Positions 1-64,000 of a stretch of 64,000 nt of DNA are shown in pieces (position 1 is the stretch's first letter; each line of letters opens with the position of its first letter). This stretch comes from Oscillatoria sp. SIO1A7 (GTDB lineage: Bacteria; Cyanobacteriota; Cyanobacteriia; Cyanobacteriales; Laspinemataceae): positions 1 through 64,000 of the forward strand of contig JAAHFN010000038.1 in NCBI GenBank assembly GCA_010672965.1, written 5' to 3'. The position numbers were made by a program, and so were the translations under genes. The notes under the pieces are model-generated. The model was given only the letters and a program-made list of their open reading frames with translations, had not been told where the DNA came from and ran no database searches.

Positions 1-106
1 TCCCCGTGCCCGCCCCGGTTGGTCTGGGGCGGGCACGGGGGCACCGCCCCTACTATTTATCCCGAATATCCCGAATATCCCGAACATCGCGAACAATTAT
101 TGCTAT

Positions 107-2086
107 ATGTCATCAAACAATGCAGATGCCGATCGCCATCTTGCAGAAACTTACTATGCTGGGGGTCAGTTAGAACAGGCCCTATATTATTGCCATCGCT
201 CTCTGAAGTTAAATCCATCTTTGCCCCAAACTTATAAAACTTTGGGGAATGTTTTGCAAGCCCAAGGCAAAATAGACTCGGCAGCGCGAGCTTATCTCAA
301 AGCGATCGCTCTGGCTCCAGAATTTGCCGCAGCCCAAGCCAGTCTGGGCAATCTCTATGGCCAGATGGGCAAATTTTCCCAGGCCATAGATCGTTACCGG
401 ATCGCTCTGGAGTTGGAGCCGGACTCTTCTACAGCTATCTTACATCCTTTCGGAGTATCGCTCAAGCAACAAGGGCAATTAGAAGAAGCGATCGCTATTT
501 TTGCAAAAGCTATCGAAAAATATCCCAACCCCAGCACCTACTACAGTTTGGGAGATACCCTCGCCCTGCAAGGAAGGCATCAAGAAGCATTGGTTTGTCT
601 TCAAAAAGCCGTAGATCTAGACCCGAAGCTAGTCGTAGCTTATCGGCAAATGGCAGCAATTTTGGGCTCGCGGGGAAAGATAGAGGAGCAGCTCGCCTGC
701 TATCAAAAAATACTGGCAATCGAACCGACTGATGCTCTGCGCCTCCAGTCAGTAACTGTACTGCCGACTATTTATCAAAATCTGCAAGACCTGCAAGTAT
801 GGCGGCAGCGAGTTATCGCCGGTCTTAATAATCTGCGATCGCCCCTAGCTATTGAAGAACCTTTCAAAGAGGGATGCTCCGGAATGTTTTATCTTGCCTA
901 TCAAGGCTTGGATGACAAACCGATTCAGTCTCAGATAGCTCGGCTTTACCTCCCTTGTCTGCCGGAAACCATCCCATCGCCCATCCCAATCCCAGCCAAA
1001 ACCAAGCAAAAGGAAAATAAAATACGACTGGGTTTTATCTCACGCTATTTTTACGATCACTCCGTCGTCCGCTGCTTTGGCGAGCTAATCCAAAAAATGC
1101 CTAGGAATAGGTTTCATGTTACCCTGTTTGCGCCTCTTTCTCCTAAAAGCGATCGTGTCTCCGAAGCTCTCAAAGCCAATGCCGATGCTTGGATAAAACT
1201 GCCTCTCAATCTCCAGGCCGCCCGCGAAATAATTGCCACCGAAGAGTTGGATATTCTCACCTACACCGATATTGGCATGGAACGGTTTACCTATTTCCTC
1301 GCCTTCACCCGCTTGGCCAAATTCCAATGCGTCTTAACCGGCCATCCCGTCACCACCGGCATCCCCACCATCGACTATTTTATATCCAGCGACTTAATGG
1401 AAATCGAAGGGGCGCAGGAGCATTACAGCGAAACATTAGTTACCCTCAAAGGATTGCCCGTCTGCTACCCAAAGCCAGAGCTGCCGAAGCATCCCAAAAA
1501 TAGAGCTGCCCTCGGTTTGCCCGAAAACCGCAATCTCTATGTCTGTCCCATGACCCTGTTTAAGGTGCATCCCGAATTCGACATCGCCCTAGCAGGTATT
1601 TTGCGCCGCGACCCCCAAGCAGAAATATTATTATTTCAATATTTTAATAGTCCGATACATGAAATTTTAAAAGCTCGCTTCGATCGCGCTATGCCCGATG
1701 TTGCCGATCGCATCCGGTTTTTGCCCTGGGCTTCTATGACCGACTTTATTAATATTTTAATGCTGGCCGAGGTGGTGCTGGATACTTTCCACTTTGTCGG
1801 CGGCAATACTACTTTAATTACTTTGGCAACAGGAACTCCGATGGTCACCTGGCCTTCTCCCTACTTGCGCGGGCGCATTTCTTACGGTTACTATCGCCGC
1901 ATGGGGGTTATGGATTGCGTCGCTGCCACTCAGTCGGAATATGTGGATATTGCCGTCAAGATTGGCACCGACCCAGATTATCGAGCGATGCTAAAAAATA
2001 AGATAATGCAAAACTATGCGATTCTTTATAATAATCCCGAAGCGGTGGAAGAGACGGCAAGATTTTTTACGACAATAGCGAAGTAA
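107..2086 (+). CDS. TPR / O-GlcNAc transferase-like (SPINDLY-type) glycosyltransferase
   Basis: The 659-residue protein has tandem tetratricopeptide repeats over about residues 5-240 (recurring pattern of LG..L...G....A...Y..A....P) followed by a C-terminal GT-B half (about 305-655) resembling the catalytic region of SPINDLY/OGT proteins. Diagnostic pieces are GHPVTTGIPTIDYF near residue 411 and VGGNTTLITLATGTP near 563, the equivalents of the sugar-nucleotide binding loops of this family. It has no signal peptide, so it is presumably cytoplasmic. The family transfers a sugar from a nucleotide donor to protein Ser/Thr or, in bacteria, to other acceptors; donor and acceptor here are unknown. 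The last ~330 residues are strongly similar to the end of the next large gene, so the two are paralogues. The ATG at 107 has no clear ribosome binding site. Confidence 0.85.
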   Translation: MSSNNADADRHLAETYYAGGQLEQALYYCHRSLKLNPSLPQTYKTLGNVLQAQGKIDSAARAYLKAIALAPEFAAAQASLGNLYGQMGKFSQAIDRYRIALELEPDSSTAILHPFGVSLKQQGQLEEAIAIFAKAIEKYPNPSTYYSLGDTLALQGRHQEALVCLQKAVDLDPKLVVAYRQMAAILGSRGKIEEQLACYQKILAIEPTDALRLQSVTVLPTIYQNLQDLQVWRQRVIAGLNNLRSPLAIEEPFKEGCSGMFYLAYQGLDDKPIQSQIARLYLPCLPETIPSPIPIPAKTKQKENKIRLGFISRYFYDHSVVRCFGELIQKMPRNRFHVTLFAPLSPKSDRVSEALKANADAWIKLPLNLQAAREIIATEELDILTYTDIGMERFTYFLAFTRLAKFQCVLTGHPVTTGIPTIDYFISSDLMEIEGAQEHYSETLVTLKGLPVCYPKPELPKHPKNRAALGLPENRNLYVCPMTLFKVHPEFDIALAGILRRDPQAEILLFQYFNSPIHEILKARFDRAMPDVADRIRFLPWASMTDFINILMLAEVVLDTFHFVGGNTTLITLATGTPMVTWPSPYLRGRISYGYYRRMGVMDCVAATQSEYVDIAVKIGTDPDYRAMLKNKIMQNYAILYNNPEAVEETARFFTTIAK

Positions 2087-2091
2087 GTGGG

Positions 2092-2150
2092 GTGGGGTGT
2101 GGGGTGTGGGGTGTGGGGTGTGGGGTGTGGGGTGTGGGGTGTGGGGTTTG
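2092..2150. repeat. 7-bp GGGGTGT tandem repeat
   Basis: Eight or so near-perfect copies of GGGGTGT start just after the stop codon of the preceding gene. The same heptamer recurs at 11341-11372, 21154-21178, 24033-24115 and, on the other strand, at 24183-24225 and 59640-59680. Heptamer arrays of this kind are typical of filamentous cyanobacteria. Confidence 0.85.
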
Positions 2151-2225
2151 GGTTGTAGGGGCGTTGGCGGAGCCTGCCCTTACGGGCATACGGCCGTTCG
2201 CCCCTACGTCAGGCTACATCAGGCA

Positions 2226-2403
2226 AACTTTAAGTTGGGAGCATTTCACAGAGAGCATTTCACTTTTGTAACAGGGTAGCCCGAAGGGCTTTGTTTGTGT
2301 AGCCGCGCCTTTAGGCGTCAGGCGGCAGCGTACAAAATTGAAATGCTCCCCATTTCACTTTTGTAACAGGGTAGCCCGAAGGGCTTTGTTTGTATAGCCG
2401 AGC
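2226..2403. repeat. Dispersed GGGAGCATTTCA repeat with two direct copies
   Basis: Two direct copies (from 2255 and 2351) of a unit running from CATTTCACTTTTGTAACAGG into AGCCCGAAGGGCTTTGTTTG flank a reverse-complement end reading AAATTGAAATGCTCCC. The AGCCC..GGGCT part can form a short hairpin. Relatives lie at 7583-7636, 47676-47805, 57400-57540 and 59440-59640. This fills the gap between the two glycosyltransferase genes together with the 7-bp array. Confidence 0.7.
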
Positions 2404-2664
2404 CTACAGCTTCACTTCCATTGCCAATGCTTCCGACTCCTTGACCGCATTCCAATCGATGACAGCAACCCAAATATTTTCCTCAGATGAATATTGTACC
2501 ATACCTTCTACCTCAAGCTCCTCACTATAGAATGTAAGCAATTGCCCGTCCTGTAGTTCGATGCCTTGGCGGGCTAAGCCTTCAACTGTGCCAATACAAT
2601 TCAGACGCAACCGACCTCGAACGTCTGCGTTGTGAAAATCTGCAAATACTCTAAGTGTTTTCAT
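2404..2664 (-). CDS. Small conserved hypothetical protein
   Basis: An 86-residue acidic protein starting MKTLRVFADFHNAD and ending NAVKESEALAMEVKL. The frame is open 11 codons further upstream, but the ATG giving MKTLRVF is the more natural start. No signal peptide or membrane segment is present. It resembles a short uncharacterised protein found widely in cyanobacteria; I know no function for it. It lies alone, convergent with one glycosyltransferase gene and divergent from the other. Confidence 0.6.
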   Translation of the reverse strand: MKTLRVFADFHNADVRGRLRLNCIGTVEGLARQGIELQDGQLLTFYSEELEVEGMVQYSSEENIWVAVIDWNAVKESEALAMEVKL

Positions 2665-2887
2665 AAGTTTGGCGGTAATAGGGGTATTATAGAGCAACTT
2701 TGTAATAACAGGTCACCCCACACCATTAGTGCAGCGCGGCAGAAAGAACAAGGGAGCCCCCTCTTGTGGCTCAAAACCAGGGTACAAAGGAATTTTGAGT
2801 TTTGAATGCGTGAATTTTGAATGAGAGCGCAGCAGCACGGCACCGCCCCTACGGGATTTATGGTAATTAACCAAATTTGATATAACC

Positions 2888-5800
2888 ATGAAAATTGCTT
2901 TTGGAGATTTGTTCGACTCCGACTACAAGATTGAAACTGCATACCAAACACCTCTCGGAGGATCTCAGTCTGCTATATGCTATTTAGCTGAAGAACTAGC
3001 GCGGCAAGGACATGAGGTGTTTTTGGTCAACCAAGCCTCGAAAGGGGGTATGTCGCGAGGGGTGAATTGCTTCCCGCTTCCTCTTGTTAACCTGCCAGAA
3101 GAAATTCGCTTATCTCTAGATGCCTTTGTCTTGCAGAATGTGGCGGGACACGGGCATCAAATTAGACCGCTAATTGGCAAGCAAACTCGGTTAATTTTAT
3201 GGACGCAGCAAGCCCACGATGTCCAGTTCATGGAGCCATTAGCAGAGCGCGGCGAGCGAGAGAGCTACGATGGTATCGCTTTCGTGAGCGAATGGCAGCG
3301 GGGTTGGTTTTGCGATCGCTACAATATTGACAGAAATAAGACAGCAGTTCTCAGAAATGCCGCCTCTCCTGCTTTCTATAATCTATTTCCTGCTGGCCAA
3401 TCTATTTCTGGCCAAAAATCTCAGCCTCCCGTACTGGCCTACACTAGCGTGCCCTGGCGCGGTTTGGATTTAATGGCGGATATTTTTCCCCGCATTCGCG
3501 AAGCGGTTCCGGGAACTAGACTCAAAGTTTTTTCCAGTCTGAAAGTTTATAATATTGACGAAAATATCGACGAGTCTCGTTACGGACATATCTATCGCCA
3601 ATGCCAGGAAACCGAAGGAATTGAGTATATTGGCTCCCTGTCACAGCCGGAGCTGGCTCGCGCCCTCCGCGAGGTTAATGTTTTAAGTTATACTAATACT
3701 TATCCCGAGACTTCTTGTATTGCAGCTATAGAAGCAATGGCTAGCGGTTGCCCAATTATTACCACGGATTTGGGCGCTTTGCCGGAAACCACGGCGGGTT
3801 TTGCTCGCTTAGTTCCTTTTGTTGGAGATTGGCAAGTTTATAAAGAACAATTTGCCGAAGCCGTTATTGAGACGCTAGAAAAAATCAGCTCTAGCAATGT
3901 GGAACCCTTGCTGCGGAAGATGGTCGATTTTGCCGATCGCCATTACAGTTGGCCGGGGCGGGCGAGGGAATGGATAGAATGGTTGGAAGCTATGGAGCGT
4001 CCCGGAGCCGATCTTCCAGAGAAGATTATTAAGAGTAAAACTAAGCCAGTCTCCGCAGGTTTGGGATTGCCGCAAAGTTATGCAGAGACAGACGCTCACT
4101 TGGCAGAATTGTATCGCAATCGCGGCGAGTTAGATTGGACGATCGCTGCTTGCCACCGTTCCCTAAAGTCCAATCCGTTTTTGCCCCTTCCTTATAAGAC
4201 TTTGGGGCAAGCTTTGCAAGCTCAAGGGAAAAAGGAGGCGGCGACTCGCGCTTATATCAGAGCGATCGCTCTCTACTCCGGTTCGGCGGAAAAAGCCCGC
4301 GCCAATCTCGGCAGTCTCTATGAAGAACTGACGAGAGGAAAGGAGACTTCTGGCAAAGAAAGTACCGCTTCCCTTCCACCCACCCCTAACCACTCCCAGG
4401 ATGGGTGGGCTTTTCCCCGATCGCCTGGAGAAGAAATCGCAGCAATAAGGCAAGGTTTGATTAACGCCGAACTCTATTTTAGTTTGGGCAATGCTCTGGT
4501 GGAACTAGGAAGGCTGGACGATGCTTTGCATTGCTATCGGCAGGCGCTGAAGTTCGCGCCCAATCATGCCCGGGTTTGCTTGAATGTAGGAATTATCTTG
4601 CGCAAGCAGGGGGATTTATTGGGAGCTATCGATTTTTATAGAAAGGCGATCGCTTCTGCCCCTAATTTTGCCGAAGCCCACTACAGTCTGGGTAATGCTC
4701 TTCTGGAAAAAGGCAATCTGGATGAAGCCAGCATTTCTTTTCATCGTGCAGTTGAGATTAAACCGGATTTAGCACCGGCCTATTGCAGTTTGGCAAGCCT
4801 GCTAGCTCAGCAAGGTCAATGGGAAGAGTCGATCGCCGCTAGCCAGACAGCCCTAGCCCTCGACCCAACGGATACTACTTCTTATTGGAATCTGGGCAAT
4901 GCTCTGGCGGCGATAGGTCGAGTTTCGGAAGCGCGCACCGCCTACGAGCGATCGCTAGCTATTCGCCCGAACGATGGAATGCGCGTCAGACTAGCCATCC
5001 TGCTCCCCGTCATTTATCCGAGTCTGGAGGAAATGCACGCTTGGCGATCGCGATTGGCGACAGAAATCAATAAGCTAAAGGCGCGATCGCTGGAGATTGT
5101 CGATCCTTTAAAAGAAATAAGAGCTACTAATTTTAATCTCGCTTATCAAGGGAAGAACGATAGGGATATCCAGCAGCAGATTGCCCAGCTCTATCGCCCT
5201 TTGCTGCCGGAGCGAGTTGCGGCGATCGACCCTCCCAAGCAAGGGATAGCCCAGTCGGAAGATCCCCCCAAACCCCCCTTAAAAAGGGGGGCAAGGAAGC
5301 CCCCCCTTACAAAAGGGGGGGTTTGGGGGGGATCCTCTGCAACTACTTTCGATCGCACCCGGGGCAAACTGCGACTGGGATTTATTTCCAGTTATTTTTA
5401 CCAACATTCTGTCTCCAATTGCTTCGGTCGCATTATTCGCCAAATGCCTAAAGACCGCTTTGAGATAATTCTCTTGGCCGCTCCCGCCAACAAGAGCGAT
5501 CGCCTGACCGAGCAGTTTCGAGCGATCGCAGATTCATTTATCAACTTGCCCGACTCTCTAGAAAAAACTTGCCAAATCGTCGCCGAACTGGACTTAGACT
5601 TCCTCACCTACACGGATATTGGCATGGAACCGTTTACCTATTTCCTCGCCTTCACCCGCTTGGCCAAATACCAATGCGTCTTAACCGGGCATCCAGTCAC
5701 CACCGGCATCCCGACTATTGACTATTTTATTTCTAGCGATTTGATGGAAACAGAGTCCGCCCAGGATCATTATAGCGAAACTTTAGTTAGGCTCTCGGGC

Positions 5801-6427
5801 TTGCCGGTGGATTATGCCAAGCCAGTCTTACTAGGAAAGCCGAAGCCGAAAGCAGCATTGGGCTTGCCGGAGAAAGGCAATCTCTATATTTGTCCGATGA
5901 TGCTGTTTAAAGTTCATCCCGAATTCGACTTTGCCGTAGCAGAGATTCTCCGCCGTGACCCCGAAGGAATAGCGCTCTTTTTCCAAGCGAAGAGCAAACC
6001 GCTGCATCAATTGTTATTGGCTCGCTTTCAGCGGACTATACCCGATGTCGCCGATCGCATCCAGTTTTTGCCCTGGGCAGAATGGCAGGATTTTATGAAT
6101 ATTATGATGCTGGCAGACGTGGTGTTGGATACTTTCCACTTTGTCGGCGGCAATACTACTTTAATTACTTTGGCAATGGGGACGCCGATGGTTACTTGGC
6201 CTTCTCCCTATTTGCGCGGTCGGGTCACTTACGGCTACTATCGCCGCATGGGCGTAATGGATTGCGTCGCCGCCACTCAGCCGGAATATGTGGATATTGC
6301 TGTCAAGATTGGCACCAACCCAGATTATCGGAGCATGCTTCGGGAAAAGATTTTGCAAAATAACGCCGTTTTATATGAAAACCCGGAAGCGGTTGATGAG
6401 ATGGTAAGGTTTTTTCTCTCGCGATAA
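2888..6427 (+). CDS. GT4 - TPR - O-GlcNAc transferase-like fusion glycosyltransferase
   Basis: A 1179-residue protein with two glycosyltransferase modules. Residues ~1-370 form a GT4-type GT-B domain with the EX7E signature in PETSCIAAIEAMASGCP (about 274-290). Residues ~400-750 are TPRs. Residues ~825-1175 are a SPINDLY/OGT-like catalytic half containing GHPVTTGIPTIDYF and VGGNTTLITLAMGTP. The C-terminal part is nearly identical over long blocks to the upstream 659-residue paralogue, including at DNA level around the VGGNTT region, which suggests duplication or gene conversion. Two low-complexity stretches (about residues 480-520 and 790-820) interrupt the domains and match intergenic repeats, so they look like in-frame repeat insertions. 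Sugar donor and acceptor cannot be told from sequence; glycan or glycoprotein assembly is an inference. Confidence 0.85.
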   Translation: MKIAFGDLFDSDYKIETAYQTPLGGSQSAICYLAEELARQGHEVFLVNQASKGGMSRGVNCFPLPLVNLPEEIRLSLDAFVLQNVAGHGHQIRPLIGKQTRLILWTQQAHDVQFMEPLAERGERESYDGIAFVSEWQRGWFCDRYNIDRNKTAVLRNAASPAFYNLFPAGQSISGQKSQPPVLAYTSVPWRGLDLMADIFPRIREAVPGTRLKVFSSLKVYNIDENIDESRYGHIYRQCQETEGIEYIGSLSQPELARALREVNVLSYTNTYPETSCIAAIEAMASGCPIITTDLGALPETTAGFARLVPFVGDWQVYKEQFAEAVIETLEKISSSNVEPLLRKMVDFADRHYSWPGRAREWIEWLEAMERPGADLPEKIIKSKTKPVSAGLGLPQSYAETDAHLAELYRNRGELDWTIAACHRSLKSNPFLPLPYKTLGQALQAQGKKEAATRAYIRAIALYSGSAEKARANLGSLYEELTRGKETSGKESTASLPPTPNHSQDGWAFPRSPGEEIAAIRQGLINAELYFSLGNALVELGRLDDALHCYRQALKFAPNHARVCLNVGIILRKQGDLLGAIDFYRKAIASAPNFAEAHYSLGNALLEKGNLDEASISFHRAVEIKPDLAPAYCSLASLLAQQGQWEESIAASQTALALDPTDTTSYWNLGNALAAIGRVSEARTAYERSLAIRPNDGMRVRLAILLPVIYPSLEEMHAWRSRLATEINKLKARSLEIVDPLKEIRATNFNLAYQGKNDRDIQQQIAQLYRPLLPERVAAIDPPKQGIAQSEDPPKPPLKRGARKPPLTKGGVWGGSSATTFDRTRGKLRLGFISSYFYQHSVSNCFGRIIRQMPKDRFEIILLAAPANKSDRLTEQFRAIADSFINLPDSLEKTCQIVAELDLDFLTYTDIGMEPFTYFLAFTRLAKYQCVLTGHPVTTGIPTIDYFISSDLMETESAQDHYSETLVRLSGLPVDYAKPVLLGKPKPKAALGLPEKGNLYICPMMLFKVHPEFDFAVAEILRRDPEGIALFFQAKSKPLHQLLLARFQRTIPDVADRIQFLPWAEWQDFMNIMMLADVVLDTFHFVGGNTTLITLAMGTPMVTWPSPYLRGRVTYGYYRRMGVMDCVAATQPEYVDIAVKIGTNPDYRSMLREKILQNNAVLYENPEAVDEMVRFFLSR
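5263..5335. repeat. Palindromic GATCCCCCC repeat inserted in a coding sequence
   Basis: GATCCCCCCAAACCCCCCTT and its near reverse complement GGGGGGGTTTGGGGGGGATC bracket a short centre holding further CCCCCCTT/AAGGGGGG arms. The same element lies between genes at 7896-7990. Here it stays in frame and encodes a Pro/Lys/Gly-rich stretch between the TPR and the second catalytic domain of the fusion glycosyltransferase. Confidence 0.8.
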
Positions 6428-6428
6428 C

Positions 6429-6608
6429 GGATTAACGGATGGTTGGCAGCGGATGGTTAACGGATTAACGGATGGCTGGCAGCGGATGGTTAACGGATTA
6501 ACGGATGGTTGGCAGCGGATGGTTAACGGATTAACGGATGGTTGGCAGCGGATAGTTAACGGATTAACGGATGGCTGGCAGCGGATGGTTAACGGATTAA
6601 CGGATGAG
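6429..6608. repeat. 33-bp tandem repeat, 5.4 copies
   Basis: The unit begins GGATTAACGGATGGTTGGCA and repeats at exactly 33 bp (copies at 6429, 6462, 6495, 6528, 6561, then a partial). Copies differ only at one or two sites. It begins two bases after a stop codon. Because 33 is a multiple of three, both strands give spurious repeat ORFs. The same words on the opposite strand recur at 6720-6840 and in the 14600-15190 array. Confidence 0.95.
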
Positions 6609-6868
6609 TTATTCGCTCCCCTTTTGCCGCGCCGCCACTTATAATCCACTTATAATCCACTTATAATAAGAGCGATCGCCTTTTGCCGCGCCGCCACTTA
6701 TAATAAGAGCGATCGCAACCAACTATCCGTTACATCAGTTACCAATCCGTTGCCAACCATCCGTTACCGCATCCGTTACATCAGTTACCAATCCGCTGCC
6801 AACCATCCGTTACCAATCCGTTGCCAACCATCCGTTCTATCCGTCCACCTACAAAAAACCTACAAACC
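6609..6868. repeat. Degenerate repeat region before the DUF433 gene
   Basis: Holds two copies of a segment reading CTTTTGCCGCGCCGCCACTT, several ACTTATAAT units with AGAGCGATCGC, then (6720-6840) irregular reverse-strand versions of the 33/34-bp repeat (ATCCGTTGCCAACCATCCGT). No gene is visible. Confidence 0.7.
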
Positions 6869-7222
6869 ATGCAAATAGAAGATTACTTTGACTTCTTGGC
6901 TGAAGACGACATTCGCGTCAAAGGGACGCGGATCGGCATCGAGCATATTCTCTATGAATACATCCATCGCGCTCAAACCCCAGAACAAATAACCGAGCGG
7001 TTCCACACCGTTACCCTAGAGCAAGTTCATGCCACAATTTTATACTATCTCCACAACAAAGAAGCCGTCAGCGCCTATGTTGCGGACTGGCTGGCTTGGA
7101 GTCACCGAATGCGACAAGAGCAGGAACGCAATCCATCACCTTTTATCAAGAAGCTGCGCCGTCTCCATGCGGAAAAACTAGCGGCAGAGAAAGCCAATGC
7201 AGGTTCTGTTGAGGTGAATTGA
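6869..7222 (+). CDS. DUF433 family protein, probable antitoxin
   Basis: A 117-residue protein with the DUF433 fold signature: residues 9-30 (ADDIRVKGTRIGIEHILYEY) followed by TPEQITERF and a helix ending HATILYYLHNKEAV. DUF433 proteins are small winged-helix-like proteins usually paired with a PIN-like DUF5615 protein and interpreted as antitoxins. The frame extends 16 codons upstream into repeat sequence, so MQIEDYFDFL is taken as the start. The basic C-terminus (KKLRRLHAEKLAAEKA) may contact nucleic acid or the partner. The stop codon overlaps the ATG of the next gene by one base (TGATG), indicating translational coupling. Confidence 0.8.
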   Translation: MQIEDYFDFLAEDDIRVKGTRIGIEHILYEYIHRAQTPEQITERFHTVTLEQVHATILYYLHNKEAVSAYVADWLAWSHRMRQEQERNPSPFIKKLRRLHAEKLAAEKANAGSVEVN

Positions 7223-7584
7223 TGGCAATTAAATATCTGCTGGACGAACATGTTTCTCCGAGCTATCGCACCCAACTATTACTGCGCAAACCGGAGCTGC
7301 GAGTTTGGGCAATCGGCGACCCAAATGTACCGCCAAAAGGAACTCCCGACCCGGACATCCTTTGTTGGTGCGAGGAAAACGGATTTATTTTGATTACCAA
7401 TAATCGCAAAACCATGCCGGTGCATTTGGCAGACCATTTGGCAGGCGATCGTCACATTCCGGGAATATTTATCCTCAATGAGAGCATGGGCATGGGCAAA
7501 ATAATATATGAGTTAATTTTTATTGCAGAGGCAGCAGAAGAAGATGACTACCAAGACCGGATTCATTTTATGCCTCTGCTATAA
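7222..7584 (+). CDS. DUF5615 PIN-like protein, probable toxin
   Basis: A 120-residue protein starting MAIKYLLDEHVSPSY, with the early Asp of LLDEHV and the later acidic cluster GTPDPDILCWCEENG and ILITNNRKT that mark DUF5615/Mut7-C-like PIN-fold proteins. Such proteins are suspected ribonucleases of toxin-antitoxin pairs. It is coupled to the preceding DUF433 gene through a TGATG overlap. The NNR..MP segment follows the family pattern in which an Asp-Asn/Asn-Asn pair lies in the active site. Activity is inferred from family and context only. Confidence 0.8.
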   Translation: MAIKYLLDEHVSPSYRTQLLLRKPELRVWAIGDPNVPPKGTPDPDILCWCEENGFILITNNRKTMPVHLADHLAGDRHIPGIFILNESMGMGKIIYELIFIAEAAEEDDYQDRIHFMPLL

Positions 7585-7672
7585 GCCCAATAGGGCTTTG
7601 TTTGTATAGTCGCGCCGGTGGGGGGTGCAAAATTGAAGTCCTTCTATTAACTATCTGTTGGACGAGCAGGCC

Positions 7673-7705
7673 AGAAACCCGGTTTTTTCAAAAAACCGGG
7701 TTTCT
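7673..7705. repeat. AGAAACCCGG palindrome
   Basis: A near-perfect palindrome, AGAAACCCGGTTTTTT / AAAAAACCGGGTTTCT. Further copies are at 38375-38408 and 63801-63835, and split halves at 7739 and 8038. It would form a stable hairpin in RNA and could work as a bidirectional terminator, but its dispersal suggests a mobile repeat. Confidence 0.85.
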
Positions 7706-7738
7706 AATCTTTCTAACGTATGTTTATTTGGCGAGGCC

Positions 7739-8038
7739 AGAAACCCGGGTTTTTCAACAATACCTTCGCCAAAACGCAAAAATACCTTATTTGTAGGGGG
7801 CGACTCGGGAACGTTGGCGTTGGCGAAGCCTGCCCTCTGGGGCATAGCCTTCCCGCAGGGTAACCCAACAAGTACCTGTTTGTTAACCAATCCCGGATCC
7901 CCCCAACCCCCCTTAAAAAGGCCCTTAAAAAGGGGGGCTTAAGACCCTTTTGACTATTGCCCCCCTTCTTAAGGGGGGTTGGGGGGATCGTGCCCTGTGG
8001 AAAAATGGCGAAGGTATTGTTCAAAAAACCGGGTTTCT
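7739..8038. mobile_element. MITE-like element with 33-bp terminal inverted repeats
   Basis: The left end starts AGAAACCCGGGTTTTTCAAC (7739-7771) and matches the reverse complement of the right end (8006-8038) at 30 or more of 33 positions; both continue with AATACCTTCGCCA. Inside is a nested GATCCCCCC/GGGGGGATC palindrome (7896-7990) and no open frame resembling a transposase. It occupies most of the gap between the PIN-like gene and the arsM-like gene. Mobility is inferred. Confidence 0.65.
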
Positions 8039-8075
8039 AAAACCCTACACCCTACACCCTACACCCTAATTTTCC

Positions 8076-9350
8076 CTAACAACAACTATCGCCATCCGGG
8101 CTGTAGCAAGAGCTATCCTCATTAGTCACCGTCACCCGGTAATCCAAACCTTTAGTTTCTTTCGGGTGGCGCAAGGCGGTACGAGAGCAATCAAAGGGTT
8201 TGGCTTCTTCTAGAGGAATTTCTTCATAGGGTTCTACGGGGAGAAATTCGCCGGCATAAGCGCCATTGGGATTGGTTAAAATATTGAAGGTTTTTTCGCA
8301 AACTGCGATTCGCTGGCCGCGCTCGTAAGCATGGCCGTCGTCGCCGAGGACTTTTTTCCAGGGTCCTTTGTAAATCACTGCTTGGTTCCGCTCCCAGCAG
8401 GGGCCGTCCTTGCCTTTGAAGGCTTGCAAAGTTACCGAGCGAAACTCAATGCCGTCAACAACTTGCCAGGGTTCTGACTCGCGGCTGAGAATCTCGATGC
8501 CATAAAATCCGGCTTCCTCGAACATTTTTAAAAACATGTCTTCCCGGAAAGCGCCGGCAATACAGCCGCTCCATAGTTCCGAGTCGTTGAGGATTGCCGG
8601 GGTCGCGTCTTCGTCGCAGACTATATCGGAAATCACTGCCCGTCCGCCCCGCTTGAGAACGCGATAGATTTCGGCGAATAGTTCTGTTTTGTCTTGGGGT
8701 CGCACCAGATTCAGGACGCAATTGGATACGACGACATCTACGCTGTTATCGGCGATCGCCGGTTCTTCTTGGCGCAGGCGATCGCATTCCGCCTCAAAGC
8801 CAGCCAATTGTTCGATAGAAGTGACTGGGCGATCGCGCAACCATTCCTGGGCTCGGTCTAAGTCCAGAGCCAAGTCCTGAATCTTGCCTTTAACGAAACG
8901 CACGTTATCGTAGCCCAGCTTAGCGGCCATTTCTCCTTTATATTTCCGAGCCAGCCCCAGCATTTCGTCATTAAAATCAATGCCGATAACTCGACCCTTT
9001 GCCCCTACTTTCTGGGCGAGGATGTAGCAAATTTTCCCAGAGCCAGAGCCCAAGTCCAAGACCGTATCTCCGGCATTGACATAGCGGCTCGGGTCGCCAC
9101 AGCCGTAATCTTTTTGCAAAATTTCTGAAGGCAAAATCTCCAGATATTTCCCGTCGTATTCTACGGGACAACAGAGGGAAGGCTCTACCTGACGAGCGCC
9201 GGCTTGATAGCGTTCTAGTACGGCGCTTTCCACATTGTAGGTTGTACCGTTGCTCGCGCCATTGCTCGTATCGTTACTAGCGCCATTGCTTGCGCCATTG
9301 CTCGCGCCATTGGAGTTAAGACCTTCGATTTTGATTGGAGTTTGAGTCAT
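8076..9350 (-). CDS. arsM: ArsM-type arsenite S-adenosylmethyltransferase
   Basis: A 424-residue class I SAM methyltransferase. The SAM loop is DLGSGSGK (99-106). The three cysteine positions that bind As(III) in ArsM enzymes are matched by Cys60/61 (PSLCCP), Cys211 (VVSNCVLNL) and Cys263 (WSGCIAGAF). ArsM methylates arsenite stepwise to less toxic or volatile species. Residues 11-37 are a low-complexity Asn/Gly/Ala/Ser repeat (NGAS units) that looks like microsatellite expansion. After the catalytic domain there is a ~130-residue extension ending in a Cys-rich tail (SSCYSPDGDSCC) that could add metal-binding thiols. The gene is divergent from an aquaporin gene, consistent with metalloid handling. 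Substrate is inferred from family; other metalloids are possible. Confidence 0.8.
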   Translation of the reverse strand: MTQTPIKIEGLNSNGASNGASNGASNDTSNGASNGTTYNVESAVLERYQAGARQVEPSLCCPVEYDGKYLEILPSEILQKDYGCGDPSRYVNAGDTVLDLGSGSGKICYILAQKVGAKGRVIGIDFNDEMLGLARKYKGEMAAKLGYDNVRFVKGKIQDLALDLDRAQEWLRDRPVTSIEQLAGFEAECDRLRQEEPAIADNSVDVVVSNCVLNLVRPQDKTELFAEIYRVLKRGGRAVISDIVCDEDATPAILNDSELWSGCIAGAFREDMFLKMFEEAGFYGIEILSRESEPWQVVDGIEFRSVTLQAFKGKDGPCWERNQAVIYKGPWKKVLGDDGHAYERGQRIAVCEKTFNILTNPNGAYAGEFLPVEPYEEIPLEEAKPFDCSRTALRHPKETKGLDYRVTVTNEDSSCYSPDGDSCC

Positions 9351-9447
9351 CTTTACCTTATCTTTACCTTCTCTTTACTTTTTATCGCAAAACAACTATC
9401 GCAACCCAATAGCCTACCTCTGGTCCTTGTCGTTATATGCTAAAACA

Positions 9448-9467
9448 AATAAGCATTTTGACTTATT
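9448..9467. promoter_or_regulatory. Candidate operator between arsM and the aquaporin gene
   Basis: AATAAG-N8-CTTATT is an interrupted inverted repeat in the 138-bp gap between two divergent genes, 22 bp before the aquaporin ATG. Its position suits a shared repressor of the ArsR/SmtB sort. No regulator gene is in the window and the half-site is not a known consensus, so this is a guess from symmetry. Confidence 0.35.
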
Positions 9468-9488
9468 ACAAGAAGACGGAGGTATCTG

Positions 9489-10199
9489 ATGTCAGTAAGG
9501 AGCATTAAGTTAATTTCCAAACTGCCCCTGGGAGATGCGCTTTCCCAGTGCTGGCGAGAAGCGATCGCCGAATTTCTGGGCACGTTCATCTTAATTTTTA
9601 CAGGCACTGGCGCTGTCATGGTCAACAGCATAACCGACGGTGCTGTTAGCCATCTGGGTATCTGTTTCGTATTTGGCGCTACAGTATCGGCAGTCATTTA
9701 TAGCATCGGACACCTCAGCGGCGCTCACATCAACCCGGCAGTAACCTTAGCTTTTTGGGTTGGTGGTTTTTTCCCCAAACAAAGAGTGCTTCCCTATATT
9801 CTGGCACAATCATTGGGAGCGATCGCCGCTTCCGCGACCCTGCGCCTCACCCTAGGACCGATTGGCAATCTTGGTGCCACCGTCCCTCTAGGCGGTAATT
9901 GGCTGCAATCTTTTGTTGTGGAAATTATTATCACCTTTATCTTGATGTTCGTGATTTTGGGAGCAGCAGTCGATAGCCGCGCTCATAAAAGTTTTGCTGG
10001 ATTAACCATTGGCCTAACGGTTACTTTCCTAGCGATTTTTATGGGGCCAGTATCAGGGGCCAGTATGAATCCCGCCCGCTCCCTCGGTCCGGCTCTAATA
10101 AGCGGCGTCTGGCAGCACCACTGGATTTATTGGCTGGCACCGATTATCGGCGCCGGGCTCGCCGTCCTTGTTTATCGCCCGCTGTTCCTTGAAAGATAG
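9489..10199 (+). CDS. MIP-family aquaporin / aquaglyceroporin
   Basis: A 236-residue six-helix channel with both NPA boxes: GAHINPAVTLAFW in the first half and GASMNPARSLGP in the second. The N-terminal helix AEFLGTFILIFTGTGAVMV is typical of AqpZ/GlpF-like proteins. The ATG is preceded by GGAGG seven bases upstream. Length is normal for the family (230-280). In several bacteria, aquaglyceroporins (AqpS) sit in ars operons and let arsenite or methylated arsenic leave the cell. The divergent arsM-like neighbour makes that role attractive here, though plain water or glycerol transport cannot be excluded. Confidence 0.9.
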   Translation: MSVRSIKLISKLPLGDALSQCWREAIAEFLGTFILIFTGTGAVMVNSITDGAVSHLGICFVFGATVSAVIYSIGHLSGAHINPAVTLAFWVGGFFPKQRVLPYILAQSLGAIAASATLRLTLGPIGNLGATVPLGGNWLQSFVVEIIITFILMFVILGAAVDSRAHKSFAGLTIGLTVTFLAIFMGPVSGASMNPARSLGPALISGVWQHHWIYWLAPIIGAGLAVLVYRPLFLER

Positions 10200-10462
10200 A
10201 GAGTTGGGGCATGGGGCATTGGGCATTGGGCATTGGAAGAGGCAGGGGACAGGACTTTCAAGGGGATCTCCTTTTTGACGCGATCGCTTCCGATCGGTGG
10301 GTTGCATGGGTTTCTGGGGCGAAGCATTCCAATACAATAATTTTTGCGCAAGAGAGCAAAAGCTGTCTCGGGAATGCTGTCGCCCCTACGCCCCGGGTCG
10401 CGTCCTCTATACCAATTCCCATTCCGCTCTTCCCAATTCCGCTCTTCCCAATTCCCCATTCC

Positions 10463-11308
10463 CTATTGGGCATTCAGAGACCAATCGTAGCTTAAATAGT
10501 CTATCTTATATTTGCCCTCCATTAGGTAATTGCGATCGCTTTCACTAAGATAGCCGCTGACAAAATTCAACACCGCTCGCTCTTTGTCCTTGCCGGTGAA
10601 TTTATCTTTTGCGCCGTAGGTTATCTCGAAGTCCTCGCCGAACCATTTAAAAATAGAAGAGAGATGAACGCGCTTGTCTTGGCGGTCGAGCTTAAAATTG
10701 CGATCGAGCGCTAGAAACTCGCGGGTTTGCTCGTCGAGTTGCTCGGCCAGGCGATCGCCGACAAACGGTTCTCGTCGTAGTAAGGGACAGCCAATCGAGG
10801 CGCATACTATCCCCATGTGGATGCGCGGTTCGTTAAAATCTTTCCGCAGTATTTTATGTTCTAGATGGTTGAGGGACATTTCTTCCCCCATCACGTTGAA
10901 CTTGAGTCTATCCCAAACCCGAAAAATATCTCTTATGCTCTTTTTGGGATTGTTGTCCACGATCGCCTTCAAAGTTAAAGAATTGTAGGCATTAACCCAC
11001 AAAGCAATTTGTTCCTCTTCCGTCCAGCTATCGTAGGTACTCCGGGGCAGAGTTGCTAGGGAATTATTGAACTTATCCAAATCCCCTCGATTGGCTCCGA
11101 GAGCTTTGTAATCTACTTTGCCCTCTGCATCGACATAGGTGGCCAGCACTCTCGCATAGGGTTCGTAGCTAAATGGTTCGTTTTGGCTTACTTGCGCAGA
11201 CTGCTGGGCGGGGGTCGCATCTTGCTCGAAAGCAGCGATCGCGCCACAGCCGTTGACCATAAACAGCACCGGCAATAAGAGAACAATAGCTTTTTTCATT
11301 TTATTCAT
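10463..11308 (-). CDS. DUF547 lipoprotein
   Basis: A 281-residue protein with a lipoprotein signal (basic MNKMKK, hydrophobic AIVLLLPVLFMV, lipobox VNGC at about residue 21), so it is probably anchored to a membrane facing the periplasm. The DUF547 region covers about 60-240, with characteristic EEQIALWVNAYNSLTLKAI, HLEHKILR and HMGIVCASIGCPLLRREPF. The function of DUF547 is unknown. The start has AGGAG five bases upstream (reverse strand). It is a single gene between the aquaporin and the large glycosyltransferase genes. Confidence 0.85.
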   Translation of the reverse strand: MNKMKKAIVLLLPVLFMVNGCGAIAAFEQDATPAQQSAQVSQNEPFSYEPYARVLATYVDAEGKVDYKALGANRGDLDKFNNSLATLPRSTYDSWTEEEQIALWVNAYNSLTLKAIVDNNPKKSIRDIFRVWDRLKFNVMGEEMSLNHLEHKILRKDFNEPRIHMGIVCASIGCPLLRREPFVGDRLAEQLDEQTREFLALDRNFKLDRQDKRVHLSSIFKWFGEDFEITYGAKDKFTGKDKERAVLNFVSGYLSESDRNYLMEGKYKIDYLSYDWSLNAQ

Positions 11309-11421
11309 AACTCCTTATATAATTGGGCATTGGGCAATAACTGGGGTGTGGGGTGTGGGGTGTGGGGTGTAGGGAAAAGTCAAAAGTCTCAAGGTAATAA
11401 GTCAAAAGTTAAGAGAAATAG

Positions 11422-13746
11422 CTATCTGACTATACCCTTGTCCCCTTGTCCCCTTGTCCCCTTGTCTCCTTGTCTCCTTGTCCCCTTGTCCCCTTGTCCC
11501 CTTGTCCCCTTGTCTCCTTGTCTCCTTGTCCCCTTGTCTCCTTGTCCCCTTCTCCCTTTGTCCCATGTCCAGAGAATGCCGAGGACAAAGGGCAACCACA
11601 TTATGGTTCTTTCCAGGGGAGGCAAGTACCAGTCTTTAATTTCCAAAGCCCAGCGGTATTGGAGCATAAAATAGACAAAGGCGGAGATGCTAACTAAACG
11701 AGTGCCCAGATTGCGGGTGGCTGCGGCAAAGGGAACTATCCAAGCAAAATACCAGGCATGAATTATGGGCGACAAAATTAGCAAAGCAATAAAATAAGAT
11801 TCGGCAAAATAGAGGAATCTGCCAGAGGGATTTTCGCTGCGTTTGACTTCTCGCCAGAATAGCCCAATTATAACGCAAGCCAGAGGAATGCTATAAATCC
11901 AGTTGGCTTCTTTGGACGGCTGCCAAATCAAGCCAAGCAAATGGGGAAACAATTCGGCGCTGCGACCGTGGGAGACAAAGACGGATCCGGTGGGAATCAG
12001 GGGACATTCATTGGTATTGCAAAAGGGAATAGCCGTCAAAAGCAAGGGCAAACTACCGAGAACTAGAATCGTAGCAGGTTGCTGGAAATATCTAATGAAA
12101 ACCTCTTTGGGCGAAGTATTACTACGGTTTTCTGATGCCCGATGCCACCCACCCCCGACCCCTCCCAGGAGGGGAGTGCCCGATGCCCAATTCCCAATTC
12201 CCAATTCCCAGTTATTTAATAGGTGGGTCAATCCAGTCCTATCCAGAAAACTGAGGGCGGCGAGAAAAACAAGTATCGGTAAGGACATCCATTTAATGGC
12301 AATGCTAGCACCGAGCGCCAGGGCGCTCCAAGTCCAGCGGCGCTGTTCAAATGCCAACCAGCTAACTACTAAGGGCAATATAAACCAACTGTCATAGTGA
12401 GCGCCTCCGGCAAAAGAATAAATAATCAGAGGATTCCAGGCATAAAGCAGTGCTTTTTGATAGCCGTAGGAGCGACCGAGCAGCCAACAAACTAGCAAGT
12501 CAGCGAGGACAAAGGCGAGTTTAAAGAGCAGAACGGAAGTGGCGATCGCGGCTATGGCTCGAAATCCCCACTGAGTTAGGGGCGGATAAATCGCCGAAGT
12601 ATCCGGGTTATTGACAAGATGCCACCATTCCGTGTGGTAGGGCACCAGTTCGGCGGCGTCGGGCGCGAAGCGATAGGGACTAATACCCAGATTTTGGAGA
12701 TGACCTTCCCAGAGATAGCGCCAAATGTCATCGCCGGGATACATGGGCAGGAGCAGGGCTCGGGAGAGAATTGCGATCGCCCAAAACCAAACTTTGCTAA
12801 CCGCCCGCAGTCCCCAGCTCGCCACAAATCCCAAACTCATAATGCCAATTCCCCGCCAAAATTGGGGAACCGCCGATACTTTGGGAAAGTAGCCGTGGGG
12901 AATAATCCAAAGGCAACCGAGCAAAATTAACAGCCCGCTGAGCCAGAGCAGAGGTAATTGGGAATTGTCTCCCCCGGTCTCCCGGTCTTCTGGTCCCCCT
13001 GTCCCCAAGTCCCCCTGTCCCTCTGTCCCCAAGTCCCCCTGTCCCAGCCGTCGCAAATAGAGCTTGCCCAGGGTGCCCAGAATGATGGTTCCCGCTTTGA
13101 AGCTCCCCGACAGGGTGCCAGAGATTTTTGAGCGACCTCCTTGGCGGCGGCGATAGCCTACGGGAATTTCGCAAATCGCCAATCCCGCTTCGACTGCTTT
13201 GGCTTGCATTTCTACAGTCCAGCCGAAGCCTCTATCTTCCATCTGCAACTGTTCTAGGGCAGAGCGTCGAATCAGGCGCAGGGGGCCGAGGTCGCGATAG
13301 CGATGTCCCCAACCCAGACCGATTAGAAAGGTGGCCAGCCAGTTGCCAAAGTTCTGCACTGGGGTCATGGCGGCGCGACCTGCTGCGGTAGAGCGGCGAT
13401 CGCCCAGTACAAAATCTGCCTTTGTGGTTGCCGCCAATAGCTCCGGCAGTTGGCTCAGGTCATCGCTGCCATCCCCATCGCAAAAGAAAACCCATTCGGT
13501 TTCTGGCTCCAGGGCCGTTATTCCCCGCCAGCAGGCTCGGCCGTAACCGGGAATCGGCTCCCGGATAACTTCCGCCCCCGCTTCTTGGGCCTTGGCAATA
13601 CTGCGATCGCTACTGCCGTTATCGACTACCAGAATGTCAGTCAAGCCATATTGGCGCAATGACTGGATTACAGGGGCGATCGTCGCTTCTTCGTTGAGAA
13701 CGGGAATGATGACCCGCACTCTATCTAAAGGCAAGTTAGTAAACAC
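11422..13746 (-). CDS. GT2 family glycosyltransferase fused to a polytopic membrane domain
   Basis: The 774-residue protein begins with a DPM1-like GT2 domain (residues 8-225; VIIPVLNEEATI, DILVVDNGSSD, FFCDGDGSDD giving the DXD motif). It continues into many hydrophobic segments (about 265-745) of the type seen in lipid-linked-sugar mannosyltransferases. It would make or use polyprenyl-phosphate sugars at the membrane. Three stretches look foreign: an Asp/Gly/Thr/Glu stretch at about 235-262, a stretch around residue 513-540 (GIGNWASGTPLLGGVGGGWH), and the last ~50 residues, an eight-residue repeat (RRQGDKGT/RGQGDKGT) encoded by the 8-bp tandem array at 11436-11560. Each matches intergenic repeat families of this genome, so the original stop codon was probably upstream of 11560. 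Confidence 0.8.
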   Translation of the reverse strand: MFTNLPLDRVRVIIPVLNEEATIAPVIQSLRQYGLTDILVVDNGSSDRSIAKAQEAGAEVIREPIPGYGRACWRGITALEPETEWVFFCDGDGSDDLSQLPELLAATTKADFVLGDRRSTAAGRAAMTPVQNFGNWLATFLIGLGWGHRYRDLGPLRLIRRSALEQLQMEDRGFGWTVEMQAKAVEAGLAICEIPVGYRRRQGGRSKISGTLSGSFKAGTIILGTLGKLYLRRLGQGDLGTEGQGDLGTGGPEDRETGGDNSQLPLLWLSGLLILLGCLWIIPHGYFPKVSAVPQFWRGIGIMSLGFVASWGLRAVSKVWFWAIAILSRALLLPMYPGDDIWRYLWEGHLQNLGISPYRFAPDAAELVPYHTEWWHLVNNPDTSAIYPPLTQWGFRAIAAIATSVLLFKLAFVLADLLVCWLLGRSYGYQKALLYAWNPLIIYSFAGGAHYDSWFILPLVVSWLAFEQRRWTWSALALGASIAIKWMSLPILVFLAALSFLDRTGLTHLLNNWELGIGNWASGTPLLGGVGGGWHRASENRSNTSPKEVFIRYFQQPATILVLGSLPLLLTAIPFCNTNECPLIPTGSVFVSHGRSAELFPHLLGLIWQPSKEANWIYSIPLACVIIGLFWREVKRSENPSGRFLYFAESYFIALLILSPIIHAWYFAWIVPFAAATRNLGTRLVSISAFVYFMLQYRWALEIKDWYLPPLERTIMWLPFVLGILWTWDKGRRGQGDKGTRRQGDKGTRGQGDKGTRRQGDKGTRGQGDKGIVR
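11436..11560. repeat. 8-bp TTGTCCCC tandem repeat forming the 3' end of a gene
   Basis: About 15 copies of TTGTCCCC (with TTGTCTCC variants). Because 8 is not a multiple of three, the reverse-strand reading frame cycles through all phases and yields an eight-residue peptide repeat without stops. The same unit occurs at 24150-24178 and in variant form at 12968-13045. Confidence 0.9.
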
Positions 13747-14599
13747 CTTTTTTGGCTATCCTCGCTTTTTTAATTAATCACCTTCACATGAATTTGGCCT
13801 GAGTTCGACCTGAAGGTTAACTGAGAAGTTACTAAAAGGGGAAGCGATCGGCGATCGGCGGTCAGCGGTTAGCTCTGAGCAGGGAAGCTCTCAGCTCTGA
13901 GCAGAGAAGCTCTCAGCGTTTGGCATTCGTTGGCATTCGTTGGTATCCGTAGGGGCGATTCGCTTTCTCGCCCGCCAGGAGGCCCGGGTATCCGTAGGGG
14001 CTCATGGCGATCGCTTGGGAGCTATCAATGCAAAAAAATTTTTCCGATCGCGATCGCTTTTCCAAGATCTACTGCTATACTTCTTAGCAAGTAAAGTTTA
14101 CCTTGAAAACTGAATAACTCTAAATCCCAGGCGCTGTTCCGTGCGTCCTTGGGATCTCTCGAAGCTGGTTTCAGACGCCAAAATTTTGGCCAAAAATTGA
14201 GCGAGGGTAATGACAAAATCTATACCCCCTCGCGATCGGGCACCTAGAAGCCTTTGGTAGCAACGGTTTCAGAAGGGGGCTCTTTTCCAAACTTTTCCCC
14301 GCAAGGGGACGGAAACTCTTGGGGAGGGCATTGGGCATTGGGCATTGGGCATTGGGCATTGATTTTGCCGCTTTTGTAGATTTTGCGAAAAGCAGCGATC
14401 GCTTTTGTAGATTTTGTGAAACGCTGCGATCGCTTTTGCCAAAGAAAGGAGAAAAGCAGCGCTCGCGCCTGGGTGCTGGATGCCAGATCGCTCCAGATGG
14501 TTAGCAGCGGATTGGTAACGGATTAACGGATAAAGATGAAACTCCGCTCCACCTTTTAGAGAAATAAGTTAACGAGCAATTAATTGATAAAAAGACTGC
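13747..14599. repeat. Repeat-filled intergenic stretch
   Basis: No convincing gene. It holds AGCTCTGAGCAG repeats (13870-13915), TTGGCATTCG repeats (13918-13945), CATTGGGCATTGGG runs (14328-14360), two GCGATCGCTTTTGTAGATTT units (14396-14440) and the first degenerate copies of the 34-bp family (from about 14500). Confidence 0.6.
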
Positions 14600-15190
14600 C
14601 AACAATCCGCTACATCCGCTAACCATCCGCTGCCAACAATCCGCTACATCCGCTAACCATCCGCTGCCAACAATCCGCTACATCAGCTAAATATCCGCTG
14701 CCAACAATCCGCTACATCAGCTAAATATCCGCTGCCAGCCATCCGCTACATCAGCTAACAATCTGCTTCCAACCATCCGCTACATCAGCTAAATATCCGC
14801 TGCCAGTCATCCGCTACATCAGCTAAATATCCGCTGCCAGTCATCCGCTACATCAGCTAAATATCCGCTGCCAGTCATCCGCTACATCAGCTAACAATCT
14901 GCTTCCAACCATCCGCTACATCAGCTAAATATCCGCTGCCAGTCATCCGCTACATCAGCTAAATATCCGCTGCCAGTCATCCGCTACATCAGCTAAATAT
15001 CCGCTGCCAGTCATCCGCTACATCAGCTAACAATCTGCTTCCAACCATCCGCTACATCAGCTAAATATCCGCTGCCAGTCATCCGCTACATCAGCTAAAT
15101 ATCCGCTGCCAGTCATCCGCTACATCAGCTAAATATCCGCTGCCAGTCATCCGCTACATCAGCTAAATATCCGCTGCCAACAATCCGCTC
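14600..15190. repeat. 34-bp tandem array, 17 units, with 136-bp higher-order period
   Basis: The unit (for example CATCCGCTACATCAGCTAAA then TATCCGCTGCCAGT) recurs at exactly 34 bp from 14600 to 15178. A variant unit with CTAACAATCTGCTTCC returns at 14755, 14891 and 15027, that is every four units (136 bp), so the array grew by duplication of a four-unit block. There are no unique spacers, so it is not a CRISPR array. It is related to the 33-bp array at 6429. Confidence 0.95.
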
Positions 15191-15233
15191 TAAAATAGAA
15201 ATTGCTCTCATTTCGCAAAGACCAATTTTGTAA

Positions 15234-15590
15234 TGGAAACAACCTACAAACGCGATCGCTCTTATTGCTGCCTATTGCTATCCTCTCTTAGAACCCTCAG
15301 ACTTAGAGGAAGATTTCTTAAACCTTGCCGAACAATGGCGGCAGGAAACAGGGATGATATCTTTGGTGGCGAAAATGGCCATGCACCCTGCTTATCAAAG
15401 AATTATTGGTATGGGTCAGCCCGTCGTACCGCTAATTTTGCGCGAACTAGAACGGGAGCCAGACCATTGGTTTTGGGCATTGCAATCTATTACTGGCGCT
15501 AATCCCGTCAAGCCAGAACAGCGCGGTCGGTTAATGCAAATGGCAGAAGCTTGGGTGCAATGGGGGAAAGATTGTGGCTATAGATGGTAG
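15234..15590 (+). CDS. Small conserved hypothetical protein with uncertain or damaged start
   Basis: The open frame reads from a TAA at 15231 to the stop at 15590 and includes AIALIAAYCYPLLEPSDLEE and AMHPAYQRIIGMGQPVVPL, then a tail rich in Trp. This looks like a short conserved cyanobacterial protein, with helices similar to those around NAIALI present before the first in-frame ATG (15354). An ATG does exist at 15233 but in the neighbouring frame (METTYK...), so a one-base indel within the first eight codons, a non-standard start (ATT at 15264) or a sequencing error must be invoked. Starting at 15354 would drop about a third of the conserved part. The 3' end overlaps the next gene by 17 bp. 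Function unknown. Confidence 0.55.
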   Translation, partial: WKQPTNAIALIAAYCYPLLEPSDLEEDFLNLAEQWRQETGMISLVAKMAMHPAYQRIIGMGQPVVPLILRELEREPDHWFWALQSITGANPVKPEQRGRLMQMAEAWVQWGKDCGYRW

Positions 15591-16065
15591 GCTAGAACAG
15601 TACAAAGAATATGAATTTCCCCGTCTTGCTGCTACTGGATATCGCATTACGAGTAGAGCATCTAGACTTTACAATTGTTTTGCTTGGGCTGCCGGAGAAA
15701 ACGACCGTTGGTGGAATCCTTTAGAATCGGAAAATTACTACTATTGGCCTGATGGCGTGCCCGCAGAATTAACCCTTGATGCTTTTATCCAAGCTTATGG
15801 GACTTTGGGATACGAACCCTGCGACAGTGCAGACTGGGAAGAGGGTTTTGAAAAGATAGCTCTATATACTACGCCAGATGGAGAACCAACCCACGCAGCT
15901 AGACAATTACCTAGTGGAAAGTGGAGTAGCCAACTCGGAAGATGGGAGGATATAGAACACGAGCTAGACGGATTGACTGGTGAAATGTACGGGTCTGTGA
16001 AGCAAATTTTGAGGCGAAAGCGACCCGGGTCTGCGCTAGAATATCGCGAGCCTATTTCCAAATAA
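15574..16065 (+). CDS. DUF7689-like hypothetical protein
   Basis: A 163-residue protein starting at GTG (15574), overlapping the previous gene by 17 bp, so the two are probably co-translated. Its hallmark is ASRLYNCFAWAAGENDRWW followed by YYYWPDGVP and a GTLGYEPC segment, a pattern of a small Cys/Trp-containing family (I associate it with DUF7689) of unknown function. The NCFAWAAG and later HAARQLPSGKWSSQLG motifs, with a Cys and a His, recall the layout of a papain/NlpC-like fold, but this is only a resemblance. The array of 34-bp repeats lies just upstream of the pair. Confidence 0.65.
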   Translation: MAIDGRLEQYKEYEFPRLAATGYRITSRASRLYNCFAWAAGENDRWWNPLESENYYYWPDGVPAELTLDAFIQAYGTLGYEPCDSADWEEGFEKIALYTTPDGEPTHAARQLPSGKWSSQLGRWEDIEHELDGLTGEMYGSVKQILRRKRPGSALEYREPISK

Positions 16066-16300
16066 AATAGACGTCGGTTTCTCGCGGCTAGGGGCGATCG
16101 CGCTATTGCCAAATAAAATAAAACTAGATTTGAGAATTGAGGAATGCGATCGCTCCTTTGCTTTTACGCATTTAAATCGGCGACAGTCGCGAATGCTGCG
16201 CTTGAGTCCGAACGGGCGACAGCTTAAAAGAGCGATCGCTATCTCTCTTAAAGTTTTTGTTTATTTCGTCGGGAGTATTGTCGTCTATTGCCGTCGAAAA

Positions 16301-17029
16301 TTACCGCTTTTTATAAATTGCAAAGCGATCGCCATTGCTGCTGGAGCTTATTTCTTCAAAATCAAATCCTGCTTTCTCGAACATTACTTGATAAGCATCC
16401 TGGTTAAATAAGGTAATTTTATGCTGCTCTTGAGCTAAAATTTCTTCGTCTTTCTTGAACATATAGTTTTTCTTCACAATCCGATAATCCGCCGTTTCTA
16501 CCAAATCCTCAACCGACTGGGAATATACAACTTCCGACGTCAGTTCCTTATCAAAGTTGTCGTGTGGATTCTGTACGTTCAGCAGCAACAATCCTCCTTC
16601 CCGTAAGTGGCCAGCTACATTTACCAATCCGGGAAGATTGGCTTCAACATTGGGAATGAGACTTCCTACTTCCCATCGATCGCCACAATCATAAGATACC
16701 CACACTCCTCCATTAGATATAGCCGCATCGAAGGTTGCATTTAAGTTCATTGTCACCACATCGGCTTCAATCAATTTAGCTTTACCTCCCAAACGTTTCT
16801 TGGCAATCTCAAGCATGGATGGACTAAAATCAACCCCTGTAAACTCTGACTTTGGGTCTATTTCAACATACTTTTCTGCCAGCAGCCCCGTTCCTACACC
16901 TAACTCAAGAACCTCGCGACCGTCGCCAACAATTGAATGTGCTTCCCGAGCTAGGCCCTCGTAATCATAGTAGCCAGAGGTCACGCACAGATCGTAATAT
17001 TCAGTCATCTTTGTGTATTCATTAACCAT
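16301..17029 (-). CDS. Class I SAM-dependent methyltransferase
   Basis: A 242-residue Rossmann-fold methyltransferase: motif I VLELGVGTGLLAEKY (about 39-53), acidic post-I residue in FTGVDFSPSMLEIAKKR, motif II/III AAISNGGVWVSYD and LLLLNVQNPHDN. There is no signal or membrane segment. GGAG lies eight bases before the ATG on the reverse strand. The substrate is not evident; the fold is similar to small-molecule methyltransferases. It stands alone, with repeats on both sides. Confidence 0.85.
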   Translation of the reverse strand: MVNEYTKMTEYYDLCVTSGYYDYEGLAREAHSIVGDGREVLELGVGTGLLAEKYVEIDPKSEFTGVDFSPSMLEIAKKRLGGKAKLIEADVVTMNLNATFDAAISNGGVWVSYDCGDRWEVGSLIPNVEANLPGLVNVAGHLREGGLLLLNVQNPHDNFDKELTSEVVYSQSVEDLVETADYRIVKKNYMFKKDEEILAQEQHKITLFNQDAYQVMFEKAGFDFEEISSSSNGDRFAIYKKR

Positions 17030-17144
17030 TAGACATCTCCAAAAAAAATCCTTTGCTATTATAGCATCTGATGCTTAAATACAACTGCGACAGAGCTATT
17101 ATCTTGCCCGAGAGTATTTTTAGGAGATTTATAGCACTACACCA

Positions 17145-17195
17145 CATTAAGGTTGGGCAACTTAAAGTTTGCCAAGGCTACATCCTGGCAATGCA
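17145..17195. repeat. Dispersed TTGGGCAACTT hairpin repeat
   Basis: TTGGGCAACTT-AA-AGTTTGCCAA forms a hairpin. Similar copies are at 2218-2240, 30268-30310 and 36955-36982. Copies of the AGCTGATAGCTGAAAGC repeat follow at 17200-17250. Confidence 0.6.
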
Positions 17196-17299
17196 TCTAT
17201 AGCTGATAGCTGAAAGCTAACCGCTGACCCCTGACCGCTGAAAGCTAATTTCTTGTTAGAATTAAGCAGAGCCAACCTTCAGGACAGTTCTTAAAGAAA

Positions 17300-20200
17300 A
17301 TGCCTAAACTAAAAATCGATATTACCGATTACAACCTAGCCGCCAGCTACGCCAGTCGGATTTGGGTAGGGAGTGCCTTTGCTTTCATAGACTCGAAACC
17401 GACGGAAGATACATTGCAAGCAGGACTAAGTAACTTTTATGGTTCTAGCAAAAGCGATCGCCGTACCCTCCCCCTCTTGCCAGATGGTAAAACCCTCCCG
17501 GGCTTTACGGTTTCCCCTGCCAAGCGGCCTTTAAAATTAGCGCCAGTCTTGCTCCCGGACAAAGAAATCTATCGAGCCGGACAAGATTCGGTAAAACTGC
17601 TCCTCGTCGCTCCCCCCTGGCTCTTCCCCAACGAAGACATTATTTTAGACGGCGCTCGATTAGTCGTCGAAAACAATGGCGCGGTTTATCGCCGCCTGCC
17701 CGTAGAACTGGCAGTGGAAGGACTGACTATAGTAGAGCTGAACCAACTCCCAGAAGGAAGCTATAGAGTTTATTGGTCTGGGGACGAGGCTACAGACTGT
17801 CAAGGAAATCCAGCGGAATGCCGCTTTAGCGTAGTCGAATACGTTCTTTCTCCCCTGCAAGCCACTCTTTTAACCCACGAACTGCGCGGCTCTCGTTTAA
17901 ATTGTCGCCTGAAAATAGAGCGCTATAGCGAACCTTTGCAAGACCCGGTGACAGTCGAACTCTGGAGCGGCAGCCAATTGCTGCGCCAGCAAGAAATCGC
18001 CCCTGAAGCTCCCGGGCTTTACCAAGCGGATTTCGGGTTAGCGGGGAATGCCCAAGAACGCTTGGAACTGCGTATTGCTATGGGCGACCAAACCGCAGCG
18101 ATCGCCATCCCCGGTTCCCAGAAAGCAGAGCGAGACGAAACCCTACTATCCGGATTGGGGCGGGAAGTCCGAGTCAGCCTCATGCCCCAATCCGGCTCTC
18201 GGCAAGTGCGAGGTCTTTATATTAGCGACGATATGGCAATTGCCAATACTCCCGCTACTTTAATCGACCCGACCCCGGAGAATCGCCGAGCTAGATTGCG
18301 CTGGGAAGTTGCGGCGGAAGCTGCGCGCCTGCTGGTCTTGGATATGAGTTCCAATATCTGCGAAGAGCGAGAGCTTGGAACCGTCGAAGCGGGACAAGAG
18401 CTAGAGATAGAAGTGCCGGCTCCAGGAGGTTTTCTGGCGATCGCAGCCTGGGTGGGAGACAAAGCTTGGGAAGGCTGGTCGGCCTTGCTCGCGCCGAATT
18501 CCAGCCAACTAGAAATCGCCGCGCCAGCAACCGCTAGCCCGGGTAAAAAAGTAAAACTAAAATTTGCCCTAAAATCAATAAACTCAAGCCTAAAACCAAA
18601 AACAAATTATCCGGCAGCAGTCTATGTGCGAGTGCGAGACTTGCGCCTGAGCGGAGCCAGTCCCGAAGAAAGGCTCGCCGCTTCTCTCAAGCAGGGATTG
18701 CAAGGGGCTGCAGATTGGGGAACTTTGGCATATATCGAGGAAACTCTAGACAAACACCCGGACTATCCAGAACCTCTTATGGATTTTATCCAAGAGCGAG
18801 GCATTACTTTGAGAGAAGCCAGCAGCGGATTCCCCCAGGCATCTTCAATGCGATTTCGTTCTGCCGCCGCACCGGGATTATATAAGAAGGGTCGGGCTTC
18901 GGGGGCAAAATCTGCGATCGCTCCCGAGAGCTTTGACGACCTGCCCTTGACCTCTACACCGAACCGAAGTCCGCGCCGGGATTTTGCCGATATTGCTTAT
19001 TGCGGCGTTGTGGAAACCGACAAAAGCGGCGAAGCAACTTTGGAGTTTTTGCTGCCAGATGCGATCGCTACTTATACTATTGAAGCCTTTGCCCTAGCCG
19101 AAGCTGGCCGAGAATGGTCTAGCGCCAGCACGACCCTAGAAGTCTCCCAACCAGTTTGGGCGGAATTCAAATTGCCTGCTTTCATCTATCCAGGGGATAA
19201 GAGTCCAGCGACCTTAGATATAGGAGCGGCGAGCGGGCGATTTCGTTTGAAACTTTTGCGCGACGGTTCCCCCGTCCCCTTCCGCATTGCGGGAGCGCAA
19301 CAAACTTCAGCAGATACTTTTATCGGAGAACGAGCTAAAGTCGAGTTTGAAGCGGAGCCGGGACAGTGGCAAGCGGAAATCGAAGATTTAACTAGCTCGG
19401 AATGGGATATTGCCGAGCGGATAGTCATGGCTTTGGGTCAATTTAAAGGAATTACGCGACGCTTTCAACTCTTGCTGGCGGGAGAAACTCTCGATCGCCG
19501 GGATTTAGAAGCATTGCAATTGCGACTCTTGCCCTCTCTGGACAAACCCTTTAACTTGCTCTGCGATGCGACTGCGGATTACGGCCATCGCTGTTGCGAG
19601 CAAACTGCTGCCAAACTGATTGCAGCAGTAGCGGCTTTGGCGGCTGGCGGCGACCCGGCGAAATTGGCCAATGTTATTAAAGCTGGAGTCGAGCGAGAAA
19701 AACGAATGCATATCCCCGGACGCGGTTTGACCATGTATCCGCCGGAAGAATCGGGAGGCAGCAGAAAACCGGATAATTACTGGGGCAAATTAGCAGCGGA
19801 TTATTTGAGCGGTTTGGCTTTTGCCGGGGAAGGGCTCTTGGCATCGCCGACTCTAGACCCGGAGATTAAAGAAGCTCTAAAGACTGCGATCGCAATTGGC
19901 GAAGATGCAGCCGCCGCCTATAAATTAGAATTAGTCCCCTCGAAAATTAAAACTGGTCGCGATGCCTATCGGGCAGCGATGCAAAAAGAAGAACCGGCTC
20001 TGCGCGGGATAGCCAAATTGTTACCGGGCAAAAAATCGACAACATCGGCGCGCAATGCAGCTCTAGACTATGCTCGCGATCGCTTGCAAAAATTAGCAAA
20101 AAATTCAACCAAAAAATCTGGTGCCGTGCAGTTTCGTCAAGAAATCGCCTATTGTGCCGCAGCCTTAGTAGCGGCAGGTCAGGGAACGGATTTGAACTTG

Positions 20201-20854
20201 GCGATCGCTGCTGCCAATGAAATTGCCAACAGTCTCGATAGCAACGGGCGGCTTTATTCCACCGTAGATTCCGTCGCTCTCATCGGTCTAATGGCAGCCC
20301 TGCAACAAGCGGGAATCGGTGGGCTAGCAGTTCCCGAAATCTTGCTAGACGGTCGAGCAATGCCTTTTGCCGAAGCTCTAGAACTGGCCGACGCCGGTGA
20401 CGTACAAACGATTAGCGTCCAAAAAGGAACCGCCTCGGTAGAGATAGTCAGCGAACTGCTAGAAGACTGGAATGCTTTTCGCGCCGAACTGCCGGTTAAA
20501 GTCAAACTCAGCAAAATCAATGCTAACAATAGCGCCAACAAAAATGCCAACAATAACAATCAATTTCACCTCGGGGACAACTTGGAATTATTGGTGAGCA
20601 TAGACCGCTACGAACCCGGCCTGCTAGTTAACATCTGTCTGCCCTCAGCCCTATCTCGCCTAGAAGGCGGCGGCGAGGTCAAGCGCTTTTCCGTAGATTT
20701 TTGCGGCAAAACAGAATTGCGAATCCCCCTGAAAGTAACGGGTTATACCTTACCTGTAGGAGAGCATTGGGCTGTTTTAGTTCGCAATATGTTTAAGGAA
20801 GAACAGGCGGGCAGTCCCGGTCTGCTCAAAATTTTGAGTTATGAGTTAGCTTGA
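17300..20854 (+). CDS. Alpha-2-macroglobulin-like protein with thioester motif
   Basis: A 1184-residue protein. Residues ~60-270 contain macroglobulin (beta-sandwich) repeats. Residues ~570-640 hold the A2M core pattern (VVETDKSGEATLEFLLPDAI, then ATYTIEAFALAEAG). At about residue 765 GHRCCEQTAAKL carries the Cys-X-Glu-Gln thioester box of the helical TED domain, which continues to about 1010. A C-terminal receptor-binding-like beta domain follows. Bacterial A2M proteins trap proteases by a thioester after bait cleavage. Unusually, no signal peptide or lipobox is visible, the protein is shorter than typical bacterial A2M (about 1600), and the usual penicillin-binding partner PbpC is not beside it. 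A Pro/Arg/Ala-rich linker at about 525-560 could be a bait region. Confidence 0.75.
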   Translation: MPKLKIDITDYNLAASYASRIWVGSAFAFIDSKPTEDTLQAGLSNFYGSSKSDRRTLPLLPDGKTLPGFTVSPAKRPLKLAPVLLPDKEIYRAGQDSVKLLLVAPPWLFPNEDIILDGARLVVENNGAVYRRLPVELAVEGLTIVELNQLPEGSYRVYWSGDEATDCQGNPAECRFSVVEYVLSPLQATLLTHELRGSRLNCRLKIERYSEPLQDPVTVELWSGSQLLRQQEIAPEAPGLYQADFGLAGNAQERLELRIAMGDQTAAIAIPGSQKAERDETLLSGLGREVRVSLMPQSGSRQVRGLYISDDMAIANTPATLIDPTPENRRARLRWEVAAEAARLLVLDMSSNICEERELGTVEAGQELEIEVPAPGGFLAIAAWVGDKAWEGWSALLAPNSSQLEIAAPATASPGKKVKLKFALKSINSSLKPKTNYPAAVYVRVRDLRLSGASPEERLAASLKQGLQGAADWGTLAYIEETLDKHPDYPEPLMDFIQERGITLREASSGFPQASSMRFRSAAAPGLYKKGRASGAKSAIAPESFDDLPLTSTPNRSPRRDFADIAYCGVVETDKSGEATLEFLLPDAIATYTIEAFALAEAGREWSSASTTLEVSQPVWAEFKLPAFIYPGDKSPATLDIGAASGRFRLKLLRDGSPVPFRIAGAQQTSADTFIGERAKVEFEAEPGQWQAEIEDLTSSEWDIAERIVMALGQFKGITRRFQLLLAGETLDRRDLEALQLRLLPSLDKPFNLLCDATADYGHRCCEQTAAKLIAAVAALAAGGDPAKLANVIKAGVEREKRMHIPGRGLTMYPPEESGGSRKPDNYWGKLAADYLSGLAFAGEGLLASPTLDPEIKEALKTAIAIGEDAAAAYKLELVPSKIKTGRDAYRAAMQKEEPALRGIAKLLPGKKSTTSARNAALDYARDRLQKLAKNSTKKSGAVQFRQEIAYCAAALVAAGQGTDLNLAIAAANEIANSLDSNGRLYSTVDSVALIGLMAALQQAGIGGLAVPEILLDGRAMPFAEALELADAGDVQTISVQKGTASVEIVSELLEDWNAFRAELPVKVKLSKINANNSANKNANNNNQFHLGDNLELLVSIDRYEPGLLVNICLPSALSRLEGGGEVKRFSVDFCGKTELRIPLKVTGYTLPVGEHWAVLVRNMFKEEQAGSPGLLKILSYELA

Positions 20855-20882
20855 GAGTTTTGAATTTTGAATTTTAAGTTCT

Positions 20883-21020
20883 TATAGCGTTTCTCAAATA
20901 AGTGTAATTTACATCCGTAGGGGCGACAGCATCCCCGAGACTATCTCGGCCGTAGAACGACAACCCCGGTACTGGGATGCTTCGCCCCAGAAACCTCACA
21001 TCAATTTGAGAACCGCTATA
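20883..21020. mobile_element. MITE-like element, ends TATAGCGTTTCTCAAA / TTTGAGAACCGCTATA
   Basis: The imperfect terminal inverted repeats (TATAGCGTTTCTCAAATAA and the complement of TCAATTTGAGAACCGCTATA) enclose 100 bp with no ORF. A perfect relative is at 57027-57115 and a solo left end is at 38251-38270. Confidence 0.6.
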
Positions 21021-21825
21021 CAAGGGTATGTTTTTTCTAATTCCGCTTTTTGGAGTTGCCAGCGAGGGGCATAAATTTCTGGGGCGAAGCATTCCAGTAT
21101 ATAAATTTAGTTTATAGCAAAGGATGTCTCGGGAATGCTATCGCCCCTACGCTAGGGTGTGGGGTGTGGGGTGTGGTAAGTCCTGACTGACCTGCCGTGC
21201 GCGGGGCGGGCACGGGGAACTCCTACATTGTTTTGTATGTATAGCACTACGGATTCAGAAAATGGACACTGCCTCGGGGCGAATGCCATATGCCCTCCCG
21301 GCGGGCAGGCTCCGCCTACACCCCTACAAACTAAACCGTCCAGGATTTACGCAAAATGTCCATATATAGTATTTATAAAAGCAATTAAACCCAGTTTAAC
21401 CCTATCTATAGTCTCGATGCGTAAGTCCTGCCGTATTGTCTTATTTGTAAGATCGCAATATTACTGTGCCAGATTGCCAACAATTGGTAAGATAGTTGCA
21501 GCGAAATTGCTTACAAGATAATAGAATCTAGGAACATCATCAATATCAAGATGATTCTCAGTATCTAGTAGTCTGTCAAGAAAGGATTGGGCATTGGGCA
21601 TTGGGCATCGGCGATCGCATAGAAAATAAGTAAGTCAATGGCCATTCGGGTCAAATCTTGGTTAGGAGCGCAATTAAGGAGATGGCCGCCTAGATAACCG
21701 CGATCGCCACATCTATGACATCTATATATTAAAGGATCGAAACGGCCGGAAAGCCCCAACCCACCCGGCAATGCTTGTGCTGATAGCTGACTGCTGATAG
21801 CTGACTGCTGACTGCTCTATATTAA
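21021..21825. other. Gene-free repeat-rich stretch
   Basis: Holds GGGGTGT heptamers (21154-21178), a segment about 'GGGCGGGCACGGGG', an ACTTACGCAAAATGTCCATA type repeat (around 21345-21435), ATTGGGCATTGGGCAT (21588-21608) and AGCTGACTGCTGATAGC (21783-21815). No supported gene is seen. Confidence 0.5.
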
Positions 21826-22173
21826 ACAGGAGTTATCCCCTACGGAGATTTTCTTGCCGAGCTATTGAGTCGGCGCTACTCTCGCCAGCACGAGCGCCAA
21901 TCCGATATTTTAGGAACGCGAGTTTTATCTGGAGCTAACTATGCTGCTGATGGGGTGCGCAATCTTATGATGACTCTCGACGATCTGTATGGGGATAAAG
22001 CTCCGCCGCGTTGGCTTTCGACTCATCCGCCTTCGTCCGATCGCGTTGAATACCTAGAGGATCTAATTGAAACTGCTGGATACAATCGATATGCTTACGA
22101 AGGCGTAACAAAACACGCTCAGATTCAGAATCGGGTAAAACAACTGGTTAAAGATGATTCGGAATCGAGTTAA
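21826..22173 (+). pseudogene. C-terminal remnant of an M48 family metalloprotease
   Basis: The frame opens after a TAA at 21823 and reads IPYGDFLAELLSRRYSRQHE, then RQSDILGTRVL and RWLSTHPPSSDRVEYL. This is the tail of M48 (Ste24/HtpX-like) peptidases, including the region with the third zinc ligand (ESD/QSD context) and the conserved STHP..SDR box. The HEXXH helix and all the N-terminal part are absent upstream, where only repeats are found. There is no ATG for the fragment. It is best read as a 5'-truncated pseudogene of about 116 codons. Confidence 0.75.
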
Positions 22174-22325
22174 ACAACTGGTTGAAGATAGTTAGCGGAT
22201 AGGGCGAGCCTAAAGGAGATATTTAGTCAAGTCCTACGGGTCTTCCAAATCTTTGTGTTGTATGGATTCAATATAACCGCCCCTAACTATCAAATATTTG
22301 CTTAACCAAAAAATAATCAAACAAG

Positions 22326-22360
22326 TAACGCCGCCCTTAGATGGATGGCGTTATTTTTTT
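22326..22360 (+). terminator. Terminator-like hairpin
   Basis: TAACGCC - 14 nt - GGCGTTA followed by TTTTTTT, about 150 bp after the M48 remnant, in a gene-free stretch. It may be the surviving terminator of that locus. Confidence 0.5.
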
Positions 22361-23227
22361 CAAGGCAGGAAGCGAAACGCTAAAATTGCCCCTTGTGCAG
22401 ATTATGGAGGGCAGACAATTTACTACCTTAGCGGCCGACCGATTTTGACCAATAGCTACTACAGCGCTACGCGCAAGTCAAAAGTCTCAAGGTAATAAGT
22501 CAAAGGTAGTCTCTGACTAAGTTTGAGCGTTTATAAATGTCTGAACTCATTTGCGTAGCTATATAGGTAATTCAAAGAAATACTTATTACATTTAATGCC
22601 GAGGGTTATCCTAGAAATAGCTTGAAAGTGTTAGGGCTATTTTACGGCGATCGGATAGAGAGTAACATAGGCGACTTTATTTAGTCAAATTAAATGCAGA
22701 TTAGCTTACTTACTTAGGTCTGTTTCAAATTTAATTTATGTGTTTTTCCCGATGATGCGATCGACTTGAGAATATCTTAATTAGAGCCGAGTTAGATTCT
22801 ATTCGATCCTGTTAGAGTTAGTCTTAAATTTTCTCTATTTGTTCATTAAAGATCGCTTTTATTGCTTATCGTTTGGGTATAAATGTCGCGAAGGTATCGA
22901 CAATCTTAGGGAAAAAATGGGATAGCCTTATAAGGCCAAGCTTATTATATAGTTAAATCTCGCGGCAAAATTAAACAGGACTTACGCAAACTGTCTATAT
23001 CTAGTATTTGTAGGGGCAATCCCCCCTTGCCCCGATCGCAGTCGTTGCGTAAGTCCTGTTAAAGAGTATGCTGCCTTTCCTCGTAAATAGTACATTACTC
23101 CCAGTTTGTTTAACTTTCTATGTAAATAAGAATGTTTTTTTTCAGCAGCGGGAGCATCAGATAAATTTTTCACCCCATATCTGCTGGTTTGACAAATGCA
23201 GATAGGGAACTATCGTAGGAATGAATA
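22361..23227. other. Gene-free stretch with dispersed repeats
   Basis: Contains a GCGCTACGCGCAAGTCAAAA-type repeat (22465-22560; relatives at 49918, 55008, 56270) and an AGGACTTACGCAAACTGTCT...AGTCCTG repeat with opposed ends (22978-23060; relatives at 50061, 57550, 62812). The rest is AT-rich and holds no supported gene. Confidence 0.5.
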
Positions 23228-24025
23228 ATGGCTGGACATAATCTTTACATCAAACGGTTGCTGGCAACAAAACAATGTCAAGGAGGCAACCTCAAAGATG
23301 CCCACTTAGCAAGACTAAATCTCAGTGGAGCGGACTTGAGAGGAGCTAAGTTGATGTTTGCCAACCTCAATGGCACCAATCTCAACGGAGCTAATTTAAG
23401 TGGATCCGAGCTGGCTTTAGCCAACTGCGTAGCGACGAACCTGATCGATGCAGATCTCAGCGGTATTGATGCCAAAGGGATTAACCTTTTAGATGCCAAA
23501 CTAGATCGAGCTGCCATCTCTGGAGCAGACCTGGTATTTGCTAACTTGGTTAATACTCAACTGCCAGAAGCGAATCTGAGCGGAGCTTCTTTGGAGGGTT
23601 CTAATCTCATTGGCGCTAATCTAGCTGGAGCCAACCTGAAGGGAGCTAATATTGCTGGTGCCAATCTAGGCCATGCTCGCTTGATTTCGGCAAACCTCTC
23701 TAATGCCAATCTAAATAATGCTCGTTTGATGGAAGCCGATTTTAGCGAGGCCAATCTTACTGGAGCCGATTTGAGAAATGCTAATCTATTGAACGCTAAT
23801 TTAGCTGGAGCTAATCTGACTGGAGCTAATCTGACTGGAGCTAATCTGACTGGAGCGAGACTAGATGGTGCAATTGGCATATATTCAGGCCGCCCCGAGC
23901 AGGGACGGCAGGATTTGCCAAGACCTAGTATGCGCCAGAGAGAAGTGCCTTATATTAGTTTCATTCAGCCAGGAAGCGATCGCTATAATAATAATTTTAG
24001 CCTGCCGAGCCTGGGTTTGTCTTGA
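23228..24025 (+). CDS. Pentapeptide-repeat protein
   Basis: A 265-residue protein made of about 40 tandem A(D/N)LXX pentapeptides between residues 20 and 215 (for example LSGADLRGAKLMFANLNGTN), which fold as a right-handed quadrilateral beta-helix. It lacks a signal peptide, so is likely cytoplasmic. A ~45-residue non-repeat tail (from about IGIYSGRPEQG) follows. The last pentapeptides are encoded by near-identical 15-bp DNA repeats (23812-23860), indicating recent slippage. Function of most cyanobacterial members is unknown; some inhibit gyrase. AGGAATG lies just before the ATG. Confidence 0.9.
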   Translation: MAGHNLYIKRLLATKQCQGGNLKDAHLARLNLSGADLRGAKLMFANLNGTNLNGANLSGSELALANCVATNLIDADLSGIDAKGINLLDAKLDRAAISGADLVFANLVNTQLPEANLSGASLEGSNLIGANLAGANLKGANIAGANLGHARLISANLSNANLNNARLMEADFSEANLTGADLRNANLLNANLAGANLTGANLTGANLTGARLDGAIGIYSGRPEQGRQDLPRPSMRQREVPYISFIQPGSDRYNNNFSLPSLGLS

Positions 24026-24217
24026 GGGGAGTGGGGTTTAGGGTGTAGGGCGTGGGGAATTCTTGAGGGGTGTAGGGTGTGGGGTGTGGGGTGTGGGGTT
24101 TAGTGTGTAGGGTTTAGGGAATTGGGAATTGGGAATTGGGCATTGGGCATTGTCCCTTGTCCCCTTGTCCCCTTGTCTTCCCCCACACCCCACACCCTAC
24201 ACCCCACACCCTACAAA
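24026..24217. repeat. Mixed heptamer and octamer tandem repeats
   Basis: GGGGTGT-type repeats (24033-24115), GGGAATTGGGAATTGGG (24120-24140), TTGTCCCC (24150-24175) and the reverse heptamer CACCCCA (24183-24225) fill the gap between two convergent genes. Confidence 0.8.
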
Positions 24218-26605
24218 CTACATCCTAATTTTTTGCCCAAATCGTTTTAAGCGCTCTTGCAAATCCTGAAACTGGCCTTGGAGTTGCGAATAGTTTGGAG
24301 CCCGATCGCCATAGCGCCAGCGGATATATGCTTCGGAAATCTCGTCGATCGCCGCCGCCTCTTCTGGAGTTGTATGAGAGCGGAGCAACCGAGCATATTC
24401 AAAAGGGGTCTGAGCGGGAGACTTCCGGTATCCATTCGCTGCCAAAATATCGAGCATTTCTCTATAGAGACGTTCCATCTCCGGTAGTTTTGCCAGCTTA
24501 TTTTGGTAGAGCCAGCGAGCGATCGCATTCCAAGCGAGCCAGACTAAAAACCCAAGGGCACTGGTCAGAATGAGAAATGTAAATATGCCCAAATAGCCCC
24601 GAGTTAAAAGGCCGAACAACCAAGCGATCGCGCCGAATATGGTTGAAGCGATCGCGACAAACACAGTTTGAAGCACGCTTGTCACCGGGCTTGGCAACCA
24701 ACCGGCGACCCAGCGCCAAAACTGACGCAGCACGCTAAAAGTCTCGTAATCTTCAACTGACGGCGGAATCAAATCATGCCCTGGAATCGGGTCAAAAGCA
24801 AACCAACCATGACCGGGAAAATAGACCTCGGTCATGGCATAAGCATCGGTATTGCGGACGATGTAAAAACCAGTAAAGGGATTGAACTGTCCTGGACCAA
24901 AGCCGACCACCAATCTTGCCGGGATGCCGAGCGATCGCAGCATCACTGTTAGAACAGTAGAATAATGGTCTGGGTAACCCCATTTCCAGCGAAACAAAAA
25001 CGCCTCAACCAAATCTTCATTAGGTTCTAAAAACGGCAGTTCTCGAGGATTTGACGACCAAGCATAGCGTTGCTTGAGGTATTGAGCCAAGTAGAGAGCT
25101 TTTTCATAAGCTGGCATTTCCGAGCCTGCTTCTTCTACCGTTGCTCTACCCCTCCCTTGGGCATTATCCCGTAACTCTTGTTGGCGTTTTTGGATAATCT
25201 CTTCGGCGAATTGCCTGACCTTGGCTTCAATCTCGGGAGGAACTTGTAAATATTGTTCGCGGATATCTTGAGGATAGTCAGTAGAAGCGCCTCCGAGTTT
25301 GACGCGATCGCGATAAGGCACCCATGAAATCGCCGAATAGGTCAATCCATCTGCCAAACGTCCGGGGGAGAGCATATTCCCTTCCGGATCGATTTCTATA
25401 TTTTGGCTCGGGAAATAAAGAACTTTCGGCTCCGCTAGAGCGGGAATAATATTGGGGAGATCGGAAACTATATTATAAGTCTGAATTACTTGCTGGGCTG
25501 CAGGGGTTTGCTGTCCCGCCGGGATGATAAAGCGATAAGACCAGGAAGAGCGCTTTATCTCTTCTACTTCTTCATTGCGCGAAATTTCCCAACCTTCCCC
25601 AGTGTAGCGATCGAAAGCCAACACCCGCCAAAATCCTTCAGCTTGCGATCGCACTCGCATCACCACCTTGGGCTTCATCTCTCCGCGCAGATTTTGGTTC
25701 ATCCGGGTATTGAACCCATAATAAAAAGTGTCATCCACCTCCCCTGGTCCAGTAGTTCTCCCTCCGCTTCCCTCGCCATTATCCTCACCCGATTCTTCTC
25801 CCGGGTTAACATAGCCCGGATTAAAAATACTTCCTCCATCTAAATTTTCCTGAACCTGCATAGAAGAACTAACCGGAAATGTCTGAAGTTGGTAGCTCGG
25901 GAGCCTGGGCAGCAGAGCAAAGATAAGCAAACCCAAGCTGACTGCGCTCAATAAAAACAGTCCCAATCGTTTGGGAGACAAATCCGATCGCAACAAAGAA
26001 CGCACTAAAGCCAGTCCCCCAGTTTTCTGCGACTCTCGATCAAAACCGGGAGGAGTCTTAAGAGCCAGACCCAAGCGAGAACGGTAATCCAACACCAGAG
26101 TTGGCAGTGCCAAGGCCAAAAACAGCAATAACATCGGAGCAAAGGCCATCGTTTGACTGAGAGTGCCGGCCACCCCCAACAAAATCAGTCCGATTGCCAT
26201 CGAATACCCCAAGTCCTTGCGCCGGGGTAAGTCAAAGCTGTGGAGTACCTGCAACTGAATCAACAGCCCTGCCAATACGACCCGAGTATCGTTGAGTTCG
26301 CCCAGAAGGCGACCAAAAAAAGATGCCAATGCCAGCAGCATCCCAATGGCCAGCAAAAACTTGACCGCTATATTGCGCTTGTGGCGACGATGCCAGCTCC
26401 AAGTTGCGCCAGCAATACTTAGGGGCACTGCCCAAAGAGCGGTCTCAGTTTCTGCAGCCACGTCAGTAGCCACAATTCCTACAATTACAAGAGCCTGTAC
26501 CAGTGCCCGGAGCAAAATCGAATTCTCCGTTACCGGCTTTGAGGAGCGAATGCGCTGCCACGAACCTAACACCATAGTTTTGAAGGCGTAAATCTTGAAT
26601 TTCAA
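24218..26605 (-). CDS. TgpA-like membrane protein with degenerate transglutaminase domain
   Basis: A 795-residue protein with the TgpA layout: six or so N-terminal helices (about 30-230, DUF3488 region), a large extracytoplasmic domain with a transglutaminase-like core (about 480-630), a further membrane helix around 655-690 and a C-terminal DUF4129-like tail (PEMERLYREMLDILAANGYR). The core retains MLRSLGIPARLVVGFGPG and the Asp of WFAFDPIPG. However, where active enzymes have Cys and His, this protein reads GYPDHYST and TDAYAMTEVYF, so both residues appear lost. The start is TTG at 26605 with GAGG just upstream, or ATG at 26575. It follows patU on the same strand with a 28-bp gap, so may be co-transcribed with hetZ-patU. 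Confidence 0.8.
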   Translation of the reverse strand: MKFKIYAFKTMVLGSWQRIRSSKPVTENSILLRALVQALVIVGIVATDVAAETETALWAVPLSIAGATWSWHRRHKRNIAVKFLLAIGMLLALASFFGRLLGELNDTRVVLAGLLIQLQVLHSFDLPRRKDLGYSMAIGLILLGVAGTLSQTMAFAPMLLLFLALALPTLVLDYRSRLGLALKTPPGFDRESQKTGGLALVRSLLRSDLSPKRLGLFLLSAVSLGLLIFALLPRLPSYQLQTFPVSSSMQVQENLDGGSIFNPGYVNPGEESGEDNGEGSGGRTTGPGEVDDTFYYGFNTRMNQNLRGEMKPKVVMRVRSQAEGFWRVLAFDRYTGEGWEISRNEEVEEIKRSSWSYRFIIPAGQQTPAAQQVIQTYNIVSDLPNIIPALAEPKVLYFPSQNIEIDPEGNMLSPGRLADGLTYSAISWVPYRDRVKLGGASTDYPQDIREQYLQVPPEIEAKVRQFAEEIIQKRQQELRDNAQGRGRATVEEAGSEMPAYEKALYLAQYLKQRYAWSSNPRELPFLEPNEDLVEAFLFRWKWGYPDHYSTVLTVMLRSLGIPARLVVGFGPGQFNPFTGFYIVRNTDAYAMTEVYFPGHGWFAFDPIPGHDLIPPSVEDYETFSVLRQFWRWVAGWLPSPVTSVLQTVFVAIASTIFGAIAWLFGLLTRGYLGIFTFLILTSALGFLVWLAWNAIARWLYQNKLAKLPEMERLYREMLDILAANGYRKSPAQTPFEYARLLRSHTTPEEAAAIDEISEAYIRWRYGDRAPNYSQLQGQFQDLQERLKRFGQKIRM

Positions 26606-26633
26606 GTTACCTCAAAATTTACCCCTTCTGATT

Positions 26634-27854
26634 TTAAGTCTCTCGATCGCTGCAAGATATGGCAAAAATCAAAGGATTCTGCTCCTGGTTTTGCAGTCGG
26701 ATCTCTAAGAAATAATTTTGGTCCTTTTGCGGGCAGGACAATTCAACGCTTAACATACCCGGGGAGAGGCGATCGCATGAGGCTTGGGTCTTTTCCTCAG
26801 CTAGCTGCAAGCTTCCACCACAAGGCATCTGGGCTCTAACTCTAACCAAGGGCGCTTTGCTATTTCCAGGTTCGTATTCAATTTCAATATTTAGCGGTCC
26901 AGCAGAAGTAAGCCATTGCCTTTCTAGGTGCGGCTTGTTCTTCGATACCCTTAGAGTCAAAGTGCCGAGAGTCTCTCGCACCGCTAACAAAGACAGCACC
27001 ATCTGTTGGGTCTGGGTAGCCGATTCGTAGCTGCTAGGAAAATCCCCTGCATCAGTACAGAGGCGACTTATTGCTTCGCTACTGGCACCGCGAGTTGGAG
27101 AGGCAATAGCACTGCGAGTTGGAGAAGCGATCGCCAACCCAGCTAACTGATGCAGTTCCCGTTCCCGGCCGGGAAACAAAGCTTCAACCGCACGCACCAA
27201 TTTTTGCCCTTGCCGCAGAGAAGATTTAATTACCGAATTGCATTGCTCTAGCAAGTTTGCCAATACCATTTCTGGCACTGCAACCGGCAAACCTATTTGC
27301 TGGAGTTGAGGGAGCCACAGATCCAGAGCGGGAACCTGTTGCACTTGGCTAAAGTCATTATTTTCAGCTTGATATTCAAAAACCCGATCGCCTTCCCAAG
27401 GAAACAAGGGAGGACGTTCTTGGATTTCTGATTTCAGTCTGCGCTTCAAGAGCGCATTAAAACGTTCTTGCACGACAGGTATATCTCCTGGTCTAAATTG
27501 TATATCTTGCTGGGATTTTGTATTTGCCACATCCGGAAATTTTTCTTCCCATCGATACTCACCATCGAGTATTTCTGGAAATAGTTTTTCCGAGTCATTC
27601 TCTTGTTGTTTGGGGTCTGATTTTATATCTGGTTTGGAGACAAGATCGACTTTTTCAAACGCTTCCCCTAACCTTGCTGCTTCTTCCCCTTTCCCCGTTC
27701 CTGCTTCCCCCTCCCTTAGCTTCTCCTCAGGATCGGGGAAGGGATAGGAGGGGGTAGATGCTAGGGTGGGATCGATACGCAGCCAAGCAAGTATGCTTTC
27801 ATCGATATCTTCAGAGGAATCAATGCGATCGAAAGCTTGCTCTTCACTATTCAT
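26634..27854 (-). CDS. patU: PatU-like protein
   Basis: A 406-residue protein starting MNSEEQAFDRIDSSEDIDES, with an acidic, low-complexity first third and a folded C-terminal part (from about 165: PALDLWLPQLQQIGLPVAVP). It begins 12 bp after the hetZ stop; GGTGG precedes the ATG. In heterocyst-forming cyanobacteria hetZ is followed by patU (split into patU5 and patU3 in Anabaena PCC 7120), a gene affecting heterocyst pattern. Assignment rests on that position plus recalled sequence likeness. Small in-frame duplications occur, such as two copies of IASPTR near residue 255, and a Gly/Glu/Ala stretch (27660-27720) that resembles repeat DNA. A GTG four codons upstream is an alternative start. 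Confidence 0.7.
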   Translation of the reverse strand: MNSEEQAFDRIDSSEDIDESILAWLRIDPTLASTPSYPFPDPEEKLREGEAGTGKGEEAARLGEAFEKVDLVSKPDIKSDPKQQENDSEKLFPEILDGEYRWEEKFPDVANTKSQQDIQFRPGDIPVVQERFNALLKRRLKSEIQERPPLFPWEGDRVFEYQAENNDFSQVQQVPALDLWLPQLQQIGLPVAVPEMVLANLLEQCNSVIKSSLRQGQKLVRAVEALFPGRERELHQLAGLAIASPTRSAIASPTRGASSEAISRLCTDAGDFPSSYESATQTQQMVLSLLAVRETLGTLTLRVSKNKPHLERQWLTSAGPLNIEIEYEPGNSKAPLVRVRAQMPCGGSLQLAEEKTQASCDRLSPGMLSVELSCPQKDQNYFLEIRLQNQEQNPLIFAISCSDRET

Positions 27855-27866
27855 GTTTCTTGCCAC

Positions 27867-29009
27867 CTATTCATTTGCTTTTGAATTTTTTCCGGAACCC
27901 GAACGATTCCGAATTTCCCAAGCCAGCTCCAGAAGCTTAAACCACCTTTTCTTAACTTGGTTGACAGTACAACCCAACAAGGGGGCAATTTCAGATTCGG
28001 GGTATCCCATTTGCTTGAGGCGCAACAATTCAGCCTTATCCGACTCAATTCGCTCCTGAAATATTTGCCACTGCTGGGGAGTCAGACCCAGGTTGCGGTC
28101 TAGATCCGCTTCTAACCACTGATGGACCAGTTCCCAACTATGCGAGAGAGCAAACCTAATTAGATGGTATTTGAAGCGCTGCTGCAAATAGTCTCGCTCC
28201 CGGGGGGTTAAACCTAAAATCGCCTCAATTTCATGAGTGGGCAGATCTTGCAACCGCAAAGCAAAGTAGTCCGCACAGTCAGTTTGCTGGCGCTCCTCAA
28301 GATAAGCTATCAGCTCCCGAATCACTGTCTCCCGCAAGGAATCATGCCCAGGGTCGGAGTCGGCCGTTACCATTGCCTCCCGCACTTGCTGTACGGAACT
28401 ATCGTTTCCAGCTACGTCTGAATCCAGAGATGCTCCATCCGCTGCTTGTTCCATATCGACAAGGGTTTCTGGAGGTTGCTGTTGCGAAAATGTCTGGGCC
28501 CGCAACACGATTAATTGCTGGCTGCGACCTCCAGATAAAGCAATCCGTCGTTTTGCGTATCGTTCGGTAAAAGCCATATATTCCGCCAGTTCCAATAAGC
28601 TGGTTGGGCGATAGCTTCGATCTAGTTGGGCTTCCCGACGAAAGGCATTCAAGGATTCTAGGTAAAATCCTTGTAGAAAATCTTCAATCAGGTTTAAGCG
28701 CCCTTGGTAACTCGATTGTACCAGTGGAGGGGTAATGTAGCGATAGACTATTGCACTTAAGGTACTGTGTAGTTCTATCCTCCCTCCTCTCGATCCTAAT
28801 TTGTAGTATTTGAGACATTGTTGCAAGCGATGTTTTGCTAAGTTTGTTGCTTCTGCCAGCACATCCGGCGATTCTTGAATCCGCTTGCTTTGCTCGCATA
28901 TCCGGGTTACTTCTGCGCAGAGGCGGTCCGCGACTTCCCTATATGTATGCTCGGAAGTGCGAGTGGAGTCTTTTAGTTGAGTTACGAGTAGTTCAAATAT
29001 TTCTTTCAC
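27867..29009 (-). CDS. hetZ: HetZ, helix-turn-helix regulator of cell differentiation
   Basis: A 380-residue protein that I recognise as HetZ from blocks such as AKHRLQQCLKYYKLGSRGGR, ELAEYMAFTERYAKRRIALS and DCADYFALRLQDLPTHEIEA. HetZ is a transcription factor required early in heterocyst differentiation in Anabaena and is also present in filamentous cyanobacteria without heterocysts. Two sigma-region-4-like helix-turn-helix pieces are visible: LPTHEIEAILGLTPRERDYL (about 255-275) and YPESEIAPLLGCTVNQVKKR (about 335-355). The start is GTG at 29009; the frame stays open upstream without an ATG, so the true start could be further out. It is followed at once by patU. Upstream lies a ~525-bp gene-free regulatory region. 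Confidence 0.85.
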   Translation of the reverse strand: MKEIFELLVTQLKDSTRTSEHTYREVADRLCAEVTRICEQSKRIQESPDVLAEATNLAKHRLQQCLKYYKLGSRGGRIELHSTLSAIVYRYITPPLVQSSYQGRLNLIEDFLQGFYLESLNAFRREAQLDRSYRPTSLLELAEYMAFTERYAKRRIALSGGRSQQLIVLRAQTFSQQQPPETLVDMEQAADGASLDSDVAGNDSSVQQVREAMVTADSDPGHDSLRETVIRELIAYLEERQQTDCADYFALRLQDLPTHEIEAILGLTPRERDYLQQRFKYHLIRFALSHSWELVHQWLEADLDRNLGLTPQQWQIFQERIESDKAELLRLKQMGYPESEIAPLLGCTVNQVKKRWFKLLELAWEIRNRSGSGKNSKANE

Positions 29010-29534
29010 GCTTTGGTTACTCTGTGGTATCTGCTTCTCGGCAAGGGTTACTGTCCCGCTCTTTGAAAAAGCGGAAGCAACTCGCCTATAGAAGATCCAC
29101 CCAGATTTAAAAATTGCCGGAGCATCGTTTTTACTCCCGCGAAGGACGAGGAGCGATAGTCAAGCGCCCAATTTAATTTTTATGTTGTCGAACTTTAGGA
29201 CAAGCGAACGATTCCTGCGCCCGGAGACGCTCCGGAGCTTCGTTAGCTTCTCTATCTTTATTACCTACGGACCGCTCCTCTATAAGGAAAAGATTTTTTC
29301 CAATGGGATTAATAATGATGCGTTGAATCTTTACAGAACCAACAGAGGCACAACCGGATTGTCGGGGTTAGTCTGTTACGATCTATCCCTAGTAGTCTGT
29401 CAAGTTAGTTTTGAATAAGGTTGCGATTTTTTATGATGCGAACATGCCCAATGCGAACATACCCAATGCGAACATACCCAATTCTGTCTTGACAGAATAC
29501 TAGCTTTAAACCCGTTCTCTTCCCCCGCGTGCCA
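29010..29534. promoter_or_regulatory. Divergent intergenic region upstream of hetZ
   Basis: About 525 bp between hetZ (-) and a small + strand gene. It contains three copies of AATGCGAACATACCC (29440-29485) and AGTCTGTCAAG motifs at 29394 and, inverted, at 29485. No open frame with recognisable similarity is seen. Promoters of both genes are expected here but no clear -35/-10 pair can be assigned. Confidence 0.35.
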
Positions 29535-30026
29535 ATGGACTTAGACCAGCAAATTCAAGCTCTAATTGAGAATGCGCCGCAAGATGGACAGACCCCTGAG
29601 ATTGTGGCAGCGATCGCTCCTGCATTAAAGGCCCTTGCCATGCAATTGCATCATTCCGAGTATTACATCTTGCAAACCCTAGATCGGCGTTGGCTGGTGA
29701 CCACTTTAAGCAACCGGGCCAAACCATCTCTAGAAAAACAGGTTATTTATGGCTTTCCGACCCTCAAAGATGCTACCAATGCAGCTTATGCTCCTAGAGA
29801 CAGTCAAGCGATCGCCTTACCAGTACCAGCGATTCACATTTTATTTCAGTTGACAGCTATAGAAAAAGTAGATAGTCTTGTTTTTTTTGAAACCCCCAAC
29901 CAGTTAGGCTCGGGTACGGAAGTCCGTCGAGAGGAAATCCAAAATCTAATTAGAACCCAACTGAAGCAGTACCGGGAATCTCTTCCTGGGTCAAAACCCA
30001 GGAATATTCCAAGCGATATTGCCTAA
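29535..30026 (+). CDS. Conserved hypothetical protein
   Basis: A 163-residue protein starting MDLDQQIQALIENAPQDGQT (a GTG two codons earlier is possible). It is soluble, with an alpha-helical start, SEYYILQTLDRRWLVTTL and YGFPTLKDATNAAYAP in the middle and a helical end before a Pro-rich tail. I believe similar proteins are common in cyanobacteria, but I know no function. It lies divergent from hetZ and convergent with sds. Confidence 0.7.
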   Translation: MDLDQQIQALIENAPQDGQTPEIVAAIAPALKALAMQLHHSEYYILQTLDRRWLVTTLSNRAKPSLEKQVIYGFPTLKDATNAAYAPRDSQAIALPVPAIHILFQLTAIEKVDSLVFFETPNQLGSGTEVRREEIQNLIRTQLKQYRESLPGSKPRNIPSDIA

Positions 30027-30397
30027 ACAGAGGACTATCGGTCAATAAACCGAGCGAGATTATTGGCTTATTGCAGCGGACCAAGACATATATATAGTGA
30101 AAACTAACGACCCGAGCGCAATGCCTTTCTTAGCTCTTAGCCGCTATGCGTAATTCGCGATGCTCTTATGGCCCATTCTCTAAACTTAAGGCTAAGAGCT
30201 GAAGGCTGAAAGCTGAAAGCTGAAGGCTAAGAGCGGAGAATAATTGCTATAGGACTACCCATGTTTGGTTAGGGCAACTTAAGGTTTGCCAAAGCTATAT
30301 GCTGGCAACGATAGTGGCTTTTAGCTGACCGCTGACTGCTGATAGCTGACTGCTATAAATCGACAGCTAATTCAAGATAGCCATACCAAAAGCATTG
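30027..30397. other. Gene-free gap between convergent genes
   Basis: Contains AAGGCTGAAAGCTGAAAGCTG repeats shortened by variation (30190-30235), the TTAGGGCAACTTAAGGTTTGCC hairpin family (30268-30300) and AGCTGACTGCTGATAGCTGA (30315-30350). No gene is seen. Confidence 0.5.
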
Positions 30398-31369
30398 TTA
30401 ATAAAGACGACTCAGAACGTAGTCAGCCAGCTTAACTAGAGCTTGATGCTCTTGTGATGGGGGCAAGACATCCAACTGTTTTATGGCATCTCGGGCATGC
30501 CCAGCAGCTAATTCGCGGGAGCGCTCTAGACCCTTGCTTTCTTCGATATAGGCGATCGCTTGTTCCAAATCCCCCTCTTGGGCAAATTCTCGCTCGATTA
30601 GAACTTCCAGATAAGGTTTTTCTTCAAGGGCGAATAAAACAGGCGCAGTTAGATTGCCACTTTTCAGATCGGAAAGAGCCGGTTTTCCCAAGGTTTCCAT
30701 CGAGCCGGTGAAATCTAAAATATCATCCACAATCTGGAAAGCCAAACCAATATGCCGGCCGTACTGATACAAATGCTCTGCTATCTCGGCCTTGGTCTCG
30801 CTGAGTATAGCCGCTGCTTTACCGCTGTTAGCAATCAACGAGGCAGTTTTGTAATAACTTTTGGCCTGGTAAGCCTCAAGGGACAAATTGGTCTCAAAGC
30901 GATTGAGTCCCTGCTCTATCTCTCCCCGAGCCAGATCCATAATCACTTCTGAGAGAAGCTTTACGACTTCCAGGTTATCTAGGGACGCCAAATACCAGGA
31001 AGATTGAGCAAACAAAAAGTCTCCGGCCAAAATTGCCACTCGGTTGCCAAATCTTGTGTGAACAGTAGGGACCCCTCTGCGTACTTCTGATTCGTCCACC
31101 ACATCATCATGGACCAAGCTGGCCGTATGGATCATTTCGGTAATTTCAGCCAACCGCCGGTGACGGGGGGTAATCTTCTGATTTGGCATCGTCGCCCGGG
31201 AGATCAAAAGCACGATAGCTGGCCTCACCCGCTTTCCACCAGCTCCAAATAGGTGTTCTGCCGCAGCATACAAAATGGGGTGACGCGCCCCGACAAGTGT
31301 CTTCAGATTCTCTGCCAACAATTGCAGATCGGCTTCAACCAGAGAAAAGAGGGAGGTGGTTAAGGTCAT
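30398..31369 (-). CDS. sds: Solanesyl diphosphate synthase
   Basis: A 323-residue trans-polyprenyl diphosphate synthase, the usual length for cyanobacterial Sds. The first Asp-rich motif is in HTASLVHDDVVDESEVRRG and the second in LAFQIVDDILDFTGS; the K/R-rich GGKRVRPAIVLL box precedes them. It extends allylic diphosphates with isopentenyl diphosphate to make the C45 side chain of plastoquinone. The protein is cytoplasmic or membrane-associated. In other cyanobacteria sds is often found near murI; here the two are 4.4 kb apart with the + strand peptide cassette in between. Confidence 0.92.
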   Translation of the reverse strand: MTLTTSLFSLVEADLQLLAENLKTLVGARHPILYAAAEHLFGAGGKRVRPAIVLLISRATMPNQKITPRHRRLAEITEMIHTASLVHDDVVDESEVRRGVPTVHTRFGNRVAILAGDFLFAQSSWYLASLDNLEVVKLLSEVIMDLARGEIEQGLNRFETNLSLEAYQAKSYYKTASLIANSGKAAAILSETKAEIAEHLYQYGRHIGLAFQIVDDILDFTGSMETLGKPALSDLKSGNLTAPVLFALEEKPYLEVLIEREFAQEGDLEQAIAYIEESKGLERSRELAAGHARDAIKQLDVLPPSQEHQALVKLADYVLSRLY

Positions 31370-31728
31370 GGATAGGCGGAGGATGGCGTAAAGTTACAAA
31401 ATTTTACATATTATTTTAGGGCAAGCCTCCCTTCTGGGAGCAGCAAAGTGCCAACATCCCTTCCCAAGAGGCTACCTGCGCAGTCTTCGCCTATTGTAAA
31501 GAATTTTTAAATAATTTTCACAAACCTTTGGAAAACCCAGGGATCTTGTGCTAGGCTAGTTACCAAGAATTTAAACAGTTCCATACATTAATAACCCAAA
31601 AATTCCAATAGCATTTACTAGGTCCTCCTTAAATTGCTCGATAATTGGTTTTGGCGGGACGCACGCAAGGATGTTTATCCTAGCTATACATATTACTTGC
31701 GACAATATTATTTCCTAGACTACTACTC

Positions 31729-31755
31729 TTGAGTTTATTACTCCTGAGCTATGAT
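31729..31755 (+). promoter_or_regulatory. Candidate sigma-70-type promoter
   Basis: TTGAGT (31729) and TATGAT (31750) with a 15-bp spacer, shorter than the preferred 17. The -10 is a good match. It would start transcription of the structured noncoding region below. Confidence 0.35.
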
Positions 31756-31759
31756 AGAA

Positions 31760-32080
31760 ACCAGGGAATTTAGTCGATAGCCCAATATGCATTAAACCGT
31801 TTGGGCTTTTTCCAGGAATTTCAAGCCTGTACCCTACTTGGGGGCTTGCTTGAAATTACCTAATAGAAGAGATGCAACTCCTCTTCTCTTCAATATTCGT
31901 TGGGTGACTTCTTCATGGAACCGAAACCCAACCTGTCAAAGACCGTCCGCGCCCCTCTCTAATGAGGCTCTATTTTGCGGGCAATTTCCTTAAGCCCCCG
32001 GGTATATCTCCCGTAGGGTAAGTAGAGTCAAGCAGGCAAAAAGTGAGATTATCCCTTGCGATACTGCTCTGGTGTTGCCT
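31760..32080 (+). ncRNA. Candidate structured noncoding RNA or leader
   Basis: A region without ORFs but rich in hairpins: AGCCCAA..TTGGGCT followed by T6 (31779-31812), AATTTCAAGC..GCTTGAAATT (31817-31857) and GTTGGGT..ACCCAAC (31899-31932). A promoter-like TATGAT lies just upstream. It is free of the dispersed repeats seen in other gaps, which suggests constraint. I cannot match it to 6S RNA, tmRNA, RNase P RNA or SRP RNA from sequence alone. Confidence 0.3.
31779..31812 (+). terminator. Terminator-like hairpin
   Basis: Seven-base stem AGCCCAA/TTGGGCT with a 15-nt loop, followed by TTTTT. It lies 25 bp after the candidate promoter, so it could be an attenuator or end an upstream transcript. 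Confidence 0.4.
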
Positions 32081-32152
32081 GGTTATTCTAGAATGCTGGC
32101 TCCTTTAAGTCCCCTCTGCTCTAGGGGATGAAAAAAATCTGTTGGTTTGCGT

Positions 32153-32174
32153 CGAAGTGGTTTTACCACTTCGA
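32153..32174. other. Hairpin CGAAGTGG/CCACTTCG
   Basis: Perfect stem with a five-base loop (TTTTA) within the long noncoding region. It has no T-tract on either side and its role is unknown. Confidence 0.45.
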
Positions 32175-32403
32175 AGTGAGATCGAATAAGACATCTGTAT
32201 AATGGCCCCAACATAGCCAAAGCTGAACTTTCAGTAAAGATGTTTGCCATAACCGACAGGATATATATTAACCGACGCTTTTAAGCAGGATTTTCAGTCA
32301 CTCTTTCAGGATTTCGGAAAGGGCTGGCTTCCTGTAGATCGACCTCGTTTCCGCTCCCTATTCTGGGAAACCTTTACGTCTCCGTTACAATTATGGCCTT
32401 ACT

Positions 32404-32541
32404 ATGACTTTCATTGATATGCCTCTGATTATCCCATTTCTGGCAATGGCTTATGTGATGACAATCTATCTTCTCTTAAGCTTCGCTCAAAAAAACTCAC
32501 GTTTGATCCCAAGTGCAAACCCAAAACGTTCCGAAAGTTAG
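32404..32541 (+). CDS. 45-residue single-span membrane protein
   Basis: The frame starts MTFIDMPLIIPFLAMAYVMT, continues IYLLLSFAQ as one hydrophobic helix and ends in a basic/polar tail (KNSRLIPSANPKRSES). This is the shape of the small subunits of thylakoid complexes (photosystem, NDH or cytochrome complexes), but I cannot name it. Support for a real gene is the strong terminator 64 bp downstream and the absence of dispersed repeats here. No good ribosome binding site precedes the ATG; a second in-frame ATG (32419) is possible. Confidence 0.45.
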   Translation: MTFIDMPLIIPFLAMAYVMTIYLLLSFAQKNSRLIPSANPKRSES

Positions 32542-32604
32542 TGCCAGACGTTTAGTTAGCTTAGGGAGAAAAACACTTCTGGTTTTGCTAAAAGGATATA
32601 TATA

Positions 32605-32643
32605 GGAAGCGGCACCAATTTCTGGTGCCGCTTCCCTTTTCTC
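32605..32643 (+). terminator. Strong rho-independent terminator
   Basis: Thirteen-base-pair perfect stem GGAAGCGGCACCA / TGGTGCCGCTTCC with a five-base loop and CTTTTCTC after it. It ends the small membrane-protein transcript and insulates the peptide cassette downstream. Confidence 0.85.
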
Positions 32644-33089
32644 TAGACTTTTGCCAGCATTAAGGCCCAAGTCTTTTCTCTAACATATAGCTAATGCCAG
32701 CATCTTGGCGGCGGGCTTATTTTCAACGGCCCTATCCTAAAATATCTAAAAGATAGCAAAAATGTTATATTTTAGCTAAAAAATTTCCTATAAAAATAAA
32801 AAATAATGTATTATTATTGAAGCTAAGGGAAAAAGGATGCTGGATCTAACGCCTAATCCCAATAACCCAAAGGGCAAGATCGCGTAACAGATTGCAACAA
32901 AGCGTATAGGCCAAGGTCCGACCGATTAGCCCGATTAGCTCGGCAGGCCAAAGCGATGGACCGTTGGCTGGGGTAGGCAGCTAGTAATCTCAGCTACTCC
33001 CTTATTCTGCATCTCTAAATATATTATTCCGCAAATGCTGGGTAACATATTTAGAGTAACTTAATTACTTATCCAATTGGAGGTATATT
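32644..33089 (+). promoter_or_regulatory. Long upstream region of the peptide cassette
   Basis: About 450 bp. An AT-rich block (32760-32825, with TATAAAAATAAAAAATAATG) is a likely promoter zone. It is followed by about 260 bp of non-coding DNA containing GGGGTAGGCAGC..CAGCTACTCCC (32971-33001), a possible leader hairpin. GGAGG at 33080 is the ribosome binding site of the precursor gene. Confidence 0.35.
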
Positions 33090-33260
33090 ATGAGGGTACT
33101 ATATGGAGTATCTATCCATGAAGCTGCTGCTTCAGGGGATCTAGAAAGGATGAAGGCGATGGTGCAGCAAGCCGAAGAATGGCTTCGGGAAACAGGTGAT
33201 GTCGCAGCCGCACTTGAGGTACTTAAGCTTGAAATTGCGAAGCTGGAGCGCAATGGTTAA
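33090..33260 (+). CDS. DUF1843 / Y-X(10)-GDL peptide, probable RiPP precursor
   Basis: A 56-residue peptide with Tyr5, exactly ten residues, then Gly16-Asp17-Leu18, and two amphipathic helices after it (ERMKAMVQQAEEWLRE and AALEVLKLEIAKLERNG). This is the DUF1843 pattern; peptides with this motif are the known neighbours of a dedicated radical SAM subfamily (named for Y-X10-GDL). There is no cysteine, so thioether bridges are impossible. The conserved Tyr5-Gly6 near the N-terminus is the obvious candidate site of modification, with the helical remainder as recognition element. An excellent GGAGG lies seven bases before ATG. A stem-loop separates it from the enzyme gene. Product unknown. Confidence 0.85.
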   Translation: MRVLYGVSIHEAAASGDLERMKAMVQQAEEWLRETGDVAAALEVLKLEIAKLERNG

Positions 33261-33294
33261 TCATTCGCAAACACGCTAGTTCAGCCTCATTTGA

Positions 33295-33355
33295 GAGATA
33301 GAAGCGAATACCTTTTTTATGCTTAATAGAAAAAAACGCGATTCGCTTCTATCTC
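33295..33355 (+). promoter_or_regulatory. Stem-loop between precursor and radical SAM gene
   Basis: A perfect 15-bp inverted repeat, GAGATAGAAGCGAAT and ATTCGCTTCTATCTC, around a 31-nt loop containing T6 and A7 runs. It lies 34 bp after the precursor stop. Lacking a following T-tract it is more likely an mRNA-stabilising or partial read-through element that keeps precursor mRNA in excess over enzyme mRNA. Confidence 0.6.
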
Positions 33356-33461
33356 CAAAATATCAAAGCATAGTAAAATATCTTATTTGGTCTCTTTGTT
33401 AAAAAGATACGATCTAGCCTTCAAAAATATATTTTTAATATCTTAATCAAGAGGATTTAAT

Positions 33462-34949
33462 ATGCCAAAACCAGCTAGATTGCGCACAGAAGAGGATTAT
33501 CGAGGTAATATTCCCGTCCATGTTGTTTGGGAAATTACGCTTGCCTGCAATCTTAAATGTCAGCATTGTGGTTCCAGAGCAGGTAAGCCCCGAAACGATG
33601 AGTTAACGACTCAAGAATGTCTTGATGTCGTCGAGCGACTTGCAGGGCTGGGAACCCGCGAAATAACTTTGATTGGTGGGGAAGCGTTTTTGCGTCGGGA
33701 CTGGCTTGAGATTGTCAAAGCAATTCGCTCTCATAATATCTACTGTGCAACGCAGACAGGGGCTCTTAATTTTACTCAGGGGAAACTGGAAGAGGCAATT
33801 GAAGCAGGATTGCAGGGAATTGGGGTCTCCATTGATGGATTGCCAGAATTACACGATCGCTTGCGTGGAGTCCCCGGATCCTATGCAATGGCAATTGAGA
33901 CCTTACGGCGCGCCAAGGATGCAGGAATAAATCGCAGCGTTAATACACAAATTGGTCCAGAGACAATTCCCATGCTGCGTCAGTTAATGTATCAAATTAT
34001 CGAGGCTGGGGCACAACAATGGCAGATTCAATTAACAGTGGCGATGGGGAATGCTGTTGATAACGATAGCGTTATTTTGCAGCCATACCAGATTCTCGAA
34101 CTTATGCCTCTATTGGCTCAGCTTTTTGATGAAGCTCATAGCCAAGGGCTAACAATAATCGTAGGCAACAATATTGGCTACTTTGGCCCTTACGAACATA
34201 AACTGCGTAGCATAGAGGATGTGTCTCATTGGTCTGGCTGTTCTGCCGGTCAAACTGTTATTGGCTTGGAGGCAGACGGCACGGTTAAAGGATGCCCATC
34301 CCTGCCAACTGTAGGGTATGCAGGAGGTAATGTCAGAGACTTATCCCTTGAAGATATTTGGAATACAAGTAAAGAAATCCACTTTGGTCGGCTGAGATCT
34401 ATAGATGATTTATGGGGATTCTGCCGAACTTGCTACTACGCTGACGTTTGCCGAGGGGGCTGTACTTGGACAGCTCATTCGCTTCTAGGCAAACCCGGTA
34501 ATAATCCCTATTGCCATTACAGGGCTTTAGAGCTAGAGAAACAGGGACTGCGGGAACGAATTCGCAAAGTAAAAGAGGCGGGTGAAAGCCCGTTTGCTGT
34601 TGGTAGGTTTGAATTGATATTGGAATCAATCGCAGAAGGCGAAACAATTTCTGTATCTAGCTGGGAAGAAATGCCAAAACAACAAGAGGATACATTTGTT
34701 TTGGATTCCTCAGAACTAGCAATGACTGACGGCGATCGCTATCGAGAGGGCAGAGTACCGCCAAAACTCGAAAGATGTAAGGCATGCAATCAGTTTATCT
34801 GGCAGCACGAAGAATTTTGTCCGTACTGCAAAACAAATGTACGAGAGGCCAATGCAAAATACGATGAAGATAAAAAACGCTGGGAATCTCTAATGGACAA
34901 GATTCAGTCAATAATTTCTAAAGATATGTCGATAAGCACGGGTAAATAA
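33462..34949 (+). CDS. Radical SAM/SPASM peptide maturase with C-terminal zinc ribbon
   Basis: A 495-residue enzyme. The radical SAM cluster ligands are Cys29, Cys33 and Cys36 (ACNLKCQHC), followed by GGEAFLR, which binds SAM. The SPASM region has Cys260, 278, 321, 324, 330, 334 and 351, including CX2CX5CX3C, for two auxiliary Fe-S clusters. After a ~85-residue linker a second metal site, C439-X2-C442-X10-C453-X2-C456, makes a zinc-ribbon or rubredoxin-like knuckle at the C-terminus. Family and context (Y-X10-GDL peptide just upstream, methyltransferase just downstream) point to modification of that peptide by radical chemistry. AGAGGA precedes the ATG. Confidence 0.88.
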   Translation: MPKPARLRTEEDYRGNIPVHVVWEITLACNLKCQHCGSRAGKPRNDELTTQECLDVVERLAGLGTREITLIGGEAFLRRDWLEIVKAIRSHNIYCATQTGALNFTQGKLEEAIEAGLQGIGVSIDGLPELHDRLRGVPGSYAMAIETLRRAKDAGINRSVNTQIGPETIPMLRQLMYQIIEAGAQQWQIQLTVAMGNAVDNDSVILQPYQILELMPLLAQLFDEAHSQGLTIIVGNNIGYFGPYEHKLRSIEDVSHWSGCSAGQTVIGLEADGTVKGCPSLPTVGYAGGNVRDLSLEDIWNTSKEIHFGRLRSIDDLWGFCRTCYYADVCRGGCTWTAHSLLGKPGNNPYCHYRALELEKQGLRERIRKVKEAGESPFAVGRFELILESIAEGETISVSSWEEMPKQQEDTFVLDSSELAMTDGDRYREGRVPPKLERCKACNQFIWQHEEFCPYCKTNVREANAKYDEDKKRWESLMDKIQSIISKDMSISTGK

Positions 34950-34980
34950 GTCAAGATTTTGCAGGGGCTCTTTGTTAAAT

Positions 34981-35631
34981 ATGGGTAAGACTCGACAGCT
35001 TGTCAGGGACTTTCATAAGAGAAGTATTGTACTGAGCGATCGAGAAATTGATGCTGCCTTTGGTTTGGGAATCGCAACTGTTGAAGAAAAACTAGACTTT
35101 CTAGATCTGGTGCTTCATTATGGCCAACACAGGCTTTACCAGGGAGATATGAATTATCATGTCATCAGAGAGTTATATACAAGATTAGAAGCTTTTGAAA
35201 AATCAAGTCGATTTCATATTTCTCACATTTTAGACCTGGGCAGCGGCTACGGACGACTGGGGCTGTACGGTACTATGCTTTGGCAAAATGTTCATTTTTA
35301 TGGAATTGAGATGGTATTGGAACGGGTATTAGAAGCCCAAAAAGCCAGCAACATCCTTGGCCTGGATTCTGTGGAGTTCGTTAGTGGCGATGCGGCTCAA
35401 GCTCCTTGGCCATTTACCAACTGTTTTATAATTATGAATAGTTTTTTCCCTGAAGTTCTTGAAAAAATTTTATCTCGTTTGGAGTCCCTGTCTAAAAGTC
35501 AAGATTTTGCGATCGTTTCTGTTTGGTCGAGTAACGATTATATATATCAACAACAATGGCTTCAAGAAGCGGTTATACCTGGTTTCTTAAATGAGAAGTT
35601 AAGTATTAAGATATTTCAAACTTTTAAATAA
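34981..35631 (+). CDS. SAM-dependent methyltransferase of the peptide cassette
   Basis: A 216-residue class I methyltransferase starting MGKTRQLVRDFH 31 bp after the radical SAM stop. Motif I is HILDLGSGYGRLGLYG (about 83-98), the post-I acidic residue is in VHFYGIEMV, and ADAAQAP-like GDAAQAPWPFTNC follows. It resembles histone-methyltransferase DOT1-like or small protein methyltransferases in having IMNSFFPEVLEKIL. Same strand and tight spacing make it part of the cassette, so it may methylate the modified peptide, perhaps as a tailoring or self-protection step. Substrate is inferred only. Confidence 0.75.
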   Translation: MGKTRQLVRDFHKRSIVLSDREIDAAFGLGIATVEEKLDFLDLVLHYGQHRLYQGDMNYHVIRELYTRLEAFEKSSRFHISHILDLGSGYGRLGLYGTMLWQNVHFYGIEMVLERVLEAQKASNILGLDSVEFVSGDAAQAPWPFTNCFIIMNSFFPEVLEKILSRLESLSKSQDFAIVSVWSSNDYIYQQQWLQEAVIPGFLNEKLSIKIFQTFK

Positions 35632-35748
35632 GGTTGGAAGGATTTTAACTGGAATGAAGGTTTCTACCGTAGGACAGGCTTGCGAGAAGCCTATAAATTA
35701 TAGGGGACAGGCGGGACGCCTGTCCTACTTCTGTCCTACTTCCTGCTA

Positions 35749-36705
35749 CTAAGCGGGTTCTAGGAAAGTATCCCTTTCTTGTACTGCGCCCAACTGTATT
35801 TTTTCCACGACGGGAGTAAAACCGAGCCACTGTACCGATCGCTCCGCAAACTCTTCGGGGCAGCCGCTGACGCAAAATCTGGTAGGCAGCGGCGGGCCAG
35901 TATCTTTGAGACCTTTCTCCTCCAATTTGCGAACGGCAGCAGCGCTCGCGTGGAACGCGGGATTCACCAGACGGACTGATGGCGGCAGAATTTTTTTGAA
36001 TACTGGTTCTAAAAGTGGATAGTGAGTGCAGCCATAGATCAAAGTATCGATTTGCTGGTGCAGTAGTGGTGCCAGATATTCCTCGGCCACTTGTTTAGTA
36101 TAGGGGTCGCCGATACGATCGCCTTCAATCAGGGGGACAAACTCCGGACAGCCCACTTGCCAAACCTTAGCGTCTGGCTGTAGTTCTTGAATGGCATGAC
36201 GGTAGGCATTGCTGGCAGCAGTAGCTGGGGTAGCGATTACCCCTATCCGCCTATATGGACCAACAACAGCAGCAGCCGCAGGGAGAATTACTCCGAGAAT
36301 AGGCAAGTTAAACTCTTCAATAGCAGTTTTCAGGGCTAGAGCGGAACTCGTATTGCAAGCAGCGATCGCCATTTTGACACCGGCATCTATCATCCAAGTG
36401 AGAATTTCCCTGACAAACTGGAGAATTTCTGCTTGGCTTCTATTGCCATAAGGAAGCCTAGCAGTATCTCCAAAATAAAGAATCGATTCGTTGGGCAGTT
36501 GCCGGTATAACTCTCTCAAAACCGTCAGACCTCCCACCCCGCTATCAAAAACCCCTATTCTTGCCTTCTGCGGTCCCATACTTTCAAAAGCTGGCACTGC
36601 CGGGATACTTGATTGTAAGGTCGGCTTGTAGGCTCGGTTTTCATATGGATATAGTCTCTCGGAACCTTGCCGAGACTTGGGATAAGAAGCAGAAAAGTTA
36701 GACAC
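35749..36705 (-). CDS. murI: Glutamate racemase
   Basis: A 318-residue MurI: IGVFDSGVGGLTVLREL with the catalytic-site Asp/Ser, GDTARLPYGNRS, the first catalytic Cys in AIAACNTSSALAL and the second in IYGCTHYPLLEP. It converts L- to D-glutamate for peptidoglycan. The protein has about 45 extra N-terminal residues; an internal ATG (36579, MGPQKARIGVF) gives the usual length, so the start is uncertain. Its C-terminal ~45 residues extend past the typical end. It is on the same strand as sds further down. Confidence 0.92.
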   Translation of the reverse strand: MSNFSASYPKSRQGSERLYPYENRAYKPTLQSSIPAVPAFESMGPQKARIGVFDSGVGGLTVLRELYRQLPNESILYFGDTARLPYGNRSQAEILQFVREILTWMIDAGVKMAIAACNTSSALALKTAIEEFNLPILGVILPAAAAVVGPYRRIGVIATPATAASNAYRHAIQELQPDAKVWQVGCPEFVPLIEGDRIGDPYTKQVAEEYLAPLLHQQIDTLIYGCTHYPLLEPVFKKILPPSVRLVNPAFHASAAAVRKLEEKGLKDTGPPLPTRFCVSGCPEEFAERSVQWLGFTPVVEKIQLGAVQERDTFLEPA

Positions 36706-36884
36706 AGGCGTTGTGGAAAGAGATTTTTCACAGAATTTAAATTAAGTATGAAGCATCAGAGCTTTAGGCAAAGCAATTTTTTCAGCTATTTGCTTTCAAA
36801 GGCTACTATTTTCTGGCAAAAATTGGCTTAAAGGTGCCCTGGCTATCGAAGATCGAGTTAGCTGCTGTAGTAGCGCCCCCCGAA

Positions 36885-36933
36885 GCAGAACTGAGCGATC
36901 CGATCCTCGCCTGTCGCGATCGCTCAGTTCTGC
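36885..36933. other. 16-bp perfect inverted repeat
   Basis: GCAGAACTGAGCGATC (36885-36900) and its exact complement (36918-36933) with a 17-nt loop. No T-tract follows in either direction, so it is not a classic terminator. Confidence 0.6.
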
Positions 36934-37303
36934 TCCAGGGAGCTTTAAGGTTAGGGCAATTAAAGGGTTGCCAAGTCTAGTAACGCCAATAGGTCGATAG
37001 CCTGACCGCTCTCCTGCTAATTCCTTAATGCTATAACTTGGGTTTTTCCCTGTCCTGCGGGCCTAAAATACTTCTAGAGAGAGAAAAAAGATGCTAATTA
37101 GCTAATATATTATGAAGGGGTGTTAGAGCCCCAATTAGCGCGATTCTTGGTTTAGTTGTGTCCGAAGTTACATTAAAAGTCGGCATAATCAAATCAGACT
37201 CGGTAGAATGGCAAGTACGAGTTGCAGGATATCTTGCATGAGTTTTCGTTTCCCTAAGCTTTAGCTCTATAGGATGCCTTTGGCTATGGTTAAGACATCG
37301 AAG

Positions 37304-37367
37304 ATTCTGTTAGAGCAATATTCTGTTAGGTCAATATTCTGTTAGGGCATTATTCTATTAGGGAAGT
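37304..37367. repeat. 16-bp tandem repeat, four copies
   Basis: ATTCTGTTAGAGCAAT, ATTCTGTTAGGTCAAT, ATTCTGTTAGGGCATT and ATTCTATTAGGGAAGT follow one another without gaps, about 350 bp before infC. Confidence 0.85.
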
Positions 37368-37713
37368 TCCATTATTAGGTCCTCCTATAATTGGCCCGCA
37401 ATAAACAAACCCGTCAAGACCGTCAGAAGAAAAGCCCTTGAGACGCTCGGGACTTGCGCAAAAATAAAATTGCGATCGTCTTCTAGCTTGCAACATCCAA
37501 ATAACTGGTATATTATTAAGCCGCTAGTCCCTAACCTGTCGTTAAAATGAGCTTTTGAAAATCGATTCTTGAAAATGGGCAAGAGCGATTATGGTATGGA
37601 GATGGAGTTCAAAAGATTTTCATCTTTTTGGATTTTCATCTTTTTGCTCGTATTGCCCCAAACCTATAAATGTTTAACCTGTTAGCTAGCTGCTTGCATC
37701 ATCTGAAAAGCCT

Positions 37714-38247
37714 GTGAGAGAAAAAAGACGCCATCATCGAGATACACCACAAATTAACGACAAAATTCGCTACCCCTCTGTTCGAGTGATTGGTACGGAG
37801 GGAGAACAGTTGGGAATCATGGTCCTGTCAGAAGCACTAAAGCTCGCCCAAGAGAAGGAGCTGGACTTAGTGTTGCTCAGCAATAAAGCAGACCCGCCAG
37901 TCTGTCGTATTATGGACCACGGTAAATACAAGTTCGAGCAAGAGAAAAAAGCGCGTGAGGCCAAGAAAAAACAACATACATCTGAAGTTAAAGAAGTAAA
38001 GATGCGCTACAAGATTGAAGACCACGACTATAACGTTCGCGTTTCTCAAGCCAAGCGCTTTCTCCTAGCCGGAGACAAAGTAAAAGCTACTGTTATGTTC
38101 CGAGGGCGGGAAATTCAACATAGTGACTTGGCAGAGAGATTGCTAAAGCGAATGGCCGACGATCTTGAAGAAGTGGGAGAGGTTCAGCAAGCTCCGAAGA
38201 GAGAGGGGCGCATTATGATGATGATGCTATCTCCTAAGAAAGCCTAA
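37714..38247 (+). CDS. infC: Translation initiation factor IF-3
   Basis: A 177-residue IF-3: the N-domain starts [18 protein letters not shown] and includes [13 protein letters not shown], the linker is rich in Lys ([10 protein letters not shown]), and the C-domain has [17 protein letters not shown] and [14 protein letters not shown]. It binds the 30S subunit and checks initiator tRNA. The start is GTG at 37714 with no clear Shine-Dalgarno sequence; rare or weak starts are a known means of IF-3 autocontrol. The methionine-rich [13 protein letters not shown] end is normal for the family. Confidence 0.95.
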
Positions 38248-38811
38248 TTTATAGCGTTTCTCAAATTGATGGATTGCTTTCTGTCAAGCTCTTGGGTCAT
38301 TTTGTCGCTCGCTTTAATGCTATAGACATTAAAGCGAGTTAAGCTTGTGAAAAAAACATCATTTGTGAAATGCAAGAAACCCGGTTTTTTTAAAAAAACC
38401 GGGTTTCTCCATCTGGTTAGTGTCATAACCGATGTTTTTGCTTCAGTTGCACAAAGACCAGAAAAACAAGCTACCAAATAATAGGTTTGTCTGGCTTGAA
38501 TAAGAAAAGCATTCCGCGTTACTTGGATAAGCTTTAAAATAGCGCGATCGCACCCCCAGGATTACCCCTACAAACTATCTTGACAAGACAGTAACCTTAT
38601 ATATGTAAAGATTAAGTGTAATCGGTATAAACCATTGGGAACGATGGAGGCAGAGAACGATCGCTCCCGTCCTGGACCCCATAAAAAAGGTTTTTCCTTT
38701 TAGCCTCCAGATTCTGAAACGCACCAACGCTTGCGAACTGTTGGCATCCAGAGCACTCCGAAAGCGATCGCACGAGCGATCTATCTACAATAGCTAAAAA
38801 CTAACGCGCTT
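38248..38811. other. Intergenic region with repeat ends
   Basis: Contains a solo TATAGCGTTTCTCAAATTGA end of the MITE family (38251-38270), the AGAAACCCGG palindrome (38375-38408) and short HIP1 sites. The last 230 bp upstream of the transporter gene are unremarkable. Confidence 0.5.
38375..38408. repeat. AGAAACCCGG perfect palindrome
   Basis: A 34-bp perfect palindrome, AGAAACCCGGTTTTTTT and its complement. It lies 130 bp after infC and could act as terminator on either strand. Confidence 0.85.
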
Positions 38812-41800
38812 ATGGAACTAAAATCTCAGCCGTTTCCCAAAAGTGGACTGGCATTGAAGTTGCTGCAATGGCTCAACTTGAGACCAGATGAAGCGGAGCG
38901 GACAGGGCTGATGTTCGCTTTTTACACCGCCACCTCAGTGGGGCTACTCTGGTTAGAGGCAAGTGCTGTGGGCCTATTATTAAAAGAATATGGCGCCGAC
39001 TCCTTGCCTTGGATTTACATTGCTGGTGCTGGCTTGGGTTCGGCCTTGGGCTTTCTCTATTCCTGGCTGCAAAAAGTCCTGCCCCTGCGCCGAACAATAG
39101 TAGCGATCGCTCTATTGATAGCGGCTCCCCTGCTCCTATTTCGCTTTGGCCTGCAAGATCCGGCAGTCATTATTTACGGCATTACCGTCTTCATCTTGCG
39201 GCTGTGGGTGGAGAGTATCTATATCCTCAACGACCTCAACACGGCGATCGCCGCCAACCAACTATTTAACATTCGGGAAATAAAGCGTACCTATCCCATA
39301 ATCAGTAGTGGTATCCTACTGGCTGATGTAGTTAGCGGCTTTTCCCTGCCCTTGCTACTCAACTGGTTTGGCTTGCCCAACGTCACCGTCGGCTCCTTTA
39401 TTATGTTTTCCGTTGGAGCAGGGGTCCTATATTATCTAAGCGAACGCTATAAACAAGCATTTCCCGACTCTCCCGCTCATCTGGCTGAAGATGAAGAAAC
39501 CCGGTTTATGAACAAGCGGCTCCAAGGGGAGCAGCGCAGCTACGTTATTCCCCTGGTCGCCTTTTTCTTAATGTCTCCTATTATCTACTTGCTGGTAGAT
39601 TTTGAATTTCTCAGCGCCCTAGAAGCCCAAAATCTATCAGGGGAAAGCATCGCCAGTTTTATTGGGATCTTCAACGGAATTCTGGGTATCTGCGAAGTTC
39701 TCGTCCAATGGTTTGCTGCCAGCCGAATCATCGAAAACTATGGAGTATTTGCTGCTGCTACAGTCTTGCCCTTTGGCATTGTAGGAATGGCATTTGTCGT
39801 CATAGCGATCGCCATATTATCAGCGACTAATATATTGACAGGTACGTTTATCATCTTTGCTAGTATAGTCGCCCTCAAATTTTGGGACGAACTTTTCCAC
39901 TACACCCTTTCTGAAGGGGCTGGTCCAGTTTTATTCCAACCCCTCCCAGAAGCAAACCGCAATAGCCTGCAAGCGTTTATCGGTGGAGTGCTAAAACCCC
40001 TATGTAATGGCTTAACCGGCTTGGCCATGTTGGGAATAATTTGGGTTTGTCGGTGGGCGCTACCAGACGGATCGGAGGCACAAATCGAGCAAATACAGAG
40101 TTGGTTCTTGCTCGCGATAATCCTAATTCTAGCCCTAGCTTGGCTCGTAGTTATCAGATCTATCCGCTCTCAATACGTCCGCTTATTGGTCTCCAGTGCC
40201 GAAAGCGGTCGTCTCGGGGTCTCCGATGTAGATATTCGCACCTTCAGACGCACTGTTGTTGAAACCTTAGAGCAACCTGGAAAAGAAGAAGACAAACGCT
40301 CCTGCATTGAACTGCTGGCTCAGATCGACCCGAAAAACGTTGGCGAAGACCTTGCCCCTATTTTGCTGGAGTTGCCCCCAGAATTACAGCGCCAGAGTCT
40401 GGAGGTGATGCTCGGCCATCCCAACCCAGTCTATATCAAGCAAGTCCGCGCCCTTCTGGAGCAAGTATCCAACCCAGAAGTCGTAGCTCTAGCAATGCGC
40501 TATATCTGGATTACCGACCCAGAGCCAGACATAGAAAGACTGCGGTCTTATCTACAGGCCGAGATAGAGCCAGTAGTGCGGGGAACGGCAGCAGCTTTGA
40601 TCATGCGTCGCGGCAACCGAGAACAGAAGGCAGAAGCAACCAATACTTTGCGCCGGATGGTCACTCACAAGCAAGAACGAGAAAGGGTGATGGGTTGTCG
40701 GGCCTTGGGAGAGGCAGATTATTTGCAAGGCTTGCGACTTTATATCCCCAATCTGTTGCAGGATGAGTCATTGCGGGTGCGCTGTGCCTTGCTCGAAGTG
40801 ATTGCGTCAACTCATTTGGATGAGTATTACCCTTCTCTACTGCGGGGACTTTACTATAAATCGACTCGGGAGGCGGCTCAGCGCGCTTTGGTCCGATTGG
40901 GTAATGAAGTTTCCCAGCGCCTTGTAGCGCTGGCAGAAGATATCCATAAACCGGATTTAGTCAGGATGTATGCTTGGATATCTTTGGGAGATATAGGGAC
41001 TCCCGAAACCCTGGATATGCTGGTTGCTCGCCTGATTGCGGCTTGGGGAATAACCCGCCGCAACATCCTGCGAGTTTTATTGAAAATTCCCAAGGAAGCG
41101 GGAATTGAAAGGGTTTTGGATGTCTTGGGCCGCAGTGGCATGGAAATCTCGATCGACCAAGAACTTATGTTTATGGGTCAAATCTATGCGGCTTTAGTAG
41201 ATTTATCTCCAGAACGGGTTAAAGGACGCGAAGCCAATCTTTTGCGCAATGCACTTCGCGATTTGCTATCGGATGCTGTAGATAGGTTGTTTTTGCTGAT
41301 GAAGTTTCTCTACCCGATTGAGAGAATCCAAGCTGCTGCCTTTAACCTCAAGTCCGGTCAAAGGTCAAATATGGCTAGGGGTTTGGAAATTTTGGATAAT
41401 ACCTTGGATATTCCTAGCAAGCGAATTCTACTCCAGGTGTTGGATCGTCAGTCGGATGAGGAAAAGTTAGAACATCTCTCGGAGCTTTGCCGTACAGAAG
41501 CGATGCTGCCCCAGGCTCGCCTGCGTCAACTGGTAGAGTTGCGTCATTTTCTTTCTGATTGGCCCTTGGCCTGCTGTTTTCATCTGGCTCGCTCGGCGCG
41601 GTGGAGCCTGACGACAGAACAGATTTTGGCTTGCCTGCGCCATCCAAAAGGCTTTGTACGCGAAGCCGTGTTAGCCTACTTGAGAGTGGCTTCCCCTCGC
41701 GTTTTAGCTGACGTGCTGCCGAAGATGAAAAACGACCCCGATCGCCTGGTGGCCGCTCAGGTCAGAGATATGATGCAGCAGTTAGGCTTGGATGAAAGCT

Positions 41801-41883
41801 CCCGGAAAAACTCCTCTGCTACCTACCCGAGCGATCGCAACACCACCAATTACCCCGGAATAGCTGGTTTTGAGGCTACCTAG
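38812..41883 (+). CDS. Npt1/Npt2-type nucleotide transporter fused to HEAT repeats
   Basis: A 1023-residue protein. Residues ~25-460 hold about 11-12 membrane helices of the ADP/ATP-translocase-like (Npt/TLC) superfamily, recognisable in AFYTATSVGLLWLEASAVGL and KFWDELFHYTLSEGAGPVLF. Residues ~500-985 form armadillo/HEAT-type alpha repeats (for example REAAQRALVRLGNEVSQRL), probably facing the cytoplasm. Cyanobacterial relatives of this fusion are uncharacterised; actual transport of ATP is doubtful in a free-living cell. A cyclic-nucleotide-binding protein gene lies 0.85 kb downstream on the same strand, which could be a regulatory partner. Confidence 0.82.
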   Translation: MELKSQPFPKSGLALKLLQWLNLRPDEAERTGLMFAFYTATSVGLLWLEASAVGLLLKEYGADSLPWIYIAGAGLGSALGFLYSWLQKVLPLRRTIVAIALLIAAPLLLFRFGLQDPAVIIYGITVFILRLWVESIYILNDLNTAIAANQLFNIREIKRTYPIISSGILLADVVSGFSLPLLLNWFGLPNVTVGSFIMFSVGAGVLYYLSERYKQAFPDSPAHLAEDEETRFMNKRLQGEQRSYVIPLVAFFLMSPIIYLLVDFEFLSALEAQNLSGESIASFIGIFNGILGICEVLVQWFAASRIIENYGVFAAATVLPFGIVGMAFVVIAIAILSATNILTGTFIIFASIVALKFWDELFHYTLSEGAGPVLFQPLPEANRNSLQAFIGGVLKPLCNGLTGLAMLGIIWVCRWALPDGSEAQIEQIQSWFLLAIILILALAWLVVIRSIRSQYVRLLVSSAESGRLGVSDVDIRTFRRTVVETLEQPGKEEDKRSCIELLAQIDPKNVGEDLAPILLELPPELQRQSLEVMLGHPNPVYIKQVRALLEQVSNPEVVALAMRYIWITDPEPDIERLRSYLQAEIEPVVRGTAAALIMRRGNREQKAEATNTLRRMVTHKQERERVMGCRALGEADYLQGLRLYIPNLLQDESLRVRCALLEVIASTHLDEYYPSLLRGLYYKSTREAAQRALVRLGNEVSQRLVALAEDIHKPDLVRMYAWISLGDIGTPETLDMLVARLIAAWGITRRNILRVLLKIPKEAGIERVLDVLGRSGMEISIDQELMFMGQIYAALVDLSPERVKGREANLLRNALRDLLSDAVDRLFLLMKFLYPIERIQAAAFNLKSGQRSNMARGLEILDNTLDIPSKRILLQVLDRQSDEEKLEHLSELCRTEAMLPQARLRQLVELRHFLSDWPLACCFHLARSARWSLTTEQILACLRHPKGFVREAVLAYLRVASPRVLADVLPKMKNDPDRLVAAQVRDMMQQLGLDESSRKNSSATYPSDRNTTNYPGIAGFEAT

Positions 41884-42728
41884 TTTTGAGGCCACCTATG
41901 TCAGGTATTATTACCTAGAGCAAAGAGCGATCGCGGCGAATGACCCCACCCGGGCTGGAAAGTAGCGCCAGATTAAATCGGCGCTACAATGCTTATATAT
42001 GGGTTATGCTATGTAAAACAGCTAGGGGCTAATTGAAAACCTTGATTTTTTGGCAGGGCTTTTTGGCAGGGCTTTTTGATGCCTTGTAGCAACCAATACC
42101 AATAGGCATAGATAATGAGTCAGCCAGGACTATAACCGACTAAAACTCCAGCCACTCCAGAAAGTTTAATTATTCGGGGGAATTGTATATGAGCTAAGTT
42201 AACCCATAAAATGAACATTCTTAAAAATACACCTAAAATGTTGTATCTTAGAGTATTTAATAACCATAGATTGTACGCAAAGGCTCTGTTTGTAGAGTTA
42301 GCACTGCGCGCCAGATGTTAAATATGGAGTTTAAATCTATATTAGCGAGGTCCCTAACCTATAGAAATGCGAAGATGTAATTATATTAATAAGGTACGAT
42401 TGAAGTGGGAACTTTTTAATTGCATCATATAAAGAAGAATGGGAAGGGAGTCTGGTGCGCCAGGGTTGGAGCAAAAATGAGACAGCAATGAACAAAGAAA
42501 AAAGTTGTTATTCCTTAAGAAGCCCAAATATCGAGAGCCAAAACAGCAATTGTTTGGTCGGTATTGAAATCATAAAGCCTTGGAGAGGCATAATTAAAGA
42601 GCCTATCGCACTCGGAGTGCAATTTACGGTGGCTTTGCGTACAATGCCGTTGGTATATCGAGAAATGCAGCAGTCAAGGCTCGCCAGAGCATTTATAGGA
42701 GCGAATAAACAGATAAGGGTGTAGATAA
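41884..42728. other. Intergenic region with a weak small ORF
   Basis: Includes a GTAGCGCC..GGCGCTAC hairpin (41964-41989) soon after the transporter gene that may help end its transcript, and two GGCAGGGCTTTTT units (42052-42079). A 78-codon ORF (42488-42724) ends four bases before the next start but has no recognisable similarity. Confidence 0.4.
42488..42724 (+). CDS. Possible small ORF upstream of the cNMP-binding gene
   Basis: Starts MNKEKSCYSLRSPNIESQNS and ends ARAFIGANKQIRV, four bases before the next ATG. No signal, domain or good ribosome binding site is apparent. It is retained only because of the tight spacing and could be chance. Confidence 0.2.
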   Translation: MNKEKSCYSLRSPNIESQNSNCLVGIEIIKPWRGIIKEPIALGVQFTVALRTMPLVYREMQQSRLARAFIGANKQIRV

Positions 42729-43193
42729 ATGCTTACCAGTGTTGAGCGCCTGCTATTTGTCAGAGGCGTCCCTATTTTTAAAGAACTGCGAGATGATTTC
42801 CTAGTCCGGCTAGCTTCCGTGATGGACGAACTTTCTTTTCCGAAAGATTATACGATTTTCACGGAAGGACAGGAGGGGCGATCGCTCTACATTGTGGTTT
42901 CTGGTGAAGTGCGAGTTCATATTGGCAATCGGGATTTAGCCCGACTCCAGCAAGGGGCCTGCTTTGGCGAAATGTCTTTGTTTGATGCAGAGCCCCGTTC
43001 TGCCTCAGTCACTACTACAGAACCCTGCGAATCTTTGGTGCTGACCCAGCAGCAACTATATGATGCGATAGATGAAACCCCCGGAATCGCAATCAATATT
43101 ATTCGCCTCCTTTCCCGCCGCACCCGAGAACTAAACCGCAAACTCAATGAGGCAGAAAATGCTGCGAAAAATCGGGAATCGGCACAAGTATGA
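42729..43193 (+). CDS. Cyclic nucleotide-binding domain protein
   Basis: A 154-residue single-domain protein of the CRP/CAP cNMP-binding fold. The beta-roll includes IFTEGQEGRSLYIVVSGEVR and the phosphate-binding cassette FGEMSLFDAEPRSASVTT, in which the Glu and the RSAS arginine contact the cyclic nucleotide. No DNA-binding helix-turn-helix follows; the C-terminus is a charged helix (RRTRELNRKLNEAE). It is therefore likely a signalling or regulatory subunit rather than a transcription factor. The upstream neighbour on the same strand is the Npt-HEAT membrane protein. Confidence 0.9.
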   Translation: MLTSVERLLFVRGVPIFKELRDDFLVRLASVMDELSFPKDYTIFTEGQEGRSLYIVVSGEVRVHIGNRDLARLQQGACFGEMSLFDAEPRSASVTTTEPCESLVLTQQQLYDAIDETPGIAINIIRLLSRRTRELNRKLNEAENAAKNRESAQV

Positions 43194-43443
43194 AGTATGC
43201 AATCTAGCAATCGGTTATAGCACGGTAGCGACTGGGGTATCGCTCGTCCTATTGCTTTTTCCTATGTCCAATGAGTCGAAAGCTAAACGGTCCTGCCTCC
43301 TTTTAGCTCAATCTGCCGATCGCCCCCTAGAAGCTCCTTTATCTGGCATTACCTATAAAAGAGCGTCTATCCACCCCGAGCGCAAAGCCACAGATCCAGG
43401 ATTTCTACAGCAACCCTTACTTCCCGAGCTTCCCGGGTCTTAA
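43147..43443 (+). CDS. Possible small secreted protein
   Basis: The frame overlaps the end of the cNMP-binding gene by 47 bp and reads a hydrophobic segment (LAIGYSTVATGVSLVLLLFP) followed by a polar tail. This could be a signal-anchored short protein, or simply open frame; an ATG at 43264 gives a 59-residue version. No similarity is recognised. Confidence 0.22.
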   Translation: MRQKMLRKIGNRHKYEVCNLAIGYSTVATGVSLVLLLFPMSNESKAKRSCLLLAQSADRPLEAPLSGITYKRASIHPERKATDPGFLQQPLLPELPGS

Positions 43444-44087
43444 GAATTATAAAGAAATTGGAAAAGGGCAGAAAAATGATCGTATTGCAATATGCAAGTT
43501 AGTAATAATTAATTTTTAGGTAAGCTCTCTGATGGTTATAGTTAGGGAGATCGATAAAAGCGATTGGCATCCCTCCGATTGCTGGGTTGGCGATCTAACT
43601 CTTTGAATATCTTGGGCCGCAGAGTCTTTTGAGCTTTGAGTCCTTTAGCTTTAGCTTTGAGTATTTTGGCCTAGCCTTTTGGCTTTGAGTCTTTTGGCAG
43701 AATGACCCAGGAGCGCCCTTGGCGACATTTCCCCTAGCGATTTCCCCTAGTGCAGCGCGGCAGAAGTAATCTAGAGGGCGATCCTTGTGGCTCGGAGCCT
43801 TGAATTTTGAATTTTGAATTTTGAATTTTGAATTTTGAATTTTGAATTTTGAATTCCGCGCAGCGGCTGGGTGGGTTCGCTCCCAAGTTCAACCCCGTCA
43901 ACCCTCAACCTCAAGCTTGAGAATATCAATAAAGCCGATAGCCGATAGCCGCTAAATATGTTGAACTTCTCAGCGAAATTGCTAATCTAATAATGTTATA
44001 GTCTGTCGAAAAAGGCATATATTGGGGAGCAGACTAGGTTTTAGGCATGATTGCATTTTAAAAATATTGCCCGTTAAGGTCGAGCCA
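43444..44087. repeat. Repeat-rich gap before the first histidine kinase gene
   Basis: Contains CTTTTGGCTTTGAGTCTTT-type repeats (43625-43700), the dispersed AGTGCAGCGCGGCAGAAGTA repeat (43750; relatives at 2730, 51633 and, inverted, 55690) and eight tandem copies of TTTTGAA (43801-43856). Confidence 0.65.
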
Positions 44088-47000
44088 ATGACTAATTCCC
44101 CTATTGACTTGCACCCATTAAAAAACAATTTAACGGATTGGGAATATGCACTAACCGTCGCGGCGATTGTGACCGAAATAGATTCCCAAGAACGAATCAT
44201 ATATGTCAATGAACAATTTTTAGAATTATCCGGCTATAGCCGTAAAGACATCATAGGTCGGATTTATAGAAAGGCAAATTCTAAATTTCAGAGACCAGAT
44301 TTTTTTAGAGAAATGTGGAAAAATCTCCGCCAAGGAAAGATCTGGCGGGGAGAGATGAAAAACCAACGAAAAGATGGATCGTTTTATTGGGCGAATACTA
44401 CCATAACGCCTATTTTAAATAAAGCGGGAGAAATTATAAAGTATGTTTCAATTCAATTTGATATAACTGCCAGCAAAACAACAGAGGAAGAGCTGAGAAA
44501 AAGCCAGGGTAGATTGCGAACTATAGCTGCGAATTTACCGGGAATAATTTATCAATTTTTAATGCGTCCCGATGGTTCTGCTTCATACCCTTACATTAGT
44601 CCTGGGTTGAGAGAGTTTTGCGAATTGGCTCCCGAAGAACTCGATGAAAATCCAACCCTGTTGATTGGCCAGATTCATCCCGACGATCGCTCCAGCTACG
44701 ATAGCTCATTGGCAAATTCGGCCAAAACACTAGACTCTTGGCACTGGGAAGGCCGATTTATATCGCGATCGGGAAGCGTGAAATGGTTTCAAGGCGCAGC
44801 CCGACCAGAAAAGCAAGCCGATGGGGCTATTCTCTGGGATGGGATTCTCATCGATATTACTCAGCAAAAACAGGCGGAGGATGCGCTGAGGAAATCAGAA
44901 CAAAAACTGGCGCTCCATTTCCAACAAACGCCTTTGGCAGTCATTGAATGGAATCTAAATTTTGAAGTGACTCAATGGAATCCAGCGGCTGCTATAATTT
45001 TTGGCTATAAAAGAAAAGAGATGCTAGGCCGTCATGGATTCGATACAATAGTTCCCAAGAGCGCTAGAGAGAGGGTTAGCCAACTCTGGCACGACCTTTT
45101 GGAACAAAAGGGAGGCAGTCGCACTACTTATCAAAATTGCACGAAAGGCGGTAAGCTGATTTTTTGCGAGTGGTACAATACTCTTTTAATAGATGGCAAT
45201 GGCAAGGCGATCGGGGTTAGCTCTCTGGCTCTGGAAGTTACAGAACGCTATCAAGCAGAGGAGGCTCTAAGACAGTCGCAACAAAGGCTGGCACTCCATG
45301 TCGAGCAAACGCCGGTGGCAGTGATCCAATGGAACTCAAACTTTCAGGTTACCGAATGGAATCCGGCGGCTGAAAAAATATTTGGATATAGCAGCAGCGA
45401 AGCTCTGGGGCAAAATGGATTAAAACTCCTGGTATCCAACCGGAATAGGCAGCAAGTGGCACAGGTCTTTGGTGCTACTTTAAGAACTAAGGGCGTGACT
45501 CACAGTGCCAATGAGAATCTAACTAAAGACGGCCGCACTATTATTTGCGAGTGGCACAACACGGCCTTAATTAATCCAGAAGGTAAGGTAATTGGAGTAG
45601 CTTCTCTGGCTCAGGACGTGACAGAGCGCCAGCAAGCCCAAGAAGCGCTACAGCAGGCAAAAGAACAGTTGGAAGAGATAGTCCGGGAGCGAACTACAGA
45701 ATTAAGAAAATCCATCAAAGAGCTGAAAGGGGAAATTGTTTATCGAGAAGTGATGGAACAGGCACTGCGCCAAGCGGAAGAGAAATATCGCAGTATTTTT
45801 GAAAACACTATTCTGGGTATTTTCCAGACTACCCCTGAAGGAACTTATCTGAGCGCTAATCCCGCTCTGGCTCGCATCTACGGTTACGAGTCCCCGGAGG
45901 AACTGATAGCAGACCTGGATAACATTAAAGACCAACTTTATGTAGATTCAGGTCGTCGTGCGGAATTTCTAGCTGCTATTGAAAAGCAGGATCTTGTCTT
46001 AGAGTTTGAGTCAGAGGTTTATCGAAAAGATGGCAGTAAAATTTGGATAGCAGAGAATGCTCGCACGGTGAGAAATCCTCGGGGAGAGGTGATTCACTAC
46101 GAGGGTATTGTCGAAGATATTACGAAACGCAAGCATACGGAAGGAGCCCTGCGGCGATCGGAAGAGCGGTTGCGAGAAAAGGCTCTACGGGAGGCAGTGC
46201 TAAACCACCTGATGGAACAAATCCGACAATCCCTGGATGTGGATACTATATTAGAAACCACGGTTCAGAAAATTCGCGATGTGTTGCAAATCGATCGCTG
46301 CTATTTTAGTTGGTATCAACCCGAGGTAAAACAGGAATTATGGGAAATAGTGAAGGAAGCGAAAACTCCTACTTTACCGAGTCTCTTGGGTCTCTATCCC
46401 TCAGTGCCAATCTGGACAGAAATGTCTTTGAAACTGGAAATGATGCTGATTAATGAGGCATCTAGGTGCGAGGAGCAAAGTTTACGGGAGTTTTTATTGT
46501 CTGCTGGCTTTGAGTCTCTGTTGTCGCTACCGCTTAAAACTCGCTCCGGTCAAGTTGGCGTTCTCGCTTGCGCTAATGTGACTGGCTCTCGCATTTGGAG
46601 CGATAGCGAGGTGGAATTGATGCGCTCGATCGCAAATCAGTTGGCGATCGCTATAGATCAAGCAGAACTCTACACCCAAGCCCGCGCTGCCGCCCAGCAG
46701 GCTCAATTGCAAGCCGAAAAACTTTCTCAAACTCTCCGGGAGCTGCAAAAAACCCAAGCACAACTGATTCAGACTGAAAAGATGTCCAGTCTCGGACAAT
46801 TGGTAGCGGGTATTGCCCACGAAATTAATAATCCCGTCACCTTCATCGATGGTAATATTATCCATGCAAGCAACTATTTCCAAGACCTGTTGGATTTACT
46901 GCAACTCTATGACGAGCGTTATCCCGAAACAGTGGCAGAAATTCAGGATTTTACAGAGGAAATAGACATAGAATTTCTCAAGCAAGATTTACCAAAGGTT

Positions 47001-47624
47001 CTCGGTTCTATGAAGATTGGCTCTGAAAGGATTCGGGAAATAGTGCTATCCCTGCGCAATTTTTCGCGTCTGGATGAGGCTCAGATGAAACCCGTCGATA
47101 TTCACCAGGGGATAGAAAATACTTTATTCATTTTGCACAACCGGCTGATGAATATCGAGATTGTTAAAGAGTTTGGCAATCTGCCCAAAATCGAGTGCTA
47201 TGCCGGCCAACTCAATCAGGTATTTATGAATATCCTGAATAATGCTATTGATGCCCTAGAACGTCAACCTCTACCGCGAGCGATCGCCATTCATACAGAA
47301 ATGGCGATCGCTAATCAGTCTAGTTTCCCATTTTGTGGAGATGGCGATTTATCCACAGTACAGTCCTCTGGCAAACCTCAACCGTCAATTGACTGTATTG
47401 CAATCCGCATTAAAGACAATGGACCGGGGATAAGCGACGACATTAAATGTCGCCTATTTGACCCTTTCTTTACCACCAAGCCCGTGGGCAAAGGGACTGG
47501 ACTCGGACTTTCAATTAGCTACCAGATTGTCGTAGAAAAACACCACGGTATTTTAGAATGTTTCTCAGAACTGGGAAAAGGCAGCGAATTTTTAATACAG
47601 ATTCCGATTAAACCATCTAAATGA
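44088..47624 (+). CDS. Multi-PAS/GAF sensor histidine kinase
   Basis: A 1178-residue soluble sensor kinase (start taken at MTNSPIDL; the frame is open 22 codons upstream). Sensor part: PAS at ~15-130, PAS at ~140-265, two near-duplicate PAS domains at ~280-400 and ~405-525 (both with A(V)IQ/EWN..F.VT.WNPAA), a coiled-coil, PAS at ~580-695 and GAF at ~710-860. Kinase part: H-box GQLVAGIAHEINNPVTF (about 900), then HATPase_c with DNGPGISDD, FDPFFTTK and GKGTGLGLSIS. No transmembrane segment is seen and no response regulator is adjacent. The signal is unknown. Its kinase half is paralogous to those of two other genes in this window. Confidence 0.9.
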   Translation: MTNSPIDLHPLKNNLTDWEYALTVAAIVTEIDSQERIIYVNEQFLELSGYSRKDIIGRIYRKANSKFQRPDFFREMWKNLRQGKIWRGEMKNQRKDGSFYWANTTITPILNKAGEIIKYVSIQFDITASKTTEEELRKSQGRLRTIAANLPGIIYQFLMRPDGSASYPYISPGLREFCELAPEELDENPTLLIGQIHPDDRSSYDSSLANSAKTLDSWHWEGRFISRSGSVKWFQGAARPEKQADGAILWDGILIDITQQKQAEDALRKSEQKLALHFQQTPLAVIEWNLNFEVTQWNPAAAIIFGYKRKEMLGRHGFDTIVPKSARERVSQLWHDLLEQKGGSRTTYQNCTKGGKLIFCEWYNTLLIDGNGKAIGVSSLALEVTERYQAEEALRQSQQRLALHVEQTPVAVIQWNSNFQVTEWNPAAEKIFGYSSSEALGQNGLKLLVSNRNRQQVAQVFGATLRTKGVTHSANENLTKDGRTIICEWHNTALINPEGKVIGVASLAQDVTERQQAQEALQQAKEQLEEIVRERTTELRKSIKELKGEIVYREVMEQALRQAEEKYRSIFENTILGIFQTTPEGTYLSANPALARIYGYESPEELIADLDNIKDQLYVDSGRRAEFLAAIEKQDLVLEFESEVYRKDGSKIWIAENARTVRNPRGEVIHYEGIVEDITKRKHTEGALRRSEERLREKALREAVLNHLMEQIRQSLDVDTILETTVQKIRDVLQIDRCYFSWYQPEVKQELWEIVKEAKTPTLPSLLGLYPSVPIWTEMSLKLEMMLINEASRCEEQSLREFLLSAGFESLLSLPLKTRSGQVGVLACANVTGSRIWSDSEVELMRSIANQLAIAIDQAELYTQARAAAQQAQLQAEKLSQTLRELQKTQAQLIQTEKMSSLGQLVAGIAHEINNPVTFIDGNIIHASNYFQDLLDLLQLYDERYPETVAEIQDFTEEIDIEFLKQDLPKVLGSMKIGSERIREIVLSLRNFSRLDEAQMKPVDIHQGIENTLFILHNRLMNIEIVKEFGNLPKIECYAGQLNQVFMNILNNAIDALERQPLPRAIAIHTEMAIANQSSFPFCGDGDLSTVQSSGKPQPSIDCIAIRIKDNGPGISDDIKCRLFDPFFTTKPVGKGTGLGLSISYQIVVEKHHGILECFSELGKGSEFLIQIPIKPSK

Positions 47625-47986
47625 TTGGGCATAGGGCATGGGGCATTGGGCATGGGGGAGACCGGGAGACCCGAGGGGGGAGCATTTCAATTTCGTACCC
47701 GGACGCCTAACGCCTATAGGCGCAAGCCGCTCCTTTTAGGAGCCTGGCGCGGCTACACAAACCAAGCCCTCTTTGGGCTACCGATTACAAAAGTGAAATG
47801 CTCCCGACCCGAGGACTGGGGGACGTGGAGAGTTGGAGACTTGGGACTGGCAGAAGTGGAGAGTTGGGAAAGCTGGCAAAGTTGGGAGAGTTAGTGGAAT
47901 AGCTTCATCTTTATCCTTCATACTTCATCATTCATCCAATACCCAATGCCCAATGCCCAATGCCCCATGCCCCATGCCCCATGCCC
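47625..47986. repeat. Dispersed repeats between two genes
   Basis: CATTGGGCATGGGG runs (47628-47656), a GGGAGCATTTCAATTTCG...AAGTGAAATGCTCCC element with opposed ends (47676-47805) and GCCCAATGCCCCATGCC runs (47945-47985). The second can fold into a long hairpin. Confidence 0.7.
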
Positions 47987-48433
47987 TTACACTTCGCATT
48001 CTCCCTTGGTTACTTGGTGGCGGTAGCGAAACATAACTTCTAGTTGTGCCTTAACTGCCCAGCCTAATAAAATATCCACGAGCCAGCCGCCCGGTAAGGA
48101 GAAATCAATCGCATCGACGAGGCGAGTTTTGCCATTTTCCTCGGCAAATATATGGCGATGCGTCCAACTTGCCATCGGTCCAATATCTTGTTCGTCGATA
48201 AAAAGCCGATATTTTTCGCAAGCAGTATGGCGTGCAACCCATCGCACGGGAAAAATTCCGATTAAAAGGCGAAATTCCGATACTGCTCCTACATCCAATC
48301 TGCCCTCGCGCCGAATTACTTGGAGGGGCGGCCAGGGAGGAGCGAGAATTTCTAGAATATCCGGCCTTTCGTGAAAATTCCAGACCTCTTCTACTGGAGC
48401 ATTAATTAAACTAGAGTATTTAAAATCTTGCAT
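47987..48433 (-). CDS. SRPBCC (START-like) family protein
   Basis: A 148-residue protein of the polyketide-cyclase/Bet v 1-like fold: YSSLINAPVEEVWNFHERPD at the N-terminus and a long amphipathic C-terminal helix (LVDILLGWAVKAQLEVMFRYRHQ). These proteins enclose a hydrophobic cavity and bind lipids, pigments or polyketides; no specific ligand can be named. It is a lone gene convergent with the first histidine kinase gene. Confidence 0.85.
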   Translation of the reverse strand: MQDFKYSSLINAPVEEVWNFHERPDILEILAPPWPPLQVIRREGRLDVGAVSEFRLLIGIFPVRWVARHTACEKYRLFIDEQDIGPMASWTHRHIFAEENGKTRLVDAIDFSLPGGWLVDILLGWAVKAQLEVMFRYRHQVTKGECEV

Positions 48434-49053
48434 TGCACTACTAAGACGACTTAGGTTATTTCTGGGAAAGAAAGTACCGCTTGTTGGGAAGCGACGAGGT
48501 TATATCAAATCCGCTTCCGCTGTTCCATAAATACCGTAGGGGCAGTCCCCCCGTGGCTGCCCCGGTTGGTATGCGGTTGGCACGGGGCGCTCCCGGGGGC
48601 ACCGCCCCTACAAATACTATAACTGTTTAACCGGATTTGATATTATTCTACTTCCCCTCCTGGGAGGGACTGGGGTGGGTAAGACTTGCGGAACCCACCC
48701 CTAATATCATGTCGGAACCCACCCCTAATATCATGTCGGTTTGAATGCCCCAAAAAAAGCTTCTCCGTAGGACGGGCGTCCCGCCTGTCCTTGGAGTCCT
48801 TGGGGCGGGGGGACTTTTCGGACGCCCGTCCTACGGGAGATTCTAAATTTTTTCTGTGGGTATTTAACCTGACTTGATATAACCCCTCCCAAGAGGGGAA
48901 TCGGAAGTGACGTTGGATCGGTATCTTTATTATCAGAAATCACCTTAGAACAAGGGGGTTCGTAAGGGCGAAGCATCTGGTGCCCAGTGCAGGCTCAAAT
49001 GCAAATTATAAAAAATGCAAATTATACAAAAAGTGCCCGTGCCTAAGTCCTGT
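48434..49053. repeat. Gene-free repeat stretch
   Basis: Includes GTAGGGGCAGTCCCCC..GGGGGCACCGCCCC (48535-48610), two direct copies of AACCCACCCCTAATATCATG (48695-48740), and an inverted pair around AGGACGGGCGTCC / GGACGCCCGTCCT (48773-48835). Confidence 0.65.
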
Positions 49054-49866
49054 TTAAGACCAATCAGAAAAATCCCGACTAAAGTCGGACAAGTCGAGGA
49101 GTTTAATGGCGGGATTCTTGGCTGTATAATCTCGATCGCTCTGGGTATTGTAGCCCCAAGCCGCCAGATAAAGGCCAACTGCCGCGAGGTCGGGCTGTGC
49201 GATTACCGATTGCAAAGTTTTCAGACGGTCTTCTACAAACCATAAGACTTCCTGCCCCCGATCGCCGGAGGCCAATAATTGCCGCAGGGTTTCGTGCTTC
49301 GGACGCTTAACCTCTTTGCCAAAAATAAAGTTTTCCGAGACTTCTACTCCTTCCTGTTGCAGCAGTTGACGGACGAAGCGACCTTCTTTAGTAGTGACAA
49401 TATAGGTTTGCACCGAGCTAGCCATAACTTGTTTGAGTTTTTCCACCACTCCCGGATAAAAGCGATGCAGGCTCAGCCAGCCAGATAGATCCCTGGTAAT
49501 CCAGCGATCGCGAGTTTCATCTATTCGAGCCGCCAGTTCGGCCGGATTCAGCCCTTCTGCCCGGACGATATCCTGGGCTACTCTTTGCCAGTCTTGCAAA
49601 ATCTCGTTTTCGCTAATCCCCGCAAGCCTAGCTCGGATTAGCACTGGCATCTCCCAGCCGGTTTCTATAACCGGGCGCAGTCTGGCGAAGCTCGGTTCCA
49701 GATCCAAAGGGGGAGTAGGCGTTGGCGTTGACCAGATTTGACAGTAGGCGCGCCAGGTAGTCTGAAAGTATTCGAGCATCCCGTCGCAAAGGACCCCATC
49801 AAAGTCAAGAGCAAGAATTGTGGGCATAGAGGGCATAGAGGTCGAGAGCAGGGGGCTTGAAGGCAT
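49054..49866 (-). CDS. HAD-superfamily hydrolase
   Basis: About 270 residues. Motif I is LALDFDGVLCDG with the nucleophile Asp and its partner two residues on; motif II is TYIVTTKEGRFVRQ; motif III Lys lies in FGKEVKRPKHE; motif IV is EVLWFVEDRLKTL. The insertion between motifs I and II is all-helical, as in subfamily I phosphatases. Substrate unknown. Several starts are possible: TTG 49878, ATG 49866 and ATG 49827, the last giving MPTILALDFDG directly; the first 13 residues are a Ser/Met/Pro repeat. Confidence 0.85.
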   Translation of the reverse strand: MPSSPLLSTSMPSMPTILALDFDGVLCDGMLEYFQTTWRAYCQIWSTPTPTPPLDLEPSFARLRPVIETGWEMPVLIRARLAGISENEILQDWQRVAQDIVRAEGLNPAELAARIDETRDRWITRDLSGWLSLHRFYPGVVEKLKQVMASSVQTYIVTTKEGRFVRQLLQQEGVEVSENFIFGKEVKRPKHETLRQLLASGDRGQEVLWFVEDRLKTLQSVIAQPDLAAVGLYLAAWGYNTQSDRDYTAKNPAIKLLDLSDFSRDFSDWS

Positions 49867-50544
49867 TTCTGTTGTCAATGCAAAAATTTTTTACTCTTAA
49901 TTTTTGCATGAGTTCGCCTTCGGGTTCGCGCAAGTCAAAAGTCTCAAGGTAATAAGTCAAAAGTCGAAACTGACTAAGGAACGAGCATTTATAAACGTCC
50001 TAACTTATTTGCGTAGTGCTATAAAAGTGAAATGCTACCAAAGCGTACTTATCGGAATCAGGACTTACGCAACGACAAAGTGCGATTCTCCTTGCGGAGA
50101 CGCTTCGCGAACGGGGCAACCACGGGGGGATTGCCCCTACAAATACTAGATATAGACAGGCAAGCGTAAGTCCTGGGAATATGCCATTTGCCCAAGCGTC
50201 ACGATCGCTCCCTCTCCAGACTTGTAGCAAGCTTCCGACGACTCCACATCGAAAATTCTCTCGGGCAAAGCTTTTGGCCCTAGGCGCATTGCGATCGGTT
50301 GTAGCAAATTACTGCTGTGCAGTTATCAAACTGTCCTCTCGGTGCGATCGCTTGGGCTTTACAGTAGCTAAAAGTAGTAATAGGAATCGAGGTTGAGCGA
50401 CTCTAACACAGGGCCTTAATTCTTGAAAGCCAGTAAAACTGGTTTTTCCCCGGATCGCTAGAGTCGCTAAAAGTATTAAAAGGTTATATGCCAAGGCTCT
50501 AGAGGTCTGGCCAAAAAATGTTAACTATCTAGGAGGGTGTTCCC
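49867..50544. other. Gene-free stretch with dispersed repeats
   Basis: GCGCAAGTCAAAAGTCTCAA..TTTGCGTAGTGCTATA element (49925-50025) and the AGGACTTACGCAACGACAAA..GCGTAAGTCCTG element (50061-50177), each with opposed ends. The remaining sequence upstream of 50545 is unremarkable. Confidence 0.55.
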
Positions 50545-50958
50545 ATGTATTATCTAATTCTTAACCAGCAAAACGAAGAATTATTTGAACTGTTTCCCGA
50601 AGGGGCACCTACTTTCGATGCTAATCCCGACGATTTCATCGAAATCTACGACCCCATTAGCGGAGAGCTAATTGATGTGCAAGCGGCTTTTCGACTTAAT
50701 CTCGAAGGGCTGACCCCAGATATGGAGCTGAAACTTTTCCAGAAATATGCAGCGGGGACCGACGACCCGAAATTCGTGCAAAGTAGTTTTGAATTTCTAT
50801 CCAGAGGTTGGCTTACTATTCCCGTGGATGAAGTTGAATCCGTGGTATGGCGCGACAGAGAACGGGTATTTTGCTTTGAGTGCGACAAAAGCGCCCCCCC
50901 AGTGCCAGCGATCGCTCCTGGTTTCACAAGCAGGGAAGCGATCGCGGGTTCGGATTAG
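50545..50958 (+). CDS. Hypothetical protein
   Basis: A 137-residue acidic protein starting MYYLILNQQNEELFELFPEG, with TPDMELKLFQKYAAGTDDPK and a Trp/Arg/Cys-containing end (VWRDRERVFCFECDKS). AGGAGGGTG lies eight bases upstream of ATG, an excellent ribosome binding site, which supports a genuine gene. I do not recognise a family. The C-terminal ~20 residues run into HIP1-rich sequence and may not be conserved. Confidence 0.65.
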   Translation: MYYLILNQQNEELFELFPEGAPTFDANPDDFIEIYDPISGELIDVQAAFRLNLEGLTPDMELKLFQKYAAGTDDPKFVQSSFEFLSRGWLTIPVDEVESVVWRDRERVFCFECDKSAPPVPAIAPGFTSREAIAGSD

Positions 50959-51147
50959 GCAATTGGCAATTCGGCTGAATACCCTAGGGCGAATGCGTCC
51001 CTACTGCTAACACCTAATTGCTTATTGCTATATCTGACAAGAAAGGGGAAGTCCCGATCGCCTCTTGATAACGGCTGCACCCTAAAAAATTAGCTCTTTA
51101 CCAAAAACCAATCTCTTCTGGCTGATGGTTTAAAGCTTATTGGTAAA

Positions 51148-51219
51148 CTGGGGCGGAAGGATTCGAACCTCCGAATGCCTGGACCAAAACCAGGTGCCTT
51201 ACCGCTTGGCTACGCCCCA
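51148..51219 (-). tRNA. tRNA-Gln (anticodon UUG)
   Basis: A 72-nt cloverleaf on the reverse strand: acceptor TGGGGCG/CGCCCCA with discriminator G, D arm GCC-AAGCGGTAA-GGC, anticodon arm CCTGG-TTTTGGT-CCAGG (anticodon TTG at positions 34-36) and T arm GGAGG/CGAAGG-like stem with loop TTCGAAT. The U1-A72 pair is typical of glutamine tRNAs. CCA is not encoded. Confidence 0.95.
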
Positions 51220-51749
51220 TTAATTTCAACTTTTATAATCATAGCAGACAATTCTGGGAATATGTCAACCCTTTTGAAAAATTTTTTGGAAATTCTTTTT
51301 CAAGAGGCCCTATTACAATGTTAGGGCTGGCTTTCTATAGCAGTAAGCAGTCATGCGATTCTCCTGCGGAGACGCTCTTGCAACGGCAGTCAGCTATCGG
51401 CACAAGCCTTGCCGTTACTAGCCAAGAGCGAGAGCGCGAAATTGTCCCTGAGTGCGTAGTGCTATACCATTTATCGGTCCCCATGTCCCCAGGTCTCCAT
51501 GTCTCTATGTCTCCTGGTCCCCATTTCCCCAGTCTCCATCTCTCCTTATATATATAAGAGTAAGCAAGGCAACTCGACCAAGGCGATCGCTGCTCGGGAA
51601 TTGGGAAGGGGCGATCGCCGGGAAATCTCTCTAGTGCAGGGCGGCAGAAATAATAAGCGAGCGCCCTCTTATGGCCGGGAGCGAGGGTCCAAAGGAATTT
51701 TGAATTTTGAATTTTGAATTTTGAATGAGAGGCACTAGGGCAATCGCTT
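51220..51749. repeat. Repeat-rich gap
   Basis: Contains CCCCATGTCCCCAGGTCTCC-type octamer derivatives (51478-51545), AGTGCAGGGCGGCAGAAATA (51632, dispersed family) and tandem TTTTGAATT copies (51699-51724). No gene is seen. Confidence 0.6.
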
Positions 51750-54700
51750 CTATTGATTGGGACCACTCTGTTTAACAGGAATCTGAATCAAAAACTCCGT
51801 TCCCTTGTCCGGGTTCGATTCGCACTCGATAGTCCCGCCATGCTTCTCCACAACAATCTTGTAGCTAATCGACATCCCCAGGCCCGTACCTTTTCCTACC
51901 GGCTTGGTCGTAAAGAAGGGATCGAACAGATGCTTTTTCACCTCCTCGGTCATTCCCGAGCCATTATCTCGAATCCAAATCCTGACTTGGGGCGGAGCAA
52001 AATCGGAATTGCCCGGAGCTACTTCGGTGCGGATAGCAATGGTACGGGGTGCCGATTGATGTTCTAGGGCATCTATTGCATTGCTGAGCATATTCATAAA
52101 CACCTGATTTAACTGGCCGGGGTAGCACTCAACCCAAGGCAATTCGCCGTATTCTTTGACAATCTCTATCCCCGGCTTTTTCCCTGTTGGCGATAAGCGG
52201 TGTTGCAAAATTAACAAGGTATTGTCTATCCCTTCGTGGATGTTCACCGGCTTCATTTCCGCTTCATCCAGGCGGGAGAAGTTTCGCAAAGACAGCACTA
52301 TCTGGCGAATTCGCTCGGCCCCCATCTCCATCGAAGACAGCAGTTTTGGCAGATCCTCTATCAAAAACTCCAAATCCACATCAAAAGCCGCCTCCTCAAT
52401 AGCCGCTACCGGTTCGGGATAGTGCTGTTGATAGAGTTCTATGACCTCCACCAAATCTGCAATATAGTTTTTGGCATGTACTAGATTCCCAGTAATGAAG
52501 TTAACTGGGTTGTTGATTTCGTGAGCAATTCCCGCGACCATTTGCCCCAAGCTCGACATTTTCTCGGTCTGGATTAACTGAGTCTGAGTTTGCTTGAGAT
52601 TTTGCAAGGCAATGCTTAGCTGCCCGGCCTGGGTCTGGGCCGCCCGAGCCGACGCCTGAGTTTGAGCATAGAGTTCTGCTTGGTCTATTGCCAGCCCTAG
52701 CTGATCGACAACCCCTTGCAGCAGTTCCACTTCGCTGTCGCTCCAAGGTCTCGGACCGTTGGAATGGCTGCAGGATATTGCCCCAAGCTGGCCCGAACGG
52801 GTTTTCAGGGGCAACAGCAGCTCGGAAGTGATGCCCATATCGGTAAAGAGCGATCGCGTGTTCTCATCAAGATCCTCAACCGTCGCCACATCGTCAATCT
52901 GTAGCAGCTCTAGATTCTTAATTTTTTCTGCCAGTTGCCTGCTTTGGTGCGGAGGATATTCGCGCAGGAGGCTAGATACTTCTGTAACTCGCGCTTCGTG
53001 GGTTACCGTTACAATCGGTTGACCCGGTTCCGGAAAGTACCACAAAAAGCGGCACCTATCAATATGTAATAAGCGGCGGATTTCCTGGACGGCGGTTTCT
53101 AAAATAGTATCCAGGTCTAGAGATTTGCGAATCTGACTTGCCAGACTAAAGAGCAATCCTTCCCGACGCGACAGCAGGGCTTCCCGCGCCCAATTCCGGT
53201 CAATTGCCAAAGCTAAACCATTGGCCACCCATGCCAAGACGCTTTGAATGGAATCGCTTAAGACTTCCTCGCTGTATATAGCGATTATCCCTACCAACTG
53301 CTCTTCCACGATCAGAGGCTGTGCGAGAAAATTACCTTTGAGAGTGCAGCTACTCGCCCATAGTTCTTCTGGTTCTCCAGTCTGCGTTCTTATACTGCCG
53401 CTAACTTGCTTATAGTTTTTGGCGATTTGGCCTACAAAGTAAGAGCCCAACGGTATGCGTTCTGGGAAAGTTTCCCAGTTTGGGAAAAATCCTGCCGTAG
53501 CTTGGAGTTCCAGCTCTTTGGCGTCCTTCTTTAAAATCCAGATTCGGGCAGAGGTTACATCCACATACTCGACTAAGGCATTGAGAGAATGTTGGAGCAG
53601 ATTCGTCAATGACCCGCTTTCTCCGAGAACTAGACCCATTTCGGCGCTGAAGGTCGAGAGATTTTTCCTAGGGGCTGGGGATTTTTTTTGCGATCGCTCC
53701 CTACCCTTGCCCGCTGCCTCTTTGCCCGCCGTTACATCCTGAAAATATACTGATAAACCATCTTCGTCTGGATAGGCTCGGATTGCCAAAGAGCGTCCTA
53801 ACTGTTTTTCAAACATCTCTAACTCAATCTCGGCCCCTTGCAATGCCCCTTGCCGCAAGTGTTCTCCTAACTTAGAATTTGTCCAATCTGGAAATTCATT
53901 CCATATTTGTTTGCCTATCAATTCATCCCTGCTTTTTAACAAGATATTCTCGGCTTTGGCATTAACATAGGTAAACTGCCAATCCCGGTCTAATGCAAAA
54001 AATGCATCGCTTATCCGCTCTAAGATATCCACAACCTTGTTCGGGTATGATTTCAATTTTTCCCGAGCCTGCTCTTGGGTCTTGATTTCAAAAATAATAC
54101 CATCAATACATTGTATGGTTTCCCCCTTGCCCACAATGCCACTTCCTTGTTCTCGCACCCATTTAACTTTGCTTTCAGCATCTATTATTCTATATTCTAC
54201 GGCAAACGGCTGTTTTTTAAACAATGCGTGACGAATTGTTTCATCTATCCTGCGATCGTCTTCTGGATGAATTAAATTACTTAAGCCAATCCGCCTATTG
54301 CCAATGAGAGCAGATGCTCTCTTGCCACTTATTTCTTCAATTCTATCGCTTATGAATTCTAAAGTGCGCAAGCTATCAGCTCGGCATCGATAAACGGCAC
54401 AGGGTAGATTAGGTATCAGCTCGTCCCAGGGAAATTCAGCTTGTTTGCTTAGTTGCCCATTCATAGCTACATCCCTTTGGCAAGGATTTTGCTTGTCGAG
54501 AGCTATATCAATTACCCAATAGGCTAAAGGTTGGCCCTCCTTCGACAACTGCAAGAGCCACTGGCTGGCTGTAAAGATAATTTTGCCTTCCCTCGTTCGC
54601 CTACCTAGTACCCCTTTCCAATATCTGCGTTCTCGTAGTTTTTCTATAATTTCTGGTTCTTTTGCCCCAAAGTCGATTGGCAGCAATTCCTCAAGCTTCT

Positions 54701-54956
54701 GTCCCTTGGCCTCTTCTAGCGATCGCCCATACAATTTCCTAGCCCCGGGGCTCCAACGGATAATCCGCCCGTTTAAATCCAGCACTATTATTGTGGACCT
54801 AACTAGCTGCCCGCCAAATGGATTTCCTTCCATTCCTGCCGGTAAAGAGGTTTCCAAAGAGCGATTATCGCTCTTTGTCTCCGAAGAAACTATTGTTTGG
54901 CTATTCATATCTCGGCTTTTGCTAGCTATTCGTTCTAGACCTTGGCGTTTTAACAT
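51750..54956 (-). CDS. PAS/GAF sensor histidine kinase
   Basis: A 1068-residue soluble kinase. Sensor part: PAS at ~45-160 (IIVLDLNGRIIRWSPGARKL), PAS_3 at ~180-295, PAS at ~305-410, GAF at ~430-600 and a second GAF at ~610-760. Kinase part: H-box GQMVAGIAHEINNPVNF (about 800), then DNGSGMTEE, FDPFFTTK and GKGTGLGMSISYKI of HATPase_c. No membrane helix or adjacent regulator is present. Its second GAF plus kinase half is closely related to the 44-47.6 kb kinase. The start is ATG (MLKRQGLERI); a later ATG (MNSQTIVSS) is possible. Confidence 0.9.
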   Translation of the reverse strand: MLKRQGLERIASKSRDMNSQTIVSSETKSDNRSLETSLPAGMEGNPFGGQLVRSTIIVLDLNGRIIRWSPGARKLYGRSLEEAKGQKLEELLPIDFGAKEPEIIEKLRERRYWKGVLGRRTREGKIIFTASQWLLQLSKEGQPLAYWVIDIALDKQNPCQRDVAMNGQLSKQAEFPWDELIPNLPCAVYRCRADSLRTLEFISDRIEEISGKRASALIGNRRIGLSNLIHPEDDRRIDETIRHALFKKQPFAVEYRIIDAESKVKWVREQGSGIVGKGETIQCIDGIIFEIKTQEQAREKLKSYPNKVVDILERISDAFFALDRDWQFTYVNAKAENILLKSRDELIGKQIWNEFPDWTNSKLGEHLRQGALQGAEIELEMFEKQLGRSLAIRAYPDEDGLSVYFQDVTAGKEAAGKGRERSQKKSPAPRKNLSTFSAEMGLVLGESGSLTNLLQHSLNALVEYVDVTSARIWILKKDAKELELQATAGFFPNWETFPERIPLGSYFVGQIAKNYKQVSGSIRTQTGEPEELWASSCTLKGNFLAQPLIVEEQLVGIIAIYSEEVLSDSIQSVLAWVANGLALAIDRNWAREALLSRREGLLFSLASQIRKSLDLDTILETAVQEIRRLLHIDRCRFLWYFPEPGQPIVTVTHEARVTEVSSLLREYPPHQSRQLAEKIKNLELLQIDDVATVEDLDENTRSLFTDMGITSELLLPLKTRSGQLGAISCSHSNGPRPWSDSEVELLQGVVDQLGLAIDQAELYAQTQASARAAQTQAGQLSIALQNLKQTQTQLIQTEKMSSLGQMVAGIAHEINNPVNFITGNLVHAKNYIADLVEVIELYQQHYPEPVAAIEEAAFDVDLEFLIEDLPKLLSSMEMGAERIRQIVLSLRNFSRLDEAEMKPVNIHEGIDNTLLILQHRLSPTGKKPGIEIVKEYGELPWVECYPGQLNQVFMNMLSNAIDALEHQSAPRTIAIRTEVAPGNSDFAPPQVRIWIRDNGSGMTEEVKKHLFDPFFTTKPVGKGTGLGMSISYKIVVEKHGGTIECESNPDKGTEFLIQIPVKQSGPNQ

Positions 54957-55373
54957 TTTTTCTTAGAGCCTCCACTTGCTGAGATATCCCGATACCCGCA
55001 CTTTATAGCGCTACGCAAAAGTTAAAAGTTAAAAGTTAAAAGTCAAAATTAGTCTCTGACTGAGGAACGAGCATTTAGAAATGTCCTAACTTATTTGCGT
55101 AGTGCTATACCGTCAAAAAAATCTTCTATATGACAGCCCAAAAAATCTCTATAATCTGACTATTTACCCTATTAATGCCAATTTCTATATATTTAGTTAC
55201 AAGAGCATTTTTGCCCAAATTTATAAAGCTTCTATCTATTATTTAAGAGAGCCCTTGAATTAATTGTGCCTACAATAAATAAACGTAACAGCATATAAAT
55301 AATTTCATGGATCGATCCTGCAATTGTGCCTAAATACTTAAGCTTCTCTTATTATAACAACCCCGATTTTTAT

Positions 55374-55455
55374 TAGACCTCTTGCAAAATTACGGTAAAA
55401 GCCCCCCAACCCTCCGATGGATTGGGGGGCTTTTTGGATTTATGCAAGAAGTCTA
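55374..55455. mobile_element. 82-bp inverted-repeat element with internal terminator-like hairpin
   Basis: Ends TAGACCTCTTGCA and TGCAAGAAGTCTA (12 of 13 complementary) enclose a GCCCCCCAA..TTGGGGGGC stem followed by TTTTT. The outer ends suggest a MITE; the inner hairpin would terminate + strand transcription. Confidence 0.6.
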
Positions 55456-57026
55456 TTGGTTTAAACCCATCTGATTAACAAGGCATTGCTAGCAATTTTG
55501 TATGAAAATTAATTGCCCAAGTCAAACCAGGTAAACTTACCCAAGTCAACCCGGGTAAACTTACCCAAGTCTATTTACCCAAGTGAACTTACTGGAATAC
55601 AATTGAGTTAGGGTGAGTTCGCCCTTACAATTTAGCCTAGAATCGACGAAGCAATAGCCAGACTCCCGGCCATAAGAGGGCGATCGCTTATTATTTCTGC
55701 CGCGCTGCACTAGATTTTTTTCCACGTCAAATCGGCTCGCAATCGCGGTTTGCGGTCAACCCATATAATTTGTTGGCCGCTTTTACAGAAGAGCAAATTT
55801 TTCTCGTTCTCCCTTTTGCAATTTTAGTGCTAACTATTTATAGCGAGGTTAAAACGACGTTCTTATCTTATCTTTTTTTTTGGGTTTTAGTTAGCTTTTT
55901 TCAGAAAAATTCATTGATTGTACTTCATCCGCGTAGAAGTACAAGCAATCTAGAGAGCGAGCAAGCAGACAGAACCCTATCGGGGTAAGGATTTTCTCCG
56001 ATCGTGGTGCATTTTCCTCGCTATATGAGCGACTTGGCACGGGTGAAGCAGTGCTGCGATCGCCCGAGGGAGCGTTTTTGCCCTTGAGAATCCCTCTATC
56101 TCTTTTTGCAGGAGATCTGGCTACATAAATAAATATTTGTAAAGAAACAGCTATATAGAGAGCAAAACAGTCTTCTATCTTTACTGGCCCTATTTTGTCT
56201 CCTCGCCCGATACCATAATTGAGGCGTTAAGTAAAAATAATTTTAAGCCTCTAGTGCCGCTGCGCGGAAGTCAAAAGTCTCAAGGTAATAAGTCAAAATT
56301 AACCGGAGGAGGTAGCCCGTCAAGGTAGTTTTGAATAGTTGAGCAATTTTTTCCGTAGGCGTAGCCGCCCCTACGCCCCGGAGGGCGGGCTACGCCTACG
56401 GGGCTTGCCCAATGCCACCCAACCAATGGCCCCCTCTAAACCACCCACACCGCCCGCAGGAGGGGAGGGGGAGGTTGCCCAATGCGTTGCCCAATGCCCA
56501 ATGCCCAATGCCCAATGCCCAATGCCCAATGCTCAATTGCTATGTATATCTACTTACTAAGGCTAATTTAAAACAATAAAAACGTTGCGAAAGTCAAATA
56601 TTATTTTATTTTGATAAATTAAGCTTGGTATAGAATATTAAATAAATATAACGAATTATATAGGTGTAATCTTTATAACAAAAAAAAACTGCAGAAATGG
56701 ATAATAATTGGGTAGAGTCTAATCAAAGGGCGTCGAAATTTAAGCGTTAGAGCGTTCCTAAGAGTAGGGGAAGAATGATATAGTCGATTTGTAAATATCC
56801 CTAGGCAAGGGAGTAAGCAAAAAAAAGAAGAGGAATGCGCATTGTCAATATGATTGATAAGTGAGATTGCGATCGCTTCAAAAGTAACCGGAACTTACCC
56901 TATCGCTTTACTGGTTGGGTTGTTGAGTTTTTGAAAACCAATCCTATCGTGAGAGCCTTGTATATTACAAAAGTGCTAATTTGTCAATTGGGTTATGTAA
57001 AATTTAGATAGATTTTGTGATGAAGC

Positions 57027-57115
57027 ATATAGCGGTTCTCAAATAGATGCGCTATTTCAAGCCCAGTAACAAAAAGAGTTGTAGCCGTTTCATATCTATT
57101 TGAGAACCGCTATAT
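57027..57115. mobile_element. 89-bp MITE with perfect 22-bp terminal inverted repeats
   Basis: The left end (57027-57048) begins ATATAGCGGTTCTCAAATAG and the right end (57094-57115) is its exact complement over 22 bp. The 45-bp centre has no coding capacity. Same family as 20883-21020. A possible TA-type target duplication cannot be resolved because the ends themselves are AT-rich. Confidence 0.75.
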
Positions 57116-57716
57116 AAAAAAAGCTTAACTGTAGCCTGGAATACAGAAAAGGAGAGAAGAGTTCCAATAGACTGTTAGTTTGTAAGACATAAATTTAAAA
57201 ATTAAGTATGAGGCCATGAAGTATGGGGCATTAGGAATTATAGATTGAGTAAAAAAAAGCGTAAAAGGACGGTTGGCCAGCTTAGCCCAAGAACTTCGAG
57301 CTTGCAGCAATAGAGCTGACTGCTGACGTATTTTTAGGGTATTAGACAAGGGCGATAGTCAAATTTAGCGGGCTGGAATATGGTTATTAGTATATACAGG
57401 GTGCATTTCAGTTTTGTAAGCTCCGCAAACGCTTCTATAGACTTGTTTGCAAGCCTCCCAGGCGCTTGCGCTTGCTTAGTGCGGCGACATCAAACAAGCG
57501 CCCAAGAGGACTGACTATTAGTCGCAAAAGTGAAATTATCCCGATATACAGGACTTACACAAAATACCCAATTGAATCATATGTAGCGATTGGGCGTGCG
57601 GGCTAAGACCGTATCTAAAGTGTCTATGGGGTAAGTCCTAATATGCTTAGTAGCTATGCCCATGAAAACAAATCGAGTTTAAGCTAGTTATTAATAAAAG
57701 CACAAGGGGAGCATTG

Positions 57717-59243
57717 ATGTTGATGGAAGTGTTAGAACAACAAGGGGAATCACAAGCGGAATCATTGGCAATACAGCAGTTAAAAGAAGAATTGCTTGCT
57801 AGCGAAAGGCGTTTCAGAAATGTATTTGCTAAGCTAGGCGAGGCGATCGCTATTTTGGACGAGCGCGGATTGGTTCGGTTTGTCAATACAGCAGCAGAAT
57901 GCCTGTTCCAATGCCTTGGGGAGGAACTGTTGGGCAAGGAAATATTTGGAACGCGGGTATTTGAAATTAAAACAAGCATCTACGGTACCGAAAAAATCCA
58001 GAAAATGGGAGCGCCGAACAGAAGCAGTATGCGGGTGGTGCAAACCCAAGTGGAGATTATCCGGCCTAAGGTAGAAAAGGCGATCGCGGATATGCGGGTA
58101 GTAGAGACGGAGTGGGAAGGGCGAACGGCTTTTCTTGCTACTTTTATAGACGTGACAGAGCGCCAAAAAGCTGTGGATGCTTTGCGGGTAAGAGAAGTAC
58201 AATTACAAGAAACAACCCAGCAACTCCAGGTAGCCTTGCAAACGCTACAGGAAACCCAAAGCCAGCTTATCCAAACCGAGAAAATGTCGAGCCTAGGCCA
58301 AATGTTAGCTGGGGTGACCCATGAGATTAACAATCCCATCAACTTTATTTATGGCAATATCAACCACGCCAGTCAGTATATGGAAGACTTACTGGATTTA
58401 TTGCACCTCTACCAAAAACACTATCCCAACCCAGTAGCGGAGGTAGAATTAGAGACGGAGGCTATAGACCTGGAATTTATTGAGGAAGACCTGCCCAAAT
58501 TACTGTTTTCTATGAAGTTGGGAACCGATCGCATCCGCCAAATAGTGCTGTCTTTGCGGAATTTTTCCCGTCTGGATGAGGCCGAGATGAAAAAAGTGGA
58601 TATTCATCAGGGCATTGATAGCACTCTGGAGATTCTGCAATCCAGGCTGAAAGGGAAAGGCGGGGCGGCCGATATTGAGATTGTCAAAGAGTACGGCCAG
58701 CTCTCAAGAATAGAATGCTACGCCAGTCAGCTCAACCAAGTATTTATGAATATCCTTGCCAATGCCATTGATGCTTTAGAAGAATCAATCGTTAGCGGCC
58801 AGTGGGTTAGCTCGGGCTCGGCTCTGGAAAAAGGCGAACTCCTTGGCGATCGAGGGCTGGGGTCTTCTCCTGAAACAGCAACAGAAGCGGCTATGATTCG
58901 GATTCGGACATTTTGCGATGGCGAATATGCGACCGTGCGGATTGCTGACAACGGAGCGGGTATGAAGGAGGAAGTCCGACAGCGAGTATTCGACCCTTTC
59001 TTTACTACTAAAACCGTAGGTAAAGGCACGGGTTTGGGGCTATCCATTTCCTACCAAATTGTGGTGGACAAACATGGCGGTCAGTTGCAATGTTATTCGG
59101 TGCCAGGTCTTGGAACTGAGTTTGTCATTGAAATTCCCATGAAACAAAAAAAGGCCAAGGGTCGGGTGGTTCCTTTGAGCAGTCAAGAAGATTGGCCGCA
59201 ACCACATGTGCCGAAATGCCCAAGATTAATGAAAATATGCTAA
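57717..59243 (+). CDS. PAS sensor histidine kinase
   Basis: A 508-residue kinase with one PAS domain (about 20-160; AILDERGLVRFVNTAAECLF), a coiled-coil (VQLQETTQQLQVALQTLQET), H-box GQMLAGVTHEINNPINF (about 200) and HATPase_c with DNGAGMKEE, FDPFFTTK and GKGTGLGLSIS. The start chosen is ATG 57717 with AAGGGGAG eight bases upstream; a TTG lies immediately before it. The kinase half is a third paralogue of the two larger kinases in this window. The last ~25 residues after IEIPMKQKKAKG look unrelated to the family. No response regulator is adjacent. Confidence 0.9.
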   Translation: MLMEVLEQQGESQAESLAIQQLKEELLASERRFRNVFAKLGEAIAILDERGLVRFVNTAAECLFQCLGEELLGKEIFGTRVFEIKTSIYGTEKIQKMGAPNRSSMRVVQTQVEIIRPKVEKAIADMRVVETEWEGRTAFLATFIDVTERQKAVDALRVREVQLQETTQQLQVALQTLQETQSQLIQTEKMSSLGQMLAGVTHEINNPINFIYGNINHASQYMEDLLDLLHLYQKHYPNPVAEVELETEAIDLEFIEEDLPKLLFSMKLGTDRIRQIVLSLRNFSRLDEAEMKKVDIHQGIDSTLEILQSRLKGKGGAADIEIVKEYGQLSRIECYASQLNQVFMNILANAIDALEESIVSGQWVSSGSALEKGELLGDRGLGSSPETATEAAMIRIRTFCDGEYATVRIADNGAGMKEEVRQRVFDPFFTTKTVGKGTGLGLSISYQIVVDKHGGQLQCYSVPGLGTEFVIEIPMKQKKAKGRVVPLSSQEDWPQPHVPKCPRLMKIC

Positions 59244-59640
59244 TGGGCTAGTGGTCTGTCAAGAAATAATTGCGCCGACAAGCATTGGGCATTGGGCATG
59301 GGGCATCGGGCATAGGAAAAAATTTCAAAATTATTCAAACCTAACTTGATAGGCTAGTGGACTGTCCGCATTAAAATTGTAGGTTGGGTCCGCCATCAAC
59401 GAAACCCAAGGTAGCGATTGGTATAGTTGGGTTTCGTTGGAAGCATTTCACTTTTGCTCGCAACCGCCCCGACGCCTATAGGCGAAGCCCCTAAGCCGCT
59501 CCCAATGCGGGAGCATTTCAATTTTGTACCTTGCCGCCTGACGCCTATAGGCGTAAGCCCCGCCTCCCAGGCGGCTGGCGCGGCTACACAAAACTTAGCC
59601 CTTAAGGGCTAACCTTTACAAAATTGAAATGCTCCCCCCA
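59244..59640. repeat. Dispersed repeats after the third kinase gene
   Basis: CATTGGGCATGGGGC (59284-59305), AGTGGTCTGTCAAG (59250) and AGTGGACTGTCCGC (59353) copies, and two GGGAGCATTTCA-type elements with opposed ends (59440-59640). Confidence 0.65.
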
Positions 59641-59676
59641 ATGCCCCACACAAGAGCACCCCACACCCCACACCCT

Positions 59677-59975
59677 GATTAGACTTTTGAATGCATGACT
59701 TTTGACTTTTGACTCGATCGCTCCCCACACCCTGATTAGACTTTTGAATGCATGACTTTTGACTTTTGACTCGATCGCTCCCCACACCCTGATTAGACTT
59801 TTGAATGCATGACTTTTGACTTTTGACTCGATCGCCCCCCACACCCTGATTAGACTTTTGAATGCATGACTTTTGACTTTTGACTCGATCGCCCCCCACA
59901 CCCTGATTAGACTTTTGAATGCATGACTTTTGACTTTTGACTCGATCGCTCCCCACACCCCACACCCTACACCCT
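59677..59975. repeat. 57-bp tandem repeat, five copies, abutting ruvC
   Basis: The unit starts GATTAGACTTTTGAATGCAT and includes GACTTTTGACTTTTGACTCG; copies start at 59677, 59734, 59791, 59848 and 59905, then a short partial unit. 57 is a multiple of three, so long spurious ORFs with 19-residue repeats appear on the reverse strand. It reaches to within a few bases of the ruvC stop codon. Confidence 0.95.
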
Positions 59976-59977
59976 GA

Positions 59978-60472
59978 TTATATTTCATGGTTAAACCAGG
60001 CGGTTAGGGCGATCGCCAGAGCATCAGCGGCATCGTCTGGTTTGGGAATTTGGCTCAAGTTTAGTTCTCTGGCGATCGCCTGCTGGACTTCGTATTTATC
60101 GGCATTACCGTGACCGGCGATCGCCTGTTTTACTTGACCTGGCGCATACTCCACCAAGGGCACTTTGTGCTGGGCTAGCACCAATATTAAAACTCCCCGA
60201 GCTTGGGCTACTAAAATCGTGTTGCCCATACGATAAAAAAATAGTTTCTCTACCGCTACTAAATCCGGTTGCACTTGGTCGAGCAGGGCGTGCAAATCTT
60301 CATATATAGTCTTGAGTCGCTCCCCCAAGTCCTGCTTTGCCGGAGTTTGGATAATGCCAAAATCAAGGCAAGATATGCTTTCGGAAATATCTTTTGCATT
60401 GGGAGTGCAGGCGATCGCTCCAAACCCCAGGGTGGCTAAACCTGGGTCTAGTCCAAGAATTCTTGCTGTCAT
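59978..60472 (-). CDS. ruvC: Holliday junction resolvase RuvC
   Basis: A 164-residue RuvC, normal length. The acidic active site is visible: Asp in [14 protein letters not shown], Glu in [12 protein letters not shown] and the two Asp of [14 protein letters not shown]. The conserved [24 protein letters not shown]-binding stretch is present in pieces. It cuts four-way junctions during recombination with RuvAB. chlI lies 55 bp upstream on the same strand, so co-transcription is plausible. The gene ends right at a 57-bp tandem array. Confidence 0.95.
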
Positions 60473-60526
60473 TTTTGTTGCAAACGGGAAGCCTGTAGGG
60501 GCGATTCGCGAATCGCCCCTACTATA

Positions 60527-61660
60527 TCAACTATTGGTATCTTCCGGCATTTCGATGCCAAAAACTCGGCAGAAGACTTTTTGAACCTTATAACCAGAGT
60601 CAATTGATTCTAGGGGATCTTTGCGGAGTCGGTGGCGCAGAGATAGGGTGACGATCCGACTGATGTCGTCAACGGTCACTTCGGTTCGACCTTCCAAAGC
60701 CGCGATCGCTTTTGCCGCTCGATTAGCAACCAAATCCCCGCGCAATCCATCTACGTCTAGTTGGGCGCAAACCTCGGAAATCTTGACTCTGAGGTCATAG
60801 TCGATTTCCACCGAGGGTAAAAGTCCTTGGGCATCTACTATTTGTTTTTGCAGTGCCTCTTGTGGGCTTTGGTATTTTTCGATGTATCCCTGGGGATTGC
60901 CATCGAAGGCCGAGCGTTCCTCTACTATTTTCACTCGCTGCACGGGTTCTTTTACAGTACGGATTTCCGCGTGCATCCCGAAGCGATCCAGGAGTTGGGG
61001 CCGCAGTTCCCCTTCTTCGGGGTTTCCAGAACCAACCAATACAAAGCGAGCCGGGTGGCGAATTGAAATACCTTCCCGCTCGACGGTATTCCATCCCGAA
61101 GCAGCAGAGTCTAGCAATACATCTACGAGGTGGTCGTCTAGGAGGTTGACTTCATCAACGTAGAGAATGCCGCGATTTGCTTTAGCTAGCAATCCGGGTT
61201 CAAAGGCTTTTACGCCTTCGGCGAGAGCTTTTTCTATATCAATAGTGCCGCAAACTCGGTCTTCTGTGGCCCCTAATGGTAAATCTACCATTAGCACTTT
61301 TTTCTCGACTGTTGGCAATTCCTTGCCGTTAGCCATCGCGTAGCGCACCTCTTCGCTCATTAGTTCTGGGTCCCTCGGAGAACTATTGAAAGGGTCGTCC
61401 GCCACTACTTCTATTTCTGGCAGGAGGTCGGCCAAGGCTCTGATAGTGGTAGATTTGCCAGTGCCGCGATCGCCCATGACCATCACGCCCCCTATTTTCG
61501 GGTCGATGACATTCAGCAGCAGCGCTAGCTTCATCTCCTCCTGCCCGATAATGGCAGTAAAGGGAAATACGGCACGGCTAGCGGTTGTCGTAGGTTTTGG
61601 ACTAGCTTCGACTGTAGGACTCACCAAAGTAATTAATTTCTTCTCGGATATCCCTGCCAT
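60527..61660 (-). CDS. chlI: Magnesium chelatase ATPase subunit I
   Basis: A 377-residue AAA+ protein: [19 protein letters not shown] at the start of the ATPase core, Walker [10 protein letters not shown] (about 83-91), Walker [15 protein letters not shown], sensor [20 protein letters not shown], and the C-terminal helical domain ending [19 protein letters not shown]. With ChlD and ChlH it inserts Mg into protoporphyrin IX, the first committed step of chlorophyll synthesis. The Ala/Thr/Lys-rich first ~25 residues are variable in the family. Confidence 0.95.
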
Positions 61661-62111
61661 TTTCCCATAAAGAGGGCAGCTTTCTCCCCAGAAAGCTGCT
61701 CGACTATAGATTAGGGTCTGGGACGGTACGGTAGGGGGGAATGCGATCTAGGGGCGGAATTTTCGGGATTTCCTGCTATTGTTCCGCTTCCTATGGGCGG
61801 CAGGAAAGCCTTACTGTTGGGAGGTTAGGGGCGATCGCGCTCTTGTTTTCCAGAAACTCAAGTTAACGCAGAAATTATCCTTGGGATGCTGTCGCCCCTA
61901 AGGCCAACAGGTTTTTTGTGGTTTGCAATTATCAAGATCGCACCCCTAGCGGCAATATTGCGCGATCGCTCCCCCCCGGTCTTTACTCCTGAGAATCGCC
62001 TTTACAGCAAACAAAACAAACGCTATCCTCCCCCCGCCTCTTCTAATATTTGTTCTTATTGCTACAGATAACGCCATAAGCTATAATCAAATTCAATTCT
62101 CTCCTTAGACT
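61661..62111. other. Intergenic region between chlI and the AbrB-type gene
   Basis: About 450 bp with several GCGATCGC sites and GGATGCTGTCGCCCCTA repeat fragments. Promoters for the two divergent genes are expected here; none can be assigned firmly. Confidence 0.4.
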
Positions 62112-62378
62112 ATGAAAACTGCTAAAATTTCTAAAGAAGGACAAGTAATAATTCCTCAAGCAATGCGGAAGGCTTACGGCTGGGAAGCGGGTCAAGAATT
62201 AATAATCATCGACACTGGCGATGGGATTCTTATTAAGCCGAACAAGCCTTTTCCTCAGACTACTTTAGGTGAGGTAGCAGGCTGTTTGAAATACCAAGGT
62301 GCGCCCAAAACCATAGAAGATATAGATTATGCCATTAGTCAAGGCATAAGGGAGGAATGGCATGATGGCCGCAGTTGA
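62112..62378 (+). CDS. AbrB/MazE-type antitoxin
   Basis: An 88-residue protein with the SpoVT-AbrB swapped-hairpin start MKTAKISKEGQVIIPQAMRK and GWEAGQELIIIDTGDGILIK, which binds DNA as a dimer. The C-terminal ~40 residues would wrap the toxin. It overlaps the following PIN-domain gene by 17 bp, as expected of a VapBC-like operon in which the antitoxin represses its own promoter. Confidence 0.9.
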   Translation: MKTAKISKEGQVIIPQAMRKAYGWEAGQELIIIDTGDGILIKPNKPFPQTTLGEVAGCLKYQGAPKTIEDIDYAISQGIREEWHDGRS

Positions 62379-62769
62379 TACTAATATTGTGGTACGTTTG
62401 CTGACTCAAGACGATGAAATACAGTATCAAAAAAGTCTAGATATTTTTCAAAAGCAGGAAGTTTTTATCCCAGATCCAGTCATTCTAGAAACCGAATGGG
62501 TACTCAGGTTTGCTTACAAGTTTAAAACCTCTGAAATTTGTTCTGCTTTCAGAAAACTGTTTGGCCTGCCGAATGTTTATCTGGTTAATTCAAATTTAGT
62601 CTATCGAGCTATACAATGGCATGAAAACGGCCTAGATTTTGCGGATGCGTTTCATTTAGCTCAAAGTCAAGATAGGTATTGCTTGTACACGTTTGATGAA
62701 AAATTTATCAAAAAAGCTAATGGGCTAACGTCTTGTGAAGTGAAAAACCCTTTCCACTCTGCACTCTAG
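62362..62769 (+). CDS. vapC: PIN-domain ribonuclease toxin (VapC type)
   Basis: A 135-residue PIN domain: first Asp in AAVDTNIVVRLLTQDD, Glu in VILETEWVLRF, Asp in LDFADAFHLAQS and the final acidic residue in LYTFDEKFIKKA. These four positions hold the metal for RNA cleavage, so the toxin looks intact. Two consecutive ATG codons (62362, 62365) are possible starts. It is translated from within the antitoxin gene. Confidence 0.9.
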   Translation: MMAAVDTNIVVRLLTQDDEIQYQKSLDIFQKQEVFIPDPVILETEWVLRFAYKFKTSEICSAFRKLFGLPNVYLVNSNLVYRAIQWHENGLDFADAFHLAQSQDRYCLYTFDEKFIKKANGLTSCEVKNPFHSAL

Positions 62770-62981
62770 TTTGTCAAGGTAGTCTTGACAAACTAGAGTA
62801 TTTTTTTCAGGACTTACGCAACGACAAAGAGCGATCGGGGCGATTCTCGCATTGGGAGACGCTATGCGCTGTCGCGCAGGCTCCGCACAAGAGCGAACGC
62901 TCTTGGGATTGCCCCTACAAACAACCAAATATGGATGTTTTGCGTAAGTCCCGTTTTTCCTATGCCCAATGCCCAATGCCC
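62770..62981. repeat. GACTTACGCAACGACAAA dispersed element
   Basis: From CAGGACTTACGCAACGACAA (62811) to TTTTGCGTAAGTCCCG (62939-62954), opposed ends, with ATTGCCCCTACAAAC inside. Just before it, AGTTTGTCAAGGTAGTCTTG..CAAACT (62768-62797) forms a hairpin at the end of the toxin gene that could terminate transcription (T6 follows). Confidence 0.65.
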
Positions 62982-63653
62982 CTAACTCACCATTGCCCCC
63001 AAGTCGGGAACCTGGGTAGAGCAAGATGGCAAGGGAACTACTTGACCGCCGAGCCGCTGGCATAAATTCAGGGCTTGGCTCAGTTCCGCTTTGGTCAAGC
63101 AGTTATATTCCTCAATTTTGTCCGATTCTGCAGTTTTGATGTAGGTCTGGAATTTCCCATCTCCAATGGCGTAGTAGAGCATGGCCATTTTGGGCGAGCT
63201 GGCAGCTTTTTCTTTGGCTACAATTAAGTTAAACTGTTCTTGCTCCAGACCCCAAACTTTGCATTCTATGCTGGCATTCAGCCGCTTGCCGCTTTTACGG
63301 ATTGCTACCCATTGGCAATGGGGCAAGATTTGCTCGATAAACTTTTCGGCGCTGGCCATGCGACGAAATCCGAAGTAATCTACCCATCGCTTGCCATCTG
63401 CAGTTAGGGAAATAATCCGATCGCTCGTCTTAACGGTTTGCCAATTTGCCGTCTGCGGGCATTGCCCCATCAGCTCGTTCCAGGCCGCGATCGCCAAAAC
63501 TAGCCCTTCTTTTTTCAAAGCTTTCCAGGTCTTTTCTTCCCCTACCAGCTTGCAGACCATCTGCTTGGGAAACACCTCCCCCTTTTGCCGCAAGTTAATC
63601 TGCCGTATTTGCTTAGATAGTTGCTGTTTAGTAAGTGCTTTTTCCGAAGTCAT
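62982..63653 (-). CDS. Hypothetical protein
   Basis: A 223-residue soluble protein starting MTSEKALTKQQLSKQIRQIN. It contains two Lys-rich helical parts (about 1-50), a mixed alpha/beta middle with LPHCQWVAIRKSGKRLNASI and MAMLYYAIGDGKFQTYIKTA, and a C-terminal helix with ALNLCQRLGGQVVPLP. I do not recognise a family. The final residues (STQVPDLGAMVS) run up to repeat DNA. The start has GGAGAG upstream on the reverse strand. Confidence 0.65.
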   Translation of the reverse strand: MTSEKALTKQQLSKQIRQINLRQKGEVFPKQMVCKLVGEEKTWKALKKEGLVLAIAAWNELMGQCPQTANWQTVKTSDRIISLTADGKRWVDYFGFRRMASAEKFIEQILPHCQWVAIRKSGKRLNASIECKVWGLEQEQFNLIVAKEKAASSPKMAMLYYAIGDGKFQTYIKTAESDKIEEYNCLTKAELSQALNLCQRLGGQVVPLPSCSTQVPDLGAMVS

Positions 63654-63908
63654 TTTTGGCTCTCCTTCAGCTCTTATCTTTCTTTATTATAGCAGAGATA
63701 TTGCCAATTTGCCAAATAAATTAGAGGTTTTTCAGGAAAATACTTTGCCGCTGTGCGGAGTTCAAAATTACTTTGGAGCCTAGTTGCGATCGCCTCCGCT
63801 GAGAAACCCGGTTTTTTGAAAAAACCGGGTTTCTCATATATATTGCCCAATTCCCCATTCCCCATTCCCAATTACCTATATAATATAAGGAGAGTTCGGG
63901 AATAATTT
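63654..63908. repeat. Intergenic region with AGAAACCCGG palindrome
   Basis: GAGAAACCCGG..CCGGGTTTCTC (63801-63835) and tandem CCCATTCCCC units (63850-63875). Confidence 0.75.
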
Positions 63909-64000
63909 ATGAATGGAATAGCCCTAGACGAACTAAATCCAATCGTGCTTGAGAAGTTGCAGGCTCGCGCCAAACGTCACGATCGCTCTCTGGAAGAAGA
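63909..64000 (+). CDS. Partial FitA-like antitoxin gene, cut by window end
   Basis: Only the first 30 codons are present: MNGIALDELNPIVLEKLQAR then AKRHDRSLEEE. This matches the ribbon-helix-helix start of FitA/VapB-type antitoxins (pattern LDEL.P.VLEKL..RA..H.RSLEEE). A toxin gene of the PIN class would be expected just beyond the window. Confidence 0.65.
   Translation, partial: MNGIALDELNPIVLEKLQARAKRHDRSLEE

Follow-up and report, generated by a model that had tools for sequence, protein, structure and literature searches.

The closest described systems are the PlpX and PlpXY spliceases (Morinaka 2018, as referenced in PMC11002830 and PMC10533398). PlpX, a member of IPR026482, excises tyramine from Xaa-Tyr-Gly (PMC11002830), and the natural sites of PlpXY are MYG and LYG (PMC10533398). 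In crystal structure work on the DUF1842-DUF1843 protein of Burkholderia a terminal domain was left unresolved (PMC10994174). In Chromobacterium, DUF1842-DUF1843 proteins and a GDL enzyme are expressed together (PMC12114271), GDL denoting Gly-Asp-Leu. In the literature searched, PMC12114271 alone dealt with the GDL family; some article beyond it may already have tested GDL enzymes.

The stretch of DNA analysed here, called the window, comprises 64,000 nucleotides of Oscillatoria sp. SIO1A7 (contig JAAHFN010000038.1, positions 1 to 64,000). It contains a cassette of three genes, for a peptide, a radical SAM enzyme and a methyltransferase, all on the + strand and located where a preliminary description of this DNA had placed them. 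The features of the cassette are as follows.

33079..33083, + strand: Shine-Dalgarno-like GGAGG of the peptide gene, from sequence reading
33090..33260, + strand: DUF1843 "GDL" peptide, 56 aa, predicted splicease substrate (Pfam PF08898, 86.6 bits; HMM from relatives)
33099..33107, + strand: Leu4-Tyr5-Gly6, predicted splice site (Xaa-Tyr-Gly), from the tyrosine alignment and the PlpXY motif (PMC10533398)
33135..33143, + strand: Gly16-Asp17-Leu18 (GDL), start of the second predicted helix, from sequence and model
33289..33361, + strand: long inverted repeat in the gap between the peptide and enzyme genes, from hairpin analysis
33462..34949, + strand: radical SAM/SPASM maturase of TIGR03913, predicted tyramine-excising splicease (732 bits versus a cutoff of 592; tree)
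33546..33569, + strand: CNLKCQHC radical SAM cluster motif (C29, C33, C36), from domain match and alignment
34239..34514, + strand: SPASM domain with seven cysteines, C260 to C351, from domain match and alignment
34776..34829, + strand: CX2C-X10-CX2C knuckle (C439, C442, C453, C456) of the C-terminal extension, zinc-ribbon-like, from the alignment
34981..35631, + strand: class I SAM methyltransferase of a subfamily almost restricted to GDL cassettes, from profile searches and a fold model

The peptide ORF starts with ATG and encodes 56 aa with the sequence MRVLYGVSIHEAAASGDLERMK... and the N-terminus MRVLYGVSI. Its score against Pfam DUF1843 is 86.6 bits (cutoff 23.3), the Tyr5-X10-Gly-Asp-Leu spacing is exact and cysteine is absent. 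Coordinates and motif agree with the preliminary description, which had seen in this same-strand trio a 56-residue DUF1843 peptide with that motif and had placed the methyltransferase 31 bp past the enzyme; its ATG at 34981 indeed lies 31 bases beyond the radical SAM stop codon. A sactionine or other thioether product had been excluded at that stage, and we likewise reject the sactipeptide/ranthipeptide class because the window peptide contains no cysteine.

The radical SAM ORF encodes 495 aa and scores 732.5 bits against TIGR03913, for which the curated cutoff is 591.75, so that the enzyme is a full member of the family, with the DUF1843 gene directly adjacent. The CX3CX2C motif and the full SPASM cysteine set previously noted correspond to C29, C33 and C36 and to C260, C278, C321, C324, C330, C334 and C351, which are conserved among the relatives. 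The runner-up among the NCBIfam matches was TIGR04103 (Nif11-class maturase 3), which we take to be IPR026482, the PlpX family; the third family reached 161 bits. Because its TIGR04103 score of 456.4 bits falls below the cutoff of 725, the window enzyme is, by sequence score, placed in a sister family of TIGR04103 and not in TIGR04103 itself. In the alignment, where TIGR04103 enzymes stood for the PlpX type, the GDL enzymes showed about 50% identity to them and had in common with them dozens of near-invariant residues missing from other radical SAM proteins, e.g. in GNNxGYxGPYE, WQxQxTVAMGNA and GGEA. In the tree the GDL enzymes form one clade (98) on a long stem, nested in a clade with TIGR04103 (99). 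They differ from the TIGR04103 enzymes by about 100 extra C-terminal residues, which carry the CX2C-X10-CX2C knuckle in all 30 full-length GDL enzymes; none of the compared TIGR04103 enzymes has it at that place. An enzyme from a Tropicibacter oceani plasmid (L155), at first grouped with TIGR04103, branches beside GDL on a long branch. This splicease relative (L155, 5725-8533) has an N-terminal CX2C..CX2C stretch and is followed by a trypsin-like peptidase gene, with two more radical SAM genes nearby; it is possibly another splicing system.

Most of the cyanobacterial TIGR04103 loci that were read contain adjoining Nif11-type peptides with PLYGVV or MYGVV cores, and the mostly Nif11-type peptides at TIGR04103 loci end in one or several LYG, MYG, IYG, AYG or PYG sites. 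An ORF of about 72 residues, PlpY-like in size and place, follows the enzyme in 4 of the 12 loci read downstream. As judged from these sequences, the TIGR04103 loci have the gene content described for plp. At one locus (L137), the predicted product of an ORF 369 bases downstream of a TIGR04103-like enzyme contains the repeat QPKYGLPMPI several times; as every repeat includes a KYG, this protein may be a splicease substrate with multiple sites. The preliminary description knew of no characterised product; the likely chemistry, the TIGR03913 name and the sister relation to PlpX-type spliceases had been missed. Given this kinship and, as the invariant part of the peptides, a [L/P/M]-Tyr-[G/A] site that matches the XYG splice motif, the chemistry is more inferable than had been held.

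Linkage of peptide and enzyme was followed in 28 loci from GTDB species genomes (L035-L062), with enzymes 54-81% identical, and in further loci, two on plasmids and one reached through a peptide-side search; together with the window these make 32 loci spanning Cyanobacteriota, Pseudomonadota and Bacteroidota. Each of them has between one and four copies of DUF1843 immediately upstream of the enzyme gene, and whole-genome searches of 16 carrier genomes found DUF1843 confined to the cassette locus in all 16. The linkage is reciprocal in the plasmids and in the locus reached from the peptide side (L164). Among 386 cyanobacterial genomes, TIGR03913 and DUF1843 both exceeded their cut-offs in the window genome only. 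On these observations the association is no chance one, and peptide and enzyme form a dedicated pair, as the preliminary description had claimed in assigning DUF1843 peptides to a radical SAM subfamily of their own; the neighbourhood comparison it had suggested found enzyme homologues beside such peptides throughout. The pairing itself is already known, since TIGR03913 was named after it; the name indicates no product, and none of the family names encountered refers to the methyltransferase. To call the system undescribed goes too far for the peptide-enzyme pair, but within the literature searched it is a fair description of the predicted splicing and of the methyltransferase.

The cassette is rare and missing from sampled same-family relatives of the window genome. 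Of 13 genomes sampled from the same family, 12 have murI close to the gene for prenyl diphosphate synthase, the second gene starting inside a 1.5 kb flank, whereas in the window they are separated by 4,379 bp that include the cassette (31370-35748). This spacing points to a lineage-specific insertion in the window lineage. The cassettes of Symploca and of the window have the same infC block nearby, so both may derive from one shared event. A second murI-like gene was seen in the window genome on contig C102.

The gap between peptide and enzyme genes contains a hairpin of at least 15 bp (z -3.3), and Calothrix and Symploca (L035, L036, L037, L060) also have hairpins there, of differing sequence. 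High expression of the peptide and low expression of the enzyme would fit such a hairpin. Upstream of the cassette, at 32605-32635, there is a perfect 13-bp GC-rich hairpin with a T-rich tail, terminator-like in appearance. The only known RNA family found in the window was one tRNA, away from the cassette. Genes of polyamine metabolism beside the cassette of Azospirillum B510 (L153) and an amino-acid/glutamine-synthetase-like gene set beside that of L164 were considered as clues and rejected, as neither is general among the loci.

The methyltransferase gives weak Pfam and NCBIfam matches and a confident class I fold (predicted model, pLDDT 88); a fold search with this model retrieved generic class I methyltransferases only, with no hint of the substrate. 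In Aureibacter tunicatorum (Bacteroidota), three DUF1843 genes and the enzyme gene are followed 3 bp downstream by a methyltransferase gene whose product is 26% identical to that of the window (E 7e-17). A RimK-like ATP-grasp gene lies ahead of the Aureibacter cassette (L154, 3637-5013). The methyltransferase gene is also downstream in Symploca and in one Calothrix, is a decayed remnant in another Calothrix (L037, 7570-7650) in which the peptide-enzyme pair is intact, and is found upstream of the cassette on the opposite strand in five Caulobacter. In total, nine intact copies and one remnant were counted in the 32 loci. The remaining 22 are without it, so the core reaction cannot depend on it. 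With a profile built from eight members, the window genome was the only one matched among 339 from cyanobacteria; of 15 carrier genomes, 6 gave a match, each time at the cassette only. The 349 Pseudomonadota genomes gave one clear match, in a known carrier, and two weak matches of partial length. That the methyltransferase belongs to the cassette, as first proposed, is borne out by homologues at cassettes in three phyla and nearly nowhere else, and by this distribution it is a dedicated but optional partner.

Alignment of 77 related peptides (70 distinct) on the tyrosine site showed tyrosine in all 77, the sole invariant position within the compared stretch. It is preceded by L, P or M, with Pro in a third, and followed, among the distinct peptides, by G (54%), A (41%) or M (4%). 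The GDL motif varies: G or N in the first position, D, E, N or Q in the second, L, V and others in the third. Because the tyrosine is invariant while GDL varies, we read the former as the reaction site; GDL is more likely part of a helical domain. With Ala in 41% and Met in 4% of the distinct peptides after the tyrosine, a strict XYG motif, though present in the window peptide, is not general in the GDL family. A joint AlphaFold model (in-frame read-through of peptide, 68-residue linker and enzyme) had a mean pLDDT of 65 and a poor SPASM region and was too weak to show docking; its peptide portion shows three helices. At L164, DUF1842-1843 fusions precede the GDL enzyme and the site lies between the two domains, so the modified residue would lie inside a two-domain protein. 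Lysobacter-type proteins carry several DUF1843 repeats fused in one chain, with the sites LYG/LYA/PYG or MYA/LYA/PYG (L057, 5103-5843; L058, 2346-2783).

From the gene linkage, the homology, the invariant tyrosine, the common motif and the restriction of the methyltransferase to cassettes, we infer a reaction, a reaction site, a target of the methyltransferase and a role of the product. The radical SAM/SPASM enzyme would recognise the 56-aa protein by its helical DUF1843 portion and take in its short N-terminal tail, which contains Leu4-Tyr5-Gly6. Tyramine would be removed from the backbone and the ends rejoined, which would yield a beta-amino acid with a ketoamide at Leu4 and loss of Tyr5. 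We consider excision of tyramine at Tyr5 the likely reaction. The methyltransferase would then methylate the product, most plausibly on or beside the enolisable ketoamide; that it acts on the ketoamide itself is put forward tentatively. The cassette was seen to contain neither a protease gene nor an exporter gene, which makes a small modified protein that stays inside the cell the probable product.

SPASM enzymes often form crosslinks to tyrosine, and the invariant residue would be the target of a crosslinking maturase that joined the tyrosine ring to a nearby side chain (cyclophane or ether, triceptide/XYE-like). An XYE-type system has been guessed, as a guess only, for the Chromobacterium relative in a transcriptome paper (PMC12114271). 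What makes such a crosslink quite improbable is the lack of a second invariant residue near the tyrosine, together with a nearest family that is splicease-associated and scores nearly 300 bits above the third; moreover, an XYE or cyclophane maturase description is absent from the best 25 of the 75 NCBIfam matches. We also hold it improbable that the family has diverged from the spliceases in reaction and substrate and performs some other tyrosine chemistry (e.g. side-chain loss, epimerisation or oxidation). The residue at +1 is Ala or Met in nearly half of the relatives, and one third have Pro at -1, which speaks for divergence; the loss of PlpY and gain of the zinc-ribbon extension suggest a remodelled active complex. 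However, the residues common to both families, many of them missing elsewhere in radical SAM proteins, span the whole radical SAM domain, and PYG occurs in some spliceotide-type precursors too.

Whatever the reaction of the enzyme, the methyltransferase could be a passenger outside the pathway, as its lack in 22 of the 32 loci, its decay in one Calothrix (L037) and its position upstream on the opposite strand in Caulobacter might indicate. Its presence at cassettes of three phyla and practically nowhere else in the 339 cyanobacterial and 349 Pseudomonadota genomes renders this unlikely.

With tyramine excision as the preferred reading, a domain family so far uncharacterised gains a testable prediction, a single shift of -135.07 Da at one residue; the calculated monoisotopic mass is 6194.21 Da for the untagged window peptide without modification and would be 6059.14 Da once spliced. 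If the reading is correct, an uncharacterised protein family is edited by splicing in several bacterial phyla, and backbone splicing is not limited to natural products of the Nif11 type but also takes in DUF1842 fusions and small helical proteins. Among the genes that would then fall under backbone splicing are some with strong induction in dense cultures of Chromobacterium (PMC12114271) and in stationary phase in Burkholderia thailandensis (PMC12322963). A bolder and doubtful extension is that DUF1843 and DUF1842-DUF1843 proteins form a broad class of intracellular beta-amino-acid proteins made by a PlpY-independent splicease, with the methyltransferase alkylating the new ketoamide, e.g. by C-methylation of the enolisable carbon that fixes its configuration, a backbone edit followed by backbone methylation. 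A PlpY-free splicease and a methyltransferase possibly acting on ketoamides would be useful tools for the placement of ketones in proteins.

The methylation proposed here has a precedent in kind in ApyS, which in another RiPP methylates the carbon beside a post-translationally formed ketone (alpha-keto acid); there an MNIO enzyme, acting at a C-terminal Asp, produces the ketone, and the likeness is confined to the kind of reaction (PMC11117315). The DUF1842-DUF1843 proteins of Burkholderia and Chromobacterium (structures 8t0b, 8t1m, 8t1n; PMC10994174) have the same DUF1843 domain and an MYG site, but there the protein is larger and two of its domains flank the site, whereas the window peptide is the bare 56-aa form. 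With the PlpX-type systems, the window enzyme has in common the radical SAM CX3CX2C, the seven-cysteine SPASM core, about 50% identity and the invariant residues, and the peptide has in common the XYG of the substrate, here LYGV within VLYGVSI. The substrate is a DUF1843 protein lacking the Nif11 or nitrile-hydratase leader of PlpX-type precursors, and the layout is inverted, with the site N-terminal and the helical domain C-terminal. GDL peptides are single-site in most loci. The window enzyme carries the additional C-terminal zinc-ribbon extension, and beside it there is no PlpY partner; the next gene is that of the dedicated methyltransferase, which sets the window cassette apart from the PlpX-type systems.
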